From NCBI GenBank assembly GCA_025361735.1, contig JANYKD010000159.1, positions 1 through 42,866 on the forward strand: 42,866 bases of DNA, in the 5' to 3' direction. The DNA comes from Phycisphaerales bacterium (lineage in GTDB: Bacteria; Planctomycetota; Phycisphaerae; Tepidisphaerales; Tepidisphaeraceae). Under the pieces are notes generated by a model. It was not told the DNA's origin, ran no database searches, and was given only the letters and a program-made list of their open reading frames with translations. Position numbers and translations under genes: made by a program. Below, piece after piece: positions 1 to 42,866 of this stretch (positions within the stretch are counted from its first letter, which is position 1; the number at the start of each line of letters is the position of its first letter).

Positions 1-2
1 TC

Positions 3-2543
3 GCCAACCTCGATCCGCTCGGGCACAACCGGCCGAATCACCAGTTACTCGAATCATCCAATTTCAACATCACGGCCGACGATCTGGACAAGAACGTCGG
101 CCGTGGGCCTTTCATCGGACCCACCGACGGCACGCTACGCGATCTGATGGAAAAGCTCACCCGCACCTACTGCGGCACGTTCGGCGTCGAGTTCATGAGC
201 ATCCCCGACAAGGCCCAGCGGGCCTGGCTGGAAGAGCGCATGGAACCCGCGTTCAACGCCCCCGGTTTCGATCCGGACCAGAAGAAATGGCTCTTCCAGC
301 AGTTGTGCCTGGCCCAGGGTTTCGAGGATTACTGCAAGCTCAAGTACCCGACCACCAAGCGGTTCGGCCTCGAAGGCGGGGACTCGTTCATCCCCATGCT
401 GAACATGATCGTCGAGGAAGGTGCGGACCTGGGCGTCGAGGAGATTGTCATGGGCATGGCCCACCGTGGCCGGCTCAACACGCTGGCCCACGTGCTGGGC
501 AAGCCGTACGAGGTCATCCTCAGCGAATTTGAAGGCCACCCCACGATGGACGATGGCGATGGCTCGGGCGATGTGAAATATCACCTGGGCTACAGCCAGG
601 ACCGTATCACCCGCACCGGGAAAAAGATCCACCTGGCGCTGGCGTTCAACCCGTCGCACCTGGAACTGGTCAACCCGGTCGTCGAAGGCACCGTCCGGGC
701 CAAGCAATACCGCTACAGCGACAACGCCCGCAACCGCGTGGTGCCGTTGCTCATCCACGGCGACGCCGCGTTCACCGGCCAGGGCATTGTGCTGGAAACG
801 CTGGCGCTCTCCGAGATGCCCTACTGGCGTACGGGCGGGACCATTCACGTCATCCTCAACAATCAGATCGGCTTCACCACCGAGCCCAAGCAGGGCCGCT
901 TTACGCCGTATCCGACCGACGTCGCCAAGACCATCCACGCACCTATCTTCCACGTCAACGGCGACGACCCCGAGGCCTGCGTCTGGGCCGCCAAACTCGC
1001 CATCGCCTTCCGCCAGCAGTTCCATTGCGACGTGTTCATCGACCTGTGGTGTTACCGAAAACACGGGCACAACGAGGTGGACGAGCCGTCGTTTACGCAG
1101 CCGCTCATGTACAAACAGATCGAGCAGAAGATCCCGCCGCGCGACATGTATCAGAAGCGTCTCGAACACGAGGGCGTGCTGACGCCCGAATCGGCCGAGA
1201 AGTTCAAGAGCGACGTCAAGGAGAAGCTGGACGCCGCCCTGGACGTCGCCCGAGGCAACCGCGTGCGCAATCCGGTGGCCGCTTTGGGCGGGCTGTGGCG
1301 CGGCATCACCCGCGCACCGGCGGACATCGCCCAGTGGGGCGCCCGCACGGCGATTTCCGCCGAGCGCGTGAAGCAGGTGGCCGAGGGAATCACCACGCTG
1401 CCGGCCGATTTCACGGTACACCCCAAGCTCAAAAAGATGCTGGACAACCGCCTGGCGATGGGGCTTGGCAACATGCCGATCGACTGGGGAACGGCCGAGG
1501 CGTTTGCCCTGGGCTCACTGCTGGTCGAAGGCACCGCCATCCGCTTTGTCGGACAGGATGCCCAGCGCGGGACCTTCTCGCACCGCCACGCATGTCTACA
1601 TGATTACAACAACGGCAGGAAGCACTATCCGCTGGCCAATATTCACCCGGACCAGGCGCCGATCGCCATCGTCAATACGATGCTGTCGGAGCTGGCCGTG
1701 CTGGGGTTTGAGTACGGCTTCTCCATCGCCGATCCACGCAACCTGCTGGTGTGGGAAGCGCAGTTCGGCGACTTCGTGAACGGCGCCCAGGCCATCATCG
1801 ACCAGTTCCTCGTGGCGTCGGAATCCAAGTGGCAGAAGTACAGCGGGCTGGTGCTGCTGTTGCCACACGGCTACGAAGGACAGGGGTCAGAACATTCCTA
1901 TGCCTATCTCGACCGCTTCCTGGCGCAGTGCGCCGAGAACAACATCCAGGTGATCCAGCCCACGCTTCCGAGCCAGCACTTCCACGCCCTGCGCCGGCAG
2001 ATGCTGCGGCGATTCCGCAAGCCGCTGATCGCCATGATGCCCAAGAGCCTGTTGCGCAGCGAGGCGGCCTCGTCCAAGCTGGAAGAGATCACCCAGGGCC
2101 AGTTCCAGCTTGTCATCGACGACCCGGCCGTCAGCGACGCCTCGGCCATCACCCGCGTGCTGCTGTGTACGGGCAAGGTCTACTTCACGCTGGCCAAGGC
2201 GTGCGCCGAGCAGGGAATCCGCGACACCGCCATCGTCCGTGTCGAGCAGCTCTATCCGTTCCCCGAGCAGGAGATTCGCGACATCCTGGCCCGGTATCGC
2301 AAGGCCGTGGAAATCGGCTGGGTGCAGGAGGAACCGCAGAACCGCGGCGCCTGGACCTTCATGGACCAGCGTATGGGCGGACTTCTGCCCGACCGCGTGC
2401 TGAAATATTTCGGCCGCGACCCCGCCGCCTCCCCTGCCACCGGCAACTACAAACAACACAATCGGGAAGAAAAGGAACTCGTCGCGGCCGCGCTTAATAT
2501 CGGCGCTCGCGTTTCCGTCGGAGCAAATACGGTACGAGCGTAG
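3..2543 (+). CDS. sucA: 2-oxoglutarate dehydrogenase E1 component (5' truncated by window edge)
   Basis: Thiamine-diphosphate-dependent E1 subunit of the 2-oxoglutarate dehydrogenase complex of the TCA cycle, which decarboxylates 2-oxoglutarate and passes the succinyl group to lipoyl-E2. The frame is open from base 3, so the ATG at 147 is internal: residues before it (ANLDPLG, then GRGPFIG) match the family N-terminal region. About 846 residues are visible. E. coli SucA has about 933, so roughly the first 90 are outside the window. Visible motifs are MAHRGRLNTL (fragment residues 152-161), the ThDP motif GDAAFTGQG (253-261) ending in NNQIGFTT, RKHGHNEVDEP, GQDAQRGTFSHRHA, and HGYEGQGSEHSYA in the transketolase-like pyrimidine-binding half. 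No E2 (sucB) follows: a secreted PA14 protein starts 20 bp downstream. Identification is firm. Confidence 0.97.
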   Translation, partial: ANLDPLGHNRPNHQLLESSNFNITADDLDKNVGRGPFIGPTDGTLRDLMEKLTRTYCGTFGVEFMSIPDKAQRAWLEERMEPAFNAPGFDPDQKKWLFQQLCLAQGFEDYCKLKYPTTKRFGLEGGDSFIPMLNMIVEEGADLGVEEIVMGMAHRGRLNTLAHVLGKPYEVILSEFEGHPTMDDGDGSGDVKYHLGYSQDRITRTGKKIHLALAFNPSHLELVNPVVEGTVRAKQYRYSDNARNRVVPLLIHGDAAFTGQGIVLETLALSEMPYWRTGGTIHVILNNQIGFTTEPKQGRFTPYPTDVAKTIHAPIFHVNGDDPEACVWAAKLAIAFRQQFHCDVFIDLWCYRKHGHNEVDEPSFTQPLMYKQIEQKIPPRDMYQKRLEHEGVLTPESAEKFKSDVKEKLDAALDVARGNRVRNPVAALGGLWRGITRAPADIAQWGARTAISAERVKQVAEGITTLPADFTVHPKLKKMLDNRLAMGLGNMPIDWGTAEAFALGSLLVEGTAIRFVGQDAQRGTFSHRHACLHDYNNGRKHYPLANIHPDQAPIAIVNTMLSELAVLGFEYGFSIADPRNLLVWEAQFGDFVNGAQAIIDQFLVASESKWQKYSGLVLLLPHGYEGQGSEHSYAYLDRFLAQCAENNIQVIQPTLPSQHFHALRRQMLRRFRKPLIAMMPKSLLRSEAASSKLEEITQGQFQLVIDDPAVSDASAITRVLLCTGKVYFTLAKACAEQGIRDTAIVRVEQLYPFPEQEIRDILARYRKAVEIGWVQEEPQNRGAWTFMDQRMGGLLPDRVLKYFGRDPAASPATGNYKQHNREEKELVAAALNIGARVSVGANTVRA

Positions 2544-2563
2544 GCTTTTGCAAGGAGACCGCT

Positions 2564-3106
2564 ATGAAATGGTTGCTGTGTCTGATTGCGTGCGCCCTGG
2601 GATGCTTCATCACGGCTTCGGCGCTGGCCGCCGAGGAGGAGATGAAGGACGGACTGATCTCGGAGATTTACGGGATGGACGGCGCGGTGGAGGATTTCCC
2701 CACGATCCCCGCCGACAAGAAGCCGACGGTCAAGCGTGTCGACAAGCAGATCAACTTCGACAGCACGACCGAGAACTGGCCGGGCACGGAACTGGCCGAC
2801 CATTTCTTCATCCGCTGGACCGGTTCGATCAAGATCGCCAGGGACGGCAAGTACAAGTTCTTCACCGAATCCGATGACGGCTCGCGGCTGTTCATCGACG
2901 GCAAAGAGGTCGTCAACAATGGCGGCCTGCACGGCCTGGAAGAGAAGGACGGCGAGGTGGAACTCAAGGCCGGGGCTCACGAGATCAAGGTCGAGTTCTT
3001 CGAAAACGAAGGGGACGCCGGCTGCAAGATGTCCTGGCAGGCCCCCGGCGGCAGCAAGGAAATCGTTCCTGCCGCGGCACTGTCGCACAAGAAGAGTGCG
3101 GAGTGA
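2564..3106 (+). CDS. Secreted PA14-domain protein
   Basis: A 180-residue exported protein made almost entirely of one PA14 domain, a carbohydrate-binding beta-barrel found in glycosidases, adhesins and toxins. Residues 1-23 are a signal peptide (MKWLLCLIACALG, hydrophobic core, cleavage near ALA-AEE). The rest shows PA14 hallmarks: HFFIRWTGSIKI, then GKYKFFTESDDGSRLFIDGK, then HEIKVEFFENEGDAGCKMSW. AGGAG at 2553-2557 sits 6 nt before the ATG, which supports this start. It lies 20 bp after sucA on the same strand and could be read through from it, though no functional link is evident. A hairpin terminator follows. The domain call is confident; the ligand is unknown. Confidence 0.85.
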   Translation: MKWLLCLIACALGCFITASALAAEEEMKDGLISEIYGMDGAVEDFPTIPADKKPTVKRVDKQINFDSTTENWPGTELADHFFIRWTGSIKIARDGKYKFFTESDDGSRLFIDGKEVVNNGGLHGLEEKDGEVELKAGAHEIKVEFFENEGDAGCKMSWQAPGGSKEIVPAAALSHKKSAE

Positions 3107-3144
3107 TCGGTCTCCGCAGCGAAATCAGCCATAATAACTACAAT

Positions 3145-3174
3145 AGGGCTCAGGTAACTGCGCCCTTCTTCTTT
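3145..3174 (+). terminator. Intrinsic terminator after the PA14 gene
   Basis: An AGGGC...GCCCT stem (3145-3149 with 3162-3166), extended inward by CAG/CTG across one mismatch and closed by a GTAA loop, is followed by the pyrimidine tract TCTTCTTT. It sits 39 bp after the stop and probably ends transcription from sucA and the PA14 gene. Confidence 0.6.
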
Positions 3175-3511
3175 GGAGGCGGCGGCTCGACGCGATGTTC
3201 CATGCTCGGCGGCGTTGACTCGAACGCACAAGGTCGGATCAAATCGGCGATATGCCTGGCCGGCTCGGATCGCCGTGAATCTCATGATTCATGACGCGAT
3301 GGTGAAGTTCACTGCAAACTGGTGTCGATCCGCCGCACGCCAAAATCCTCGTGAAAGGACGAGCCGCTTCTGAGTGTCCACTGGACAGCCGACAGAGTGG
3401 CCGTTTTGCATGTTTTTAGCTTGTTTTCTCCGCGTTCTTTATGGTTCAAAGGATTGTCACAGCCTGTGAAACAAGGCCTGTCTTCCCGAGTCCCAGAAAA
3501 TTCCGGTTTGT
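3175..3511. other. Gene-free stretch, no convincing ORF
   Basis: No ORF with believable composition or ribosome-binding site is seen on either strand. The one notable element is a perfect 6-bp palindrome, TGTCCA-C-TGGACA at 3375-3387, about 130 bp upstream of the promoter of the next gene. It could be an operator half-site pair, but there is no supporting second copy. Confidence 0.4.
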
Positions 3512-3513
3512 AT

Positions 3514-3543
3514 TTGCTTTCTCAAAAAACGTTGGAGTATAAT
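3514..3543 (+). promoter_or_regulatory. Sigma70-type promoter for the sorted secreted protein
   Basis: A TTGCTT -35-like box (3514-3519), an 18-bp spacer and a perfect TATAAT -10 box (3538-3543). The predicted transcript start near 3550 lies about 327 nt upstream of the next start codon. Confidence 0.5.
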
Positions 3544-3549
3544 GCGCCA

Positions 3550-3876
3550 AAATGCCTTGTGGGTGTTGGTCGGGCCTCACCACGCGAGTGCATGTGAAAA
3601 CAGACTAACGAAGCAAATTGCCGCGACCGAGACCTCACGTGTCGGTCTTGAGATTTCGCGCGGCAGCCGCAAGCGCCAGGTCGGAAGCTCTTGTGGCCGT
3701 CAATCAGGGTTGACCGAGGCCTTCGTGCAGGAGGTGCGAGAATACATGTGCAAAGACGATTTGATACTCTGAAGTATTCGTGCTTCTGAATGCAGACTTG
3801 TTTATTGCAGAGTTTTCGGTTGCCCAGAGAAGGGCAGTTCATTAAGCATGCACTTCGCAACCAGAAGGAGAGCGTC
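3550..3876 (+). promoter_or_regulatory. Long structured 5' leader
   Basis: About 327 nt between the predicted transcription start and the ATG at 3877 contain no convincing gene. Several short hairpins can be drawn: GACCGA...TCGGTC around 3625-3655, GATACT-ctga-AGTATTC around 3763-3779, and TCAATCAGGGTTGA near 3700. It matches no riboswitch class I recognise. A 76-codon ORF inside it has no start signal and is probably spurious. The leader may be regulatory or simply untranslated. Confidence 0.3.
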
Positions 3877-4848
3877 ATGAGAGTCAGAAATGTTTCCATG
3901 TTAGCTGCGGCGGTCGCAGCTGTCGGGTTGGCGATGTCGGCGGCGGCCGCCCCGACCGTGTACGATTTCTTCGGCACCACGCCAGGGCCGGTTTCGTTCA
4001 CGCTGAAGGCGCTGTCGGAAGGCAATTCGTATAAGTACAGTTCCGGCGCTGTCTACACCGACACGGGCAATCCCCTGAACGCCAACGATATCAATAACTC
4101 GGCAAATATCCTCGCTCCGTCCCTGAATGCGATTCCGCCAAGCGAAGATTCCTGGGGTATCTTCCGAGTTACCGGCATCCAGGTTAACGGAAATACCACG
4201 TACAGTGGCATCCCGGCCCAGATCTACGGCGCTGGCGCTCCCAGCGCGTCGGGCTACAGCCTGTATGGCATCTACTACGGCGTCCGTGACACCAAGGTGA
4301 CCAACAGCACCGGCGCGCTCTTGAGTCAGACCATCGAGTCTGATTCCATGAAGATCGCCGTCTACGCTGTTCCGAACAGCACGGTGTTCGACCTCGGAAC
4401 GGCCGGGAGGCTCACAGCCAACACCTACAATTGGGCTGGCGCAATCGCCACGCCCGTGATTCAGATTGACACCATTCCGCTGAACAATCTGACCACCACA
4501 ACCTTCCAGGTGGATTTGGGCTTCAGCACGACTCCCACCGCCGGCAATCCGTTCCCACTCAACACGCTTAACGGCGTGGCCATGGGCAAGTTGAACGGCG
4601 GCGGCACTTGGGACAGCTTCTTCTCCAACACCATCGACTACAGCGTTCCCAAGATTCCCGTGACCCTGCACTGGTCGCTGGAAGGGCAGAATAACATCAC
4701 CCAGCCCACCGCGACTCCCTTCGCGGTCGAGGTTTCTGACCCGGGCAGTTTCGCCCAGTTCAACGGTGTTCCGACCCCGTCTGGCGTCTGGGCCGGTGCC
4801 CTGCTCCTGTGCGGCGTAGTGGCCCGGCGGGTTCGCCGCAGCCTGTGA
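3877..4848 (+). CDS. Secreted protein with PEP-CTERM-like (VPTPSG) sorting tail
   Basis: A 323-residue exported protein of unknown function. The chosen ATG is preceded by AAGGAG at 3865-3870 (6-nt spacing); an upstream in-frame ATG at 3790 lacks such a site. Residues 1-25 form a signal peptide (MRVRNVSMLAAAVAAVGL...AAAA). The body is rich in Asn, Thr, Ser and Gly, without recognised domains, as is typical of planctomycete PEP-CTERM surface proteins. The C-terminus from about residue 298 reads VPTPSG, then a hydrophobic helix (VWAGALLLCGVVA), then the basic cluster RRVRRS. This is the tripartite layout of exosortase substrates, with VPTPSG replacing VPEP. No exosortase gene is in the window. 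A strong terminator follows. Confidence 0.75.
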   Translation: MRVRNVSMLAAAVAAVGLAMSAAAAPTVYDFFGTTPGPVSFTLKALSEGNSYKYSSGAVYTDTGNPLNANDINNSANILAPSLNAIPPSEDSWGIFRVTGIQVNGNTTYSGIPAQIYGAGAPSASGYSLYGIYYGVRDTKVTNSTGALLSQTIESDSMKIAVYAVPNSTVFDLGTAGRLTANTYNWAGAIATPVIQIDTIPLNNLTTTTFQVDLGFSTTPTAGNPFPLNTLNGVAMGKLNGGGTWDSFFSNTIDYSVPKIPVTLHWSLEGQNNITQPTATPFAVEVSDPGSFAQFNGVPTPSGVWAGALLLCGVVARRVRRSL

Positions 4849-4878
4849 TTCCAGTTTACGCCTTACCCAAAACAGTAG

Positions 4879-4910
4879 CCCCCGAGGCACCAGCCTCGGG
4901 GGTTTTTCTT
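4879..4910 (+). terminator. Strong intrinsic terminator
   Basis: A perfect 10-bp stem, CCCCCGAGGC / GCCTCGGGGG (4879-4888 with 4893-4902), with loop ACCA is followed directly by TTTTTCTTT. It lies 30 bp after the stop of the sorted secreted protein. Confidence 0.95.
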
Positions 4911-5065
4911 TCAACGCCTGCAATTGACCGGAGATCCCCTCCAGATCCGGTGTCGCCAAACGAGCTGCTGTTAATCGATGCCCAGGAAACCGTTTTGGTT
5001 TGAACCAGGGACGCTGGCGGCCGCGCCGCGTTCCCTTGGCGGGCGGTTATCATACGAACCGCAAT

Positions 5066-6007
5066 ATGCCTCACACCAAACGCATCGCCTGCTTTCTCGG
5101 CCTGGTTCTGAGCCTCGCCTTCGCCGCCCGGGCGGCTGCGCCCGCGGATGCCCAGAACTACCGCTGCACTTTCAAATTCGCCGTTGAGCCCGAAGGTGAA
5201 CTACGGTATCTCACCGTCACCGCGATCGTCCCCGCCGACGTGCCGGGGCGGCAGAAGGTTCACTCGATCAAGTATGCTCCCGAACCGCGGAAACTCTTCA
5301 CCGTCGAGGGCGTGCGCTACGCACAATTCGTGATCGACAAGCCCGCTGCCGACAAGCAGCACATCGTCATCACGGCCGACGTCGAACTCTATCCGTCCGG
5401 CCTGCTGCCGATGAAGTCCAACCGCAACGCGCGCCTGCTGGAGAAGCCGGCCGATCTGCAACAGTGGCTGGTCGAGGAGACGTTTCTCGAAGTCAACGAC
5501 CCGGCCATCGAGCAGACAGCCAAGCCCCTGATCGGCCGGGATGATGCGGCCACCATGCGTAACGTGCTGGACTTTGTCTGTGCGACAGTTCAGGTCGACA
5601 AATTCGATCCGAAGGCCACCGACCTCGGCGCCCGCTCGACACTGGCCCAAAGGCACGGGGTGTGCGTCGAGTTCACGGACCTGTTCGTGACGCTCTGCCG
5701 CGCCTGCGGCGTGCCGGCGCGATTCCGCGAGGGCTACCTCACCACGCCGGTGCCCGCCAACGACACGCCGAAACACGCCTGGGCCGAGGTGTACCTCAAG
5801 GAATACGGCTGGATCACCATCGATCCGTTCCTGATCAAGAAGAAGAGTTCCAGCGCGGATAATCCGCGAGCGATCTACCTGATGCTCGACAGCCAACGGA
5901 ACAACCGCACGCTCACGCACCTGGGCGGCCACCATTTCAGCTTCGCCTGGGGCGGACATGGCTCGGTGAAGGTGGAGGATTCATTCGATGCGGTGAGAGT
6001 TCCGTAG
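5066..6007 (+). CDS. Secreted transglutaminase-like (papain-fold) protein
   Basis: A 313-residue exported protein with a C-terminal transglutaminase-like core. The ATG at 5066 starts a clear signal peptide (MPHTKRIACFLGLVLSLAFA, cleavage near ARA-AAP); the longer frame upstream would bury it. The catalytic triad is complete: Cys200 in RHGVCVEF, His237 in KHAWAEVYL and Asp253 in WITIDPFL. Residues 30-150 form a beta-rich N-terminal domain of the kind that precedes such cores. In bacteria these domains are usually proteases or peptide-modifying enzymes acting on envelope substrates rather than true protein crosslinkers. The gene is isolated, with a strong terminator before it and a hairpin terminator after it. 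Fold and triad are confident; the substrate is unknown. Confidence 0.85.
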   Translation: MPHTKRIACFLGLVLSLAFAARAAAPADAQNYRCTFKFAVEPEGELRYLTVTAIVPADVPGRQKVHSIKYAPEPRKLFTVEGVRYAQFVIDKPAADKQHIVITADVELYPSGLLPMKSNRNARLLEKPADLQQWLVEETFLEVNDPAIEQTAKPLIGRDDAATMRNVLDFVCATVQVDKFDPKATDLGARSTLAQRHGVCVEFTDLFVTLCRACGVPARFREGYLTTPVPANDTPKHAWAEVYLKEYGWITIDPFLIKKKSSSADNPRAIYLMLDSQRNNRTLTHLGGHHFSFAWGGHGSVKVEDSFDAVRVP

Positions 6008-6031
6008 ATGGTGTGCGGGTACGCACACCAT
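6008..6031. repeat. Perfect 10-bp stem hairpin abutting a stop codon
   Basis: ATGGTGTGCG-GGTA-CGCACACCAT begins at the first base after the transglutaminase stop codon. Only TTT follows a few bases later, so it is a weak terminator on its own but may protect the 3' end. Confidence 0.5.
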
Positions 6032-6085
6032 CGGGTTTGAGCAGCGTCAGGAGGGATGATTCTGTAAGTGGGGGCACTTTGAAGT

Positions 6086-6107
6086 GCGGTGGCTCGACAC
6101 CGCTTTT
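6086..6107 (+). terminator. Terminator-like hairpin copy A of an inverted repeat pair
   Basis: GCGGTG-gctcga-CACCGC followed by TTTT reads as an intrinsic terminator for the upstream plus-strand transglutaminase gene. It lies inside a 27-nt repeat (6081-6107) whose inverted relative is at 6221-6247. Confidence 0.55.
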
Positions 6108-6220
6108 CGTTGTGCGTCATCCTGCGTTGATCGTTTGAATCGGAGCGATTCACATACAACGGAGCCAGCCGGTCGCCGCGTGGTCGCTTGGTTCCACAAC
6201 ACTATTGGTGACGCCGATGC

Positions 6221-6247
6221 AAAAGCGGCGTCATGCCGCCGCACTTC
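6221..6247 (-). terminator. Terminator-like hairpin copy B, facing copy A
   Basis: On the minus strand this reads GCGGCG-gcatga-CGCCGC followed by TTTT, 18 bp after the stop of the YcjF-like gene. It matches copy A at 23 of 27 positions, and one stem pair changes from T-A to C-G, so pairing is kept. Confidence 0.55.
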
Positions 6248-6264
6248 TATGAGGAAACAGCTGC

Positions 6265-7461
6265 CTACACCGCCGGCGCGTCCACGCGAACCACCGCTTC
6301 GTCCGACGGAACCCGCCTGCGGATCGGCCGCAAATAGTCCCGGGCCAGCACGCTCAGGCGATACATCAGCAGGCAGTTCACGCCGCCTTCGGCAACCCGG
6401 CCGAGGAACTTCGCGGCGATTCCGGCGGCGGCGGCGGCCGTCTGCGTCAGGTGCTGGTGGGCCATGTTGCTCAGCGAACCAGCGGCCGAGTCGGCGGCGC
6501 TGTGCATGCCCCGGGCGGCCAGGACATTGGCCACGAGATGGCCCAGGATCACCGCGGTGCCCCAGCGACCGGCCCGCACGTTGTAGATGCGGCAGAGATC
6601 GAACACCATTTGATAAGAACTCCAGAGCACGATCAGCGTGTCCAGCCCGCCGCGCGGCGAGGCGGCCGTGAAGGCGAGCACGCGCGTGTAATACTGCTTC
6701 ACCTGCCGGTCGGCCACGGCGTCGAGCGTGGCCAGGAATTCCGCCTCATATAGCGCCAGCCACTCCTGGTGATCGGCCGGGGCGGAGCGGCCGCTCAGGT
6801 GAAAGCGCGTGCCGTTGAGCGTCTCAATCTCGACACGCGTGAAACCGGCTTGGCGCAGGTCACGCATCTGGCGCGGGCGGTCCACGGGGTAATCGTTCAG
6901 CAAGTCGGCAAGGACCGCACGGGCCTGGGCGGCGTGGTGTTCGCGCATTTCGCGGCGGGCCTGGTCGAGGCGGCGCAAGTCGTGTTCGAGGTTGATGTCG
7001 AGCGTCGGGCTGACGCGCAGGCGGAGATATCGCCAGGTGAACTTCAAGCCGCACCAGGCGAGTATGGCCGCGAGGATTGCGAGCAGTGTGTAGCCGAACG
7101 GCCGGGCTACGGCCGGGAGAAGCGCCACCTCATTGAAGAGCAGCACGGCCTGCGACGCCACGAACAGCGCCAGCACCATCGCCAGCACGAAGAGGGCGTT
7201 GAGCAGCGTCGTGGTCAGGCTGTGTGGTTTGGCCAGTTGCTCGGCCCAGGGGGATTCATCGTCGGCATCCTCCGGCGGCGGCGACACGGCCACGGCGTCG
7301 TCAAGCAGGTCCAGTGCATACGGCGGGATGCCCTGCGCGGGTCCGGTGCGCTGCGACTGCGGTGCTCCGACCGGAACCGCTTCGCGCAGCAATTCGGCGG
7401 CCGCCGGCGACTGCCCCGGCCGGGGACGGCTGACAGGTGATGGGACGGTCTGCTGAGTCAT
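6265..7461 (-). CDS. YcjF-like inner-membrane protein (DUF697 family)
   Basis: A 398-residue membrane protein resembling E. coli YcjF, the usual partner of YcjX. The ATG at 7461 (MTQQTVP) is preferred over an upstream extension that would start inside the promoter. The N-terminal 90 residues are Pro/Ala-rich and cytosolic. Two adjacent transmembrane segments follow (LLNALFVLAMVLALF and FGYTLLAILAAILAW), then a charged helical region, then a DUF697-type part with SPRGGLDTLIVLWSSY and a Gly/Ala-rich end. The YcjX-like gene is 1.2 kb upstream on the same strand, separated by two unrelated genes. Upstream sequence holds GCTACCATA, also found before the YcjX-like gene. In proteobacteria the pair belongs to the psp-associated stress set, but no psp genes are visible here. 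Confidence 0.7.
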   Translation of the reverse strand: MTQQTVPSPVSRPRPGQSPAAAELLREAVPVGAPQSQRTGPAQGIPPYALDLLDDAVAVSPPPEDADDESPWAEQLAKPHSLTTTLLNALFVLAMVLALFVASQAVLLFNEVALLPAVARPFGYTLLAILAAILAWCGLKFTWRYLRLRVSPTLDINLEHDLRRLDQARREMREHHAAQARAVLADLLNDYPVDRPRQMRDLRQAGFTRVEIETLNGTRFHLSGRSAPADHQEWLALYEAEFLATLDAVADRQVKQYYTRVLAFTAASPRGGLDTLIVLWSSYQMVFDLCRIYNVRAGRWGTAVILGHLVANVLAARGMHSAADSAAGSLSNMAHQHLTQTAAAAAGIAAKFLGRVAEGGVNCLLMYRLSVLARDYLRPIRRRVPSDEAVVRVDAPAV

Positions 7462-7524
7462 GGTCGCTCTAATATGGTAGCATATTGGCGTGCTTGTTGC
7501 TCGATATCTTTGGATGAGGTGAAC

Positions 7525-7797
7525 ATGCTCGTTTCCCAAACATCACTCGGCTACTCCACCCGGGTCCGCCTGGTGTTGTTCGTTGCCGACCAGTCTTTTC
7601 CGCTCGCCCAGATCGGCGGGAAACGGCTGGTTTTCGACCATCCAATCGCATTGCCAGGCACCCATGGCGAGGTCGTCGCTCACATCGACGAACACGAGCA
7701 GCACTGGGCCGTTTCGTTGATCCCTAGCGATACACCCAGACGAATCATTCCGGTCGAGTTTACGGAGACGTCCGCAGAGTTGCCAGCCGGAAGGTAA
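7525..7797 (+). CDS. Small protein of unknown function
   Basis: A 90-residue protein starting MLVSQTSLGYSTRVRLV, with GAGGTGA (7516-7522) just before the ATG. Its alternating hydrophobic/polar pattern (RLVLFVADQSFPLAQI, KRLVFDHPIAL, GEVVAHIDEHEQHWAVSLI) suggests a small all-beta fold. It is transcribed opposite to the flanking YcjF-like and SUKH-like genes; its start codon lies 63 bp from the YcjF-like start, so the two diverge. I do not recognise the family. Composition and ribosome-binding site support a real gene. Confidence 0.6.
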   Translation: MLVSQTSLGYSTRVRLVLFVADQSFPLAQIGGKRLVFDHPIALPGTHGEVVAHIDEHEQHWAVSLIPSDTPRRIIPVEFTETSAELPAGR

Positions 7798-7892
7798 ACA
7801 GCGATTCGGGCTTCTGGTCTGCGGCACGTCGCGCTCCCGATGCAGACCAACCGCGATTCGCCCGTAGCGGAGTGCCGCGACCGTGCTCCAAA

Positions 7893-8624
7893 TCAAAAGA
7901 GTTCAACACGATTGAGGATTTGAACGCGAAGCGGCTCAAAGGCGTCATCGCCGAAGAGCCCGGGGAATCCAGCGCATTCAAGTATCGCGGTTCGCAGGTA
8001 TCCGAAGAAGTCCGGCGGGTCAGATGGTGCTGACGTCGGGCGCCGCTGCCCCGCCCACCAGAAGTTATCCCATGTGGGTAGCCAGGCGTTGCCCGGCCGC
8101 ACGCCGTGCGGCATACCGCCACTGATGTTGTCCTTGTGATAACCGTCCGGAGCGAGGTCAAAGCCGTAAAGATCCGGATCAAAATCGTCCCCGTCGTCCC
8201 TGCGTTCGTTGAAATCATTCACAATGTAGTCTGCCCACCCGGGTGTGCAGGCGTCCACATGAATGCCATCGCAAAATTCGGCTCGCACGCCGGCCTCGTC
8301 CCAGAAGTCGACGTGTCGGTAGTGTTTAAGATCAACAAACGAGACACCGCCCACAATCTTCCAGAAGCACACCAGAATCTCCGGTACTGAGAAGGAAGTC
8401 CCTCGTTTGATGGATGCAACGAGTTCATCGACATTGTCGGAAGAAGCGACCAGGACGCTCCGGACGGGATACTTCAATCGAGCAAGTTCTTCTGACATGA
8501 TCCCAAGTGCATCTTTGCATTTGCGCAAAGCGCCATCTGTGGCCTGGGCGGCACGACTGCCACCGGCAGCGACGGTCGAACACCATTCTTGGTGAGTCTG
8601 AACAATGTCCTTGGGACTAACCAT
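7893..8624 (-). CDS. SUKH/SMI1-KNR4-like protein (tentative)
   Basis: A 243-residue soluble protein. The ATG at 8624 lies 5 bp after the stop of the YcjX-like gene, and GAGG inside that gene's end can serve as its ribosome-binding site, so the two are probably co-transcribed. The middle, VPEILVCFWKIVGGVSF, followed by a Phe/Trp/Asp-rich stretch and then LAPDGYHKDNISGG, resembles SUKH superfamily proteins (SMI1/KNR4), many of which are immunity proteins against contact-dependent toxins. This is motif resemblance only. The C-terminal region (residues 185-243) is not distinctive. No toxin gene is adjacent. Confidence 0.5.
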   Translation of the reverse strand: MVSPKDIVQTHQEWCSTVAAGGSRAAQATDGALRKCKDALGIMSEELARLKYPVRSVLVASSDNVDELVASIKRGTSFSVPEILVCFWKIVGGVSFVDLKHYRHVDFWDEAGVRAEFCDGIHVDACTPGWADYIVNDFNERRDDGDDFDPDLYGFDLAPDGYHKDNISGGMPHGVRPGNAWLPTWDNFWWAGQRRPTSAPSDPPDFFGYLRTAILECAGFPGLFGDDAFEPLRVQILNRVELF

Positions 8625-8629
8625 GATAC

Positions 8630-10090
8630 TCAATCCTCGTTGGCCGCATCCCACCCAATAAACTTCATGATCTCGTCCATGCCGATGCTGGGAAATGGTT
8701 TGCGTCCCAGCAGATCGAGCTTGGGCGGTTCGGGGGCGGCGAAGCGGTAGCGTTGCTCTTCCCATTGCGTTTCGGCCGGCCACTGGCGAGGGACGGCGGA
8801 GTTGGGGAACTCAAGATACTCCAAGTCGGCCGAGCGGCGGGCCCAGCCGCGGATGCGCGGGTATTCGCCGCCGTCGATGCCGGCTTCGATGGCGGCACAG
8901 TAGAAGTAGTCGACGTCCAGATGCCGCCGCAGCGTGGCGGCCGCGAGCAGGTCCTGGGTCATGGACTTGAGCAGCGCCCGCAGGTTGGCGCGGTCGCGGC
9001 TATGGACGACGTCGGCCTTGGTGGCGACGAATCCGATCTTGCGCACGCGCGACGGGCCCAGGCGCAGGCCCGTGAACAGGGCTTTGGCGAAGCCGGTGAG
9101 CAGGTCGGTGTTGGTGCAGCCGGGATCGAGCGCTTCGAGCATCATTTGCAGCGACCAGCGGGCGCCGTAGTAGGCATCCGGGCCGCCGGCCAGGATGGCA
9201 CAGACATCCACCAACACGAGCAGTTCGTCGCAATTCTCAAAGCCGCGGGCCAGGGGTTTGGTGATCGCTTTGTAGTAATCGTCGTAGCGCTCGGCGAAGG
9301 TCTCGGCGAGCTGCGGATTGGCCGACCGGGCGGCCGGGCTGAGCGGGAAGAACGGGGTCGTCTCATCGAGGCCGCACACGCCACGGGAGGCCAGCCGCTC
9401 GACAGGCAACATGTGCGCCGGCTCGTCGCCGCCCTTGGGGTAGAGCTGCTTTTCGTGGACGAGAAATGTGGATGGGCAGACCAGCGGCAGCATCTTGCGC
9501 GTGAAGTTGGCCAGGGCCAGTTTGTAGGCATTGAGTAGTGCGAGTTCATCCAGCGTCGACTGCTCGAGCAGGCGGAGATACTCCTCGGCGAACACGCGGT
9601 ATTGCTTGTTGCCCTGCAGGCGGTCCAGCAGCCAGTCGGACCACTCGGCATAGCTCTTGCCGGCCATGGAGAAATCGGCCAGGCGTTCGCCGGGGATGTC
9701 GGCCAGCGTGTGTTCCTCGGAGTACATCCCGGCCGCCAGCCGGCCGGGGAAGTGGCGGCCGGTGCGGTAGAACTTGCAGCGGTATTCGCTGGTCGCCACC
9801 GTCTTGTCCGGCCACTGCTGCGTGCGGTAGTAGTCGCGATACTGCCGGTACGGGAAGCCGCCCTCGTCCTCGAACGGGGACAGTTGCTGGACATGACGCG
9901 TGAAGTGGAAGAAGCCGAGCTTGCGTTCGTCGGTGTCGTCGAGCCGCCAGATGCGGTCGATGACGCTGACGAGGAACGTGCTCTTGCCCGATGAGGCAAG
10001 CCCAACCACGCCGGTGCGATGCCGCACCTTCAGCGGCCGTGGCCAGGCGAAGTCGCCCTTCGGTTCGTCGGCAGGAGTCGAGTCACCCAT
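8630..10090 (-). CDS. ycjX: YcjX-like P-loop NTPase (DUF463)
   Basis: A 486-residue P-loop NTPase of the YcjX family (GTP/GDP-binding proteins with an extended alpha-helical insertion, linked to envelope stress). The chosen ATG gives MGDSTPADEPKGDF; the upstream extension is low-quality sequence. Walker A is GLASSGKS (30-37). Family landmarks are the HFPGRLAAGMYSEEHTLADIPGERL block, where DIPGE corresponds to the switch/Walker B area, a VATKADV segment matching the NKxD-type base-recognition motif, and the C-terminal signature GRKPFPSIGMDEIMKFIGWD. GCTACCATACCAT ends at the ATG and there is no ribosome-binding site, so the transcript may be leaderless. A SUKH-like gene follows directly; the YcjF-like partner lies further downstream. 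Confidence 0.85.
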   Translation of the reverse strand: MGDSTPADEPKGDFAWPRPLKVRHRTGVVGLASSGKSTFLVSVIDRIWRLDDTDERKLGFFHFTRHVQQLSPFEDEGGFPYRQYRDYYRTQQWPDKTVATSEYRCKFYRTGRHFPGRLAAGMYSEEHTLADIPGERLADFSMAGKSYAEWSDWLLDRLQGNKQYRVFAEEYLRLLEQSTLDELALLNAYKLALANFTRKMLPLVCPSTFLVHEKQLYPKGGDEPAHMLPVERLASRGVCGLDETTPFFPLSPAARSANPQLAETFAERYDDYYKAITKPLARGFENCDELLVLVDVCAILAGGPDAYYGARWSLQMMLEALDPGCTNTDLLTGFAKALFTGLRLGPSRVRKIGFVATKADVVHSRDRANLRALLKSMTQDLLAAATLRRHLDVDYFYCAAIEAGIDGGEYPRIRGWARRSADLEYLEFPNSAVPRQWPAETQWEEQRYRFAAPEPPKLDLLGRKPFPSIGMDEIMKFIGWDAANED

Positions 10091-10137
10091 ATGGTATGGT
10101 AGCGTACTCCGGGAAGCGGCGGACGGCAAAGAGACAA

Positions 10138-10238
10138 CTGTAGCCGCGATCGGTGATCGCGCCCGGGCTTCGCGACTGCAGGAGGATCCGCGACGGGTCA
10201 TCGCGACGGGGAACCGCGATCAACGATCGCGGCCACAG
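10138..10238. repeat. Inverted pair of 24-nt hairpin repeats
   Basis: 10138-10161 and the reverse complement of 10215-10238 match at 22 of 24 positions. Each contains its own palindrome: CGCGATC-ggt-GATCGCG and CCGCGATC-aac-GATCGCGG. The two hairpins face each other across about 53 bp, the layout of BIME/REP doublets. The pair fills the space between the pseudopilin stop and the YcjX-like start. No T-tract follows on either strand. Confidence 0.7.
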
Positions 10239-10241
10239 GGA

Positions 10242-10970
10242 TCAGAACGTCGGATCGAAGTCCTTGCGAACGAATGCCTTTAACGGTTTGGCGCTGACGT
10301 GCCCGTCGCAGTAGAGGGCGTTGGCGGTATTGCGATGACGGTCGTCGGTGATCATGCGGGCGGTCGTGTTGATCACTCCGGTCGTCTGGTTATACGCCAG
10401 ATGTGTGGCGTCGAAGATGTCGGCCTGCATGAAGTAGTCCACGCGGGCATTGCCGGCGCCTTCGGTGAGATAAATAATCTCGGCGTTGCGCTTCATTCGG
10501 GTGATGGGAAGCAGGCCCGTCGAACCGCCGCCGCCTGCCCAGCCGTTGATGGCGTAGTCCAGGGGCTGAAGTTCGTTGGGATGCGACGGGCACTGGTATA
10601 CCTGGATCTTGGCGAGATACGGGGCGAGGATCTTGTCGCGGTTGGCATCGGTGGACGCCGCGAAGACCATCGGTTTCTTCATGGCGTAGGCAAAGGACTC
10701 GGCCCAGAAGATATGGCCGTGGGTGTACTGGGGATCGCCGGCGGTGTCGTACCAGTAATCCAGCGGCACGCGACCCTTGTTCTCGGCCGCGTACATATGC
10801 ATGACCTGGCCGATGCTGCGAAGGTTGGCGGCGCATTTGACGGTGTTCGCCTGCTGCTTGGCCGCGTTGAGCGCGGGCAGCAGGATGGAGATGAGCAGCG
10901 CGATGATGCCGATCACCACCAGCAGCTCGACCAGAGTGAAGGCACGGCCGCGTCGGATTCTGGTAACCAT
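10242..10970 (-). CDS. Type II secretion-type pseudopilin with H-X9-DG motif
   Basis: A 242-residue protein with a type IV prepilin N-terminus: a basic leader ([10 protein letters not shown]), then [12 protein letters not shown] and a long hydrophobic helix. Glu is at position +5 and Ala, rather than the usual Gly, is at -1 of the predicted cleavage site. The C-terminal domain contains [13 protein letters not shown], an exact match to the H-X9-DG motif of the large planctomycete/lentisphaeral pseudopilin family. GGAG 5 nt before the ATG supports this start over one 24 nt upstream. It lies 45 bp downstream of a zinc-ribbon membrane protein gene on the same strand and is probably co-transcribed. 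No secretion ATPase or peptidase gene is nearby, so its role is unknown. Confidence 0.9.
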
Positions 10971-11015
10971 ACGTGCTCCGCGGTTGGGAGACACCGCGAG
11001 AAACCAGCGATTGAC

Positions 11016-12323
11016 TTACTCTCCCAGTTTGGGCTCGTCATCGTCCAGCTTGGATGACGGGATCCAGAACCGGAGGAACCGCTGGCCGATCTCGTCCATC
11101 TCCGGGGAGCCATTATACTTCTTGAGAATCTCGCGGTGGTACTGGAATATCTTCTTCCGCACCTCCGGGGCTCCGGCGGGCAGTTCGATGATGAGCCAGA
11201 TCGCCTCGCCGACATCATCCTTGACCTTGGGACCGGGGATGATGAGCTTGACGGCGCCCCGGGCGTTGAAATTGTCGATAATCTGGACGAATTCCTCGCG
11301 CTTCAGGCCCCGGAACTGGTTCTTCTCGTTCTTCAGATACTCCGCGCTGTCGATCCACGGAGTCGGCAGGTGACCCGTATCGAGGTCTGCTGCCTTGGCC
11401 ATCATCTTCTTCTGCTGGGGAGAAAGGTCCTGCGTGTTGCTGTCAAATCCGCCCATGGTGGCGATGGGGGCAATGCCCATCTGCAGGAGCAACAGGCCGA
11501 TCAGCAATTGGGCACCCATGCCGACGACGTAGATGATGGCGGCCACGAACAGCGTTTCGCCGCCGTCCAATTCGAAGAACAAGTGAAGCATGAAATAGTA
11601 CATGACCAGGGCGCAGGCCCAGCCGTAGTACCAGAAGCCGGTGAACTTGGTGACCAGCATCTGCACCGCCGCCGGAGCGACGGCCAGGGCCAGCACCTTG
11701 ACGATGGCCGGGACAGGCTGGCCCAGGGAGATGTCGGCGAGTTTGACCGACAGAAGGCAGCCCGCGAAGATCATGATCGCCTGGATGACCGTGGCGACGA
11801 GGAACGCGATCAACACAAGGCCCAGGCTGGCGGATGTGCCCTGCATGATGGCCCAGACGCCCAGGCCGATTCCGGCGACGGCCAGCGCCGAGGGCACGGC
11901 CATTTCCGAAGCCGGCGCCAGGCCCACGGCTTCGGCGCCACCCCTGCCCCGGGAACCGGGGGCCGGGCGACCTTTGGCCGCTTTCTTTTTGGCCGGGGCG
12001 GCGGCAGTCGTCTGCATCTGTGCGCCGGTCTTGAAGTTGTAGCCGCAACTGACGCAGAGCACGGCGCCGGGCACGATGGCCGCCGAGCAGGAAGGGCACG
12101 CGCCCCCGTTTGCGGCGACCGCGACGGCCGGGACATCCTGCTTGAGATCCTGCTCGCTGGGAATCAGGTCATAGAGGGCGTCGAGTTCTGGCTCGCCGCC
12201 AGGCGCCGCCGCGGGGACGGTCACAACGCTGCCGCACTTGCAGCGAGCCTTGCGGCCGGCGAGCTCGGGCTTCCAGGAATGAGTTTTCCCACACGATGCA
12301 CAAGAAAACGTTGGTTGCGCCAC
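11016..12323 (-). CDS. Zinc-ribbon, multi-pass membrane protein (paralogue 1)
   Basis: A 435-residue protein starting at GTG, with GGAGGG 8 nt upstream. Residues 8-30 form a zinc-ribbon-like knuckle with Cys8, Cys11, Cys28 and Cys30 (C-X2-C-X16-C-X-C). A linker with DALYDL (48-53) follows, then a second ribbon with Cys76, Cys79, Cys90 and Cys93, a Lys/Pro/Gly-rich linker, and about five transmembrane segments (roughly 145-162, 167-191, 207-225, 235-250, 257-283). A charged soluble tail of about 150 residues ends the protein. The knuckle, LYDL-type linker and membrane block recur in the protein at 19409-20626, so the two form a family. Function is unknown: the ribbons could bind nucleic acid or protein at the membrane. 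The pseudopilin gene follows after 45 bp. Confidence 0.75.
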   Translation of the reverse strand: MAQPTFSCASCGKTHSWKPELAGRKARCKCGSVVTVPAAAPGGEPELDALYDLIPSEQDLKQDVPAVAVAANGGACPSCSAAIVPGAVLCVSCGYNFKTGAQMQTTAAAPAKKKAAKGRPAPGSRGRGGAEAVGLAPASEMAVPSALAVAGIGLGVWAIMQGTSASLGLVLIAFLVATVIQAIMIFAGCLLSVKLADISLGQPVPAIVKVLALAVAPAAVQMLVTKFTGFWYYGWACALVMYYFMLHLFFELDGGETLFVAAIIYVVGMGAQLLIGLLLLQMGIAPIATMGGFDSNTQDLSPQQKKMMAKAADLDTGHLPTPWIDSAEYLKNEKNQFRGLKREEFVQIIDNFNARGAVKLIIPGPKVKDDVGEAIWLIIELPAGAPEVRKKIFQYHREILKKYNGSPEMDEIGQRFLRFWIPSSKLDDDEPKLGE

Positions 12324-12468
12324 GGCTTGAGCCCTCCTGTTGGCAGCTGGAGGACAACCATACCATCTGGTGCGGGCGGGTCAAGGGAGGAGTGAGTTCG
12401 GGGGCGGTGCGCGGGGAGCACGGGGTTTGTGGGGATCTCCGGGTACGTTCGATGCGATGGAAACTACT

Positions 12469-12545
12469 GGCAGAAACATGGGAGGTAGAAAACTGAATGA
12501 TGCGGGATGGGACGGCATCATCTTTGTGCCCGCCATTTTTCTACC
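12469..12545. repeat. Nested inverted-repeat element
   Basis: Outer arms GGTAGAAAA (12484-12492) and TTTTCTACC (12537-12545) are perfect complements. Inside them ATGATGC (12497-12503) pairs with GCATCAT (12515-12521). The left arm also contains a preceding degenerate copy, GGCAGAAACATGGGA (12469-12483), followed by GGTAGAAAACTGAAT; the reverse complement of the right arm has the same two-unit order. It lies in the otherwise gene-free stretch 12324-12641 upstream of the zinc-ribbon gene. Confidence 0.7.
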
Positions 12546-12641
12546 AGCGATTTCGTGGTCGGGCGACAGAAAGCAGCGTGAAATCCACAGATTCCGTCGG
12601 ATTGTGACAACCAACAATTTCGGAATCTCGCGCAATTACGT

Positions 12642-12995
12642 TCATCCCGGGCCTATTGTGCATGCTTCCGCGAAAGCACTGAGAAACCAATATATAAACC
12701 CGATGACACCAGCTAGACAAATATTGGCCGCAATGCACACGCACGCCAACACCTTTCTCTGTTCCCCTCTCGAAACCACCCCAATGAAGCCAGCGATGGC
12801 GCCAAGGCCATAAACAATGATCGCAGGCCACGCATAGCGGATTTCATTGCACCCGGGTCCGAACAGAAGCACACATTGAACGGCAACAAATCCAGACCCG
12901 ATGGCAAACAGCAGGGCTGCGAGCACGGCGAACGAGGACGGCCACCACGATCTTACGGGCGGCTTCGGTTCGTACTGGAGGATTGGCGGGGACAT
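12642..12995 (-). CDS. Small three-helix membrane protein of unknown function
   Basis: A 117-residue protein with three predicted transmembrane helices: SSFAVLAALLFAIGSGFVAV, YAWPAIIVYGLGAIAGFIGVV and VLACVCIAANICLAGVIGFI. The ATG at 12995 (MSPPILQYEPKPP) has GAGGTG 5 nt upstream; a longer frame runs into a hairpin repeat and is unlikely to be translated. Base composition is lower in GC than its neighbours. I do not recognise the family. It shares its small multi-helix style with the protein at 17084-17461 but no clear sequence identity. Confidence 0.6.
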   Translation of the reverse strand: MSPPILQYEPKPPVRSWWPSSFAVLAALLFAIGSGFVAVQCVLLFGPGCNEIRYAWPAIIVYGLGAIAGFIGVVSRGEQRKVLACVCIAANICLAGVIGFIYWFLSAFAEACTIGPG

Positions 12996-13060
12996 CAGGG
13001 CACCTCGTCGTCGCACGATATCGCGATTTCGACACGAAGGAACACCAACCTGCACGAACG

Positions 13061-13101
13061 GCACCGCGGCGTACCGCGGTGCACGGGCGAGACGCCCGTG
13101 C
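13061..13101. repeat. Tandem double-hairpin repeat, copy 1
   Basis: Two perfect 9-bp-stem hairpins share two bases: GCACCGCGG-cgta-CCGCGGTGC (13061-13082) and GCACGGGCG-aga-CGCCCGTGC (13081-13101). A related double hairpin with different but still complementary stem bases is at 23045-23079. Confidence 0.75.
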
Positions 13102-13215
13102 CACGAGCACTACGCCTGCGGACGCCGGTGCGCGATGGCGGATGGCGAGCGGTCGTAGGCATACCTGTGCCAACACCTTGCTTCCGAGCCAGGTCTCCCC
13201 GCCCGACTCGGACGA

Positions 13216-13524
13216 CTACTCGGACAAAGTAAAATCACACCTGCTGCCCATAAACTCAATTGCGGCGGTGACCCGAGCGCGAATCTCCGCTCGCTTGGCA
13301 TCCGAGATCACTTCGCTGTCGAAAGGCGGCAGCCATGCCTTCAAGCCTCCCGTCCCAAGGTGAATTATGTACTCCCCTGCGAGATCCCGCCCGTCTTCAC
13401 GATAGATGCTCATCCGGCGCTCGCCCTCACGATAGATGAGTTCAAACCGTTCCACATCCAAGACCTCAAACCCTTCGTCGCATCGTACTCGGGCCAGACT
13501 GTCCGGGAAAAACTCGAATTTCAT
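13216..13524 (-). CDS. Small protein, possibly Imm74-like
   Basis: A 102-residue protein. GAGGAG lies 8 nt before the ATG at 13524 (MKFEFFPDSLARV), which is preferred over a GTG 9 nt upstream that overlaps that site. The order, with N-terminal strands, then GGLKAWLPPFDSEVISDAKR and then AAIEFMGSRCDF, resembles small proteins assigned to the immunity-protein-74 family (a Trp/Pro turn followed by an amphipathic helix). This is pattern resemblance only. It lies between the GH78 gene and the small membrane protein gene on the same strand, with no toxin partner. Confidence 0.55.
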   Translation of the reverse strand: MKFEFFPDSLARVRCDEGFEVLDVERFELIYREGERRMSIYREDGRDLAGEYIIHLGTGGLKAWLPPFDSEVISDAKRAEIRARVTAAIEFMGSRCDFTLSE

Positions 13525-13580
13525 CGTCCGCACTCCTCAATGCGAAAGTATGGTGCCAAGCGTGAGCGAGGGCGCTCGCC

Positions 13581-16500
13581 CTACTTAACCTCAAACTTGT
13601 ACGACCCGGAACCGATTTCGAATATCGCCGCGCCGTTTTCGATCCGCACGAACTTCACACCATCGGCGGTCGCCGCCGGTTTGCCGGATTCGGTGACGGA
13701 TTTCTCGTCGGTTGCGGGGATGTAGACCGTCGCCGTGGAATTCACGGGAATGGTCACGTCCAGTGCGAAGTCGCCGCCGGTCAGTTTCCAACTGCTGGTG
13801 ATCCGGCCGCGGATCGAGCGGATGCTGCCGCTGGCCTGCGTCAGGCCGCCGCCGCTGCGCGGGCGGATGATGACGTGGCTGTAGCCGGGATTCTCGGGGT
13901 CCTGGCCGATGCCCGCGACCGTGTCGTACAGCCATTCGCCGCAGGAGCCGAGCGAGTAGTGGTTGAACGAGTTCATGCCGGGATCCTGGAAACCCTTCTC
14001 GGGCGTCCAGCCGTCCCAGCGTTCCCAGATGGTGGTGGCGCCGTGCTTGACGGAGAAAAGCCACGAGGGGAACGAATCCTGCATCAGCAGCTTGAACGCC
14101 GTGTCGGCCTTGCCGGACTTGGTGAGCACGGGCAGCAGATAGCTGACGCCGACAAAACCTGTCGAAAGGTGCCAACCCTTGGCCTTGATGTCCTCCTCCA
14201 GATACTGGGCGGCCTTGGCACGCAGGTCATCCGGCAACAGCTCGAACTTGAGCGCCATGGCGTAGACACACTGCGTATTGCCGAAGATCCGGCCATCTTC
14301 CTTCACGTACTTCTTGTTGAACGCGGCCTTGATGTCGTTGAAGAGCTGTTCGTACTTGGCCGCCTGCTCGGCGTTGCCGACGGCCTTGTAGCTCTTGGCG
14401 ACGAGGTTGGTCGAGTAGGCGAAGTAAGCCGTGCCGATGAGGTCCTTGGGCGTGTTGGCGCCGATGGAGAGCCAGTCGCCGTAGTCGTTGCCGCGCTTCT
14501 TGTCGCGGATCAGGCCGGTGCTGTTGGCCTTGAGGTATTCGACCCACTTGGTCATGGCCGGGAGGTGACGCTGGAGGATGCGCTTGTCGCCGTAGACCTG
14601 GTAGATGGTCCAGGGGCAGATGACGCCGGCATCGCCCCAGGCGGGGACGCTGTTGGCGCCCATGGTATTGGGATTGACGTCGGCGAAGGAACCCTCGGGC
14701 GTCTGGCCGTCATCGACATCGACGAGCCACTTGGTGAAGAACGCGGCCACATCGGCATTGTGCGTGGCCGTGCGGATGAACACCTGCGCGTCGCCCATCC
14801 AGCCGAGGCGCTCGTCGCGCTGCGGGCAGTCGGTGGGAATGCTCAGGTAGTTGCCGCGCTGGCCCCACCAGATGTTGGAGACGAGCTGGTTGATGCGCGG
14901 ATCGGAACAGGCGAACGTGCCGTCGTGGGGAATGTCCGAACTGATGACGATGCCGGTCAGCATGTCGGTGTCCGGCTTGGTGGTCAGGCCGGTGATCTCG
15001 ACGTATTGGAAGCCGTGGAAGGCGAAGGTCGGCTGCCAGGTTTCGCCGCCGCCCTTGCAGGTATAGTTGTCGATGGAGGGCGCGCCGCGGAGGTTGACGG
15101 TGTAGACGGTGCCGTCGGGGTTGAGCATTTCCGCGTGGCGGATCGTCAGCTTGGTGCCGGCCGGCGCGTTGACCTTGATGCGGACGATGCCGACCATGTT
15201 CTGGCCCATGTCAAACGTATAACGGCCGGGCTGCGGATCCTTGACGCTCTTGGGCTTAATCTGGTCGACCTGGCGAACGGGCTGCATCACCTGGCCTTCG
15301 AGCGGGCGTGCGGCTTCTTCGCGGACGGCGACCGCGGCCCAGGAGGCGTCGTCGAAGCCGGGCATATTCCAGTTGGCGATTTCCTTGCGGGCGTCATAGG
15401 TTTCGCCAAGCATGAAATCGGTGGAGATGATCGGCCCGGCCGTCATGCGCCAGGTGGTGTCGGTGACGATCCGGTCGGTGGTGCCGTCGGTATAGGTGAC
15501 TTCGAGTTGGGCGAACAGGGCCGGGATCTTGCCGAAGAACTGGTTCGCGCCATTGCCGATGTGCCCGGAATACCAGCCGTTGGCGAGCAGGGCGCCGATG
15601 GCGTTGTCACCGGGCTTGAGCATTGCTGTCACATCGTAGACCTGGTAGCGGCTGCGCTTGCGGTAGTCGGTCCACTCCGGGGCCAGGAAATAGTCGCCGA
15701 CGCGCTTGCCGTTCAGGCTCAGTTCATAGAGGCCCAGGGCGGTGGCGTACATACGGGCCTTGGCGATGGGCTTGTCGGCCAGCTTCACGTTCTTGCGAAT
15801 ATAGGGGACAGGGGCGGCCGCGCTCTGGCCAGCGGTGTTGCCCCAGACGCCCTGGCCGAAGGGCACAACTTCCTTGGCGGCCTTCCATGACGCGTCATCG
15901 AAGGCAGCGGTATCCCAGCCGGCGGCCGGTTTGTCGGAGACTTTCCACTGCTTGTCGCTGACCGTGATGCGCGGGGCCTTGCCGGCCCACTTGCAGGCGA
16001 TCTTGGCACAGAGCCCGGCGCCCGAGGCGTCGTTGTGGGCCTTCACGGCGACGACGTTGTCGCCCGACTGCAGGCTGGCCGTGATGTCATACTTCTGCGG
16101 CTTCTTCCAGCCGTCTTTCTCATTGAACTTGCCCACTTCCTTGCCGTTGACGGAAGCGACGAAGCTGTCGTCGACGGTGAGGATCAGCCGGGCCGATTCC
16201 AGCTTGGCGTCGGCCGGGATGTTGACGTGGCAGCGGAAGTAGCGGTCGCAGGCGGGTACGTTGGCCTGGAGATTGATGCCGGGTTCGGGGAACCAGATCC
16301 AGGTGGCGCCGGCGAGTGAATCGGCGGCCGCGGCCGGATCGGCCGGGACGGTGGCCTCGATCCATTTAGCGGACCAGTCGGCCGGCTTGAGCAGGCCCAT
16401 TTCCCAGAGCGCGGGCTTGCTGTACTCGCCGGCCTTGTCGTCACGATCCCAAACGCGGACCTTCCACACACACGCCTGGCGCGAGGTCAGGGCCTTGCCG

Positions 16501-16817
16501 GCGTAGACGATCTGGGCGTTGTCGCCCGAGGCGACCTTGCCGCTGTCCCAGAGATCGGCCTGATCCTTGGCGAGCAGATCGAGCGTCGAGGCGACCAGCA
16601 CCTGATACGCCGTCTGCTTCTCGCCGCGGCGGGATGATTCGACGATCCAGTCGAGGCGCGGGGCGAGTTCATCGACGCCCAGTGGATCGACGAGGTATTC
16701 GCAGCGAAGCTGCACAGGCCGCGGACCCGCGGCATCGGCCGCGCGGGCAGGCGCAGCGGCGAAGCTGAGCGCCAGGAGCGCGGACAGGCCGGCGATCGTG
16801 ATGAGGAGTTTCTGCAT
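13581..16817 (-). CDS. Secreted alpha-L-rhamnosidase (GH78)
   Basis: A 1078-residue exported glycoside hydrolase that releases alpha-L-rhamnose from plant, algal or bacterial polysaccharides and glycosides. The ATG at 16817 starts a signal peptide (MQKLLITIAGLSALLALSFA, cleavage near ARA-ADA), with AAGGAA upstream. In order: an N-terminal Fn3-like domain (RLDWIVESS...VWKVRVWD), an inserted galactose-binding-like beta-sandwich around residues 145-270, the Bac_rhamnosid domains (LNGKRVGDYFLAPEWTDY), the (alpha/alpha)6 catalytic barrel and a C-terminal beta-sandwich. The signature DCPQRDERLGWMGDAQ is present, with the predicted acid Glu near residue 669 and Asp seven residues later. A second conserved Glu lies in TTIWERWDGW. 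It appears monocistronic; no rhamnose-utilisation genes are adjacent. Confidence 0.93.
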   Translation of the reverse strand: MQKLLITIAGLSALLALSFAAAPARAADAAGPRPVQLRCEYLVDPLGVDELAPRLDWIVESSRRGEKQTAYQVLVASTLDLLAKDQADLWDSGKVASGDNAQIVYAGKALTSRQACVWKVRVWDRDDKAGEYSKPALWEMGLLKPADWSAKWIEATVPADPAAAADSLAGATWIWFPEPGINLQANVPACDRYFRCHVNIPADAKLESARLILTVDDSFVASVNGKEVGKFNEKDGWKKPQKYDITASLQSGDNVVAVKAHNDASGAGLCAKIACKWAGKAPRITVSDKQWKVSDKPAAGWDTAAFDDASWKAAKEVVPFGQGVWGNTAGQSAAAPVPYIRKNVKLADKPIAKARMYATALGLYELSLNGKRVGDYFLAPEWTDYRKRSRYQVYDVTAMLKPGDNAIGALLANGWYSGHIGNGANQFFGKIPALFAQLEVTYTDGTTDRIVTDTTWRMTAGPIISTDFMLGETYDARKEIANWNMPGFDDASWAAVAVREEAARPLEGQVMQPVRQVDQIKPKSVKDPQPGRYTFDMGQNMVGIVRIKVNAPAGTKLTIRHAEMLNPDGTVYTVNLRGAPSIDNYTCKGGGETWQPTFAFHGFQYVEITGLTTKPDTDMLTGIVISSDIPHDGTFACSDPRINQLVSNIWWGQRGNYLSIPTDCPQRDERLGWMGDAQVFIRTATHNADVAAFFTKWLVDVDDGQTPEGSFADVNPNTMGANSVPAWGDAGVICPWTIYQVYGDKRILQRHLPAMTKWVEYLKANSTGLIRDKKRGNDYGDWLSIGANTPKDLIGTAYFAYSTNLVAKSYKAVGNAEQAAKYEQLFNDIKAAFNKKYVKEDGRIFGNTQCVYAMALKFELLPDDLRAKAAQYLEEDIKAKGWHLSTGFVGVSYLLPVLTKSGKADTAFKLLMQDSFPSWLFSVKHGATTIWERWDGWTPEKGFQDPGMNSFNHYSLGSCGEWLYDTVAGIGQDPENPGYSHVIIRPRSGGGLTQASGSIRSIRGRITSSWKLTGGDFALDVTIPVNSTATVYIPATDEKSVTESGKPAATADGVKFVRIENGAAIFEIGSGSYKFEVK

Positions 16818-17083
16818 GATGTTCCTTTCCGTTGTCGGCCGCGAATTAGCGCGGCGGACACACCCGGGATTCGTACTGAACGGCAAGGCGAGGATCATAA
16901 TCGACCAAGGGCGGGACGTACACGGGCGTCGAGGGTTCAAGAGTTCAAGAGGCCGGAGGCGGCGGGAGTGCACAAAAGACGAATCTCGGGGGGCTTGAGG
17001 CTGGCGCTGCTAACGCTTCCTCTGCCCGACTTCCTGGGACGACGGGATCCGCTTGATCGGCTGGACGCCGGGACCGCCGACTT

Positions 17084-17461
17084 TCACAGCCAACGACGCA
17101 CCTCGAAGCCCATCGCAAGGAACGATACGACCAGATTCACCACCACGAGAGCTATCGCCCCAACGGCAATTGCGATCAACGGATAGCGCCGCCGATGTAT
17201 GTTTGTTTTGGCATGCATCAATAGCCCGGCTATACACAAAATGAGTTGTATCGGGGCCTGAAATGCGCTGACAACCAACACGACGAAGTGAGCGGTCGCA
17301 TTGTGCAAATTAAGGATGGACACCGCGAACATCCGCATGGCCAAGACGGCTCCAAGCGCGTTGAGCACGAATACGAAGCCGTAGCCTAACTTGGCTCCGG
17401 CGCCCACTTCATCGCACGGTGGCAGTGGTTTCAAGCGGCGATGGAAGCGTGGATCAATCAT
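17084..17461 (-). CDS. Small membrane protein, translationally coupled to the upstream gene
   Basis: A 125-residue protein (MIDPRFHRRLKPLPP) with a short cytosolic N-terminus and three predicted transmembrane helices: GYGFVFVLNALGAVLAMRMF, HFVVLVVSAFQAPIQLILCI and PLIAIAVGAIALVVVNLVVS. Its ATG overlaps the last codons of the upstream gene by 8 bp (GTTGATGATTGA), a typical coupling arrangement. CAGGAA upstream may act as the ribosome-binding site. The family is not recognised. The coupling suggests it works with the nuclease-like protein encoded just before it. Confidence 0.55.
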   Translation of the reverse strand: MIDPRFHRRLKPLPPCDEVGAGAKLGYGFVFVLNALGAVLAMRMFAVSILNLHNATAHFVVLVVSAFQAPIQLILCIAGLLMHAKTNIHRRRYPLIAIAVGAIALVVVNLVVSFLAMGFEVRRWL

Positions 17462-18038
17462 CAACACGGTTCCTGGCTGTAGGGGATCCACGGCCACGCC
17501 CCCGCAAATCTGCACCACGCAGCGGAGGGAATTCATCAACCGAAATCAACTTCCGATGGCTGTCGAACGTGTACGCGTGCCATGCGCCGGATTCCGTCTT
17601 CCAGGACGGGCCAACGATGAACAGCCATTGACGGCCGGTCACGCGATGCACGCGCTTGCCGAGAGTCTGCAGATACTCCTCAAGTGCCTCTTTCGCCGTC
17701 CAACTCACATGCGATTCATAGGTCGCCAGAACGCAGAGATCGACAACTATGTGCGAGAGCTTGCAGAGCTCGTCCTTCCAGTGGGCGCTGTTCTCCACCT
17801 CTAACGCAACACGGGCGTTCCAATTGTGCGCCTCCCCTTCCTTGTCGTCGTAGCCCAGGACATCCACGCGGAAATATTCCCGGCTGGTCCTCAGTTTGAG
17901 ATACTCGCAGGCGACGGTGGCGGCTCGCGTGGCAATCTTCGTCCAAGGAGCATTGGACTGATAGGCCTTCCACGAGCCGTGCTCGCGAATCTCGGCCTTG
18001 TACAGCCTCCAGAATCCAGCGGGCGTGATGGCGCGCAT
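17454..18038 (-). CDS. Uncharacterised protein, possible PD-(D/E)XK nuclease fold
   Basis: A 194-residue soluble protein. The ATG at 18038 (MRAITPAGFWRLY) has GGAGGT 8 nt upstream, a strong reason to prefer it over the in-frame ATG 18 nt earlier, which would place that site inside the coding sequence. The segment YFRVDVLGYDDKEGEAHNWN followed by ARVALEVENSAHWKDELCKL has the spacing of an Asp, then a strand with E-x-E, as in PD-(D/E)XK nucleases. Next come a hydrophobic strand (VVDLCVLATY) and WLFIVGPS. No experimentally known homologue comes to mind, so the fold is inferred. The last 25 residues are Arg/Gly-rich and overlap the next gene's start. Confidence 0.5.
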   Translation of the reverse strand: MRAITPAGFWRLYKAEIREHGSWKAYQSNAPWTKIATRAATVACEYLKLRTSREYFRVDVLGYDDKEGEAHNWNARVALEVENSAHWKDELCKLSHIVVDLCVLATYESHVSWTAKEALEEYLQTLGKRVHRVTGRQWLFIVGPSWKTESGAWHAYTFDSHRKLISVDEFPPLRGADLRGRGRGSPTARNRVDD

Positions 18039-18071
18039 TACGAAACCTCCATCCAATATCCAAGGCCTTGC

Positions 18072-18893
18072 TCAGTTCACCTTGAGAATCGTCGGCCGGG
18101 ACGTGGGCTGAACGGGTGCTGCGGGTGCAATGGTGACGGGAACGACAGGCTCGTCCGCCGGATTGCCCTTGCTGTTGACGCATACGCCGCCGCTGTCTTT
18201 GGCAAGTTGCCAGTGGAAGTGGTCGGCCTCACCGGTGCGAGAGTATTTGATTGTGGTGTTGATTGGAATATGCGTGGTGTTCGCAGCCTTGATGGCCTTG
18301 AGCACGGATGCGGGGTCTTTCGCGTCCCCTATGCCCACCACCCAAATCACGTCGGGCTTGTAGTTGATCGCCGAACGCAAAGCCTCTTCGAGGTGCGCTG
18401 AGCCTCCTGACCAAGTGTTGAGGAACGACTTGGCCCGACGCTGGTTCTCCGGCGTGGCCGCGAGGAAATAGCCTGGCGCGAGAGTCGTGACCCCGTTGCT
18501 TCCGTGAAGAAAGATATTGAATTTCTGGTCGGGCGTAAGCTGTTCGATGGATCGCAGGATGTCATCGTCCATGGCGCGTATGTCGTTAGAACTGGTGTCC
18601 CGTATGAACAACACACTCTTGATGGCTTTGGCGACCGCCGGCGTCACTGCGACAGCAGTCGCGGGCTGAGTAACGGGCGCAGCCACCGAACTCGTACGCG
18701 GAGCACCCTGCTTACGCGTCAACGCCTCCACCTGGGCTCGAAGCAGTTCGATCTCCTTGGCCTGTTTTTGAACGGTTTCGCGCAGGGCGCGAACCTCGTC
18801 AGTTGTGGAAGGCCCGTCGGCGGCGGCCCGACGTGCTCCGGGAACCAACAGGCTCACGAGACACGCCACAACACAGAGAAAGAACAACCGCAT
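18072..18893 (-). CDS. Secreted coiled-coil / VWA-like protein
   Basis: A 273-residue exported protein: signal peptide (residues 1-25), a coiled coil (33-62, TDEVRALRETVQKQAKEIEL onward), a Thr/Pro/Ala linker, a von Willebrand A-like domain (about 92-215) and a Pro/Thr tail. The domain has the family order: a strand (SVLFIRD), a helix, LTPDQKFNIFLH, LAATPENQRRAKSFL, then PDVIWVVGIGD. The metal site is only partly kept: Asp99-Thr-Ser101-Ser-Asn103 in place of D-x-S-x-S, GSAH where a Thr is expected, and GIGD in place of the later Asp motif. AGGGGA precedes the ATG closely. It starts a minus-strand run with the two genes downstream, 33 bp away. Confidence 0.65.
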   Translation of the reverse strand: MRLFFLCVVACLVSLLVPGARRAAADGPSTTDEVRALRETVQKQAKEIELLRAQVEALTRKQGAPRTSSVAAPVTQPATAVAVTPAVAKAIKSVLFIRDTSSNDIRAMDDDILRSIEQLTPDQKFNIFLHGSNGVTTLAPGYFLAATPENQRRAKSFLNTWSGGSAHLEEALRSAINYKPDVIWVVGIGDAKDPASVLKAIKAANTTHIPINTTIKYSRTGEADHFHWQLAKDSGGVCVNSKGNPADEPVVPVTIAPAAPVQPTSRPTILKVN

Positions 18894-19201
18894 ATTCCCC
18901 TTTCATTGGCTGCAATACCACGCTCGCGGCTCTCACTGAAGGTGATTGCACTCGATCATTTCCTGGCGCACCCACGAACAGCCGATGCCGGCGAGCATGT
19001 TCGACACCAAACACCTTATCCGATGCAATGTGTTGTTGCAAGAACTGCGAAAGATCGCGGGCGTCCACAACGAGGTCCACCGGTCTCGCGCGGCGATCGG
19101 TGGATTCCGCCAGTGAGGACACCGGCGGCACTGTGACAGGCGGGATGACGCGTCGAAACACACTGTATACAGCTTGTCGTGCTCCGCCTCGGAAGGTATC
19201 G

Positions 19202-19270
19202 CGCAGAGACGTTGAGGCGCCGCGAATTCAGGATTGCGTCTTATCTTCTCCGCGCCTCCGCGACTCTGCG
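19202..19270. repeat. Imperfect inverted repeat pair
   Basis: The left arm 19202-19225 and the reverse complement of 19247-19270 both start CGCAGAG and contain GAGGCGC; about 19 of 24 positions match. The arms resemble the 'cgcagagacgcagag' type intergenic sequence seen in many environmental bacteria. Confidence 0.5.
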
Positions 19271-19320
19271 CGAGACAGTCTTGGTTTGCTTTCCAGAAGA
19301 ACGGGGCCGGCCGGTGGACG

Positions 19321-19349
19321 GATTAGAATCATACGTGCCGATTAGAATC
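19321..19349. promoter_or_regulatory. Two direct copies of a 10-bp palindrome (candidate operator)
   Basis: GATTAGAATC occurs at 19321-19330 and again at 19340-19349. Each copy is itself palindromic (GATT-AG-AATC). The 19-bp periodicity and position immediately upstream of the predicted -35 box suggest paired binding sites for a dimeric regulator. Confidence 0.4.
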
Positions 19350-19359
19350 CCGATGGCTG

Positions 19360-19388
19360 TTCATGGACAATCCGCTCCGTTGTATACT
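19360..19388 (+). promoter_or_regulatory. Predicted promoter of the zinc-ribbon paralogue 2 operon
   Basis: TTCATG (19360-19365) and TATACT (19383-19388) are separated by 17 bp. The predicted start lies about 14 nt before the ATG at 19409. Confidence 0.45.
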
Positions 19389-19408
19389 ACGGGCCAACGG
19401 GATTCTTT

Positions 19409-20626
19409 ATGCCACAACAAAACGCCGGTACTTTCTCCTGCGAGCACTGCGGTCACGAGTTCAAGTGGAAGACGTCCATCGCGGGCAAGAAGGCCAAATG
19501 TGTTTGCGGGCAGGTCATCGTGGTTCCGAAGCTTGAGCCGGTCCGGCCGACCGAGCCGGAAGATGACGGGCTTTACGGCCTGGCAGAGGCGCCGCCCGTC
19601 ACGGCGGTCCCGGTGGTGGCGATGGCGGAGGAGCCGCTGCACTATGAGCCGCAGCGCCGCGACCGCTTTGCCGCCGCGTTGATGACGCACTGGCCGCGCG
19701 ATGTGTATGTGCCCCTGGGCCTGCTGCTCGGGGGATTTGCCGCCATGGGCGTGTGGACGATCCTGCAACCGCGGGCGACCCCCGGATTGGTCGCGGTCAT
19801 GGCGGTTCTGGTAGCTCTGGGGACACTGATCAAAACGGCCCTGCTGATTGGGGCGGCGATAGCGGTTGCGTCCGGGCTCGGGGTCAGCTTCGGCACGTTG
19901 CGGACCGCGATTCTTAAGTTCGCCGGGATCATCGTCTTCACCGACGCCGCCATCCTCTGGCTGGAGGTGCTCATGGAAGCCTCCGGCGCCGTGCGGCACG
20001 GGCGCTTCACGCTGTTTACCGTGGGCATCAACCTGCTGGCGGCCACGGCGATCATCGGCATCCTCTGCAATTATCTCTTTCAGATGGACCGCGATGACAC
20101 CGTACGCGTTGCCTTTCCGCTGGCGTTTCTGTCGCGGCTGACGGGATTCCTGCTCACGCTTCTGCTCGTGGCAATTCTCACGGCGCTGACCGCGCGCACG
20201 CGCCCGCGGCCCGCGCCCGTGCCCGCGGCGACGGCCACGACAACGATGCCGGCGACCGCCGCGCCGGCGGCCATCCCGGCAAACGCGGCCGACCGCGCCA
20301 TCGCGGAACAAATCGGCAGGAGCCCACTGATACGGGAGGGCCATGTACAGGTCGGGCAGATCGGCCGTACGCGCGGCCACCGCGATCTGGTCGATCGCGC
20401 CGAAGCGGCGGGGGCTCAGAAAGTGTACTTCGACATCGAATCTTCCGTGCGTGGGCCGTCGTTCAAGGCATATGTTGAGCTTCCGGCCGATCCGGCCAAG
20501 CGCGCCGCCTGCTTCACGGCTCTGGCTTCCATCTGTCAGGACAATCAGTACACGCTCGATCCCGCATCCTCCAGCGACAAGGGACAACGGTTCGTTACGG
20601 TGATGCTGGAAAAGAAAAAGAAGTGA
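19409..20626 (+). CDS. Zinc-ribbon, multi-pass membrane protein (paralogue 2)
   Basis: A 405-residue protein sharing the architecture of the protein at 11016-12323. The N-terminal knuckle has Cys11, Cys14, Cys31 and Cys33 with the identical C-X2-C-X16-C-X-C spacing, and FSCEHCGHEFKWKTSIAG aligns with FSCASCGKTHSWKPELAG of the paralogue. The linker has DGLYGL (53-58) where the other has DALYDL. It lacks the second ribbon. About five transmembrane segments follow (roughly 98-118, 126-154, 168-190, 200-224, 236-262), then a Pro/Ala/Thr linker and a soluble C-terminal domain of about 120 residues unlike that of paralogue 1. A membrane protein gene follows after 10 bp. Function is unknown. Confidence 0.75.
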   Translation: MPQQNAGTFSCEHCGHEFKWKTSIAGKKAKCVCGQVIVVPKLEPVRPTEPEDDGLYGLAEAPPVTAVPVVAMAEEPLHYEPQRRDRFAAALMTHWPRDVYVPLGLLLGGFAAMGVWTILQPRATPGLVAVMAVLVALGTLIKTALLIGAAIAVASGLGVSFGTLRTAILKFAGIIVFTDAAILWLEVLMEASGAVRHGRFTLFTVGINLLAATAIIGILCNYLFQMDRDDTVRVAFPLAFLSRLTGFLLTLLLVAILTALTARTRPRPAPVPAATATTTMPATAAPAAIPANAADRAIAEQIGRSPLIREGHVQVGQIGRTRGHRDLVDRAEAAGAQKVYFDIESSVRGPSFKAYVELPADPAKRAACFTALASICQDNQYTLDPASSSDKGQRFVTVMLEKKKK

Positions 20627-20636
20627 CGGGTGACAT

Positions 20637-21335
20637 ATGAGGGGACACGAGACAACCCGGCCTGCGGCCGGCCAACTCCCGGGCAGCTTGCGCGAGTGCC
20701 TGCTCGACCGCGAGCGGCGGCTGATCCGCAAGAATGTGTGGCACATCGTGCTGTCAGTGCCCGGGATTCTGTTTGATGTCGCGTTTGTCAGCGGCATCGT
20801 CTGGCTGCTCGGACCGCTTGAGTGCGGCGTTGCCTGGCATCGGGTGTTTCTATGGTGCATCCCAGTGACGCTGCTCCTGTTCTGGTGGGATGACACACAG
20901 ACTCCGGAATCGTGGACCGCGGACGACGCGAGATGGGCCCAGGGAACGCTAACATCCGGTGGCGGATATCTTCTGCTCAACGGCGGCCTCTCGCGCGGCG
21001 TGTTGCCCGGACCCGCACAGCCCGATTTCTGCACACAACTGCTTACCGCCGTGATTCTGCTCGGGCCGCGAATGTTGCGCGGCGCCATAGCGAAGCTGCG
21101 GGCGACCCGGAGGTTCGGCCAGGCCAGTAGCGAGCGGGCTGAAGAGGTCCTGCGGCAGATGGCGGCGGAAGATCATTCGATCGCGGTACGGAGCCTGGTG
21201 CGGCGGGGTGAGAAGCTGCTCGCTCTGCTGCCGACGCTGGCGTATCTGCGCTTCTACGGCTGGATCGAAGCCTCGGAGGACACCGAGCGCGTGTGGCTGC
21301 CGGCCGAGATCAGGACCCTCCTGGAACGTGTATGA
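20637..21335 (+). CDS. Membrane protein of unknown function
   Basis: A 232-residue protein whose ATG lies 10 bp after the zinc-ribbon paralogue 2 stop, with GGGTGA as a possible ribosome-binding site, so the two are probably one transcript. Hydrophobic segments are near residues 33-58 (VWHIVLSVPGILFDVAFVSG), 66-85 (HRVFLWCIPVTLLLFWW) and 133-150. The C-terminal 90 residues are charged and helical (RRFGQASSERAEEVLRQMAA) and end in a Leu/Trp-rich segment. I do not recognise a family; the neighbourhood suggests a role shared with the zinc-ribbon protein. Confidence 0.6.
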   Translation: MRGHETTRPAAGQLPGSLRECLLDRERRLIRKNVWHIVLSVPGILFDVAFVSGIVWLLGPLECGVAWHRVFLWCIPVTLLLFWWDDTQTPESWTADDARWAQGTLTSGGGYLLLNGGLSRGVLPGPAQPDFCTQLLTAVILLGPRMLRGAIAKLRATRRFGQASSERAEEVLRQMAAEDHSIAVRSLVRRGEKLLALLPTLAYLRFYGWIEASEDTERVWLPAEIRTLLERV

Positions 21336-21352
21336 GGGACGGGCGGCTTTCC

Positions 21353-21360
21353 GCTACAAT
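21353..21360 (+). promoter_or_regulatory. Candidate -10 element (GCTACAAT)
   Basis: GCTACAAT about 63 nt before the FAD-oxidoreductase start. It resembles GCTACCAT before the YcjX- and YcjF-like genes. No clear -35 box is visible. Confidence 0.3.
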
Positions 21361-21422
21361 GCTGAGCGGATCTCTGTCGTATCGCGTCGGACCCGATCTT
21401 GGCTCTTCCCTCGGCGGACCGC

Positions 21423-23033
21423 ATGCCCAGTATGCCCAGCACCAACCGCGACCGCTCAGGACATCGAGACTGGCGGCACCGTTTTTGGAAAACGGTCCAC
21501 GAGCCATTTGATGTGGTTGTCGTTGGCGGCGGCGTCCAGGGGGCGTGCCTGTATGCCCGATTGGCGCGCGAGGGACGCCGCGTGCTGCTGATCGACCGCA
21601 AGGATTTCGGCGGCGGCACCAGCCAGGCGTCGGCCATGCTCGTCTGGGGCGGGCTGCTCTATCTGAAAAACGCCGAGTTCATCGAGGTCATGCGCATGTG
21701 CGCCTCGCGCGATCGCCTGCTGCGACAGCATCCGGAACTCACCGAGCCGCACTATCTCTCGTATGTCTTCGGCCGGCCGCTGCACAGCCAGCCGTGGTTC
21801 ATTCACGCGGGCCTGTGGGTCTACTGGCTGCTGGGCGGCGGGCGCCGAGCGGTGCCGCGCGGCGGCCGCGAGTTTCCCGAGCAGGCGTTTCTGTCGGATG
21901 ATTCGGCCATCCGCCGGCTCCGCTTCGAAGAAGGCCATCTGCGCGTGTCCGATGCGCAGTTCGTGCTGGACTGGATCGGCCGGGCCGAGGGCGGTGTGGC
22001 GAGCAACTATTGCTCGCTCGAAGGCGGAGCGTTTGATCCGCAGTTGCGCCGCTGGCGACTCCAATTGCGCGATACGCTGGGCGAGAACCAAACCGAGATC
22101 GCGGCCAAATGGGTGGTGAACGCCGCGGGCGTGTGGACCGACCGAGTGAATGCCGGGTTTGGCATGGAATCGCCGTGGCAACATCTGCTGGCAAAAGGCG
22201 TCTCCTTCAGCTTCCCGCGGCATGATGGGCATCACGATACGCTGGTGTTTGACGGCGCGGCGGGCGACCAGGGAATGAGCCTGGTGCCCTGGGGCCCGGT
22301 TTCGTTGTGGGGATCGACCGAGACAATCACGCGCTCGCCGGACGAAGGATGGCAGGTGGAGCCGGAGGACCTCCAGTTTCTGCTGACGCACTTGAACGCG
22401 AAGATGGCGACAGCACTTGAGCCGCGGCAAATCACCAGCCTGCGCTGTGGCGTGCGGCCGCTGGCGGTGCCGCGCGGCACGACGGCGGGCAATCCGCTGG
22501 AACTGTCCAAGCGATGGTGCATCCACCGCGACCCGCAGCGGCCGTGGATCAGCATTTACGGCGGCAAGATCACGGCCTGCCTCGGCGTGGCAGCGCGCGT
22601 GGCCGGGATGCTGGGGGATGCGCTGGGCAAGCAACAGTTAGACAACAGCATCCATTCGATTGGGTGGCATGGGCAAGTACCCTTGCCCGTGGGACCCACC
22701 CCGCTCCACGTCGAGGCAGAATTATCGCATTTCCCCGGCCTGGAACAACCGGTTCCTTCGGCGGAGTGGTCTCGCGATCATCAGTCCTGCTGCACATTGG
22801 AGGACTACCTGCGTAGACGGACAAACATCGCGCAATGGGTCCCGCGCGGCGGGCTGGGGCGCCGCGGCGAGCATCGCGGGGAACTGCTCAGACTTGCCGG
22901 CGAGTTATGCGAAGATGCTGCGACGGCGGCAGCCATGATGGACGAATACGAGAGCACGATCGTGCGCACGCACGACGCGATACTGGGTACACAGCCCACG
23001 ACGGCGGAATATGCGCAAGGTCGCGGGCGATGA
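21423..23033 (+). CDS. FAD-dependent glycerol-3-phosphate dehydrogenase-like oxidoreductase
   Basis: A 536-residue flavoprotein of the DAO superfamily, closest in pattern to aerobic GlpD, which oxidises glycerol-3-phosphate to dihydroxyacetone phosphate and feeds electrons to quinones. The Rossmann motif is VVVVGGGVQGA (GGG at 35-37), followed by LLIDRKDFGGGTSQASAMLV and WGGLLYLK, which matches the GlpD block with SGTSSRSSKLIHGG. GVRPLAVPRGTTAG and ISIYGGKITACLGVA correspond to the C-terminal FAD-binding part, and the end (TLEDYLRRRTNIAQWVP) to the GlpD C-terminal helical domain. The substrate is not certain because active-site residues differ. The ATG at 21423 is preferred to an upstream TTG; another ATG is at 21432. 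It lies 64 bp upstream of a DegT aminotransferase gene. Confidence 0.8.
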   Translation: MPSMPSTNRDRSGHRDWRHRFWKTVHEPFDVVVVGGGVQGACLYARLAREGRRVLLIDRKDFGGGTSQASAMLVWGGLLYLKNAEFIEVMRMCASRDRLLRQHPELTEPHYLSYVFGRPLHSQPWFIHAGLWVYWLLGGGRRAVPRGGREFPEQAFLSDDSAIRRLRFEEGHLRVSDAQFVLDWIGRAEGGVASNYCSLEGGAFDPQLRRWRLQLRDTLGENQTEIAAKWVVNAAGVWTDRVNAGFGMESPWQHLLAKGVSFSFPRHDGHHDTLVFDGAAGDQGMSLVPWGPVSLWGSTETITRSPDEGWQVEPEDLQFLLTHLNAKMATALEPRQITSLRCGVRPLAVPRGTTAGNPLELSKRWCIHRDPQRPWISIYGGKITACLGVAARVAGMLGDALGKQQLDNSIHSIGWHGQVPLPVGPTPLHVEAELSHFPGLEQPVPSAEWSRDHQSCCTLEDYLRRRTNIAQWVPRGGLGRRGEHRGELLRLAGELCEDAATAAAMMDEYESTIVRTHDAILGTQPTTAEYAQGRGR

Positions 23034-23044
23034 AGAACGTGCGC

Positions 23045-23079
23045 GTCGGTGTACCGACATCACAGGCGGGACGCCTGTG
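23045..23079. repeat. Tandem double-hairpin repeat, copy 2
   Basis: GTCGG-tgta-CCGAC (23045-23058) is followed by CACAGGCG-gga-CGCCTGTG (23061-23079). The layout, a GTACCG core in the first hairpin and a GACGCC core in the second, matches the copy at 13061-13101 with compensatory stem changes. It lies just before the ribosome-binding site of the DegT gene. Confidence 0.7.
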
Positions 23080-23097
23080 CTACCAAGGAGCCAGTAA

Positions 23098-24363
23098 ATG
23101 CCTGAGGCGATTCAGCAGACGTCGGAAGTGATGTGCCCGGCCATTCTCGGCGGGCCGCGGGCGGTGACCCTCGACCAAACCGAGGCCAACCGCTGGCCAA
23201 TCCTGACCGGCGAGGACGAGCAGGCCGTTCTGGCCGTCATGCGCGATGGCGATCTGTCGACGCACCCCGTCACGCGCAAGCTGGAGGAGGACTACCAGGC
23301 ATACTTCGGCGTGCGGCATGCGCGGGCACACTGCAACGGGACGGCCGCCCTGCTGGCGTCTTTCTATGCGATCGGGCTGAAGCCGGGCGATGAGGTGATC
23401 GTGCCGTCGGCGACCTGGTGGGCGTCGATCTCGCCGATGCTCTGGCTCGGGGCGGTGCCCGTGTTCGCCGAGACCGAGAGCGTGCGGCTGGGGCTCGACC
23501 CGGAGGATGTGGCACGAAAGATCACCCCGCGCACGCGGGCCATCGTCGTCGTTCATCTCTGGGGCATGCCCAGCCGGATGACCGAACTGCTGGAGCTGGC
23601 CAGCCGGCACAAGCTTCGCGTCATCGAAGATGCCTCGCACGCCCACGGGGCGCGCTGGCACGGAAGATTGTGCGGCACGCTGGGTGATGTGGGCGTCTTC
23701 AGTCTGCAGGGCCACAAACTGGCCCCGGCCGGCGAGGGCGGCGTGTTGCTGACGAATGATGATGAACTATTCGAGCGCGTGACGTTGCTGGGCGACGTCG
23801 TGCGGATCTGGGAACTCCCCACGGCCGCCCGGCGGTTCGCGGCCACGAGCTTCGGCGTGAAGACGCGGATGTCGCCGCTGAACGCCGCCGTGGCCCGCGT
23901 GCAACTGGGGCATCTCGATGAACGCAATGCCCGCCGCAATGGCAACATCGAGTACCTGTCGCGGCAGTTGCAGCCGATGGGTTTCAACGCATTCCTGGCG
24001 CCGGCGCATGTGCAGCGGGTGTACTTCGAATACCTCGTGCAGGCCGATCCGCGGCGGACGGGCCTTGCCATCCCGCGCCTGATCGAAGCGTTGCAGGCCG
24101 AGGGCTGCGAAGCGCATCACCCGCGCTATCCGCTGGTTCATCAGCAGCCGTTCTTCACGGAGGGCGCCTTTGCCGAGGTCGCCCGCCTCCCGTCCGATGT
24201 CGCCGTGCCGATGTACCTGCCCGACGACCTCCCGCAAACGCGCGCCGCCAACGAACTGCTCCTGCGGCTGCCCAGCTTCCCCAGCGCCTCGCGCAAGTTG
24301 CTGGATCAATATGCCCTGGCATTCGGCAAGGTGCTGGCGGCAAAAGACCGGCTGGGCGCGTGA
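23098..24363 (+). CDS. DegT/DnrJ/EryC1-family PLP aminotransferase
   Basis: A 421-residue PLP-dependent enzyme of the family that aminates nucleotide-linked keto-sugars or inosose-type cyclitols. AAGGAG (23085-23090) precedes the ATG. Landmarks are the cofactor phosphate-binding CNGTAALLASFYAIGLKPGD (79-98), the PLP-ring Asp178 in IEDASHAHGARW and the Schiff-base Lys207 in FSLQGHKLAPAGEGG. The aligned region up to SPLNAAVARVQLGHLDERNA, which includes the dimer contacts, is normal. No sugar dehydratase or glycosyltransferase is adjacent, so the substrate cannot be named; the flavoprotein gene upstream may be co-transcribed. Confidence 0.9.
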   Translation: MPEAIQQTSEVMCPAILGGPRAVTLDQTEANRWPILTGEDEQAVLAVMRDGDLSTHPVTRKLEEDYQAYFGVRHARAHCNGTAALLASFYAIGLKPGDEVIVPSATWWASISPMLWLGAVPVFAETESVRLGLDPEDVARKITPRTRAIVVVHLWGMPSRMTELLELASRHKLRVIEDASHAHGARWHGRLCGTLGDVGVFSLQGHKLAPAGEGGVLLTNDDELFERVTLLGDVVRIWELPTAARRFAATSFGVKTRMSPLNAAVARVQLGHLDERNARRNGNIEYLSRQLQPMGFNAFLAPAHVQRVYFEYLVQADPRRTGLAIPRLIEALQAEGCEAHHPRYPLVHQQPFFTEGAFAEVARLPSDVAVPMYLPDDLPQTRAANELLLRLPSFPSASRKLLDQYALAFGKVLAAKDRLGA

Positions 24364-24513
24364 GATTCGCGGGGGGGGCCCGGCGCATGGATATCGATGC
24401 TACTTGGCGTAATCGCCTGCATCGTCGCCTGTCCCGGATGGCCGGCAAGGCCTTAACGCAGCACACGGAAAAGTGGCATCTTGAGGTACGCCTAAAGGGA
24501 TGACCAGCGGCGT

Positions 24514-24969
24514 TCACAGCGGAGTCGCCAGCAGCATGGCCGGACTCACGCATTGGACACCTTGATATCGCGCGAAGTCGGACGAGTTGAGCGTCAACAA
24601 CGATCGTATCCCATACGCCGACATGATCGCTACCATGCGCGCATCATGCGCCAGCTTGCCCGCAACATGATATCGCGTCACCAGGGCTCGCCAGACGGCT
24701 GCCATGTCGGGCGGTTCCGACAGGCACGGAATCACGCTCTCGATGCGTTCCAATTCCATCGCCAGGGAAGTTGGCGTAAACCCCAGCCCATTTTGCAGTC
24801 TCGGCCGGGTACAGACAACCCAGAACTCAATCATCGACTGCGCGCACATACACAGGCCGAACCGGTCAACATTCTCCGGTGTGACCGCCGCAATGCAACT
24901 CGCGTGATCTTCGCTGTCTTTATCGAGCAGGCGAATCAAGATGTTTGAGTCGATCAGAATTCCGCCCAT
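24514..24969 (-). CDS. PIN-domain toxin (VapC-like), module 1
   Basis: A 151-residue PIN-domain protein, predicted as the ribonuclease toxin of a toxin-antitoxin pair. Acidic residues expected in PIN active sites are present: Asp7 (ILIDSNILIRLL), Glu48 (QSMIEFWVV), Asp109 (KLAHDARMVA) and Asp131 (TLNSSDFARY). The ATG directly follows the antitoxin stop codon with no gap (GATTGAATG), and GAGG in the antitoxin end can serve as its ribosome-binding site. It is on the minus strand upstream of the plus-strand phoH block. An intact active site argues for a functional toxin. Confidence 0.88.
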   Translation of the reverse strand: MGGILIDSNILIRLLDKDSEDHASCIAAVTPENVDRFGLCMCAQSMIEFWVVCTRPRLQNGLGFTPTSLAMELERIESVIPCLSEPPDMAAVWRALVTRYHVAGKLAHDARMVAIMSAYGIRSLLTLNSSDFARYQGVQCVSPAMLLATPL

Positions 24970-25203
24970 TCAATCCTCGTAGATACCGTCGCGCTGTAAT
25001 GCAGAATCCGGCAGGTTCACCCCTGAGACGGCGTCAACGGCGAGTTGCTGGTGAGCGTTTCTCCGCAGCTCCATTGAAGGCATCGCACGTACAAAGCGAG
25101 GCTGCCTGACATCCAGCGTGAGGATTTCATTGACCGGCAGATCGATCGGTTCCTCGGGCACCAGCACGCGGCCGTCGAACTTCGCTTGGATCGTCGTGGT
25201 CAT
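24970..25203 (-). CDS. Antitoxin (DUF104/AF2212-like) of PIN module 1
   Basis: A 77-residue protein whose first half, MTTTIQAKFDGRVLVPEEPIDLPVNEIL, has the short beta pattern of DUF104/AF2212-like antitoxins (x-I-x-A-x-F-x-G-x-V-x-P-x-E-P-x-D-L). The second half is polar and probably binds the PIN toxin encoded immediately after it. TATAAT ends 6 nt before the ATG and no Shine-Dalgarno sequence is present, so translation is probably leaderless. Confidence 0.75.
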   Translation of the reverse strand: MTTTIQAKFDGRVLVPEEPIDLPVNEILTLDVRQPRFVRAMPSMELRRNAHQQLAVDAVSGVNLPDSALQRDGIYED

Positions 25204-25209
25204 GAGTTG

Positions 25210-25215
25210 ATTATA
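25210..25215 (-). promoter_or_regulatory. TATAAT box 6 nt before an antitoxin ATG (leaderless promoter)
   Basis: On the minus strand the order is TATAAT-caactc-ATG. A start 6-7 nt after the box would fall on the ATG itself. No clear -35 hexamer is visible. Confidence 0.55.
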
Positions 25216-25324
25216 CGACAGGCCCTCGCGGCTCGCTATTCCCTTGAGCTGGTTTACGCCGGGAAGCCGCGTTCAACCATCGTGATTGTCAGCACCTTAT
25301 CGGACCCTCGACACCGCCCCGCCG

Positions 25325-26278
25325 ATGTGGGACAATGATGCCATTGTGCAACTGACCATCACTCTCGAACAACCTGACAAGAAACTCGCCCTCTTCGGCG
25401 CCGCCGACCGGAATCTGAAGATGCTGCGCGAAATGTTTGGCGTACACATCTTCGGCCGGGAATCGGAAGTCCACATCACCGGCGAGAAAGAACAGATCGC
25501 CAGAGTCGTCGCGGTGCTCGATCAGATGCAACGTAAACTGCGACGCCAAGAGTGGTTAAGCGCCGAAGAAGTGGCAACAGCGATGAAGAGCGCGACGGCC
25601 GCGACCGAGAAGCATGATCCCGATGCGATCGACGTCTATACCCGCGGCCACTCGGTGCATCCAAAGACCGCCGGACAAAAGGGTTATGTCGAAGGCATGA
25701 TGAACCATGACCTCTGTTTCTGCATCGGCCCGGCGGGAACGGGAAAGACGTACCTCGCGGTGGCGCTGGCGGCCAATCAACTGAAGCATGGCAAGGTCAA
25801 GCGGATCGTGCTCGCCCGACCGGCCGTGGAGGCCGGGGAGCGGCTCGGGTTCCTGCCGGGAGACTTGCAGGCCAAGGTCAACCCGTATCTGCGGCCGCTG
25901 TTTGATGCCCTGCACGACATGATGGGCTTCGAACAGGTGCAGCGGTTCATGGTCAACGACATCATCGAGGTCATCCCGCTCGCGTTCATGCGCGGGCGAA
26001 CCCTTAATGAATCCGTCATAATCCTCGACGAGGCGCAGAACACGACGCCAGGTCAGATGCTGATGTTTTTGACAAGACTCGGGCATGACTCAAAGATGAT
26101 CGTGACCGGCGACCCCAGCCAGGTGGATCTGCCCGATGATCAGCCAAGCGGGCTCGTGGATGCGATGAACCGGCTGCGCGGAATCAAAGGGATCGCCCTG
26201 GTCGAGTTGGAACGGTCGGATATCGTGCGGCATCGGCTCGTGCAGAATATCGTGAATGCGTATGAGCGGCAGGCGTAG
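25325..26278 (+). CDS. phoH: PhoH-family ATPase (YbeZ-like)
   Basis: A 317-residue P-loop ATPase of the PhoH/YbeZ family, linked to RNA metabolism and ribosome maturation together with YbeY. An N-terminal domain of about 95 residues has a KH-like pattern (LREMFGVHIFGRESEVHITG). Walker A is GPAGTGKT (135-142), Walker B VIILDEAQ (231-238), with the family block RPAVEAGERLGFLPGD between them and a Ser/Thr-Gln-type sensor region (MIVTGDPSQVDLP). The ATG at 25325 is preferred over an upstream TTG; no strong ribosome-binding site is visible. pgpH and ybeY follow, the order known in Firmicutes. The length is typical of the family. Confidence 0.93.
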   Translation: MWDNDAIVQLTITLEQPDKKLALFGAADRNLKMLREMFGVHIFGRESEVHITGEKEQIARVVAVLDQMQRKLRRQEWLSAEEVATAMKSATAATEKHDPDAIDVYTRGHSVHPKTAGQKGYVEGMMNHDLCFCIGPAGTGKTYLAVALAANQLKHGKVKRIVLARPAVEAGERLGFLPGDLQAKVNPYLRPLFDALHDMMGFEQVQRFMVNDIIEVIPLAFMRGRTLNESVIILDEAQNTTPGQMLMFLTRLGHDSKMIVTGDPSQVDLPDDQPSGLVDAMNRLRGIKGIALVELERSDIVRHRLVQNIVNAYERQA

Positions 26279-26310
26279 GGAGGGCGCGGAAGCAAGTCCG
26301 CAGAATGCCC

Positions 26311-26340
26311 TCACCCCGGCCCTCTCCCAGTGGGAGAGGG
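26311..26340. repeat. Widespread GGGAGAGGG-type hairpin repeat
   Basis: CCCTCTCCC-agt-GGGAGAGGG (26320-26340) forms a perfect 9-bp stem, preceded by TCACCCCGG. The sequence belongs to a dispersed intergenic repeat common in many bacterial phyla, whose spurious translation gives SHWERAGVRA-like strings. It sits between phoH and pgpH, 20 bp before the pgpH start. Confidence 0.65.
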
Positions 26341-26359
26341 AGTAAAGAACCAGAGGTTT

Positions 26360-28654
26360 ATGTTTCCGTTTCGAAGAATCAGGCCACGACGGCAACAGGT
26401 CAGGGAAAGCCGGCCGGACCTCGCTCCGGTCTGGCGGTCGATCGGGGGACCGCAGGCAACCTGGGCCATCGGCATCGCCGTCGGCTTCTGGCTGCTCGCC
26501 ATCGGCATCACGTCGCTGCGGGAACAGATGGTGCGGGTGCGGCCCGACCAATATGTGCGTGAAGACGTGACGGCGCGCGTCGAGTTCTACTCGATCGATC
26601 CGGAGCGCGTCCGCGAACTGCGGCTGCAGGCGCGGGAGTCGGCGCCGAGCATCTATCAGGTCGTGCCCAACTGCTTTGATCAGATCCAGCGCATGCTGAC
26701 CGCCCTGCCGGAAGACACGGCGCGGCGCACACCCGAGCAGATGGTCAGGGATCTGCCGGCCGACAGCGGGACCATCGCCGTGCTCAAACGCGTGGCGGCC
26801 GACAAGACGGAACTCGAGACCTATCGGCAGTTGGTGCAGAACTACGTGAGTCTGCTGCGGGACTCGCGGGACAAAGGCGTGCTGGTGGTGCTGCCGGACG
26901 CGCAACGGGACCGGGATATGGCAGTGCCGGAGCGAAAACTGGTGACACTCCTGGGGCCGGCGCATATCACCATCGACCTGCTGGGCACGTTCCCGCGCGT
27001 GCCCGGGAAGAAACCGATCGAGGCACAGCGCGAGGAACTGCTCAAGATCGTCGAGCCCCTGGCCGGGCGGTGTTTCGCGACTCCGCTGTCTGCAAGCGTC
27101 GCGGCGTACACCGTCGACACCATGCCGGCGACACACGAGTATGACACCGCGGCGACGGAGCAGGCGCGCAACGATGCCGAGAAGAATGCGTACCTGGGTT
27201 CGGCGCGCCGGCACTTCACGGAAAAGTCGGTGCTCGTGGAACGGGGCTCGGTGGTTTCGTCACACCAGTGGAAGCTGCTGGCGGCCGAGCAGGACGCATA
27301 CGTCAGCCATCTGGCCGCGCATCGGCCGGGCGGACGGTTGCTGGCGCTGGCGGGCATGGCGGGTGTGATCCTGCTGCTGACGTTGGCCATGTCGGCATAC
27401 GTGGCGGCGTTTGCCCCACGGATTGTCAGGAACAAGTATCGCTGCCTGTCGCTGGCGGCGTTGCTGCTGATCACGCTGCTGGCAGCGCAGCTCACATCGG
27501 TGAGCACGCAGCCGCTGCTGATCTACGCGACGGGGCCAACGCTGCTGGCGGCAATGATCCTGACGATCTCCTACGACCAGCGCGTGGCGCTGGGGATATC
27601 GACTTTGCTCGCGGTGCTGGTGACGGCGGCCGTGGGCCAGGGCGTGGCGTTCCTGCTGACGATCTGGGTGGGCGTGCTGACAGTGACGTTCATGCTGGAT
27701 GAGGTGCGGCGACGCAGCAAGCTCGTGGAAGTGGGCGGTGCCGTGGCGGTGGCGATGGCCCTGACGGCCGGCGCCTGGGGCGCGATGGACATGCAGCCGC
27801 TCGAGGTGATCGTGCGGAGTTCGCTGCAGAGCGCGGCGGCCGGGCTCGGCGCGGGCTTCGTGGTGATGGGCATCCTGCCGCTGATCGAGAAAGCGTTCCG
27901 CGTGACCACGAGCATGACACTCCTGGAGCTGGCGGATGCAAGCCGGCCATTGCTGCGGCGGTTGCAGCTTGAGGCGACGGGCACGTACAGCCACAGCCTG
28001 CAGGTGGCCACGCTGGCCGAGGCCGCGGCCGAGGCGATCGGGGCCAATTCGCTGCTGTGCCGCGTGGGGAGCTACTACCACGACATCGGCAAGATTCACA
28101 AGCCGGACTACTTCATCGAGAACCAGTTTGGCGCGCCGAACAAGCATCTGAACCTCACGCCGACGGTCTCGCTGCTGGTGATCGTGGGACATGTGAAGGA
28201 TGGAATGGAGATGGCGAAGGAGTATCGCCTGCCGGCCATGGTGCAGAACGTGATCGCCCAGCACCACGGCACAACGCTGGTGGAGTTCTTCTACCACAAA
28301 GCCCGCAAGGGCAGCGAGATTCGCGGCGAACAAGTGGACGAATCGCAGTTCCGATATCCCGGGCCAAAGCCCAAGTCGCGCGAAACGGCGATCGTGATGA
28401 TCGCCGATGTGGTGGAGAGCGCCAGCCGCGCCATGACCGACCCGGCGGCCCACCGTATTGAAACGCTGGTCCATGACTTGATCACCAAGCGCCTGCTCGA
28501 CGGCCAGTTTGACGAGTGCGATCTGACGTTCGCGGAGTTGGAGCAGATCGAGAAGGCGATGGTCAAGGCGGTCTTGAGCATGTACCACGGCCGGCTGCCC
28601 TATCCGACGAACAAGCCAGGCGAACAGCCCCGGCCGGCGGTGAAATCGGCGTGA
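26360..28654 (+). CDS. pgpH: 7TM-HD family c-di-AMP phosphodiesterase (PgpH-like)
   Basis: A 764-residue membrane protein with the PgpH domain order: one N-terminal transmembrane helix (about 34-53), an extracytoplasmic 7TMR-HDED domain of about 270 residues, a seven-helix membrane block (about 325-500) and a cytoplasmic HD domain. PgpH hydrolyses the second messenger c-di-AMP, which governs osmotic and cell-wall homeostasis. The HD metal site is intact: His in THSLQVA, His574-Asp575 in YYHDIGKIHKPDYFIENQ, and His-His in AQHHGTTLVEFFYHKA, followed by the conserved ETAIVMIADVVESASRA. The ATG at 26360 (MFPFRRIRPR) follows AGAGG; a GTG 30 nt earlier is less likely. No diadenylate cyclase gene is in the window. 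Identification is confident. Confidence 0.93.
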   Translation: MFPFRRIRPRRQQVRESRPDLAPVWRSIGGPQATWAIGIAVGFWLLAIGITSLREQMVRVRPDQYVREDVTARVEFYSIDPERVRELRLQARESAPSIYQVVPNCFDQIQRMLTALPEDTARRTPEQMVRDLPADSGTIAVLKRVAADKTELETYRQLVQNYVSLLRDSRDKGVLVVLPDAQRDRDMAVPERKLVTLLGPAHITIDLLGTFPRVPGKKPIEAQREELLKIVEPLAGRCFATPLSASVAAYTVDTMPATHEYDTAATEQARNDAEKNAYLGSARRHFTEKSVLVERGSVVSSHQWKLLAAEQDAYVSHLAAHRPGGRLLALAGMAGVILLLTLAMSAYVAAFAPRIVRNKYRCLSLAALLLITLLAAQLTSVSTQPLLIYATGPTLLAAMILTISYDQRVALGISTLLAVLVTAAVGQGVAFLLTIWVGVLTVTFMLDEVRRRSKLVEVGGAVAVAMALTAGAWGAMDMQPLEVIVRSSLQSAAAGLGAGFVVMGILPLIEKAFRVTTSMTLLELADASRPLLRRLQLEATGTYSHSLQVATLAEAAAEAIGANSLLCRVGSYYHDIGKIHKPDYFIENQFGAPNKHLNLTPTVSLLVIVGHVKDGMEMAKEYRLPAMVQNVIAQHHGTTLVEFFYHKARKGSEIRGEQVDESQFRYPGPKPKSRETAIVMIADVVESASRAMTDPAAHRIETLVHDLITKRLLDGQFDECDLTFAELEQIEKAMVKAVLSMYHGRLPYPTNKPGEQPRPAVKSA

Positions 28655-28669
28655 GTTGGGGATCTGCCG

Positions 28670-28675
28670 TATAAT
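28670..28675 (+). promoter_or_regulatory. TATAAT -10 box of VapBC module 2
   Basis: A perfect TATAAT lies 19 nt before the antitoxin ATG, and AAGGAG (28683-28688) falls between them. The pair can therefore be transcribed independently of pgpH and has a conventional leader. No good -35 box is visible. Confidence 0.5.
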
Positions 28676-28694
28676 CGGATTGAAGGAGTTTAGC

Positions 28695-28919
28695 ATGACC
28701 ACAACCGAACTCGACAAGCGTGTGACGACAATCGAGCGTGAGCTTGCCAGCCTGAGAGCCCGGCGGGCGGCTGGCAAAGTCCACCCTGTCCGCGTGATTG
28801 AGGGAATCCACGGTGCGTTCGAGAACGATGACGCGTTTCAGGAAGCAATGCGGCTCGGGCGAAAGTGGCGTAAGACCGAGGGCGGCAATGTCCGCGCTGC
28901 AAAGGCGGGACGAAAGTGA
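28695..28919 (+). CDS. Antitoxin of PIN module 2
   Basis: A 74-residue protein: MTTTELDKRVTTIERELASLRARRA is an amphipathic, coiled-coil-like helix, followed by a basic C-terminal part (LGRKWRKTEGGNVRAAKAGRK). Size, position and a 4-bp GTGA overlap with the PIN toxin gene identify it as the antitoxin. AAGGAG is 6 nt before the ATG. It does not show an obvious AbrB or Phd fold. It lies 40 bp after pgpH and splits the pgpH-ybeY gene order. Confidence 0.7.
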   Translation: MTTTELDKRVTTIERELASLRARRAAGKVHPVRVIEGIHGAFENDDAFQEAMRLGRKWRKTEGGNVRAAKAGRK

Positions 28920-29350
28920 TTCACATCCTCGACACAGACGTACTTACGATAGCGGAACTGCCCGATTCGCCGGAGTACCTGCGTCTGCATTCGCGCATCC
29001 TGCAAGTTGCAAAGGATGACACGGTCGCCACAACGATCGTGACCTACGAAGAGCAGACCCGCGGCTGGCTGGCCTACGCCAGTAAGTCACAGGAGACGGC
29101 ACATCAGGTGAAGGCCTATGCGTATCTGAAACGGCACCTTCAAACCTACGTGAGCCTCGAAGTTCTCGACTTTGATGCCGCTGCCGCACAGGAGTTCAGT
29201 CGCCTGCGGAGCCTCAGACTTCGCGTTGGCACGGCAGATCTCAAGATCGCCGCGATCGCCATTTCGCAAGGTGCGTTGCTTCTGTCGCGAAACCTCAAGG
29301 ACTTCCAAAGAGTTCCCGATCTCCGTGTCGAGGACTGGACCAGGGTGTGA
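28916..29350 (+). CDS. vapC: PIN-domain toxin (VapC), module 2
   Basis: A 144-residue PIN-domain ribonuclease toxin starting at GTG, which overlaps the antitoxin stop by 4 bp (GTGA). Active-site acids are present: Asp6 (MIHILDTDVL), Glu45/46 (VTYEEQTRGW), Asp108 (RVGTADLKIAAIAI) and Asp129 (NLKDFQRVP). The end, LRVEDWT, matches a VapC subfamily common in cyanobacteria and planctomycetes. An intact active site and an adjacent antitoxin suggest a working module inserted into the phoH-pgpH-ybeY neighbourhood. Confidence 0.92.
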   Translation: MIHILDTDVLTIAELPDSPEYLRLHSRILQVAKDDTVATTIVTYEEQTRGWLAYASKSQETAHQVKAYAYLKRHLQTYVSLEVLDFDAAAAQEFSRLRSLRLRVGTADLKIAAIAISQGALLLSRNLKDFQRVPDLRVEDWTRV

Positions 29351-29406
29351 CAGAACGCTGGCCCCGCTTGAATCGGCAGGTCCGTAAGACGTATACAAGC
29401 ACAAAG

Positions 29407-30009
29407 ATGAAAGAACCGATGGCTGAAACACACGAGTTTGAACTGAGCCTCACCGCGGAAGTTGGCGCTGCGTTCGTGCCGTTCCTGAAGAAGCAGTTGC
29501 GAAAGGCCCGGCCGCTGGTGAAGGGACCACTGTCGGAGTTTTCGGTGGCCGTCGTGGGCAATCGCCGGATGGCGGAGCTTCACGACCAGTTCATGAGCAT
29601 TCCCGAACCGACGGACGCGCTGACATTCGAACTGGAACACGACGGACGCGGCCGGGTGACCAGCGGCGAAGTCGTGATCTGTCTGCCGGTGGCAAAACAG
29701 AAGGCCAAGGAACTCGGCCACGAGACCCGAATCGAGCTGCTCCTCTACGCGATACACGGCATGTTGCACCTGTGCGGATTCGACGATAAGAACGAGAAGG
29801 ATTTTCGGAAGATGCACGCGATGGAAGATCGGATACTTGTGGCCCTGGGGTTCGGACCGGTGTTTGCGGCCCAGGTAGAGCCGGTGCCCTCACCGGCTTC
29901 TTCGCGCAGCGCTCCCGCCCCAATGCCAGCGCTACGCCGATCAACCCGTCCCGCTGCAAAGAGACAGACAACGATGCCTGTCGCACGGGGAGGCCGGAAA
30001 TGTTCCTGA
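29407..30009 (+). CDS. ybeY: Endoribonuclease/rRNA maturation factor YbeY with altered metal site
   Basis: A single-strand endoribonuclease acting in 16S rRNA 3'-end maturation and late 30S quality control. The protein is about 200 residues. Family landmarks are FSVAVVGNRRMAELHDQF, EPTDALTFEL, GEVVICLPVAKQKAKE and HGMLHLCGFDDKNE, then MHAMEDRIL. Two zinc ligands, His117 and His121, are kept; the third position of HGxxHxxGxDH is Asp127 instead of His. The last 45 residues are a Pro/Ala/Arg-rich tail not found in typical YbeY, and they overlap the CorC-like start by 10 bp. The ATG at 29407 is chosen; one at 29419 is possible and neither has a strong ribosome-binding site. Confidence 0.88.
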   Translation: MKEPMAETHEFELSLTAEVGAAFVPFLKKQLRKARPLVKGPLSEFSVAVVGNRRMAELHDQFMSIPEPTDALTFELEHDGRGRVTSGEVVICLPVAKQKAKELGHETRIELLLYAIHGMLHLCGFDDKNEKDFRKMHAMEDRILVALGFGPVFAAQVEPVPSPASSRSAPAPMPALRRSTRPAAKRQTTMPVARGGRKCS

Positions 30010-31226
30010 TCGGGCTTACCCTCGCCGGCGTGTGCGCGCTGGGCTTCTCCATTCTCACCTACGCCCTGCGGGACTATTCGCAGGGACGGCTGGAAGACTG
30101 CCTGGCCAGGCGAAAGCGGCCGGACCTCCTTCAGGTCATCGCCGACAATCGGACCGAGTTCATCTTCGTTACGGCCGTTTTCCGGATGGCCGCCACGATC
30201 TTCATCGTGGTTTGCGCGATCAAGCTGGCCGGCTTTTGGGCGGGAATCGTCATTGCCGCCATCCTGTCGCTGGTGTTGTCGATCGCCCTGCCGACCGCCA
30301 TCGCCCAGCACGCCGGCGAGCCGGTCCTGGCGCTGGCGGCGCCGGCGACGAACGCGCTGCGGCGGGGTCTGTGGCCACTCACGGCGATCCTCCACCTCTG
30401 CGAGCGGCTCGTGCAAAAGACACTCGGCGGCTCGGGCGAGCCGGAGCCCGAGCAGATGGAGAAGGATATCCTGTCGGTCGTCGAGGAGGGCGAAAAGGAA
30501 GGCGTGGTCGATACGGCCGAGCGGCGCATGATCGAATCGGTGATCGAGTTCCGCAACCAGGAAGTCGCCCAGAACATGACCGCACGGCCGGAGGTGAAGG
30601 CGATCGAGGTAACGGCCGGTCTGGATGAAGTGCGGCGTATCTTTGAGGAAACCGGGCATTCGCGCCTGCCGGTGTACGACGGCACGCTGGATCATGTGGT
30701 GGGCATTCTGCACGCACGCGATCTGCTGAAGCAGGTGGGGCTGCCCGGCGAGAATTTCGACATGCGGCAGATCATCCGCCCGGCGCTGTTCGTGCCGGAG
30801 ACCAAGCCGCTGAAGGAACTGCTCGTCGAGTTCCGGATGCAGAAGGTGCATATCGCGATCGTGCTCGATGAATACGGCGGCACGGCCGGCGTCGTGACAA
30901 TCGAGGACATCCTGGAAGAACTGGTCGGGGAGATCAGCGACGAACACGAGCCGCAGGAGAAGGCGACGGTCCGCAAGCTCGGGCCGAATTCCTACGACAT
31001 CGACGCCCGGCTGTTCGTGGACGAACTGAACAAATCGCTGAAACTGCGGATTCCCGAGGACTCGGGCGTGGACACGATCGGCGGGTGGGTGTCCAACCAG
31101 CTCGGGCGGATCCCGACAAAGGGGACGGTGTTCGAAAACGCCGGCGTGCGCTTCGAGGTCACCGACGCGGCGCCGCAGATGATCCGGCGCCTGAAGATCG
31201 ACGTGACGGTGCGGGTCGAGGCGTAA
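30000..31226 (+). CDS. CNNM/CorC-family membrane protein (DUF21-CBS-CorC_HlyC)
   Basis: A 408-residue membrane protein of the CorC/TlyC family, linked to Mg2+/Co2+ efflux. Domains in order: DUF21-like membrane region with hydrophobic segments at about 1-22, 55-77 and 81-103; a linker helix with the family signature EEGEKEGVVDTAERRMIESVI; two CBS domains (about 190-245, GHSRLPVYDGTLDHVVGILHARD, and 255-312, HIAIVLDEYGGTAGVVTIEDI); and a CorC_HlyC domain (about 320-405). The membrane part is shorter than in many relatives. GGGGAGG lies about 7 nt before the ATG. It overlaps ybeY by 10 bp, the usual ybeY-corC neighbourhood. Confidence 0.9.
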   Translation: MFLIGLTLAGVCALGFSILTYALRDYSQGRLEDCLARRKRPDLLQVIADNRTEFIFVTAVFRMAATIFIVVCAIKLAGFWAGIVIAAILSLVLSIALPTAIAQHAGEPVLALAAPATNALRRGLWPLTAILHLCERLVQKTLGGSGEPEPEQMEKDILSVVEEGEKEGVVDTAERRMIESVIEFRNQEVAQNMTARPEVKAIEVTAGLDEVRRIFEETGHSRLPVYDGTLDHVVGILHARDLLKQVGLPGENFDMRQIIRPALFVPETKPLKELLVEFRMQKVHIAIVLDEYGGTAGVVTIEDILEELVGEISDEHEPQEKATVRKLGPNSYDIDARLFVDELNKSLKLRIPEDSGVDTIGGWVSNQLGRIPTKGTVFENAGVRFEVTDAAPQMIRRLKIDVTVRVEA

Positions 31227-31311
31227 ATCCCTGGACCGCCCCTGTATTCCACCGCGGTTTCGGGGATAATGCGCGGTTCCACCGGCTCGACCGGCCATGA
31301 CAGGAAGGCAC

Positions 31312-32421
31312 ATGAAAAACCAACGCAAGAATCCGTCCCGCCACGTTGTTGAGGCCCTTGAGGACCGCTCGCTGCTCAGCAACTCGCTGCTCGCCGTGTC
31401 GATCTCCGACGGCGCGGCGTATGAGGGAAACAGCGGCAACAGCAACATGACCTTCGAGATCGATCTTAACGCGCCCGCCGCGCAGACGATGTCGGTGCAA
31501 TACGAAACCGTGAACGGCACGGCCAAGGCCGGGACGGACTACGTCTACACCTCCGGCCTCGCCTATTTCAACTTCGGCGACATGAAGAGCTTCATCAGTG
31601 TACCGGTCATCGGCAACACGCGCATCGACGGCAACCGCGCATTCACCGTGCAGCTCTCGAACTCATTCAGCGCATCCATCGCACGCGGCACGGGCACCGG
31701 CACGATTGTGGACGACGATTTTCCGGCCGTCAAAATCAGCGCTGTCAAGCCCACCGCCAGCGCCAACGGGCCCGTCGACGGCAGCGTGCGCATTTCGCGG
31801 TCCGTGACCACGAACAAGAACCTCAAGGTGCTGTTGACCGTCGCTGGCACCGCCAGACCCGGCATTGACTACACCAAGCTTGCCAGCTCGGCCGTCATCC
31901 TGGCCGGCAAGGCCTACGTTGACGTGCCCATAAAGCCGATCGCCGCCAGTGCCAAGGTGGGAACCAGGACGGTGATCGTCACCATCAAACCCTCGAGTAC
32001 ACCCACCTACGTGCTGGGCTCCGTCACCAAGGCGACCGTGAACATCACCAACAAGGAAACCGTTCCGCCGTCCGCGAAACTCACGAGCAATCCCGGGATT
32101 CCCGCCGCGTCGGCGTCGAGCTACCAGGTCACGGCGGTCTACACCGACAACTCGGCCATGAGCCTGGCGAGCATCGCGACCGGCAACCTGCGGGTAACCG
32201 GCCCGAACAGCTACTCGCTGCTGGCCACTCTGGTCTCGAAGAAGATCAGTGCCGACGGCAAATCGGTGACGGCGATCTACAGCATTCCCGCGCCGGGCGG
32301 AAGCTGGGATGCCTCGGACGATGGCACCTACACGATTCTGGTTGTCGCCAGCCAGATAAAGGATACGGCCGGGAATTCCATCGTCCCCGGCGGACTGGGA
32401 ACATTCGCCGTGACGGTGTGA
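31312..32421 (+). CDS. Surface protein with LEDRSLLS motif and Calx-beta domains
   Basis: A 369-residue protein with no classical signal peptide. The ATG at 31312 follows AGGAAGG. Residues 13-23 read VEALEDRSLLS, the N-terminal motif (LEPR-XLL type) of many large planctomycete surface proteins, here with Asp for Pro. Two Calx-beta repeats follow: about 26-125 (AYEGNSGNSNMTFEIDLNAP, then GTAKAGTDYV and GTIVDDDF) and about 130-235 (GTARPGIDYT). A C-terminal Ig-like domain contains DGTYTILVVASQIKDTAGN. Calx-beta repeats bind Ca2+ and support adhesion. At 369 residues it is short for this class. GATAAT at 31265-31270 may be its -10 box. Confidence 0.8.
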   Translation: MKNQRKNPSRHVVEALEDRSLLSNSLLAVSISDGAAYEGNSGNSNMTFEIDLNAPAAQTMSVQYETVNGTAKAGTDYVYTSGLAYFNFGDMKSFISVPVIGNTRIDGNRAFTVQLSNSFSASIARGTGTGTIVDDDFPAVKISAVKPTASANGPVDGSVRISRSVTTNKNLKVLLTVAGTARPGIDYTKLASSAVILAGKAYVDVPIKPIAASAKVGTRTVIVTIKPSSTPTYVLGSVTKATVNITNKETVPPSAKLTSNPGIPAASASSYQVTAVYTDNSAMSLASIATGNLRVTGPNSYSLLATLVSKKISADGKSVTAIYSIPAPGGSWDASDDGTYTILVVASQIKDTAGNSIVPGGLGTFAVTV

Positions 32422-32460
32422 CCGTGCTTCCGCACGGCCGGGACGGTTGCGCCGCGCAAC
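32422..32460. repeat. Two consecutive GC-rich hairpins after a stop codon
   Basis: CCGTGC-ttcc-GCACGG (32422-32437) starts at the base after the Calx-beta stop, followed by GTTGCG-ccg-CGCAAC (32446-32460). There is no T-tract. They lie between convergent genes and may act as a factor-dependent or stalling terminator. Confidence 0.5.
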
Positions 32461-32530
32461 ACGGCCGCAGAGACTGCGACCATCCCGAAAGAATGCGCCC
32501 ATTGGGCACCCCGCACGTTGTATAGCTGCA

Positions 32531-33118
32531 TCATCCTTCAGGATCGGCGAGGAGTATCTCCAGTCTCGCGGCCAAATCCGGCGGATATCGCGCGGGCCAG
32601 GATCCGTCAATGATGCCGACCGAGATCATGTCCTGGAGATGCACCTGGTCCTTGCGGCGGAAGGCCGTCAGTTTGATCTGGACCAGCGCTTCCAGGGAAA
32701 GCACGCGATAGCTGCCCGCTGACTCGGACTGGTCCACGTCGGGGTTGGCGGCCGTTTCGGTGGGCCGGACTTTCTCGTTGGCAAACAGAATATGCACGCC
32801 GTCCCGCGCACCGGCGTTCGTTCCGTCGAGAAAGACATCAACGCCGGCGATGTGTCGATAGATGAACCCGGCCGCTCCGAGCGCCTGTTGCGCTCGCTGC
32901 AAATCCGCACGGCGCAGCAGAATGTCAACATCCTGTGTATTACGCACGGCCCCTTCGTCCACCCGCGAAACCCACAGGGCCACCGCATTGCCACCGGCAA
33001 TCGCGTAAGGCACACGCGCGGTCTCCAGAGCGACCGCCGCACGCAGCAACCGTTGACGAACCTTTTCCACGGCATTCACCATCCGATCCAGCGAAAATGC
33101 GCCGAAGGCAACAGCCAT
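32531..33118 (-). CDS. Nucleotidyltransferase-fold protein (AbiEii-like)
   Basis: A 195-residue protein with the minimal nucleotidyltransferase core: GG at 42-43 (YAIAGGNAVALWV) followed by Asp63-x-Asp65 (TQDVDILLRR), then strand/helix segments and ALVQIKLTAFRRKDQVHLQD. The latter matches the helix after the core in AbiEii/DUF6036-type proteins, whose Lys-x-x-Ala-x-R-x-K-D motif is characteristic. Relatives include toxin-antitoxin toxins that modify tRNA, but no AbiEi-type antitoxin is adjacent, so a solitary role is equally likely. TATAAT ends 7 nt before the ATG without a Shine-Dalgarno site, suggesting a leaderless mRNA. Confidence 0.75.
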   Translation of the reverse strand: MAVAFGAFSLDRMVNAVEKVRQRLLRAAVALETARVPYAIAGGNAVALWVSRVDEGAVRNTQDVDILLRRADLQRAQQALGAAGFIYRHIAGVDVFLDGTNAGARDGVHILFANEKVRPTETAANPDVDQSESAGSYRVLSLEALVQIKLTAFRRKDQVHLQDMISVGIIDGSWPARYPPDLAARLEILLADPEG

Positions 33119-33125
33119 GATTGTG

Positions 33126-33156
33126 ATTATATCCGATAGATAAGGGACAGCGTCAA
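33126..33156 (-). promoter_or_regulatory. Leaderless-type promoter of the nucleotidyltransferase gene
   Basis: On the minus strand TTGACG (33151-33156), a 19-bp spacer and TATAAT (33126-33131) are followed 7 nt later by the ATG. It is the best -35/-10 pair among the leaderless candidates. Confidence 0.6.
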
Positions 33157-33325
33157 TCGGCCCAAGCGTCGTTTAGCAAGCACAGCACCCACGACACTAC
33201 CGGCAGTTGGCGCACGAAACGCCGAGACTGGCTGGGCGAGCCCATCCGCTCAACCTGTTTGGACCAGTTGGACTGATGATTCGGCATGAACCTGCTCTTC
33301 CTTTCGACTTTTTCCCCTATTCCGT

Positions 33326-34501
33326 TCACTTTGCCCCCAGCAAGGCTTCGCCCACATCCGTCGCCACCGCCTTGCGAAGCTGTATTGTCTTCCCCTTCCC
33401 ATCCGGGTGTACACTGTTGGTCAACAGGATGAAGTAACAGTCGTGCTCGGGGTCGAGCCAGAACATGGTGCCGGTGAAACCGGTGTGGCCGAAGGTCTTT
33501 CGAGCCTCAAAGCGTTCGCCGCGGCAGGAGGAATACCCCGTGTCCACGTCGAAGCCATAGGTCCGCCAGGCGGTTCCATCAGGCAGGCTGCGCGCGCGGG
33601 TCATTTCGCGAACGGTCGCCTCGGCCAGCACGCGTTTGCCGTCGATGACTCCGCCGGCCAGGATCATGCGGCAAAACCGCGAGAGGTCGCGGGCGGTACT
33701 GAAAACACCGGCGTGACCGGCCGCCCCGCCAAGGGCGTAAGCCCGCGGGTCGTGAACCTCGCCCTGCATCCAGTGACCCTGGCGCATCTGCGTGGGCGCG
33801 GAACGTGCCGCAAGTTCCGGACCCGGGCAATACAACGTCTCGGTCATGCCTGCGGGAACGAAGATCTCCTCGCGAGCGAAACGGTCCAGGCCGCGGCCAT
33901 CGACCGCCCTGACCAACTCACCCAGAACGATGTAGCCCACGTCGCTATAGACAAATGACTTTCCCGGTTCCTTCGATGGCTTGAGGGCGCAGATCTTCAT
34001 CAGGGCGGCCGCGGGTCCATCCTGGTAGTCCGCCATGGCGTTGTCAGCGATCAGCCCGCCCTGGTGCAGCAGCAATTGAGCGATGGTGATGGCCTCTTTG
34101 CCGTTGGCCGCGAACGCGGGGATGTGTTTGGCGACGGGGTCGGTCAGTATGAGCTTGCCGCGCTCGGCCAGGAGCATGACGGAGGGAGCGCAGCCGACGG
34201 ATTTGCTCAGCGAGGCAAGATCGAAGACGGTGTCGACAGTCATGGGGCGCGTGGTGGGGCGAACGGAACGGTTCCCATAGGCCTTCTCGTAGACAATATT
34301 ATCCCCCCTGCCCACGAGCAGGACGGCGCCGGGGATTTCCGCTCGGGCGATGGCCTGATTGATGAGTTGATCCACGTTCGCCATGCGCTCGGGAGCGAGC
34401 GGCTCGGCCGCGACTGCCGGGCAGGCTGCGACAACGATCAGGAGGCACCACGTGACGGCGACATACGTGCGTTGACCACGATGATTTCGCATACGCGACA
34501 T
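33326..34501 (-). CDS. Secreted serine hydrolase / class C beta-lactamase-like protein
   Basis: A 391-residue exported protein of the beta-lactamase/DD-peptidase/esterase family (COG1680 type). The ATG at 34501 (or 34492) gives a signal peptide ending near AVAAEPL; the longer frame upstream is antisense to the neighbour. Active-site motifs: Ser97-x-x-Lys100 (ASLSKSVG), a Tyr motif in FVYSDVGYIVLGEL, and HTGFTG as the third motif. The domain GGAAGHAGVFSTARDLSRFC is the usual family block. Such proteins are esterases, peptidases or penicillin-binding-like enzymes; true beta-lactamase activity cannot be assumed. Its start is only 24 bp from that of the divergent BNR gene. Confidence 0.85.
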   Translation of the reverse strand: MSRMRNHRGQRTYVAVTWCLLIVVAACPAVAAEPLAPERMANVDQLINQAIARAEIPGAVLLVGRGDNIVYEKAYGNRSVRPTTRPMTVDTVFDLASLSKSVGCAPSVMLLAERGKLILTDPVAKHIPAFAANGKEAITIAQLLLHQGGLIADNAMADYQDGPAAALMKICALKPSKEPGKSFVYSDVGYIVLGELVRAVDGRGLDRFAREEIFVPAGMTETLYCPGPELAARSAPTQMRQGHWMQGEVHDPRAYALGGAAGHAGVFSTARDLSRFCRMILAGGVIDGKRVLAEATVREMTRARSLPDGTAWRTYGFDVDTGYSSCRGERFEARKTFGHTGFTGTMFWLDPEHDCYFILLTNSVHPDGKGKTIQLRKAVATDVGEALLGAK

Positions 34502-34525
34502 GTTACCATGACCTTGAGGAGAATC

Positions 34526-35950
34526 ATGAGCAAGCCCAAAACACCCTCGACACGGCGGCAGTTCCTCCGGCACAGTCTCGGTACCATGGCGGCAGCGAGT
34601 CTCGCCGGCACGGTCGGACGTCAGAGCCGGGCCGGTGAGGCACCGGCCACGGCGTCGGCAAAGGATGATGGCTACCGAGGCATCTGGTTCGAGCTCGGCC
34701 AGAAGTCCGAGCACGGCGACAAATACTCCGGGGGGCTCGCCACCTACACCGCCAACCATGTGCCCATGGCCATCTACGCCAAAGAGGTCAACAAGACATT
34801 CTTCGTCTACGGCGGAGCCAAAGAAGGCAAGCGGCATCTGCTGGCCATGGCCTCGTATTTCGACCACGAGCGACGCGTCGTGCCGCGGCCGACCATCGTG
34901 CATGACAAGCAAACCGTAAATGATCCCCACGACAACCCCAGCCTGTGCATCGACAAGGAAGGCTTCATCTGGGTGTTCGTCAGCGGCCGGGCGAAACTGC
35001 GTCCCGGTTTCATCTACCGCAGCGCCAAGCCCTACAGCGTCGATGACTTCGCGGTCGTATCACAACGCGAGATCACCTATCCACAGCCGCGCTGGATCGA
35101 GGGCGAGGGATTCCTGCACCTGTTCACGAAATACACCAAGGGCCGCGAGCTCTACTGGAGCACCAGCCCGGACGGAAAGACCTGGTCACCCGACCGCAAA
35201 TTCGCTGGCATGGGCGGGCACTACCAGACCAGCCATCAGCGCGGCAAGCGCATCATCACCGCGTTCAACATGCATCCCGGCGGCGACGTCGACAAAAGGA
35301 CCAATCTCTATTTTCTACAGACCGACGACATGGGCCACACCTGGCGCAATATGCAGGGCGAGCCCGTCACCGTACCGCTGACCGAGAAGGCCAATCCGGC
35401 GCTCGTCCGCGACTACATGGCCGAGAAACGGCTGGTGTACATCCACGACATCGACCTAGATGCCGACGGGCGCCCTGTGATCATGTACAACACCACGGCC
35501 GACTTCAAACCCGGCCCGACCGGCGATCCGCGCTGGTGGACCATCGCCCACTGGACCGGCAAGACGTGGGAATACGCCGAGGTAACCCGCGCCAATCACA
35601 ACTACAGCACCGGATCGCTCTACATCGAGGACGGCCAGTGGCGCATCATCGGCCCGACCCAGCCCGGCCCGCAACCGATCGGCGGCGGCGGCGAAGTCGC
35701 CATCTGGTCGAGCAAGGATATCGGTAAGACCTGGGCCAAAGACCGCGAGATCACCCGCGGCAGCATCCGCAACCACAACTACGTGCGCCGTCCGATGCAC
35801 GCACATGCGGATTTCTACGCCTTCTGGGCCGATGGCAACCCCGATGCGTTCTCCAAGTCGAACCTGTACTTCGCCGACAAGACGGGTGAGCGCGTGTATC
35901 AATTGCCCTACGACATGAGCGGCGACTTCGCGGAATTAATTAAACTCTGA
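34526..35950 (+). CDS. Tat-exported BNR-repeat beta-propeller protein
   Basis: A 474-residue exported protein. GAGGAG at 34516-34521 fixes the ATG at 34526; a much longer frame upstream is antisense to the serine hydrolase. The N-terminus STRRQFLRHSLGTMAAASL is a Tat signal with RRQFL, followed by GTVGRQSRA. The mature part begins DDGYRGIWFELGQ and carries three Asp-box-like repeats: STSPDGKTW, QTDDMGHTW and SSKDIGKTW. This matches the BNR_4 family of seven-bladed propellers, which includes sialidase-like and polysaccharide-lyase proteins (for example PL24/PL25 ulvan lyases). No catalytic residues can be assigned, so substrate binding or lyase activity is an inference. It fits a polysaccharide-degrading lifestyle with the GH78 gene. 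Confidence 0.8.
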   Translation: MSKPKTPSTRRQFLRHSLGTMAAASLAGTVGRQSRAGEAPATASAKDDGYRGIWFELGQKSEHGDKYSGGLATYTANHVPMAIYAKEVNKTFFVYGGAKEGKRHLLAMASYFDHERRVVPRPTIVHDKQTVNDPHDNPSLCIDKEGFIWVFVSGRAKLRPGFIYRSAKPYSVDDFAVVSQREITYPQPRWIEGEGFLHLFTKYTKGRELYWSTSPDGKTWSPDRKFAGMGGHYQTSHQRGKRIITAFNMHPGGDVDKRTNLYFLQTDDMGHTWRNMQGEPVTVPLTEKANPALVRDYMAEKRLVYIHDIDLDADGRPVIMYNTTADFKPGPTGDPRWWTIAHWTGKTWEYAEVTRANHNYSTGSLYIEDGQWRIIGPTQPGPQPIGGGGEVAIWSSKDIGKTWAKDREITRGSIRNHNYVRRPMHAHADFYAFWADGNPDAFSKSNLYFADKTGERVYQLPYDMSGDFAELIKL

Positions 35951-36012
35951 CGATCGTTTCGAGCCAGGTACAAGCCATACACGAGACTTCTACTCAATCG
36001 CACGTTGTCGTG

Positions 36013-36018
36013 TATAAT
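36013..36018 (+). promoter_or_regulatory. TATAAT box 6 nt before the HNH-module ATG (leaderless promoter)
   Basis: The order is TATAAT-ttgcac-ATG(36025). No ribosome-binding site lies between, and the -35 region is not obvious. Confidence 0.55.
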
Positions 36019-36024
36019 TTGCAC

Positions 36025-36291
36025 ATGCTCACGCACCCGGAAATACTCGATCGCCTCTTCGAGCCTGCGGCGGGGACTTTTCCCAAGGCGCTCGCTCGTC
36101 AATTGCTGGATGTGCACTTCCCTCCCGCCGACCACGCGCGATACGAACAGCTCTCGACCAAAGCCCAGGACGGACGGCTTACGGCGAAGGAGCGGGCATT
36201 GCTGGAAGACTACGTAAATCTCAATGACTTCCTGATGATCCTCAAGACAAAAGCCCGCGCATCGCTGCAAAAGCGCAGTTCGGCAGCGTGA
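36025..36291 (+). CDS. Small helical protein preceding an HNH endonuclease
   Basis: An 88-residue, mostly helical protein (MLTHPEILDRLFEPAAGTFP, then LDVHFPPADHARYEQLSTKA and ERALLEDYVNLNDFL). It overlaps the HNH gene by 4 bp (GTGA), the arrangement used by many toxin-antitoxin pairs. The same two-gene order, a short helical protein plus an HNH protein, recurs in planctomycetes and cyanobacteria from memory. Its role could be an antitoxin-like partner or an unrelated cofactor. No DNA-binding motif is evident. Confidence 0.7.
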   Translation: MLTHPEILDRLFEPAAGTFPKALARQLLDVHFPPADHARYEQLSTKAQDGRLTAKERALLEDYVNLNDFLMILKTKARASLQKRSSAA

Positions 36292-36683
36292 GTATGGATC
36301 ATCTGGACGACGAAGTTCGGAAGCGGGCGCGCGGGCGCTGCGAGTATTGCCAGATGCCTGAGCACCTTTCGGAGCTCCGGCACATGCCGGACCACATCAT
36401 CGCCAAACAGCATGGCGGAAAGACACGCGCGGATAATCTGGCGCTGGCATGCGCCCGCTGCAATCTCCACAAAGGTCCGAATATCGCCGGTGTCGACCCA
36501 CAGACCGCGAAATTGACCCGTCTTTTCAATCCCCGGACAGATCGTTGGACAGACCATTTCCGCTGGCGCAAGGCCCGTCTTGTGGGGCCGAGCGCCATCG
36601 GCCGGACCACTGTTGTTGTGCTCGCAATCAATCATCCGTATCGCGTGGCGCTTCGGGAGATGATGCTGGCTACAGACGAGTAA
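36288..36683 (+). CDS. HNH endonuclease
   Basis: A 131-residue HNH nuclease that starts at GTG overlapping the previous gene's stop; ATG at 36294 is an alternative. Active-site elements are complete: Cys18-x2-Cys21 (RCEYCQ), the catalytic DHI at 35-37 (PDHIIAKQHGGKT), Asn50 (ADNLALAC) and Cys55-x2-Cys58...His61 (CARCNLHKG). The C-terminal 60 residues (LTRLFNPRTDRWTDHFRW) are a family extension with a second basic patch. The gene ends 7 bp from the convergent rodA stop. Confidence 0.88.
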   Translation: MSMDHLDDEVRKRARGRCEYCQMPEHLSELRHMPDHIIAKQHGGKTRADNLALACARCNLHKGPNIAGVDPQTAKLTRLFNPRTDRWTDHFRWRKARLVGPSAIGRTTVVVLAINHPYRVALREMMLATDE

Positions 36684-36690
36684 CCGCTGG

Positions 36691-37899
36691 CTAGTCAAAC
36701 TCAAACGCATCCTTCGCCATCACCAGCGGCCGGTTCTGGCCGATGTTGAGCAGCAACCCGGCAGCGATGAATGATGCCAGCAGCGATGAGCCGCCGTAGG
36801 AAACAAAGGGCAGCGTGATTCCCGTCACGGGCATGAGGCGTTGGGCAACCATGATGTTGCAGAAGGTCTGTCCGGCCAGGAGCGACACGGTGCCGACGGC
36901 CACCAGTTTTCCAAACGGCTCGCGCGTTGCGGAGGCGATCTCGACCCCCGTCGTGAACAGCACGAGATACGCCGCCAGCGTGACCGTGGCGCCGATGAAG
37001 CCGAACTGCTCGCCGATGAGTGCGAAAACCATATCGTTGTGCGCCTCGGGGACCGTCCGGCCAACGGGAATGTTGAGCGCGCCCTTGCCGGTGAAGCCGC
37101 CGGAACCGAACGCGGTGACGGCCTGCTCCTGCTGATAGCCCGTGTCGCGAAGAATGGCCGGATCGCGCGAGAACAGGGCGTAGACGCGGGCCCGCTGGTA
37201 TTTCTTGATCAGTGCCGGAAAGTGCTTGAGGACGGGAACTTCGATGTCCAGGCCCGTCTTCTCGCGCGGACCCGAATACCAGGCGATGGGCATCAGCGCC
37301 AGACCGATCGCCATGATCGCCAGCAGGTGCCGCAGGCGCGCGCCGGCGACAAAGAGCAGCGCGAACAGCGCGGGAATGAAGAGGATCGCCGTGCCCAGGT
37401 CCGGCTGTTTAAGAATGACCATGAGGGGCACCACGGCCAGCAGGAACGGCGGAATGAGTCCGCCCAGCGTGCGGTAGTTGGACCGGAAGCGCAGATAGCG
37501 CGCCATGACCATGCAGAACGCCACCTTCATCAGCTCGGCCGGCTGAAGCTTGAGCGGGCCGACGTTGATCCAGTTGCGCTGCCCCTTGATCTCGGGCACC
37601 CCGAGAAACCCGCCCGTGGGCACTCCGGGCATCACGGTGTAGATGAGTAGCGCCAGGCTGAGGAAATAGAACGGCCAGGCGAATCGGCCGATGATCTGGT
37701 AGGAAACCGCCTGCATCGCCAGCATGACACCGAAACCGATGACGACAAAGAGTATCTGCTTCTTGGCATCGGCGGCGGCGTGCAGGTCGGCGACCGAGTG
37801 AGCCTGGATGGAAACGACGCCAACAACCGAGAGCACCAGCACGGCCACGAGGACCGGCCAGTTGGAGGCGATGGCGAGTTGACGCCAGAATCGGTTCAT
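36691..37899 (-). CDS. rodA: RodA peptidoglycan glycosyltransferase (SEDS family)
   Basis: A 402-residue polytopic membrane protein that polymerises peptidoglycan glycan strands from lipid II as partner of PBP2 in the elongasome. Family motifs are visible: KGQRNWINVGPLKLQPAEL (ending PAELMK), RVYALFSRDPAILRDTGYQQ, QAVTAFGSGGFTGKG, VPEAHNDMVFALIGEQFGF and MPVTGITLPFVSYGGSSLL. The ATG at 37899 is chosen; an in-frame TTG at 37911 is possible. It is the last gene of the mre operon, 15 bp after an uncharacterised membrane gene. The presence of both RodA and PBP2 suggests a peptidoglycan-containing rod or ovoid cell. Confidence 0.96.
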   Translation of the reverse strand: MNRFWRQLAIASNWPVLVAVLVLSVVGVVSIQAHSVADLHAAADAKKQILFVVIGFGVMLAMQAVSYQIIGRFAWPFYFLSLALLIYTVMPGVPTGGFLGVPEIKGQRNWINVGPLKLQPAELMKVAFCMVMARYLRFRSNYRTLGGLIPPFLLAVVPLMVILKQPDLGTAILFIPALFALLFVAGARLRHLLAIMAIGLALMPIAWYSGPREKTGLDIEVPVLKHFPALIKKYQRARVYALFSRDPAILRDTGYQQEQAVTAFGSGGFTGKGALNIPVGRTVPEAHNDMVFALIGEQFGFIGATVTLAAYLVLFTTGVEIASATREPFGKLVAVGTVSLLAGQTFCNIMVAQRLMPVTGITLPFVSYGGSSLLASFIAAGLLLNIGQNRPLVMAKDAFEFD

Positions 37900-37914
37900 G
37901 GTTGGAGCCAACGG

Positions 37915-38712
37915 CTAGGCCTGCTCGTAGAGCCCGGCAAGGAGAACGCGCGCCGGCCGGCGCAAATTCACGATGATCCACAGGTTGTCGCCGGGCTGGA
38001 GCGCGCCCATGCGATTGGGGATGAGCAGCGAGAAAACGGACGCGGATTTGTGGTCGCGCAGGGCGCAGCGGACGACGCGGGACAGCGGCGCGATCGGTGA
38101 TTGGCGCGAGTCGAGGACCACCGCGACGGCCGCGTCGCCGTGCTTCCAGAGACTTAGGTAGCGTCCGCGCAGGAAGAAGGCGTAACCGAATAGACACAGG
38201 ATAAAGGGCAGGAGGATGGCGCCGACGAGCAAGTCGTAGGCAGTCGAGAACGTGGCCGTCGTGGTAAAGCGTTTGGGATTGGCGGGATCGACGTAAATCG
38301 GGATCGTCGTCTGGCATTCCAACGTCTCGCGATTGTCCGGGAGCGTCTGATCGACCACCTTGTAGGGCGGCCGGCCTGGGAGCGTGACGGTCATGTCGAC
38401 TCTCAGCGCCGCATCGGCTGTATAGCGTTTGCCCTTGACGACTTCCGCGCCCACCCGATCAAGGTAGGCCTGCCCCTTGATCCCATGCTCGACCAGCCAT
38501 CGTCCGCGACGCGAGCGGGCCACATTGCCGGAGACAAAATAGACGGCGACAATCAGCAGGAAGAGACCGAGAATCCACCACGGCCGGACACGGGCCTCAC
38601 CCCAGGTTCGCCGGCGAACGCCCGCGGTTACCGGCCGGGGCGGATCGGGCGGGCGCACGGCGTCTTCCGCCGAGATTGAAAGGCTGGCCGGATTGGCGGG
38701 AATATTGCTCAA
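37915..38712 (-). CDS. Uncharacterised DUF3592-like membrane protein inside the mre operon
   Basis: A 265-residue protein with a Pro-rich N-terminus, one transmembrane segment (VRPWWILGLFLLIVAVYFV), an extracytoplasmic domain of about 100 residues and a second hydrophobic segment (LLVGAILLPFILCLFGYAF), then a cytosolic tail. A strong AGGAGAG followed 5 nt later by TTG (38712) makes the TTG the most likely start; the ATG at 38748 has no such site. The N-terminal half resembles DUF3592-type sequences (YTADAALRVDMTVTLPGRPP, then PIYVDPANPKRFT). It lies between mrdA and rodA, 82 and 15 bp from them. The position suggests a role linked to wall elongation. Confidence 0.7.
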   Translation of the reverse strand: MSNIPANPASLSISAEDAVRPPDPPRPVTAGVRRRTWGEARVRPWWILGLFLLIVAVYFVSGNVARSRRGRWLVEHGIKGQAYLDRVGAEVVKGKRYTADAALRVDMTVTLPGRPPYKVVDQTLPDNRETLECQTTIPIYVDPANPKRFTTTATFSTAYDLLVGAILLPFILCLFGYAFFLRGRYLSLWKHGDAAVAVVLDSRQSPIAPLSRVVRCALRDHKSASVFSLLIPNRMGALQPGDNLWIIVNLRRPARVLLAGLYEQA

Positions 38713-38793
38713 AGTCTCTCCTGACGAAATCGTCGCGACTGACAACATACACCAAGGTACGCACGCCGGCGTGCACAGGCAAGGCGACATGTC

Positions 38794-41052
38794 CTACTGG
38801 GCGCCAAGGTAGCCATGCTCCTTGGCCGCTTCGAGCAGAGCCTTGACCACCGGGGCCGCGTCCTTGCCGCCGGCACCGCCGTACTCGAGCATCACGGCAA
38901 ACGCGATCCTGGGATTTTCGGCCGGGGCGAAACCGATGAACCAGGCGTGCGAAAGCTCGGTCCCGCCGTTGCCCGTGCCGCGATACCATGGCAGTTCGCC
39001 GTTGGGCTTCTCTCGCGTAAAGACCTCCGGAAACACTCGCTCCGGCCGCCCGCGCTCGTTGGTCAGCTCGCGTCCTCTTTCATCCCGCTTGATGTAGCTG
39101 AACTTCATCGCCTGCGCTGTCCCGGTCTTGCCACACACCGCAATATCCTGACGGCGCACATCATAACCCGAACCCGCCCGCGTGTTCACGACCTTCCACA
39201 TCCCTTCCTTCACGGCGGCCAGCGCCGCTGGATCGAGATGTAAATCCACGCGATCCTCGGTCGCCCCGGGCACGGCCGGCCCGCCGGACACAAGCTTCGG
39301 CCGCATCCAGATGCCGTCGCGGGCGATCGTCGCGGCGACGTTGGCCATCTGGATCGGGGTCGCCAGCACGTGCGACTGGCCGATGCCGCAGAACCACGAC
39401 ACCGAGCGCTGTGTGGGTCCATGATACGATCGGGGCAACTGGCCGCTCCGCTCCGGCAGCCCGATTCCCGTGGGCCGGCCCAGCCCAAAGCGATCCATCC
39501 AGACCGACAACCGCTCGAGCCCGAGTTTGTCGCCGAGCGTCTCGAAGAAAACATTGCATGACCGCTGGATGGCATCGACCAGCGTGAGAAATCCCGTCGG
39601 GTGCTCGGCCCCGTAGGGCATCTTGTGGTGCTTCACGACTTCATCGCCATATTTCGCCGCGTACTTCGACGCCGTCCAGCAGCGTCCCGAAATCGGCTGC
39701 TTCTTGCCGTCGATAATCAGATAACCCGTACACTCGATCGTGGAGTTGACGTTGATGATCCCTTCGCCGACCGCCGCGATGCCCACCAGCGGCTTGACCG
39801 TCGACCCGGGCTCCAGCGCCGCCTGCGTGGCTCGGTTGCTCAGCGGCCGGTTGATCTCGTCCAGCGCCATCTTCGCATACTGATCGTCGTAATGGTTCAA
39901 ATCGTACGTCGGATACGACACCAGCGCCCGCACCTGGCTCGTGGGAATCTCGATGACCACCGCCGCCCCATGCATCGGGTGCGACTCGACAACCACTCCG
40001 TTTTCGGTCCACTCCATCTTCGAGAACACGTTCTCGATCTGCGCCTGCAGATCCATGTCCAGCGAGATCCGCACATCGCCTCCGGGGACGGCTTCGGTTT
40101 GCTCGACGATCTCGTCGTGCCCGGCGATGCGGACCAGCCGGCCACGCACGCCCCGCAGCGTCCGTTCGCACAGCGCCTCCACCCCCGAGCGCCCGACCAG
40201 ATCCGTCGGCCGATATTGCCGCAAATCATCGCCGATGCACGGGTCGTTGTCCTGGTCCTCTTTCTTAACACCCGAGAGATTTCCAATGGTGTGGCAGGCG
40301 ACTGACTGATACGGATAGTATCGGTGCTTGCTCGGCCGCAGCTCCAGCCCGGGGTACTCCTCGATGTGCTTCTTGAGCCGGTTGTGCGTCTCGGTCGAGA
40401 TCGCCGACAGAATGACGTGCGCCTGGAACTGCTCGGCAACCTCCACGTTGAAATTGTCCAGTTCCGGCGCCGCGGAGTCGCCCGAGAGAAATTCGCGATA
40501 CCACGGCTCCTGCGTGCCGGCCGGTTCGGCGCGGTCCTTCATCGCCTGCTCGTAGCGCTTGTACCAGACCACGCGGCGGCGAAAATCCACGTGGCGGAAG
40601 ATCGTGCCCTTGATGTCCTCAATGTCCTCGCGGCTCTTGCCCGACTCCGCCGCCAGTGTGTCCCACATCACGTCGATGTCGTGCGAGACGCCGTCGGTCG
40701 CCTCCCGCACCATCTCCAGGCGCGCGTCATGGCTTGCCTTGCGATACTCGGCCGGCATCCGCTGGGCGATGCGCGCCAGCGCCATCTCGCGCATCCACGC
40801 TGGAGTCTTTTCGATGGCCCGGTAGTCGACAGCGGCGTCGATGCACGGTTCGTCCACCGCGACCACGCGCCCGCGATAATCGAGGATTCTCCCTCGAGCA
40901 GTCTCGACAAAGGTGGGTCGCTTGAGCGTTTCGCGCGATTGTTTCCGCCAGTAATCGCCGTGGACCAGTTGCAGGTTGGCCGCGCGCACAATCAGCAACC
41001 CGACGATGCCGGCCAGCAATGCGAAGAATATCTTGAGGCGACGCTCGAACAT
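38794..41052 (-). CDS. mrdA: Penicillin-binding protein 2 (elongation transpeptidase)
   Basis: A 752-residue class B penicillin-binding protein that crosslinks peptidoglycan with RodA in the elongasome. It has an N-terminal transmembrane anchor (FFALLAGIVGLLIVRA), a pedestal domain (ETARGRILDYRGRVVAVDEP) and a C-terminal transpeptidase domain. Catalytic motifs: Ser417-x-x-Lys420 (EPGSTVKPL), Ser498-x-Asn500 (QRSCNVFFE) and Lys642-Thr-Gly-Thr (CGKTGTAQA). It is about 100 residues longer than E. coli PBP2, mostly as an acidic insertion in the pedestal (about 85-200). The ATG at 41052 has no normal ribosome-binding site: the bases before it are the repeat unit TTGGAAT, whose GGA may serve. Confidence 0.95.
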   Translation of the reverse strand: MFERRLKIFFALLAGIVGLLIVRAANLQLVHGDYWRKQSRETLKRPTFVETARGRILDYRGRVVAVDEPCIDAAVDYRAIEKTPAWMREMALARIAQRMPAEYRKASHDARLEMVREATDGVSHDIDVMWDTLAAESGKSREDIEDIKGTIFRHVDFRRRVVWYKRYEQAMKDRAEPAGTQEPWYREFLSGDSAAPELDNFNVEVAEQFQAHVILSAISTETHNRLKKHIEEYPGLELRPSKHRYYPYQSVACHTIGNLSGVKKEDQDNDPCIGDDLRQYRPTDLVGRSGVEALCERTLRGVRGRLVRIAGHDEIVEQTEAVPGGDVRISLDMDLQAQIENVFSKMEWTENGVVVESHPMHGAAVVIEIPTSQVRALVSYPTYDLNHYDDQYAKMALDEINRPLSNRATQAALEPGSTVKPLVGIAAVGEGIINVNSTIECTGYLIIDGKKQPISGRCWTASKYAAKYGDEVVKHHKMPYGAEHPTGFLTLVDAIQRSCNVFFETLGDKLGLERLSVWMDRFGLGRPTGIGLPERSGQLPRSYHGPTQRSVSWFCGIGQSHVLATPIQMANVAATIARDGIWMRPKLVSGGPAVPGATEDRVDLHLDPAALAAVKEGMWKVVNTRAGSGYDVRRQDIAVCGKTGTAQAMKFSYIKRDERGRELTNERGRPERVFPEVFTREKPNGELPWYRGTGNGGTELSHAWFIGFAPAENPRIAFAVMLEYGGAGGKDAAPVVKALLEAAKEHGYLGAQ

Positions 41053-41286
41053 GGCAATTCCAAATCAGCAGATTAAACACGAAGACACGAAGACACGAAG
41101 CGAACCACGGCGGCGGTACGCCGGACGGCGAGGAAAGGTATTTCAGATTTGAAATCTGAGATTCCAAATTTCAAATTCCAAATTCCAAATTCCAAATCTG
41201 AAATCTCAAATCCGACATTCCAAATCCCGCATCGCACACCAAACCCCGCTTCGTGTCTTCGTGCCTTCGTGTTTAATCTTCCGCAT
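41053..41286. repeat. Composite repeat block between mreD and mrdA
   Basis: About 234 bp without genes in the middle of the mre operon. Outer 33-nt arms, 41070-41102 and the reverse complement of 41247-41279, match at 32 of 33 positions, and each contains three units of an ACACGAAG octamer. Between them lies a heptamer array of about 14 units from 41140 to 41237 (consensus ATTCCAA, variants ATTTCAA, ATCTGAA, ATCTCAA). Another unit is at 41057-41063, next to the mrdA start. TCAGATTT-G-AAATCTGA within it is also palindromic. Confidence 0.85.
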
Positions 41287-41802
41287 TCACGCTCGTGCGG
41301 CCCGCAGCGGCCGGAATCCGAACACGCGCTTCAACCGCACCAGCGGAAATAACACCAGCGGCGACAGCAGCGCCGTGTACAGCACCCCGCACACCGTCTC
41401 CACCACCGACGGCCCCGACGATTCCAGATGGTGCAAACGCGGATACGCCCAGTCGTTGAACAGCGTCGCCGCCGCCACGACCAGACCGGCCGCGAACGTC
41501 ACGAACATGTGCGTCAGCGGATGATCTCGCTTCACCGACGGCTGCATGCCCAGCACCACCAGCCCGGCCAGCCCGTACGCAAACGCGTGCATCCCCATCG
41601 GTTCCTGCGAGAGCAGGTCCTGAAACAACCCCAGCGCAAATATGCCCGCCAGGGCATGCTGCCGCGAGGCATTAATACAGACGAATACCACGACCGGCAG
41701 CACCAGGTTCGGCGATGCCTTGCCCCAGTTGATGTATCCCGTCAACGCCAGGTGTACGGCGAGAATCATGTACGCCAGAATTCCAAAGCTGAGCCAGCGC
41801 AT
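41287..41802 (-). CDS. mreD: Rod shape-determining protein MreD
   Basis: A 171-residue small membrane protein with five hydrophobic segments, consistent with MreD, which links MreC to other elongasome parts. GGAGGG 8 nt upstream supports the ATG at 41802 (MRWLSFGILAYMILAVHLAL) over a longer frame. The family-like segment FALGLFQDLLSQEPMGMHAF (with DLLS-x-x-PMG) is present. It lies 1 bp after mreC; the downstream distance to mrdA is enlarged by a repeat block. The sequence is divergent and the context decides. Confidence 0.88.
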   Translation of the reverse strand: MRWLSFGILAYMILAVHLALTGYINWGKASPNLVLPVVVFVCINASRQHALAGIFALGLFQDLLSQEPMGMHAFAYGLAGLVVLGMQPSVKRDHPLTHMFVTFAAGLVVAAATLFNDWAYPRLHHLESSGPSVVETVCGVLYTALLSPLVLFPLVRLKRVFGFRPLRAARA

Positions 41803-41803
41803 G

Positions 41804-42778
41804 TTATCGCCCTCCCTTTTTGACCGGCGTCGTCGGCTTCGCAGCGGCCGTGCGAGCCGGTGGCTGAACCACAGGCGCAACCCGCGCCGCGGGCCGCGCC
41901 GGCGCCGACCCCGCCTCCGTCACCACCATGACCTCATTAAGCTGCATCAGATTCAACCGCGGCTTGATCTGGATCTCCGCGAATAACGTGGCCTTCGGCT
42001 GCTTCTCGATCGACTCCACCTGCCCGATGATGAACCCGTTCACAACCACCGGCCAATCGTCCGGATCCTTCAGCACGACATAGTCACCCGCGGTCAGACC
42101 CGCATCATAGACCGCGGCCAGCGTCAGATTCGTGATCGTCAGCCGGCCGTTGCCACGCCCTTCGACGAGCGGCGGTGGACTCTTCAGCGCCGCAAACTCG
42201 ATCCCCCGGCCATCAACCGACTGCCGGAACCGGCCAAACTGCGCCGAGATACGGAACCCACGATCGGTGATGAGCCGCACGCTCGTCCCCGACGACCCAA
42301 CCGACGCCACCTTGCCGACCAGGCTGTCACGTCGCACCACCGCCTGCCCGGGCTCGAGCCCGTCGGCGCCGCCCGTCCGCAGCGTAAGCCATTCCCGCCC
42401 GGCCGCGTCGCCGCCAACCACCCGCAACGGCACCGCATACCTCTGCGCATCGCCCATCAACTCGCGGCCGGCGCTGAGCTCGCGCAGAACATCCAGCTGC
42501 GTGGTGAGCGACGCCACCTGGTTCTGCAACCGTTGAATCTCCGTCATCGCATCCGGCGACACATGCGAAACATCGAGCCCGATCACCTCAGGCTTGTTCC
42601 AGCGCGAGCTGAACGCGTGCGCCACGCGGCGTACCGGATATGAGACGGGCGTGAAGGCGCCTCGGATATCCATCCGTCCGCGCACACCCTCGCCCGCCCC
42701 CGGCGGCAACACAAACGACGCCACCCCGGCCGCCAGCATAAGCGGTATGAAAACGTGGTTAAATCGTATCCGAGCCAT
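41804..42778 (-). CDS. mreC: Rod shape-determining protein MreC
   Basis: A 324-residue bitopic protein with an N-terminal transmembrane helix (FNHVFIPLMLAAGVASFVL), a coiled coil (MTEIQRLQNQVASLTTQLDV) and the MreC beta-domain (RTGGADGLEPGQAVVRRDSL, then VGKVASVGSSGTSVRLITDR). MreC is the periplasmic scaffold of the elongasome and activates PBP2. A Pro/Ala/Lys-rich C-terminal tail (about 280-324) extends beyond the usual end. The ATG at 42778 (MARIRFNH) with GAGAGG upstream is preferred over a GTG at 42799. mreB is not in the window and probably lies just beyond it. Confidence 0.92.
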   Translation of the reverse strand: MARIRFNHVFIPLMLAAGVASFVLPPGAGEGVRGRMDIRGAFTPVSYPVRRVAHAFSSRWNKPEVIGLDVSHVSPDAMTEIQRLQNQVASLTTQLDVLRELSAGRELMGDAQRYAVPLRVVGGDAAGREWLTLRTGGADGLEPGQAVVRRDSLVGKVASVGSSGTSVRLITDRGFRISAQFGRFRQSVDGRGIEFAALKSPPPLVEGRGNGRLTITNLTLAAVYDAGLTAGDYVVLKDPDDWPVVVNGFIIGQVESIEKQPKATLFAEIQIKPRLNLMQLNEVMVVTEAGSAPARPAARVAPVVQPPARTAAAKPTTPVKKGGR

Positions 42779-42834
42779 CCAGGGCCTCTCAGGGTTCACT
42801 TGTCGGCGTTCCGGGTTCAGCCCTGCTCGGAGTA

Positions 42835-42866
42835 CCGCCTTCAGGCGGCTCTTCAGACCGCCTGAA
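42835..42866. repeat. Hairpin repeat at the window edge
   Basis: CCGCCT-tc-AGGCGG (42835-42848) overlaps a larger stem, TTCAGGCGG (42840-42848) with CCGCCTGAA (42858-42866). It lies upstream of mreC and is cut by the window end. Confidence 0.6.

Follow-up and report, generated by a model that had tools for sequence, protein, structure and literature searches.

Two predicted type II toxin-antitoxin modules, probably acquired independently, in and beside a conserved phoH-pgpH-ybeY-corC block of a Phycisphaerales bacterium

Firmicutes carry the gene order phoH-pgpH-ybeY, and proteobacteria the order ybeZYX, that is, phoH-ybeY-corC. In Pseudomonas aeruginosa, ybeZ, ybeY, and ybeX are cotranscribed (PMC7327168), while a connection between PhoH proteins and toxin-antitoxin (TA) systems is known from PhoH2, a PIN-PhoH fusion toxin with PhoAT as its antitoxin (PMC4826407). 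The window analyzed here (a stretch of 42,866 nucleotides, contig JANYKD010000159.1 of assembly GCA_025361735.1) contains the same genes in the same order as both of these arrangements, which are combined in Phycisphaerae as the usual state, but in this genome the block is interrupted by a vapBC pair between pgpH and ybeY (Table 1). We assign a probability of roughly 0.88 to the reading that this pair and a further PIN gene with a small partner upstream of phoH are two lineage-specific, independently acquired type II TA modules in and beside an ancestral block. The identities of phoH, pgpH, ybeY, and corC given in a preliminary description of the locus were confirmed by Pfam and NCBIfam.

Table 1. 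Features of the locus, with positions in the window.
Feature	Position	Strand	Evidence or remark
PIN-domain toxin (VapC-like)	24514-24969	-	Pfam PIN 25.3 bits (cut-off 23.6), E 2.5e-5
Small gene, presumed antitoxin, 77 aa	24970-25203	-	Directly upstream of PIN start, same strand
TATAAT before presumed antitoxin	25210-25215	-	6 nt before ATG, leaderless-type spacing
phoH	25286-26278	+	Pfam PhoH 304.6 bits, E 4e-91; PhoH1/YbeZ type, no fused PIN domain
pgpH	26330/26360-28654	+	Pfam 7TM-7TMR_HD and HD, NCBIfam HDIG; c-di-AMP phosphodiesterase family
TATAAT, candidate promoter of vapBC	28670-28675	+	19 nt before vapB ATG, AGGAG between
vapB antitoxin, 74 aa	28695-28919	+	Pairing with vapC conserved across 8 aligned loci from other genomes
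vapC toxin (predicted PIN RNase)	28916-29350	+	Pfam PIN 28.7 bits, E 2e-6; PDB VapC matches
ybeY endoribonuclease	29407-30009	+	Pfam YbeY 94.3 bits, E 7e-27; start inferred from relatives
corC/CNNM-CBS transporter-like protein	30000-31226	+	Pfam CNNM, CBS, CorC_HlyC

We compared the locus across 61 genomes: its own and those of 60 relatives belonging to its family and class. Searches detected PgpH in 60 of the 61 and YbeY in 59, with both present in 58. For 40 of these 58, pgpH and ybeY were adjacent on one strand (domain matches 816-1131 bp apart, median 892), where ybeY mostly began close to the end of pgpH, usually within a few bases; corC followed ybeY in most loci, and phoH preceded pgpH in nearly all loci with flanking sequence. 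The order phoH-pgpH-ybeY-corC is the ordinary, broadly conserved state in Phycisphaerae, and the merged neighborhood is not the peculiarity that the preliminary description took it to be. A literature search on ybeY, phoH, and pgpH together found nothing. The two genes lay apart in 15 of the 58 genomes, some of them possibly owing to contig breaks, although this cannot hold for all 15 since several separations occur in complete or large contigs. Because many relatives have ybeY at a distance from pgpH, its expression does not generally depend on pgpH.

An interruption between pgpH and ybeY was observed in 3 of the 58 genomes: this one (domain matches 1623 bp apart), G002 (1708 bp), and G043 (2640 bp). 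On reading the open frames, the insert in G002 was a minus-strand glutathione peroxidase-like gene and the one in G043, which runs opposite to pgpH, a membrane glycosyltransferase-like gene, and the junction thus tolerates unrelated insertions. A VapBC pair at this position was seen in this genome only (1 of 61), and phmmer searches for VapC, PIN, or antitoxin homologues of either module found none within the phoH-corC neighborhoods retrieved from relatives. These counts bear on the idea of addiction, whereby VapBC would be retained because its loss or recombination harms the cell, with the result that the phoH-pgpH-ybeY block is stabilized. Such a role would fit an intact pair that shares the orientation of pgpH and ybeY and is packed tightly between them, but essential chromosomal genes have no need of it, the block exists without a TA pair at the junction in 40 relatives, and the pair is absent there in all other genomes examined; we consider addiction highly improbable.

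The pair itself has several features of a VapBC type II system. vapC begins at a GTG (28916) that gives it a 4-nt overlap with vapB, whose start is the ATG at 28695, so that a small antitoxin gene is paired directly upstream of a gene for a PIN fold with an acidic active site. The catalytic residues of VapC (D6, D8, E46, D108, and N126) are intact and were invariant in an alignment of 11 homologues, and its nearest solved relatives in the PDB are VapC toxins (best E 2e-10; 6nkl, 3zvk). With the PIN match over the Pfam cut-off as well, the earlier claim of an intact VapBC between pgpH and ybeY stands. In contrast to the described type II systems, the antitoxin matched no Pfam or NCBIfam model and VapC remained below every NCBIfam VapC cut-off, with tRNA(fMet)-type models nearest, for which reason we predict no RNA target. 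As for a DNA-binding domain that could serve autoregulation, Pfam gave no match in VapB, and the structure prediction for the protein was all-helical at low confidence (pLDDT 72, pTM 0.31). VapB belongs to a widespread antitoxin family that lacks a Pfam or NCBIfam model and is recognizable by a coiled-coil-like N-terminus and a motif near GxFxNDPxxxEAMRLGRxWRxS. PADLOC returned no defense-system match for vapBC or for the upstream PIN module.

That the vapBC stretch was wrongly joined into the block during assembly of this metagenome-assembled genome would be conceivable, as the draft is fragmented (571 contigs, 6.25% contamination). However, the stretch measures 700 bp within a contig of 42.9 kb, the gene ends flanking it are clean, and vapC was not found a second time in the genome, all of which makes an assembly artefact extremely improbable. 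We found no target-site duplication around vapBC, the longest word shared by the flanks being 7 nt, as expected by chance. Third-position GC was 0.67 for vapBC, 0.70 for ybeY, and 0.86 for both pgpH and corC; since the value for vapBC is similar to that of ybeY, composition does not prove a foreign origin.

Homologues of VapC did occur in relatives, at other loci. The Humisphaera genome G015 carries one on contig C455 (residues 1-105, 65% identity), with pgpH on C327 and ybeY on C79; G009 has homologues on C326 and C100 (pgpH on C283, ybeY on C355), and G001 has one on C114 (pgpH on C202). All of these lie outside the phoH-corC block, and a weak homologue in G019 is likewise located away from it. 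The Humisphaera copy is split into two frames at about codon 105 and is possibly a frameshifted, decaying toxin or an assembly error. The Humisphaera metagenome-assembled genome with a related vapC (G443) has a pgpH match equal in coordinates and identity to that of G015, a member of the family, which points to Tepidisphaeraceae in the class Phycisphaerae as the lineage of the window. Beyond the family, Acidobacteriota, Cyanobacteria, and other Planctomycetota also carry homologues; one locus had two copies, a single genome gave up to six VapC matches, and the homologous VapBC pairs elsewhere have other neighbor genes. Homologues of the upstream PIN protein were similarly found at unrelated places in G019 and G007. 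Homologous TA genes at unrelated loci in relatives are the outcome that the preliminary description had itself named as pointing to chance insertion, and the suggestion that their placement here goes beyond this was not upheld.

The upstream module was also as first described in that a PIN gene, identified by Pfam, lies on the opposite strand ahead of phoH. Its acidic residues were located by eye, whereas the catalytic positions of VapC come from the alignment of 11 homologues. The protein matched the NCBIfam model Mtu_PIN_fam below the cut-off of that model and had no PDB relatives by sequence search; its presumed antitoxin matched no Pfam or NCBIfam family, and no homologue of this partner gene was found beside the upstream-PIN homologues of G019 and G007. 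The two modules differ in the models matched, in strand, and in partner genes. In G003, which has the most similar proteins, and in other genomes, open-frame reading placed uppS/cdsA-like proteins upstream of phoH; in this genome they are absent from that position, and the upstream PIN module therefore sits at a break in synteny. With PhoH2, the locus shares the theme of a PIN RNase associated with a PhoH ATPase, but here the PIN gene is separate from phoH, is on the opposite strand, and has its own small partner gene. A PhoH2-type TA system was considered and rejected, as Pfam showed no PIN domain fused N-terminally to PhoH: the phoH product matched only PhoH/AAA-type families, and its residues 1-123 gave no PIN match.

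The preliminary description had pointed to the bracketing of the block by two RNase toxins. The genome contains 14 PIN matches in 7.5 Mb, for which random placement predicts 0.106 PIN pairs within 4.4 kb, and 1.86 close pairs are expected over the 25 family genomes counted. Two PIN genes within 6.7 kb of a pre-named block would have a probability of 8e-5, a figure to be read in light of the post hoc choice of the block. With ~1.9 close pairs expected in the family, the bracketing is within chance for a set of TA-bearing genomes of this kind.

Both modules probably carry their own promoters, as judged from the letters of the DNA. The TATAAT box ascribed to VapBC was found, and since this hexamer occurs only 23 times in 382 kb of the GC-rich genome (both strands), its presence at both modules is more than chance. 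An ATG followed 6-9 nt after TATAAT at 9 of the 23 sites, and 8 of these 9 opened a reading frame of at least 60 codons, a combination that we interpret as a signature of leaderless transcripts; a literature search on leaderless transcription in planctomycetes yielded nothing relevant. TATAAT positions in the window include 3538, 25210, 28670, 33126, and 36013, with an ATG 6-8 nt downstream at 4 of 6. One of these boxes stands 7 nt before the ATG of a small nucleotidyltransferase-like gene (32531-33118, minus strand; PF14907 below cut-off). A sigma-70 scan, which needs a -35 match, flagged neither TA promoter.

For ybeY, similarity to relatives begins at about residue 25-33 of the long reading from GTG 29347, and a start at ATG 29407 or ATG 29419 appears more likely than this GTG. 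As a ybeY promoter, only a weak candidate was read by eye: TTGAAT-N18-TATACA, which stops 9 nt short of ATG 29407. The YbeY protein has a metal motif (~29755-29815) of the form HGxLHLxG-x-D-D, in which the third ligand is Asp, versus His in solved YbeY structures; Asp was present in 32 of 32 distinct class members scanned, along with a nearly invariant Met-His further along, and the whole class may thus have exchanged a zinc ligand. In the phoH/pgpH gap, a palindromic repeat-like element, CCCTCACCCCGGCCCTCTCCCAGTGGGAGAGGGAG, was noted at 26309-26345, and 382 kb of the genome contained three copies resembling it.

No plus-strand terminator-like site was found in the block, including the gap between vapC and ybeY, so that read-through into ybeY is likely. 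This would permit a functional coupling in which autoregulation by VapC/VapB controls ybeY and ties toxin status to rRNA quality control, given that vapBC transcription can reach the directly downstream ybeY and that PIN-PhoH links exist in the form of PhoH2 (PMC4826407). Against this, the arrangement was seen in only 1 of the 61 genomes, VapBC homologues have other neighbors, ybeY is apart from pgpH in 15 relatives, and this phoH belongs to the PhoH1 type, which lacks a PIN domain; we regard such coupling as improbable. A narrower version, in which the VapB-VapC promoter took over ybeY in this lineage and the TA state tunes the level of an rRNA-maturation RNase, seems quite improbable too. 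Among the options of mere insertion, addiction, and functional coupling that had been left side by side, mere insertion is favored by the junctions without VapBC in relatives and by the homologues elsewhere, and the other two found no support.

The placement of vapBC and of the upstream PIN module is thus most likely chance insertion rather than functional partnership. The starting point would be an ancestral block with the order phoH-pgpH-ybeY-corC, which is common in Phycisphaerae. In this lineage, a promoter-bearing VapBC module would have entered the pgpH/ybeY spacer and left pgpH and ybeY intact; a second, unrelated PIN module lies on the other strand ahead of phoH, at a point where the block has lost its usual synteny. 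VapC, as a predicted PIN-domain RNase with putative toxin activity, would be kept inactive by VapB, independent of the operon around the pair, and transcripts of ybeY would probably come from read-through of vapBC, from a weak promoter of its own, or from both. Overall, the locus illustrates how housekeeping genes can stay unbroken when a small TA module with its own promoter settles between them, and it cautions against reading function into neighborhoods known from one genome.

Follow-up and report, generated by a model that had tools for sequence, protein, structure and literature searches.

The mreD-mrdA spacer

The window, i.e. the whole analysed stretch of 42,866 nucleotides, corresponds to contig C229 of a draft MAG of 7.5 Mb and carries an mre operon on the minus strand in the order mreC, mreD, mrdA, an unnamed ORF and rodA. 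The identities of MreC (41804–42799; PF04085), MreD (41287–41880; PF04093), PBP2/MrdA (38794–41052; PF00905, PF03717) and RodA were backed by Pfam matches of the window proteins. The start of mreD is uncertain, with the ORF running from a TTG at 41880. The repeat described in the earlier note was thereby confirmed to lie inside the mre operon beside mrdA. The distance from the mreD stop (41287) to the mrdA ATG (41052) is 234 bp and nearly all of it is repeat. Judged from its AAACACGAAG ends, the element begins 12 nt past the mreD stop and stops 22 nt before the mrdA ATG.

The element is bounded by two inverted arms of 33 nt, which are 97% complementary (32/33, as noted before) and contain three CACGAAG units at period 8 each. 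The left arm (41070–41102, plus strand) consists of AGATTAAA, the three units and a final CG, and it recurs in at least 43 paired copies in the genome. The right arm (41247–41279, minus strand) runs on inward (about 41234–41246) as the family consensus CGGGGTTTGGT. Enclosed by the arms are a left core diverged from the family core (41103–41139), a heptamer array (41140–41225) and a right core (41226–41246). The composite nature of the repeat, octamer-type arms plus a heptamer array, was thus rightly recognised. Concerning the array, the 7-nt register held over 41140–41225, fading to about 41237, but the proposed consensus ATTCCAA was restricted to its 37-bp middle (41161–41197, 93%). Since the remaining array is a mix of ATTTGAA, ATTTCAA, ATCTGAA and ATCTCAA, AATYYSR is the better consensus.

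No ORF was found in the window copy, and neither a promoter nor an intrinsic terminator was detected in the spacer by consensus. When folded as RNA in operon direction, the spacer gave one hairpin of −121 kcal/mol compared to −65.7 kcal/mol for shuffled sequences (z −13.7).

A dispersed repeat family

The search for further copies showed that the repeat is no single occurrence. CACGAAGNCACGAAG had 223 matches in the genome (113 + 110), while the reversed control pattern had none. At least 43 paired copies with lengths of 136–554 bp, most of them 136–206 bp, make up the family, and nearly all are devoid of a recognisable gene. They have the arm AAGAAGATTAAACACGAAGRCACGAAGRCACGAAGCGGGKYYTGGT in common. 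Their cores are variable and strongly diverged yet homologous; in either orientation, 35 out of 496 core pairs scored higher than any shuffled pair. RNAalifold on the aligned copies gave support for the arm stem only. The left and right arms within a copy did not match better than arms between copies (30 versus 25 expected, p 0.14) and therefore, no arm-to-arm correction is claimed. The outer 15 nt on the left and right of the copies were not more similar than shuffled sequences, and no target-site duplication was seen in comparisons limited to diverged relatives.

Gene contexts were assigned with a simple codon-usage gene caller. None of 40 analysed copies was inside a predicted gene, and the median distance from gene 3′ ends was 24 nt. 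Co-oriented genes flanked 25 of the 38 classified copies, a share equal to the background (71 of 108 adjacent gene pairs); copies elsewhere in the genome were also observed at gene 3′ ends and convergent sites.

AATYYSR heptamer arrays were present in the core of four copies (the window copy L001 as well as L002, L004 and L013), and heptamer arrays without CACGAAG arms occurred at L006, L010, L012, L015, L019, L023 and L024. Given the fact that these arrays sit in some CACGAAG cores and also alone, the window repeat is regarded as a pair of elements, with the heptamer one lying inside the CACGAAG one. The CACGAAG cores of L028, L111 and L112 contain other short palindromic repeats, so that the cores look like landing sites.

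CACGAAG arms were furthermore observed around other small ORFs or unrecognised sequence in the same genome (L025:1034–1539, L114:1532–2041 and L037:1495–1830). The contents are possibly cargo or inner insertions.

Occupied and empty spacers in relatives

The mreD-mrdA spacer measures about 6 nt in G003, whose mrdA has the highest identity among the relatives (52%). In G006, G009, G010, G011 and G016, it is 20–100 nt long and without any element. In G000 and G001, it is filled by elements of different unit types; the one in G001 contains a four-helix-bundle gene and GGACTGA heptamers. A gene-less CACAGAT hairpin is located upstream of mrdA in G014, where the contig ends and mreD is out of view. 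Likewise, CACGAAGG and GCACAAAGGA elements are present upstream of mrdA in G012 and G004, respectively, with a different upstream gene. At another site, two operon genes of G007 have a four-helix-bundle cassette, about 460 bp in length, between them; their counterparts in G024 of the same genus are 33 nt apart. As judged from these sequence comparisons, the occupied and empty sites support insertion. The case for insertion is derived from relatives that are too diverged for target-site duplications to be read, and none was seen; a near-identical pair of filled and empty sites was not at hand.

Just upstream of mrdA in G015 (L210), another kind of intergenic hairpin was observed, GGCACGGGCTTCCAGCCCGTG.

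The element might, whatever its origin, be kept by selection mainly as a hairpin with a function in the operon, at the RNA or DNA level, i.e. as a processing site, an uncoupler of mreD and mrdA or an attenuator. The very stable hairpin and the 25 of 38 copies between co-oriented genes would suit such a role, but this share is that of the background, relatives manage without the element, the spacer lacks a terminator or promoter consensus and the cores diverge strongly. It is thus unlikely that this is what the element mainly is.

The gene-bearing copy and the GxxExxY protein

One copy (L117, contig C452) has arms of the window type 554 bp apart that enclose one intact gene for a GxxExxY protein of 130 amino acids (PF13366/TIGR04256). 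The gene-less copies and a GxxExxY gene hence have their arms in common. Among the inner flanks, only 15 of 72 resembled the L117 copy above the shuffle maximum.

The ORF-less cores were also considered as decayed GxxExxY genes. This was rejected as tblastn with the L117 protein matched L117 alone and revealed no remnant in the other copies.

D74, E84 and K86 are invariant across 42 GxxExxY sequences, and the structure model (pLDDT 94.5) is that of a PD-(D/E)XK nuclease. The nearest structural neighbour was the Cas4-like SSO0001 with a Z-score of 9.6, followed by many nucleases at 6–8 including Hjc; no sequence relative was found in the PDB. For a predicted structure, such neighbours show a nuclease fold only and not the substrate. 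With a dN/dS of about 0.12, one GxxExxY gene, common to G006 and G023, is under purifying selection, and many further sites of G023 match its arms. GxxExxY is rarely named in the open-access literature searched, and no description of repeat arrays flanking the family (TIGR04256/PF13366) was found in this incomplete search.

Inverted tandem arrays around two gene families

Prompted by the GxxExxY gene between the L117 arms, all GxxExxY and four-helix-bundle genes (PF05635, 23S_rRNA_IVP) of 21 genomes of the family and class were examined for inverted arms with a local-alignment score of at least 15 as strict threshold. Inverted arms were detected at 24 of 27 GxxExxY loci versus 0 of 513 control windows and at 29 of 40 four-helix-bundle loci versus 1 of 760. 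The control gene mrdA had none (0/22). The unit sequence differed from gene to gene among the relatives, yet both sides of a gene matched. The false-positive rate is well measured because the control windows were drawn from the same loci.

The association was also observed across phyla. A set of 80 GxxExxY loci, chosen from a genome collection by similarity to the query, spans about 20 phyla; the hosts include Bacteroidota, Acidobacteriota, Chloroflexota, Cyanobacteria, Proteobacteria, Verrucomicrobiota, candidate phyla and a Methanosarcinales archaeon, and Geothrix and Azospirillum are examples of cultured hosts. The strict score was passed by 42 of these 80 loci and by none of 1047 controls. 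Inward CRCNRAG arrays flanked the gene on both sides at 49 loci and on at least one side at 68, while both-side arrays were absent from the 1047 controls. Units were CACAAAG, CACCAAG, CACGAAG, CGCAGAG, CACAGAG, CGCCAAG and others, mostly with a period of 8, followed by 9, 10 and 11. The statement in the earlier note that cttcgtgtcttcgtg-type strings are scattered over several phyla proved correct, with many phyla containing them.

Four-helix-bundle loci on unrelated contigs of a viral collection passed the strict score in 22 of 27 cases (controls 0/316). Of 45 four-helix-bundle arms for which the period was clear, 35 had a period of 7, and the arms were very varied in sequence. In both G044 (L311) and G013 (L321), a four-helix-bundle gene is flanked by AATYYSR arrays, the heptamer of the window. 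Some loci of either family had no detectable arms.

Two deviations among the four-helix-bundle loci were observed. The subfamily FLxDQLNRAxxS (L164, L165, L177, L190 and L191) was without matching inverted arms or had weak GTAGAGAGT-like repeats and may represent a branch that is non-mobile or has other boundaries. In G012 (L175), a four-helix-bundle gene is located within CACGAAGG octamer arms, the only locus of 40 in which gene and arm class are clearly exchanged.

Instead of being transposon ends, the arms could have formed locally, through tandem expansion and inverted copying on either side of small genes that are tolerated as cargo. The four-helix-bundle genes, whose units vary strongly while the period stays 7, and the other small ORFs framed by arms (L025, L114 and L037) are in line with this. 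However, dispersed copies that have a 33-nt arm in common and whose cores are homologous require copying into new sites, and entire cassettes occur in one relative and are missing from another, which makes a purely local origin quite improbable.

An origin as a REP-type palindrome that is mobilised by a REP-associated Y1 transposase (RAYT) is very improbable. The genome has nine Y1_Tnp matches and, on contig C428, one of them is located about 1 kb away from a CACGAAG element. Among 20 Y1_Tnp loci from this genome and the relatives, however, none was bordered by CRCNRAG arrays on either side at once; most of these loci have G+C-rich palindromes of their own, and CACGAAG arms frame GxxExxY genes and not Y1_Tnp.

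The RAYT-like genes at L383, L384, L394, L401 and other Y1_Tnp loci, bordered by G+C-rich REP palindromes of their own, represent a third class of gene with repeat in these genomes.

The translation signal of mrdA

The leader of mrdA (41053–41069, minus strand) contains a single ATTTGGA-like heptamer, with GGA 6 nt before the ATG (gatttGGAattgccATG). The earlier note had assigned this GGA to the first heptamer of the repeat and proposed that the repeat had replaced the normal translation signal of mrdA. The GGA was indeed present, but it is outside the inverted arms and not within the repeat, and the leader is most likely the old mrdA leader. Moreover, GGA was found within 15 nt of the mrdA ATG in relatives without the window repeat (G002, G005, G010, G011 and G012) and also in G001, where the cassette has another unit; the replacement could thus not be upheld. 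G006 and G016, with their empty spacers, have no GGA within this distance.

That the repeat took over the ribosome-binding site, with translation possibly varying by heptamer copy number, has accordingly very little probability. It would be favoured by the single ATTTGGA unit and by Coxiella strains, which differ in heptamer number upstream of the S23p ORF (PMC4990558). The ATTTGGA unit, however, is no part of the heptamer array, relatives without the repeat have a GGA near the mrdA ATG or, in some cases, none, and copies elsewhere also sit at gene 3′ ends and convergent sites. A role of the element in mrdA translation is not needed to account for the data.

Origin of the repeat and comparison with known systems

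The window repeat is probably a gene-less, MITE-like copy of a GxxExxY cassette that carries a nested heptamer array and resides in the mreD-mrdA spacer. The best explanation for the parent cassette is a gene-bearing form with a GxxExxY PD-(D/E)XK nuclease between inverted CRCNRAG arrays, here CACGAAG with period 8. The nested heptamer array is best explained as the arm unit of four-helix-bundle/IVS-type cassettes, also without its gene. Like a GxxExxY-type cassette, the window copy has inward CACGAAG arrays (CRCNRAG) of three units as arms; it differs in that no GxxExxY ORF lies between them.

MITEs and small intergenic palindromes such as ERIC, Correia/NEMIS and RUP are short, gene-less and dispersed, with inverted ends as in the gene-bearing copy. 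The window family resembles them in the terminal inverted repeats, in its many dispersed intergenic copies without ORF and in ends that are also found on a gene-bearing copy of the same genome. It deviates from them as the ends are tandem arrays and not a unique terminal inverted repeat, and as the gene-bearing partner encodes the GxxExxY protein and no known transposase. No target duplication was seen in the comparison with diverged relatives. REP elements and REPtrons with RAYT are similar in that a small gene family is tied to its own class of palindromic repeat, but the RAYT loci here are found with other, G+C-rich palindromes and lack CRCNRAG arrays on both sides. Tandem heptamers in intergenic DNA have also been described from heterocystous cyanobacteria, as short tandem heptanucleotide repeats (STRR).

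Among known systems, the 23S rRNA intervening sequence (IVS) with S23p/23S_rRNA_IVP of Coxiella and Leptospira comes closest; in it, a four-helix-bundle gene is located in an inverted-repeat stem. The window shares tandem heptamers of the IVS type (41140–41225). Unlike the IVS, the window copy is intergenic and not in the 23S rRNA, has no four-helix-bundle ORF and is nested in an octamer element. In Coxiella, the ORF follows two to three tandem heptamers (GACAGAT), the number of which varies by strain, the IVS is excised by RNase III and its origin has been called unclear (PMC4990558).

Concerning the mechanism, it is proposed that the cassettes move. GxxExxY would cut or nick the arms, perhaps extruded as a hairpin, and this action would move gene-bearing and gene-less copies alike. 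In the simplest case, gene-less copies keep the CRCNRAG arrays and ride along as MITEs do. The heptamer element would have entered the octamer element afterwards. The spacer transcript should form one long imperfect hairpin that may, by analogy to the 23S rRNA IVS, be cut by RNase III between mreD and mrdA.

In a wider sense, the two small gene families might belong to mobile cassettes of bacteria and archaea that form a class not described so far, a reading that stands at about an even chance. The ends of this class would be inverted short tandem arrays, namely, CRCNRAG (period 8–11) for GxxExxY and varied heptamers for the four-helix-bundle genes. The cassettes would give rise to gene-less hairpin copies in operon spacers, and the ribosomal IVS would be one landing of the heptamer class. 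As each of the two families keeps to a single style of inverted tandem array across many phyla and intergenic places, it becomes testable whether GxxExxY and four-helix-bundle proteins act on their own arrays and whether the cassettes move. The rule may explain where ribosomal intervening sequences come from and would explain much of the short-repeat hairpin DNA in the spacers of MAGs. Such hairpins should not be taken as regulators of the next gene.

Apart from the spacer, a palindromic stretch, CCGCCTTCAGGCGG...CCGCCTGAA, was observed upstream of mreC (window 42828–42866), and a similar string ends contig C109 (L092).
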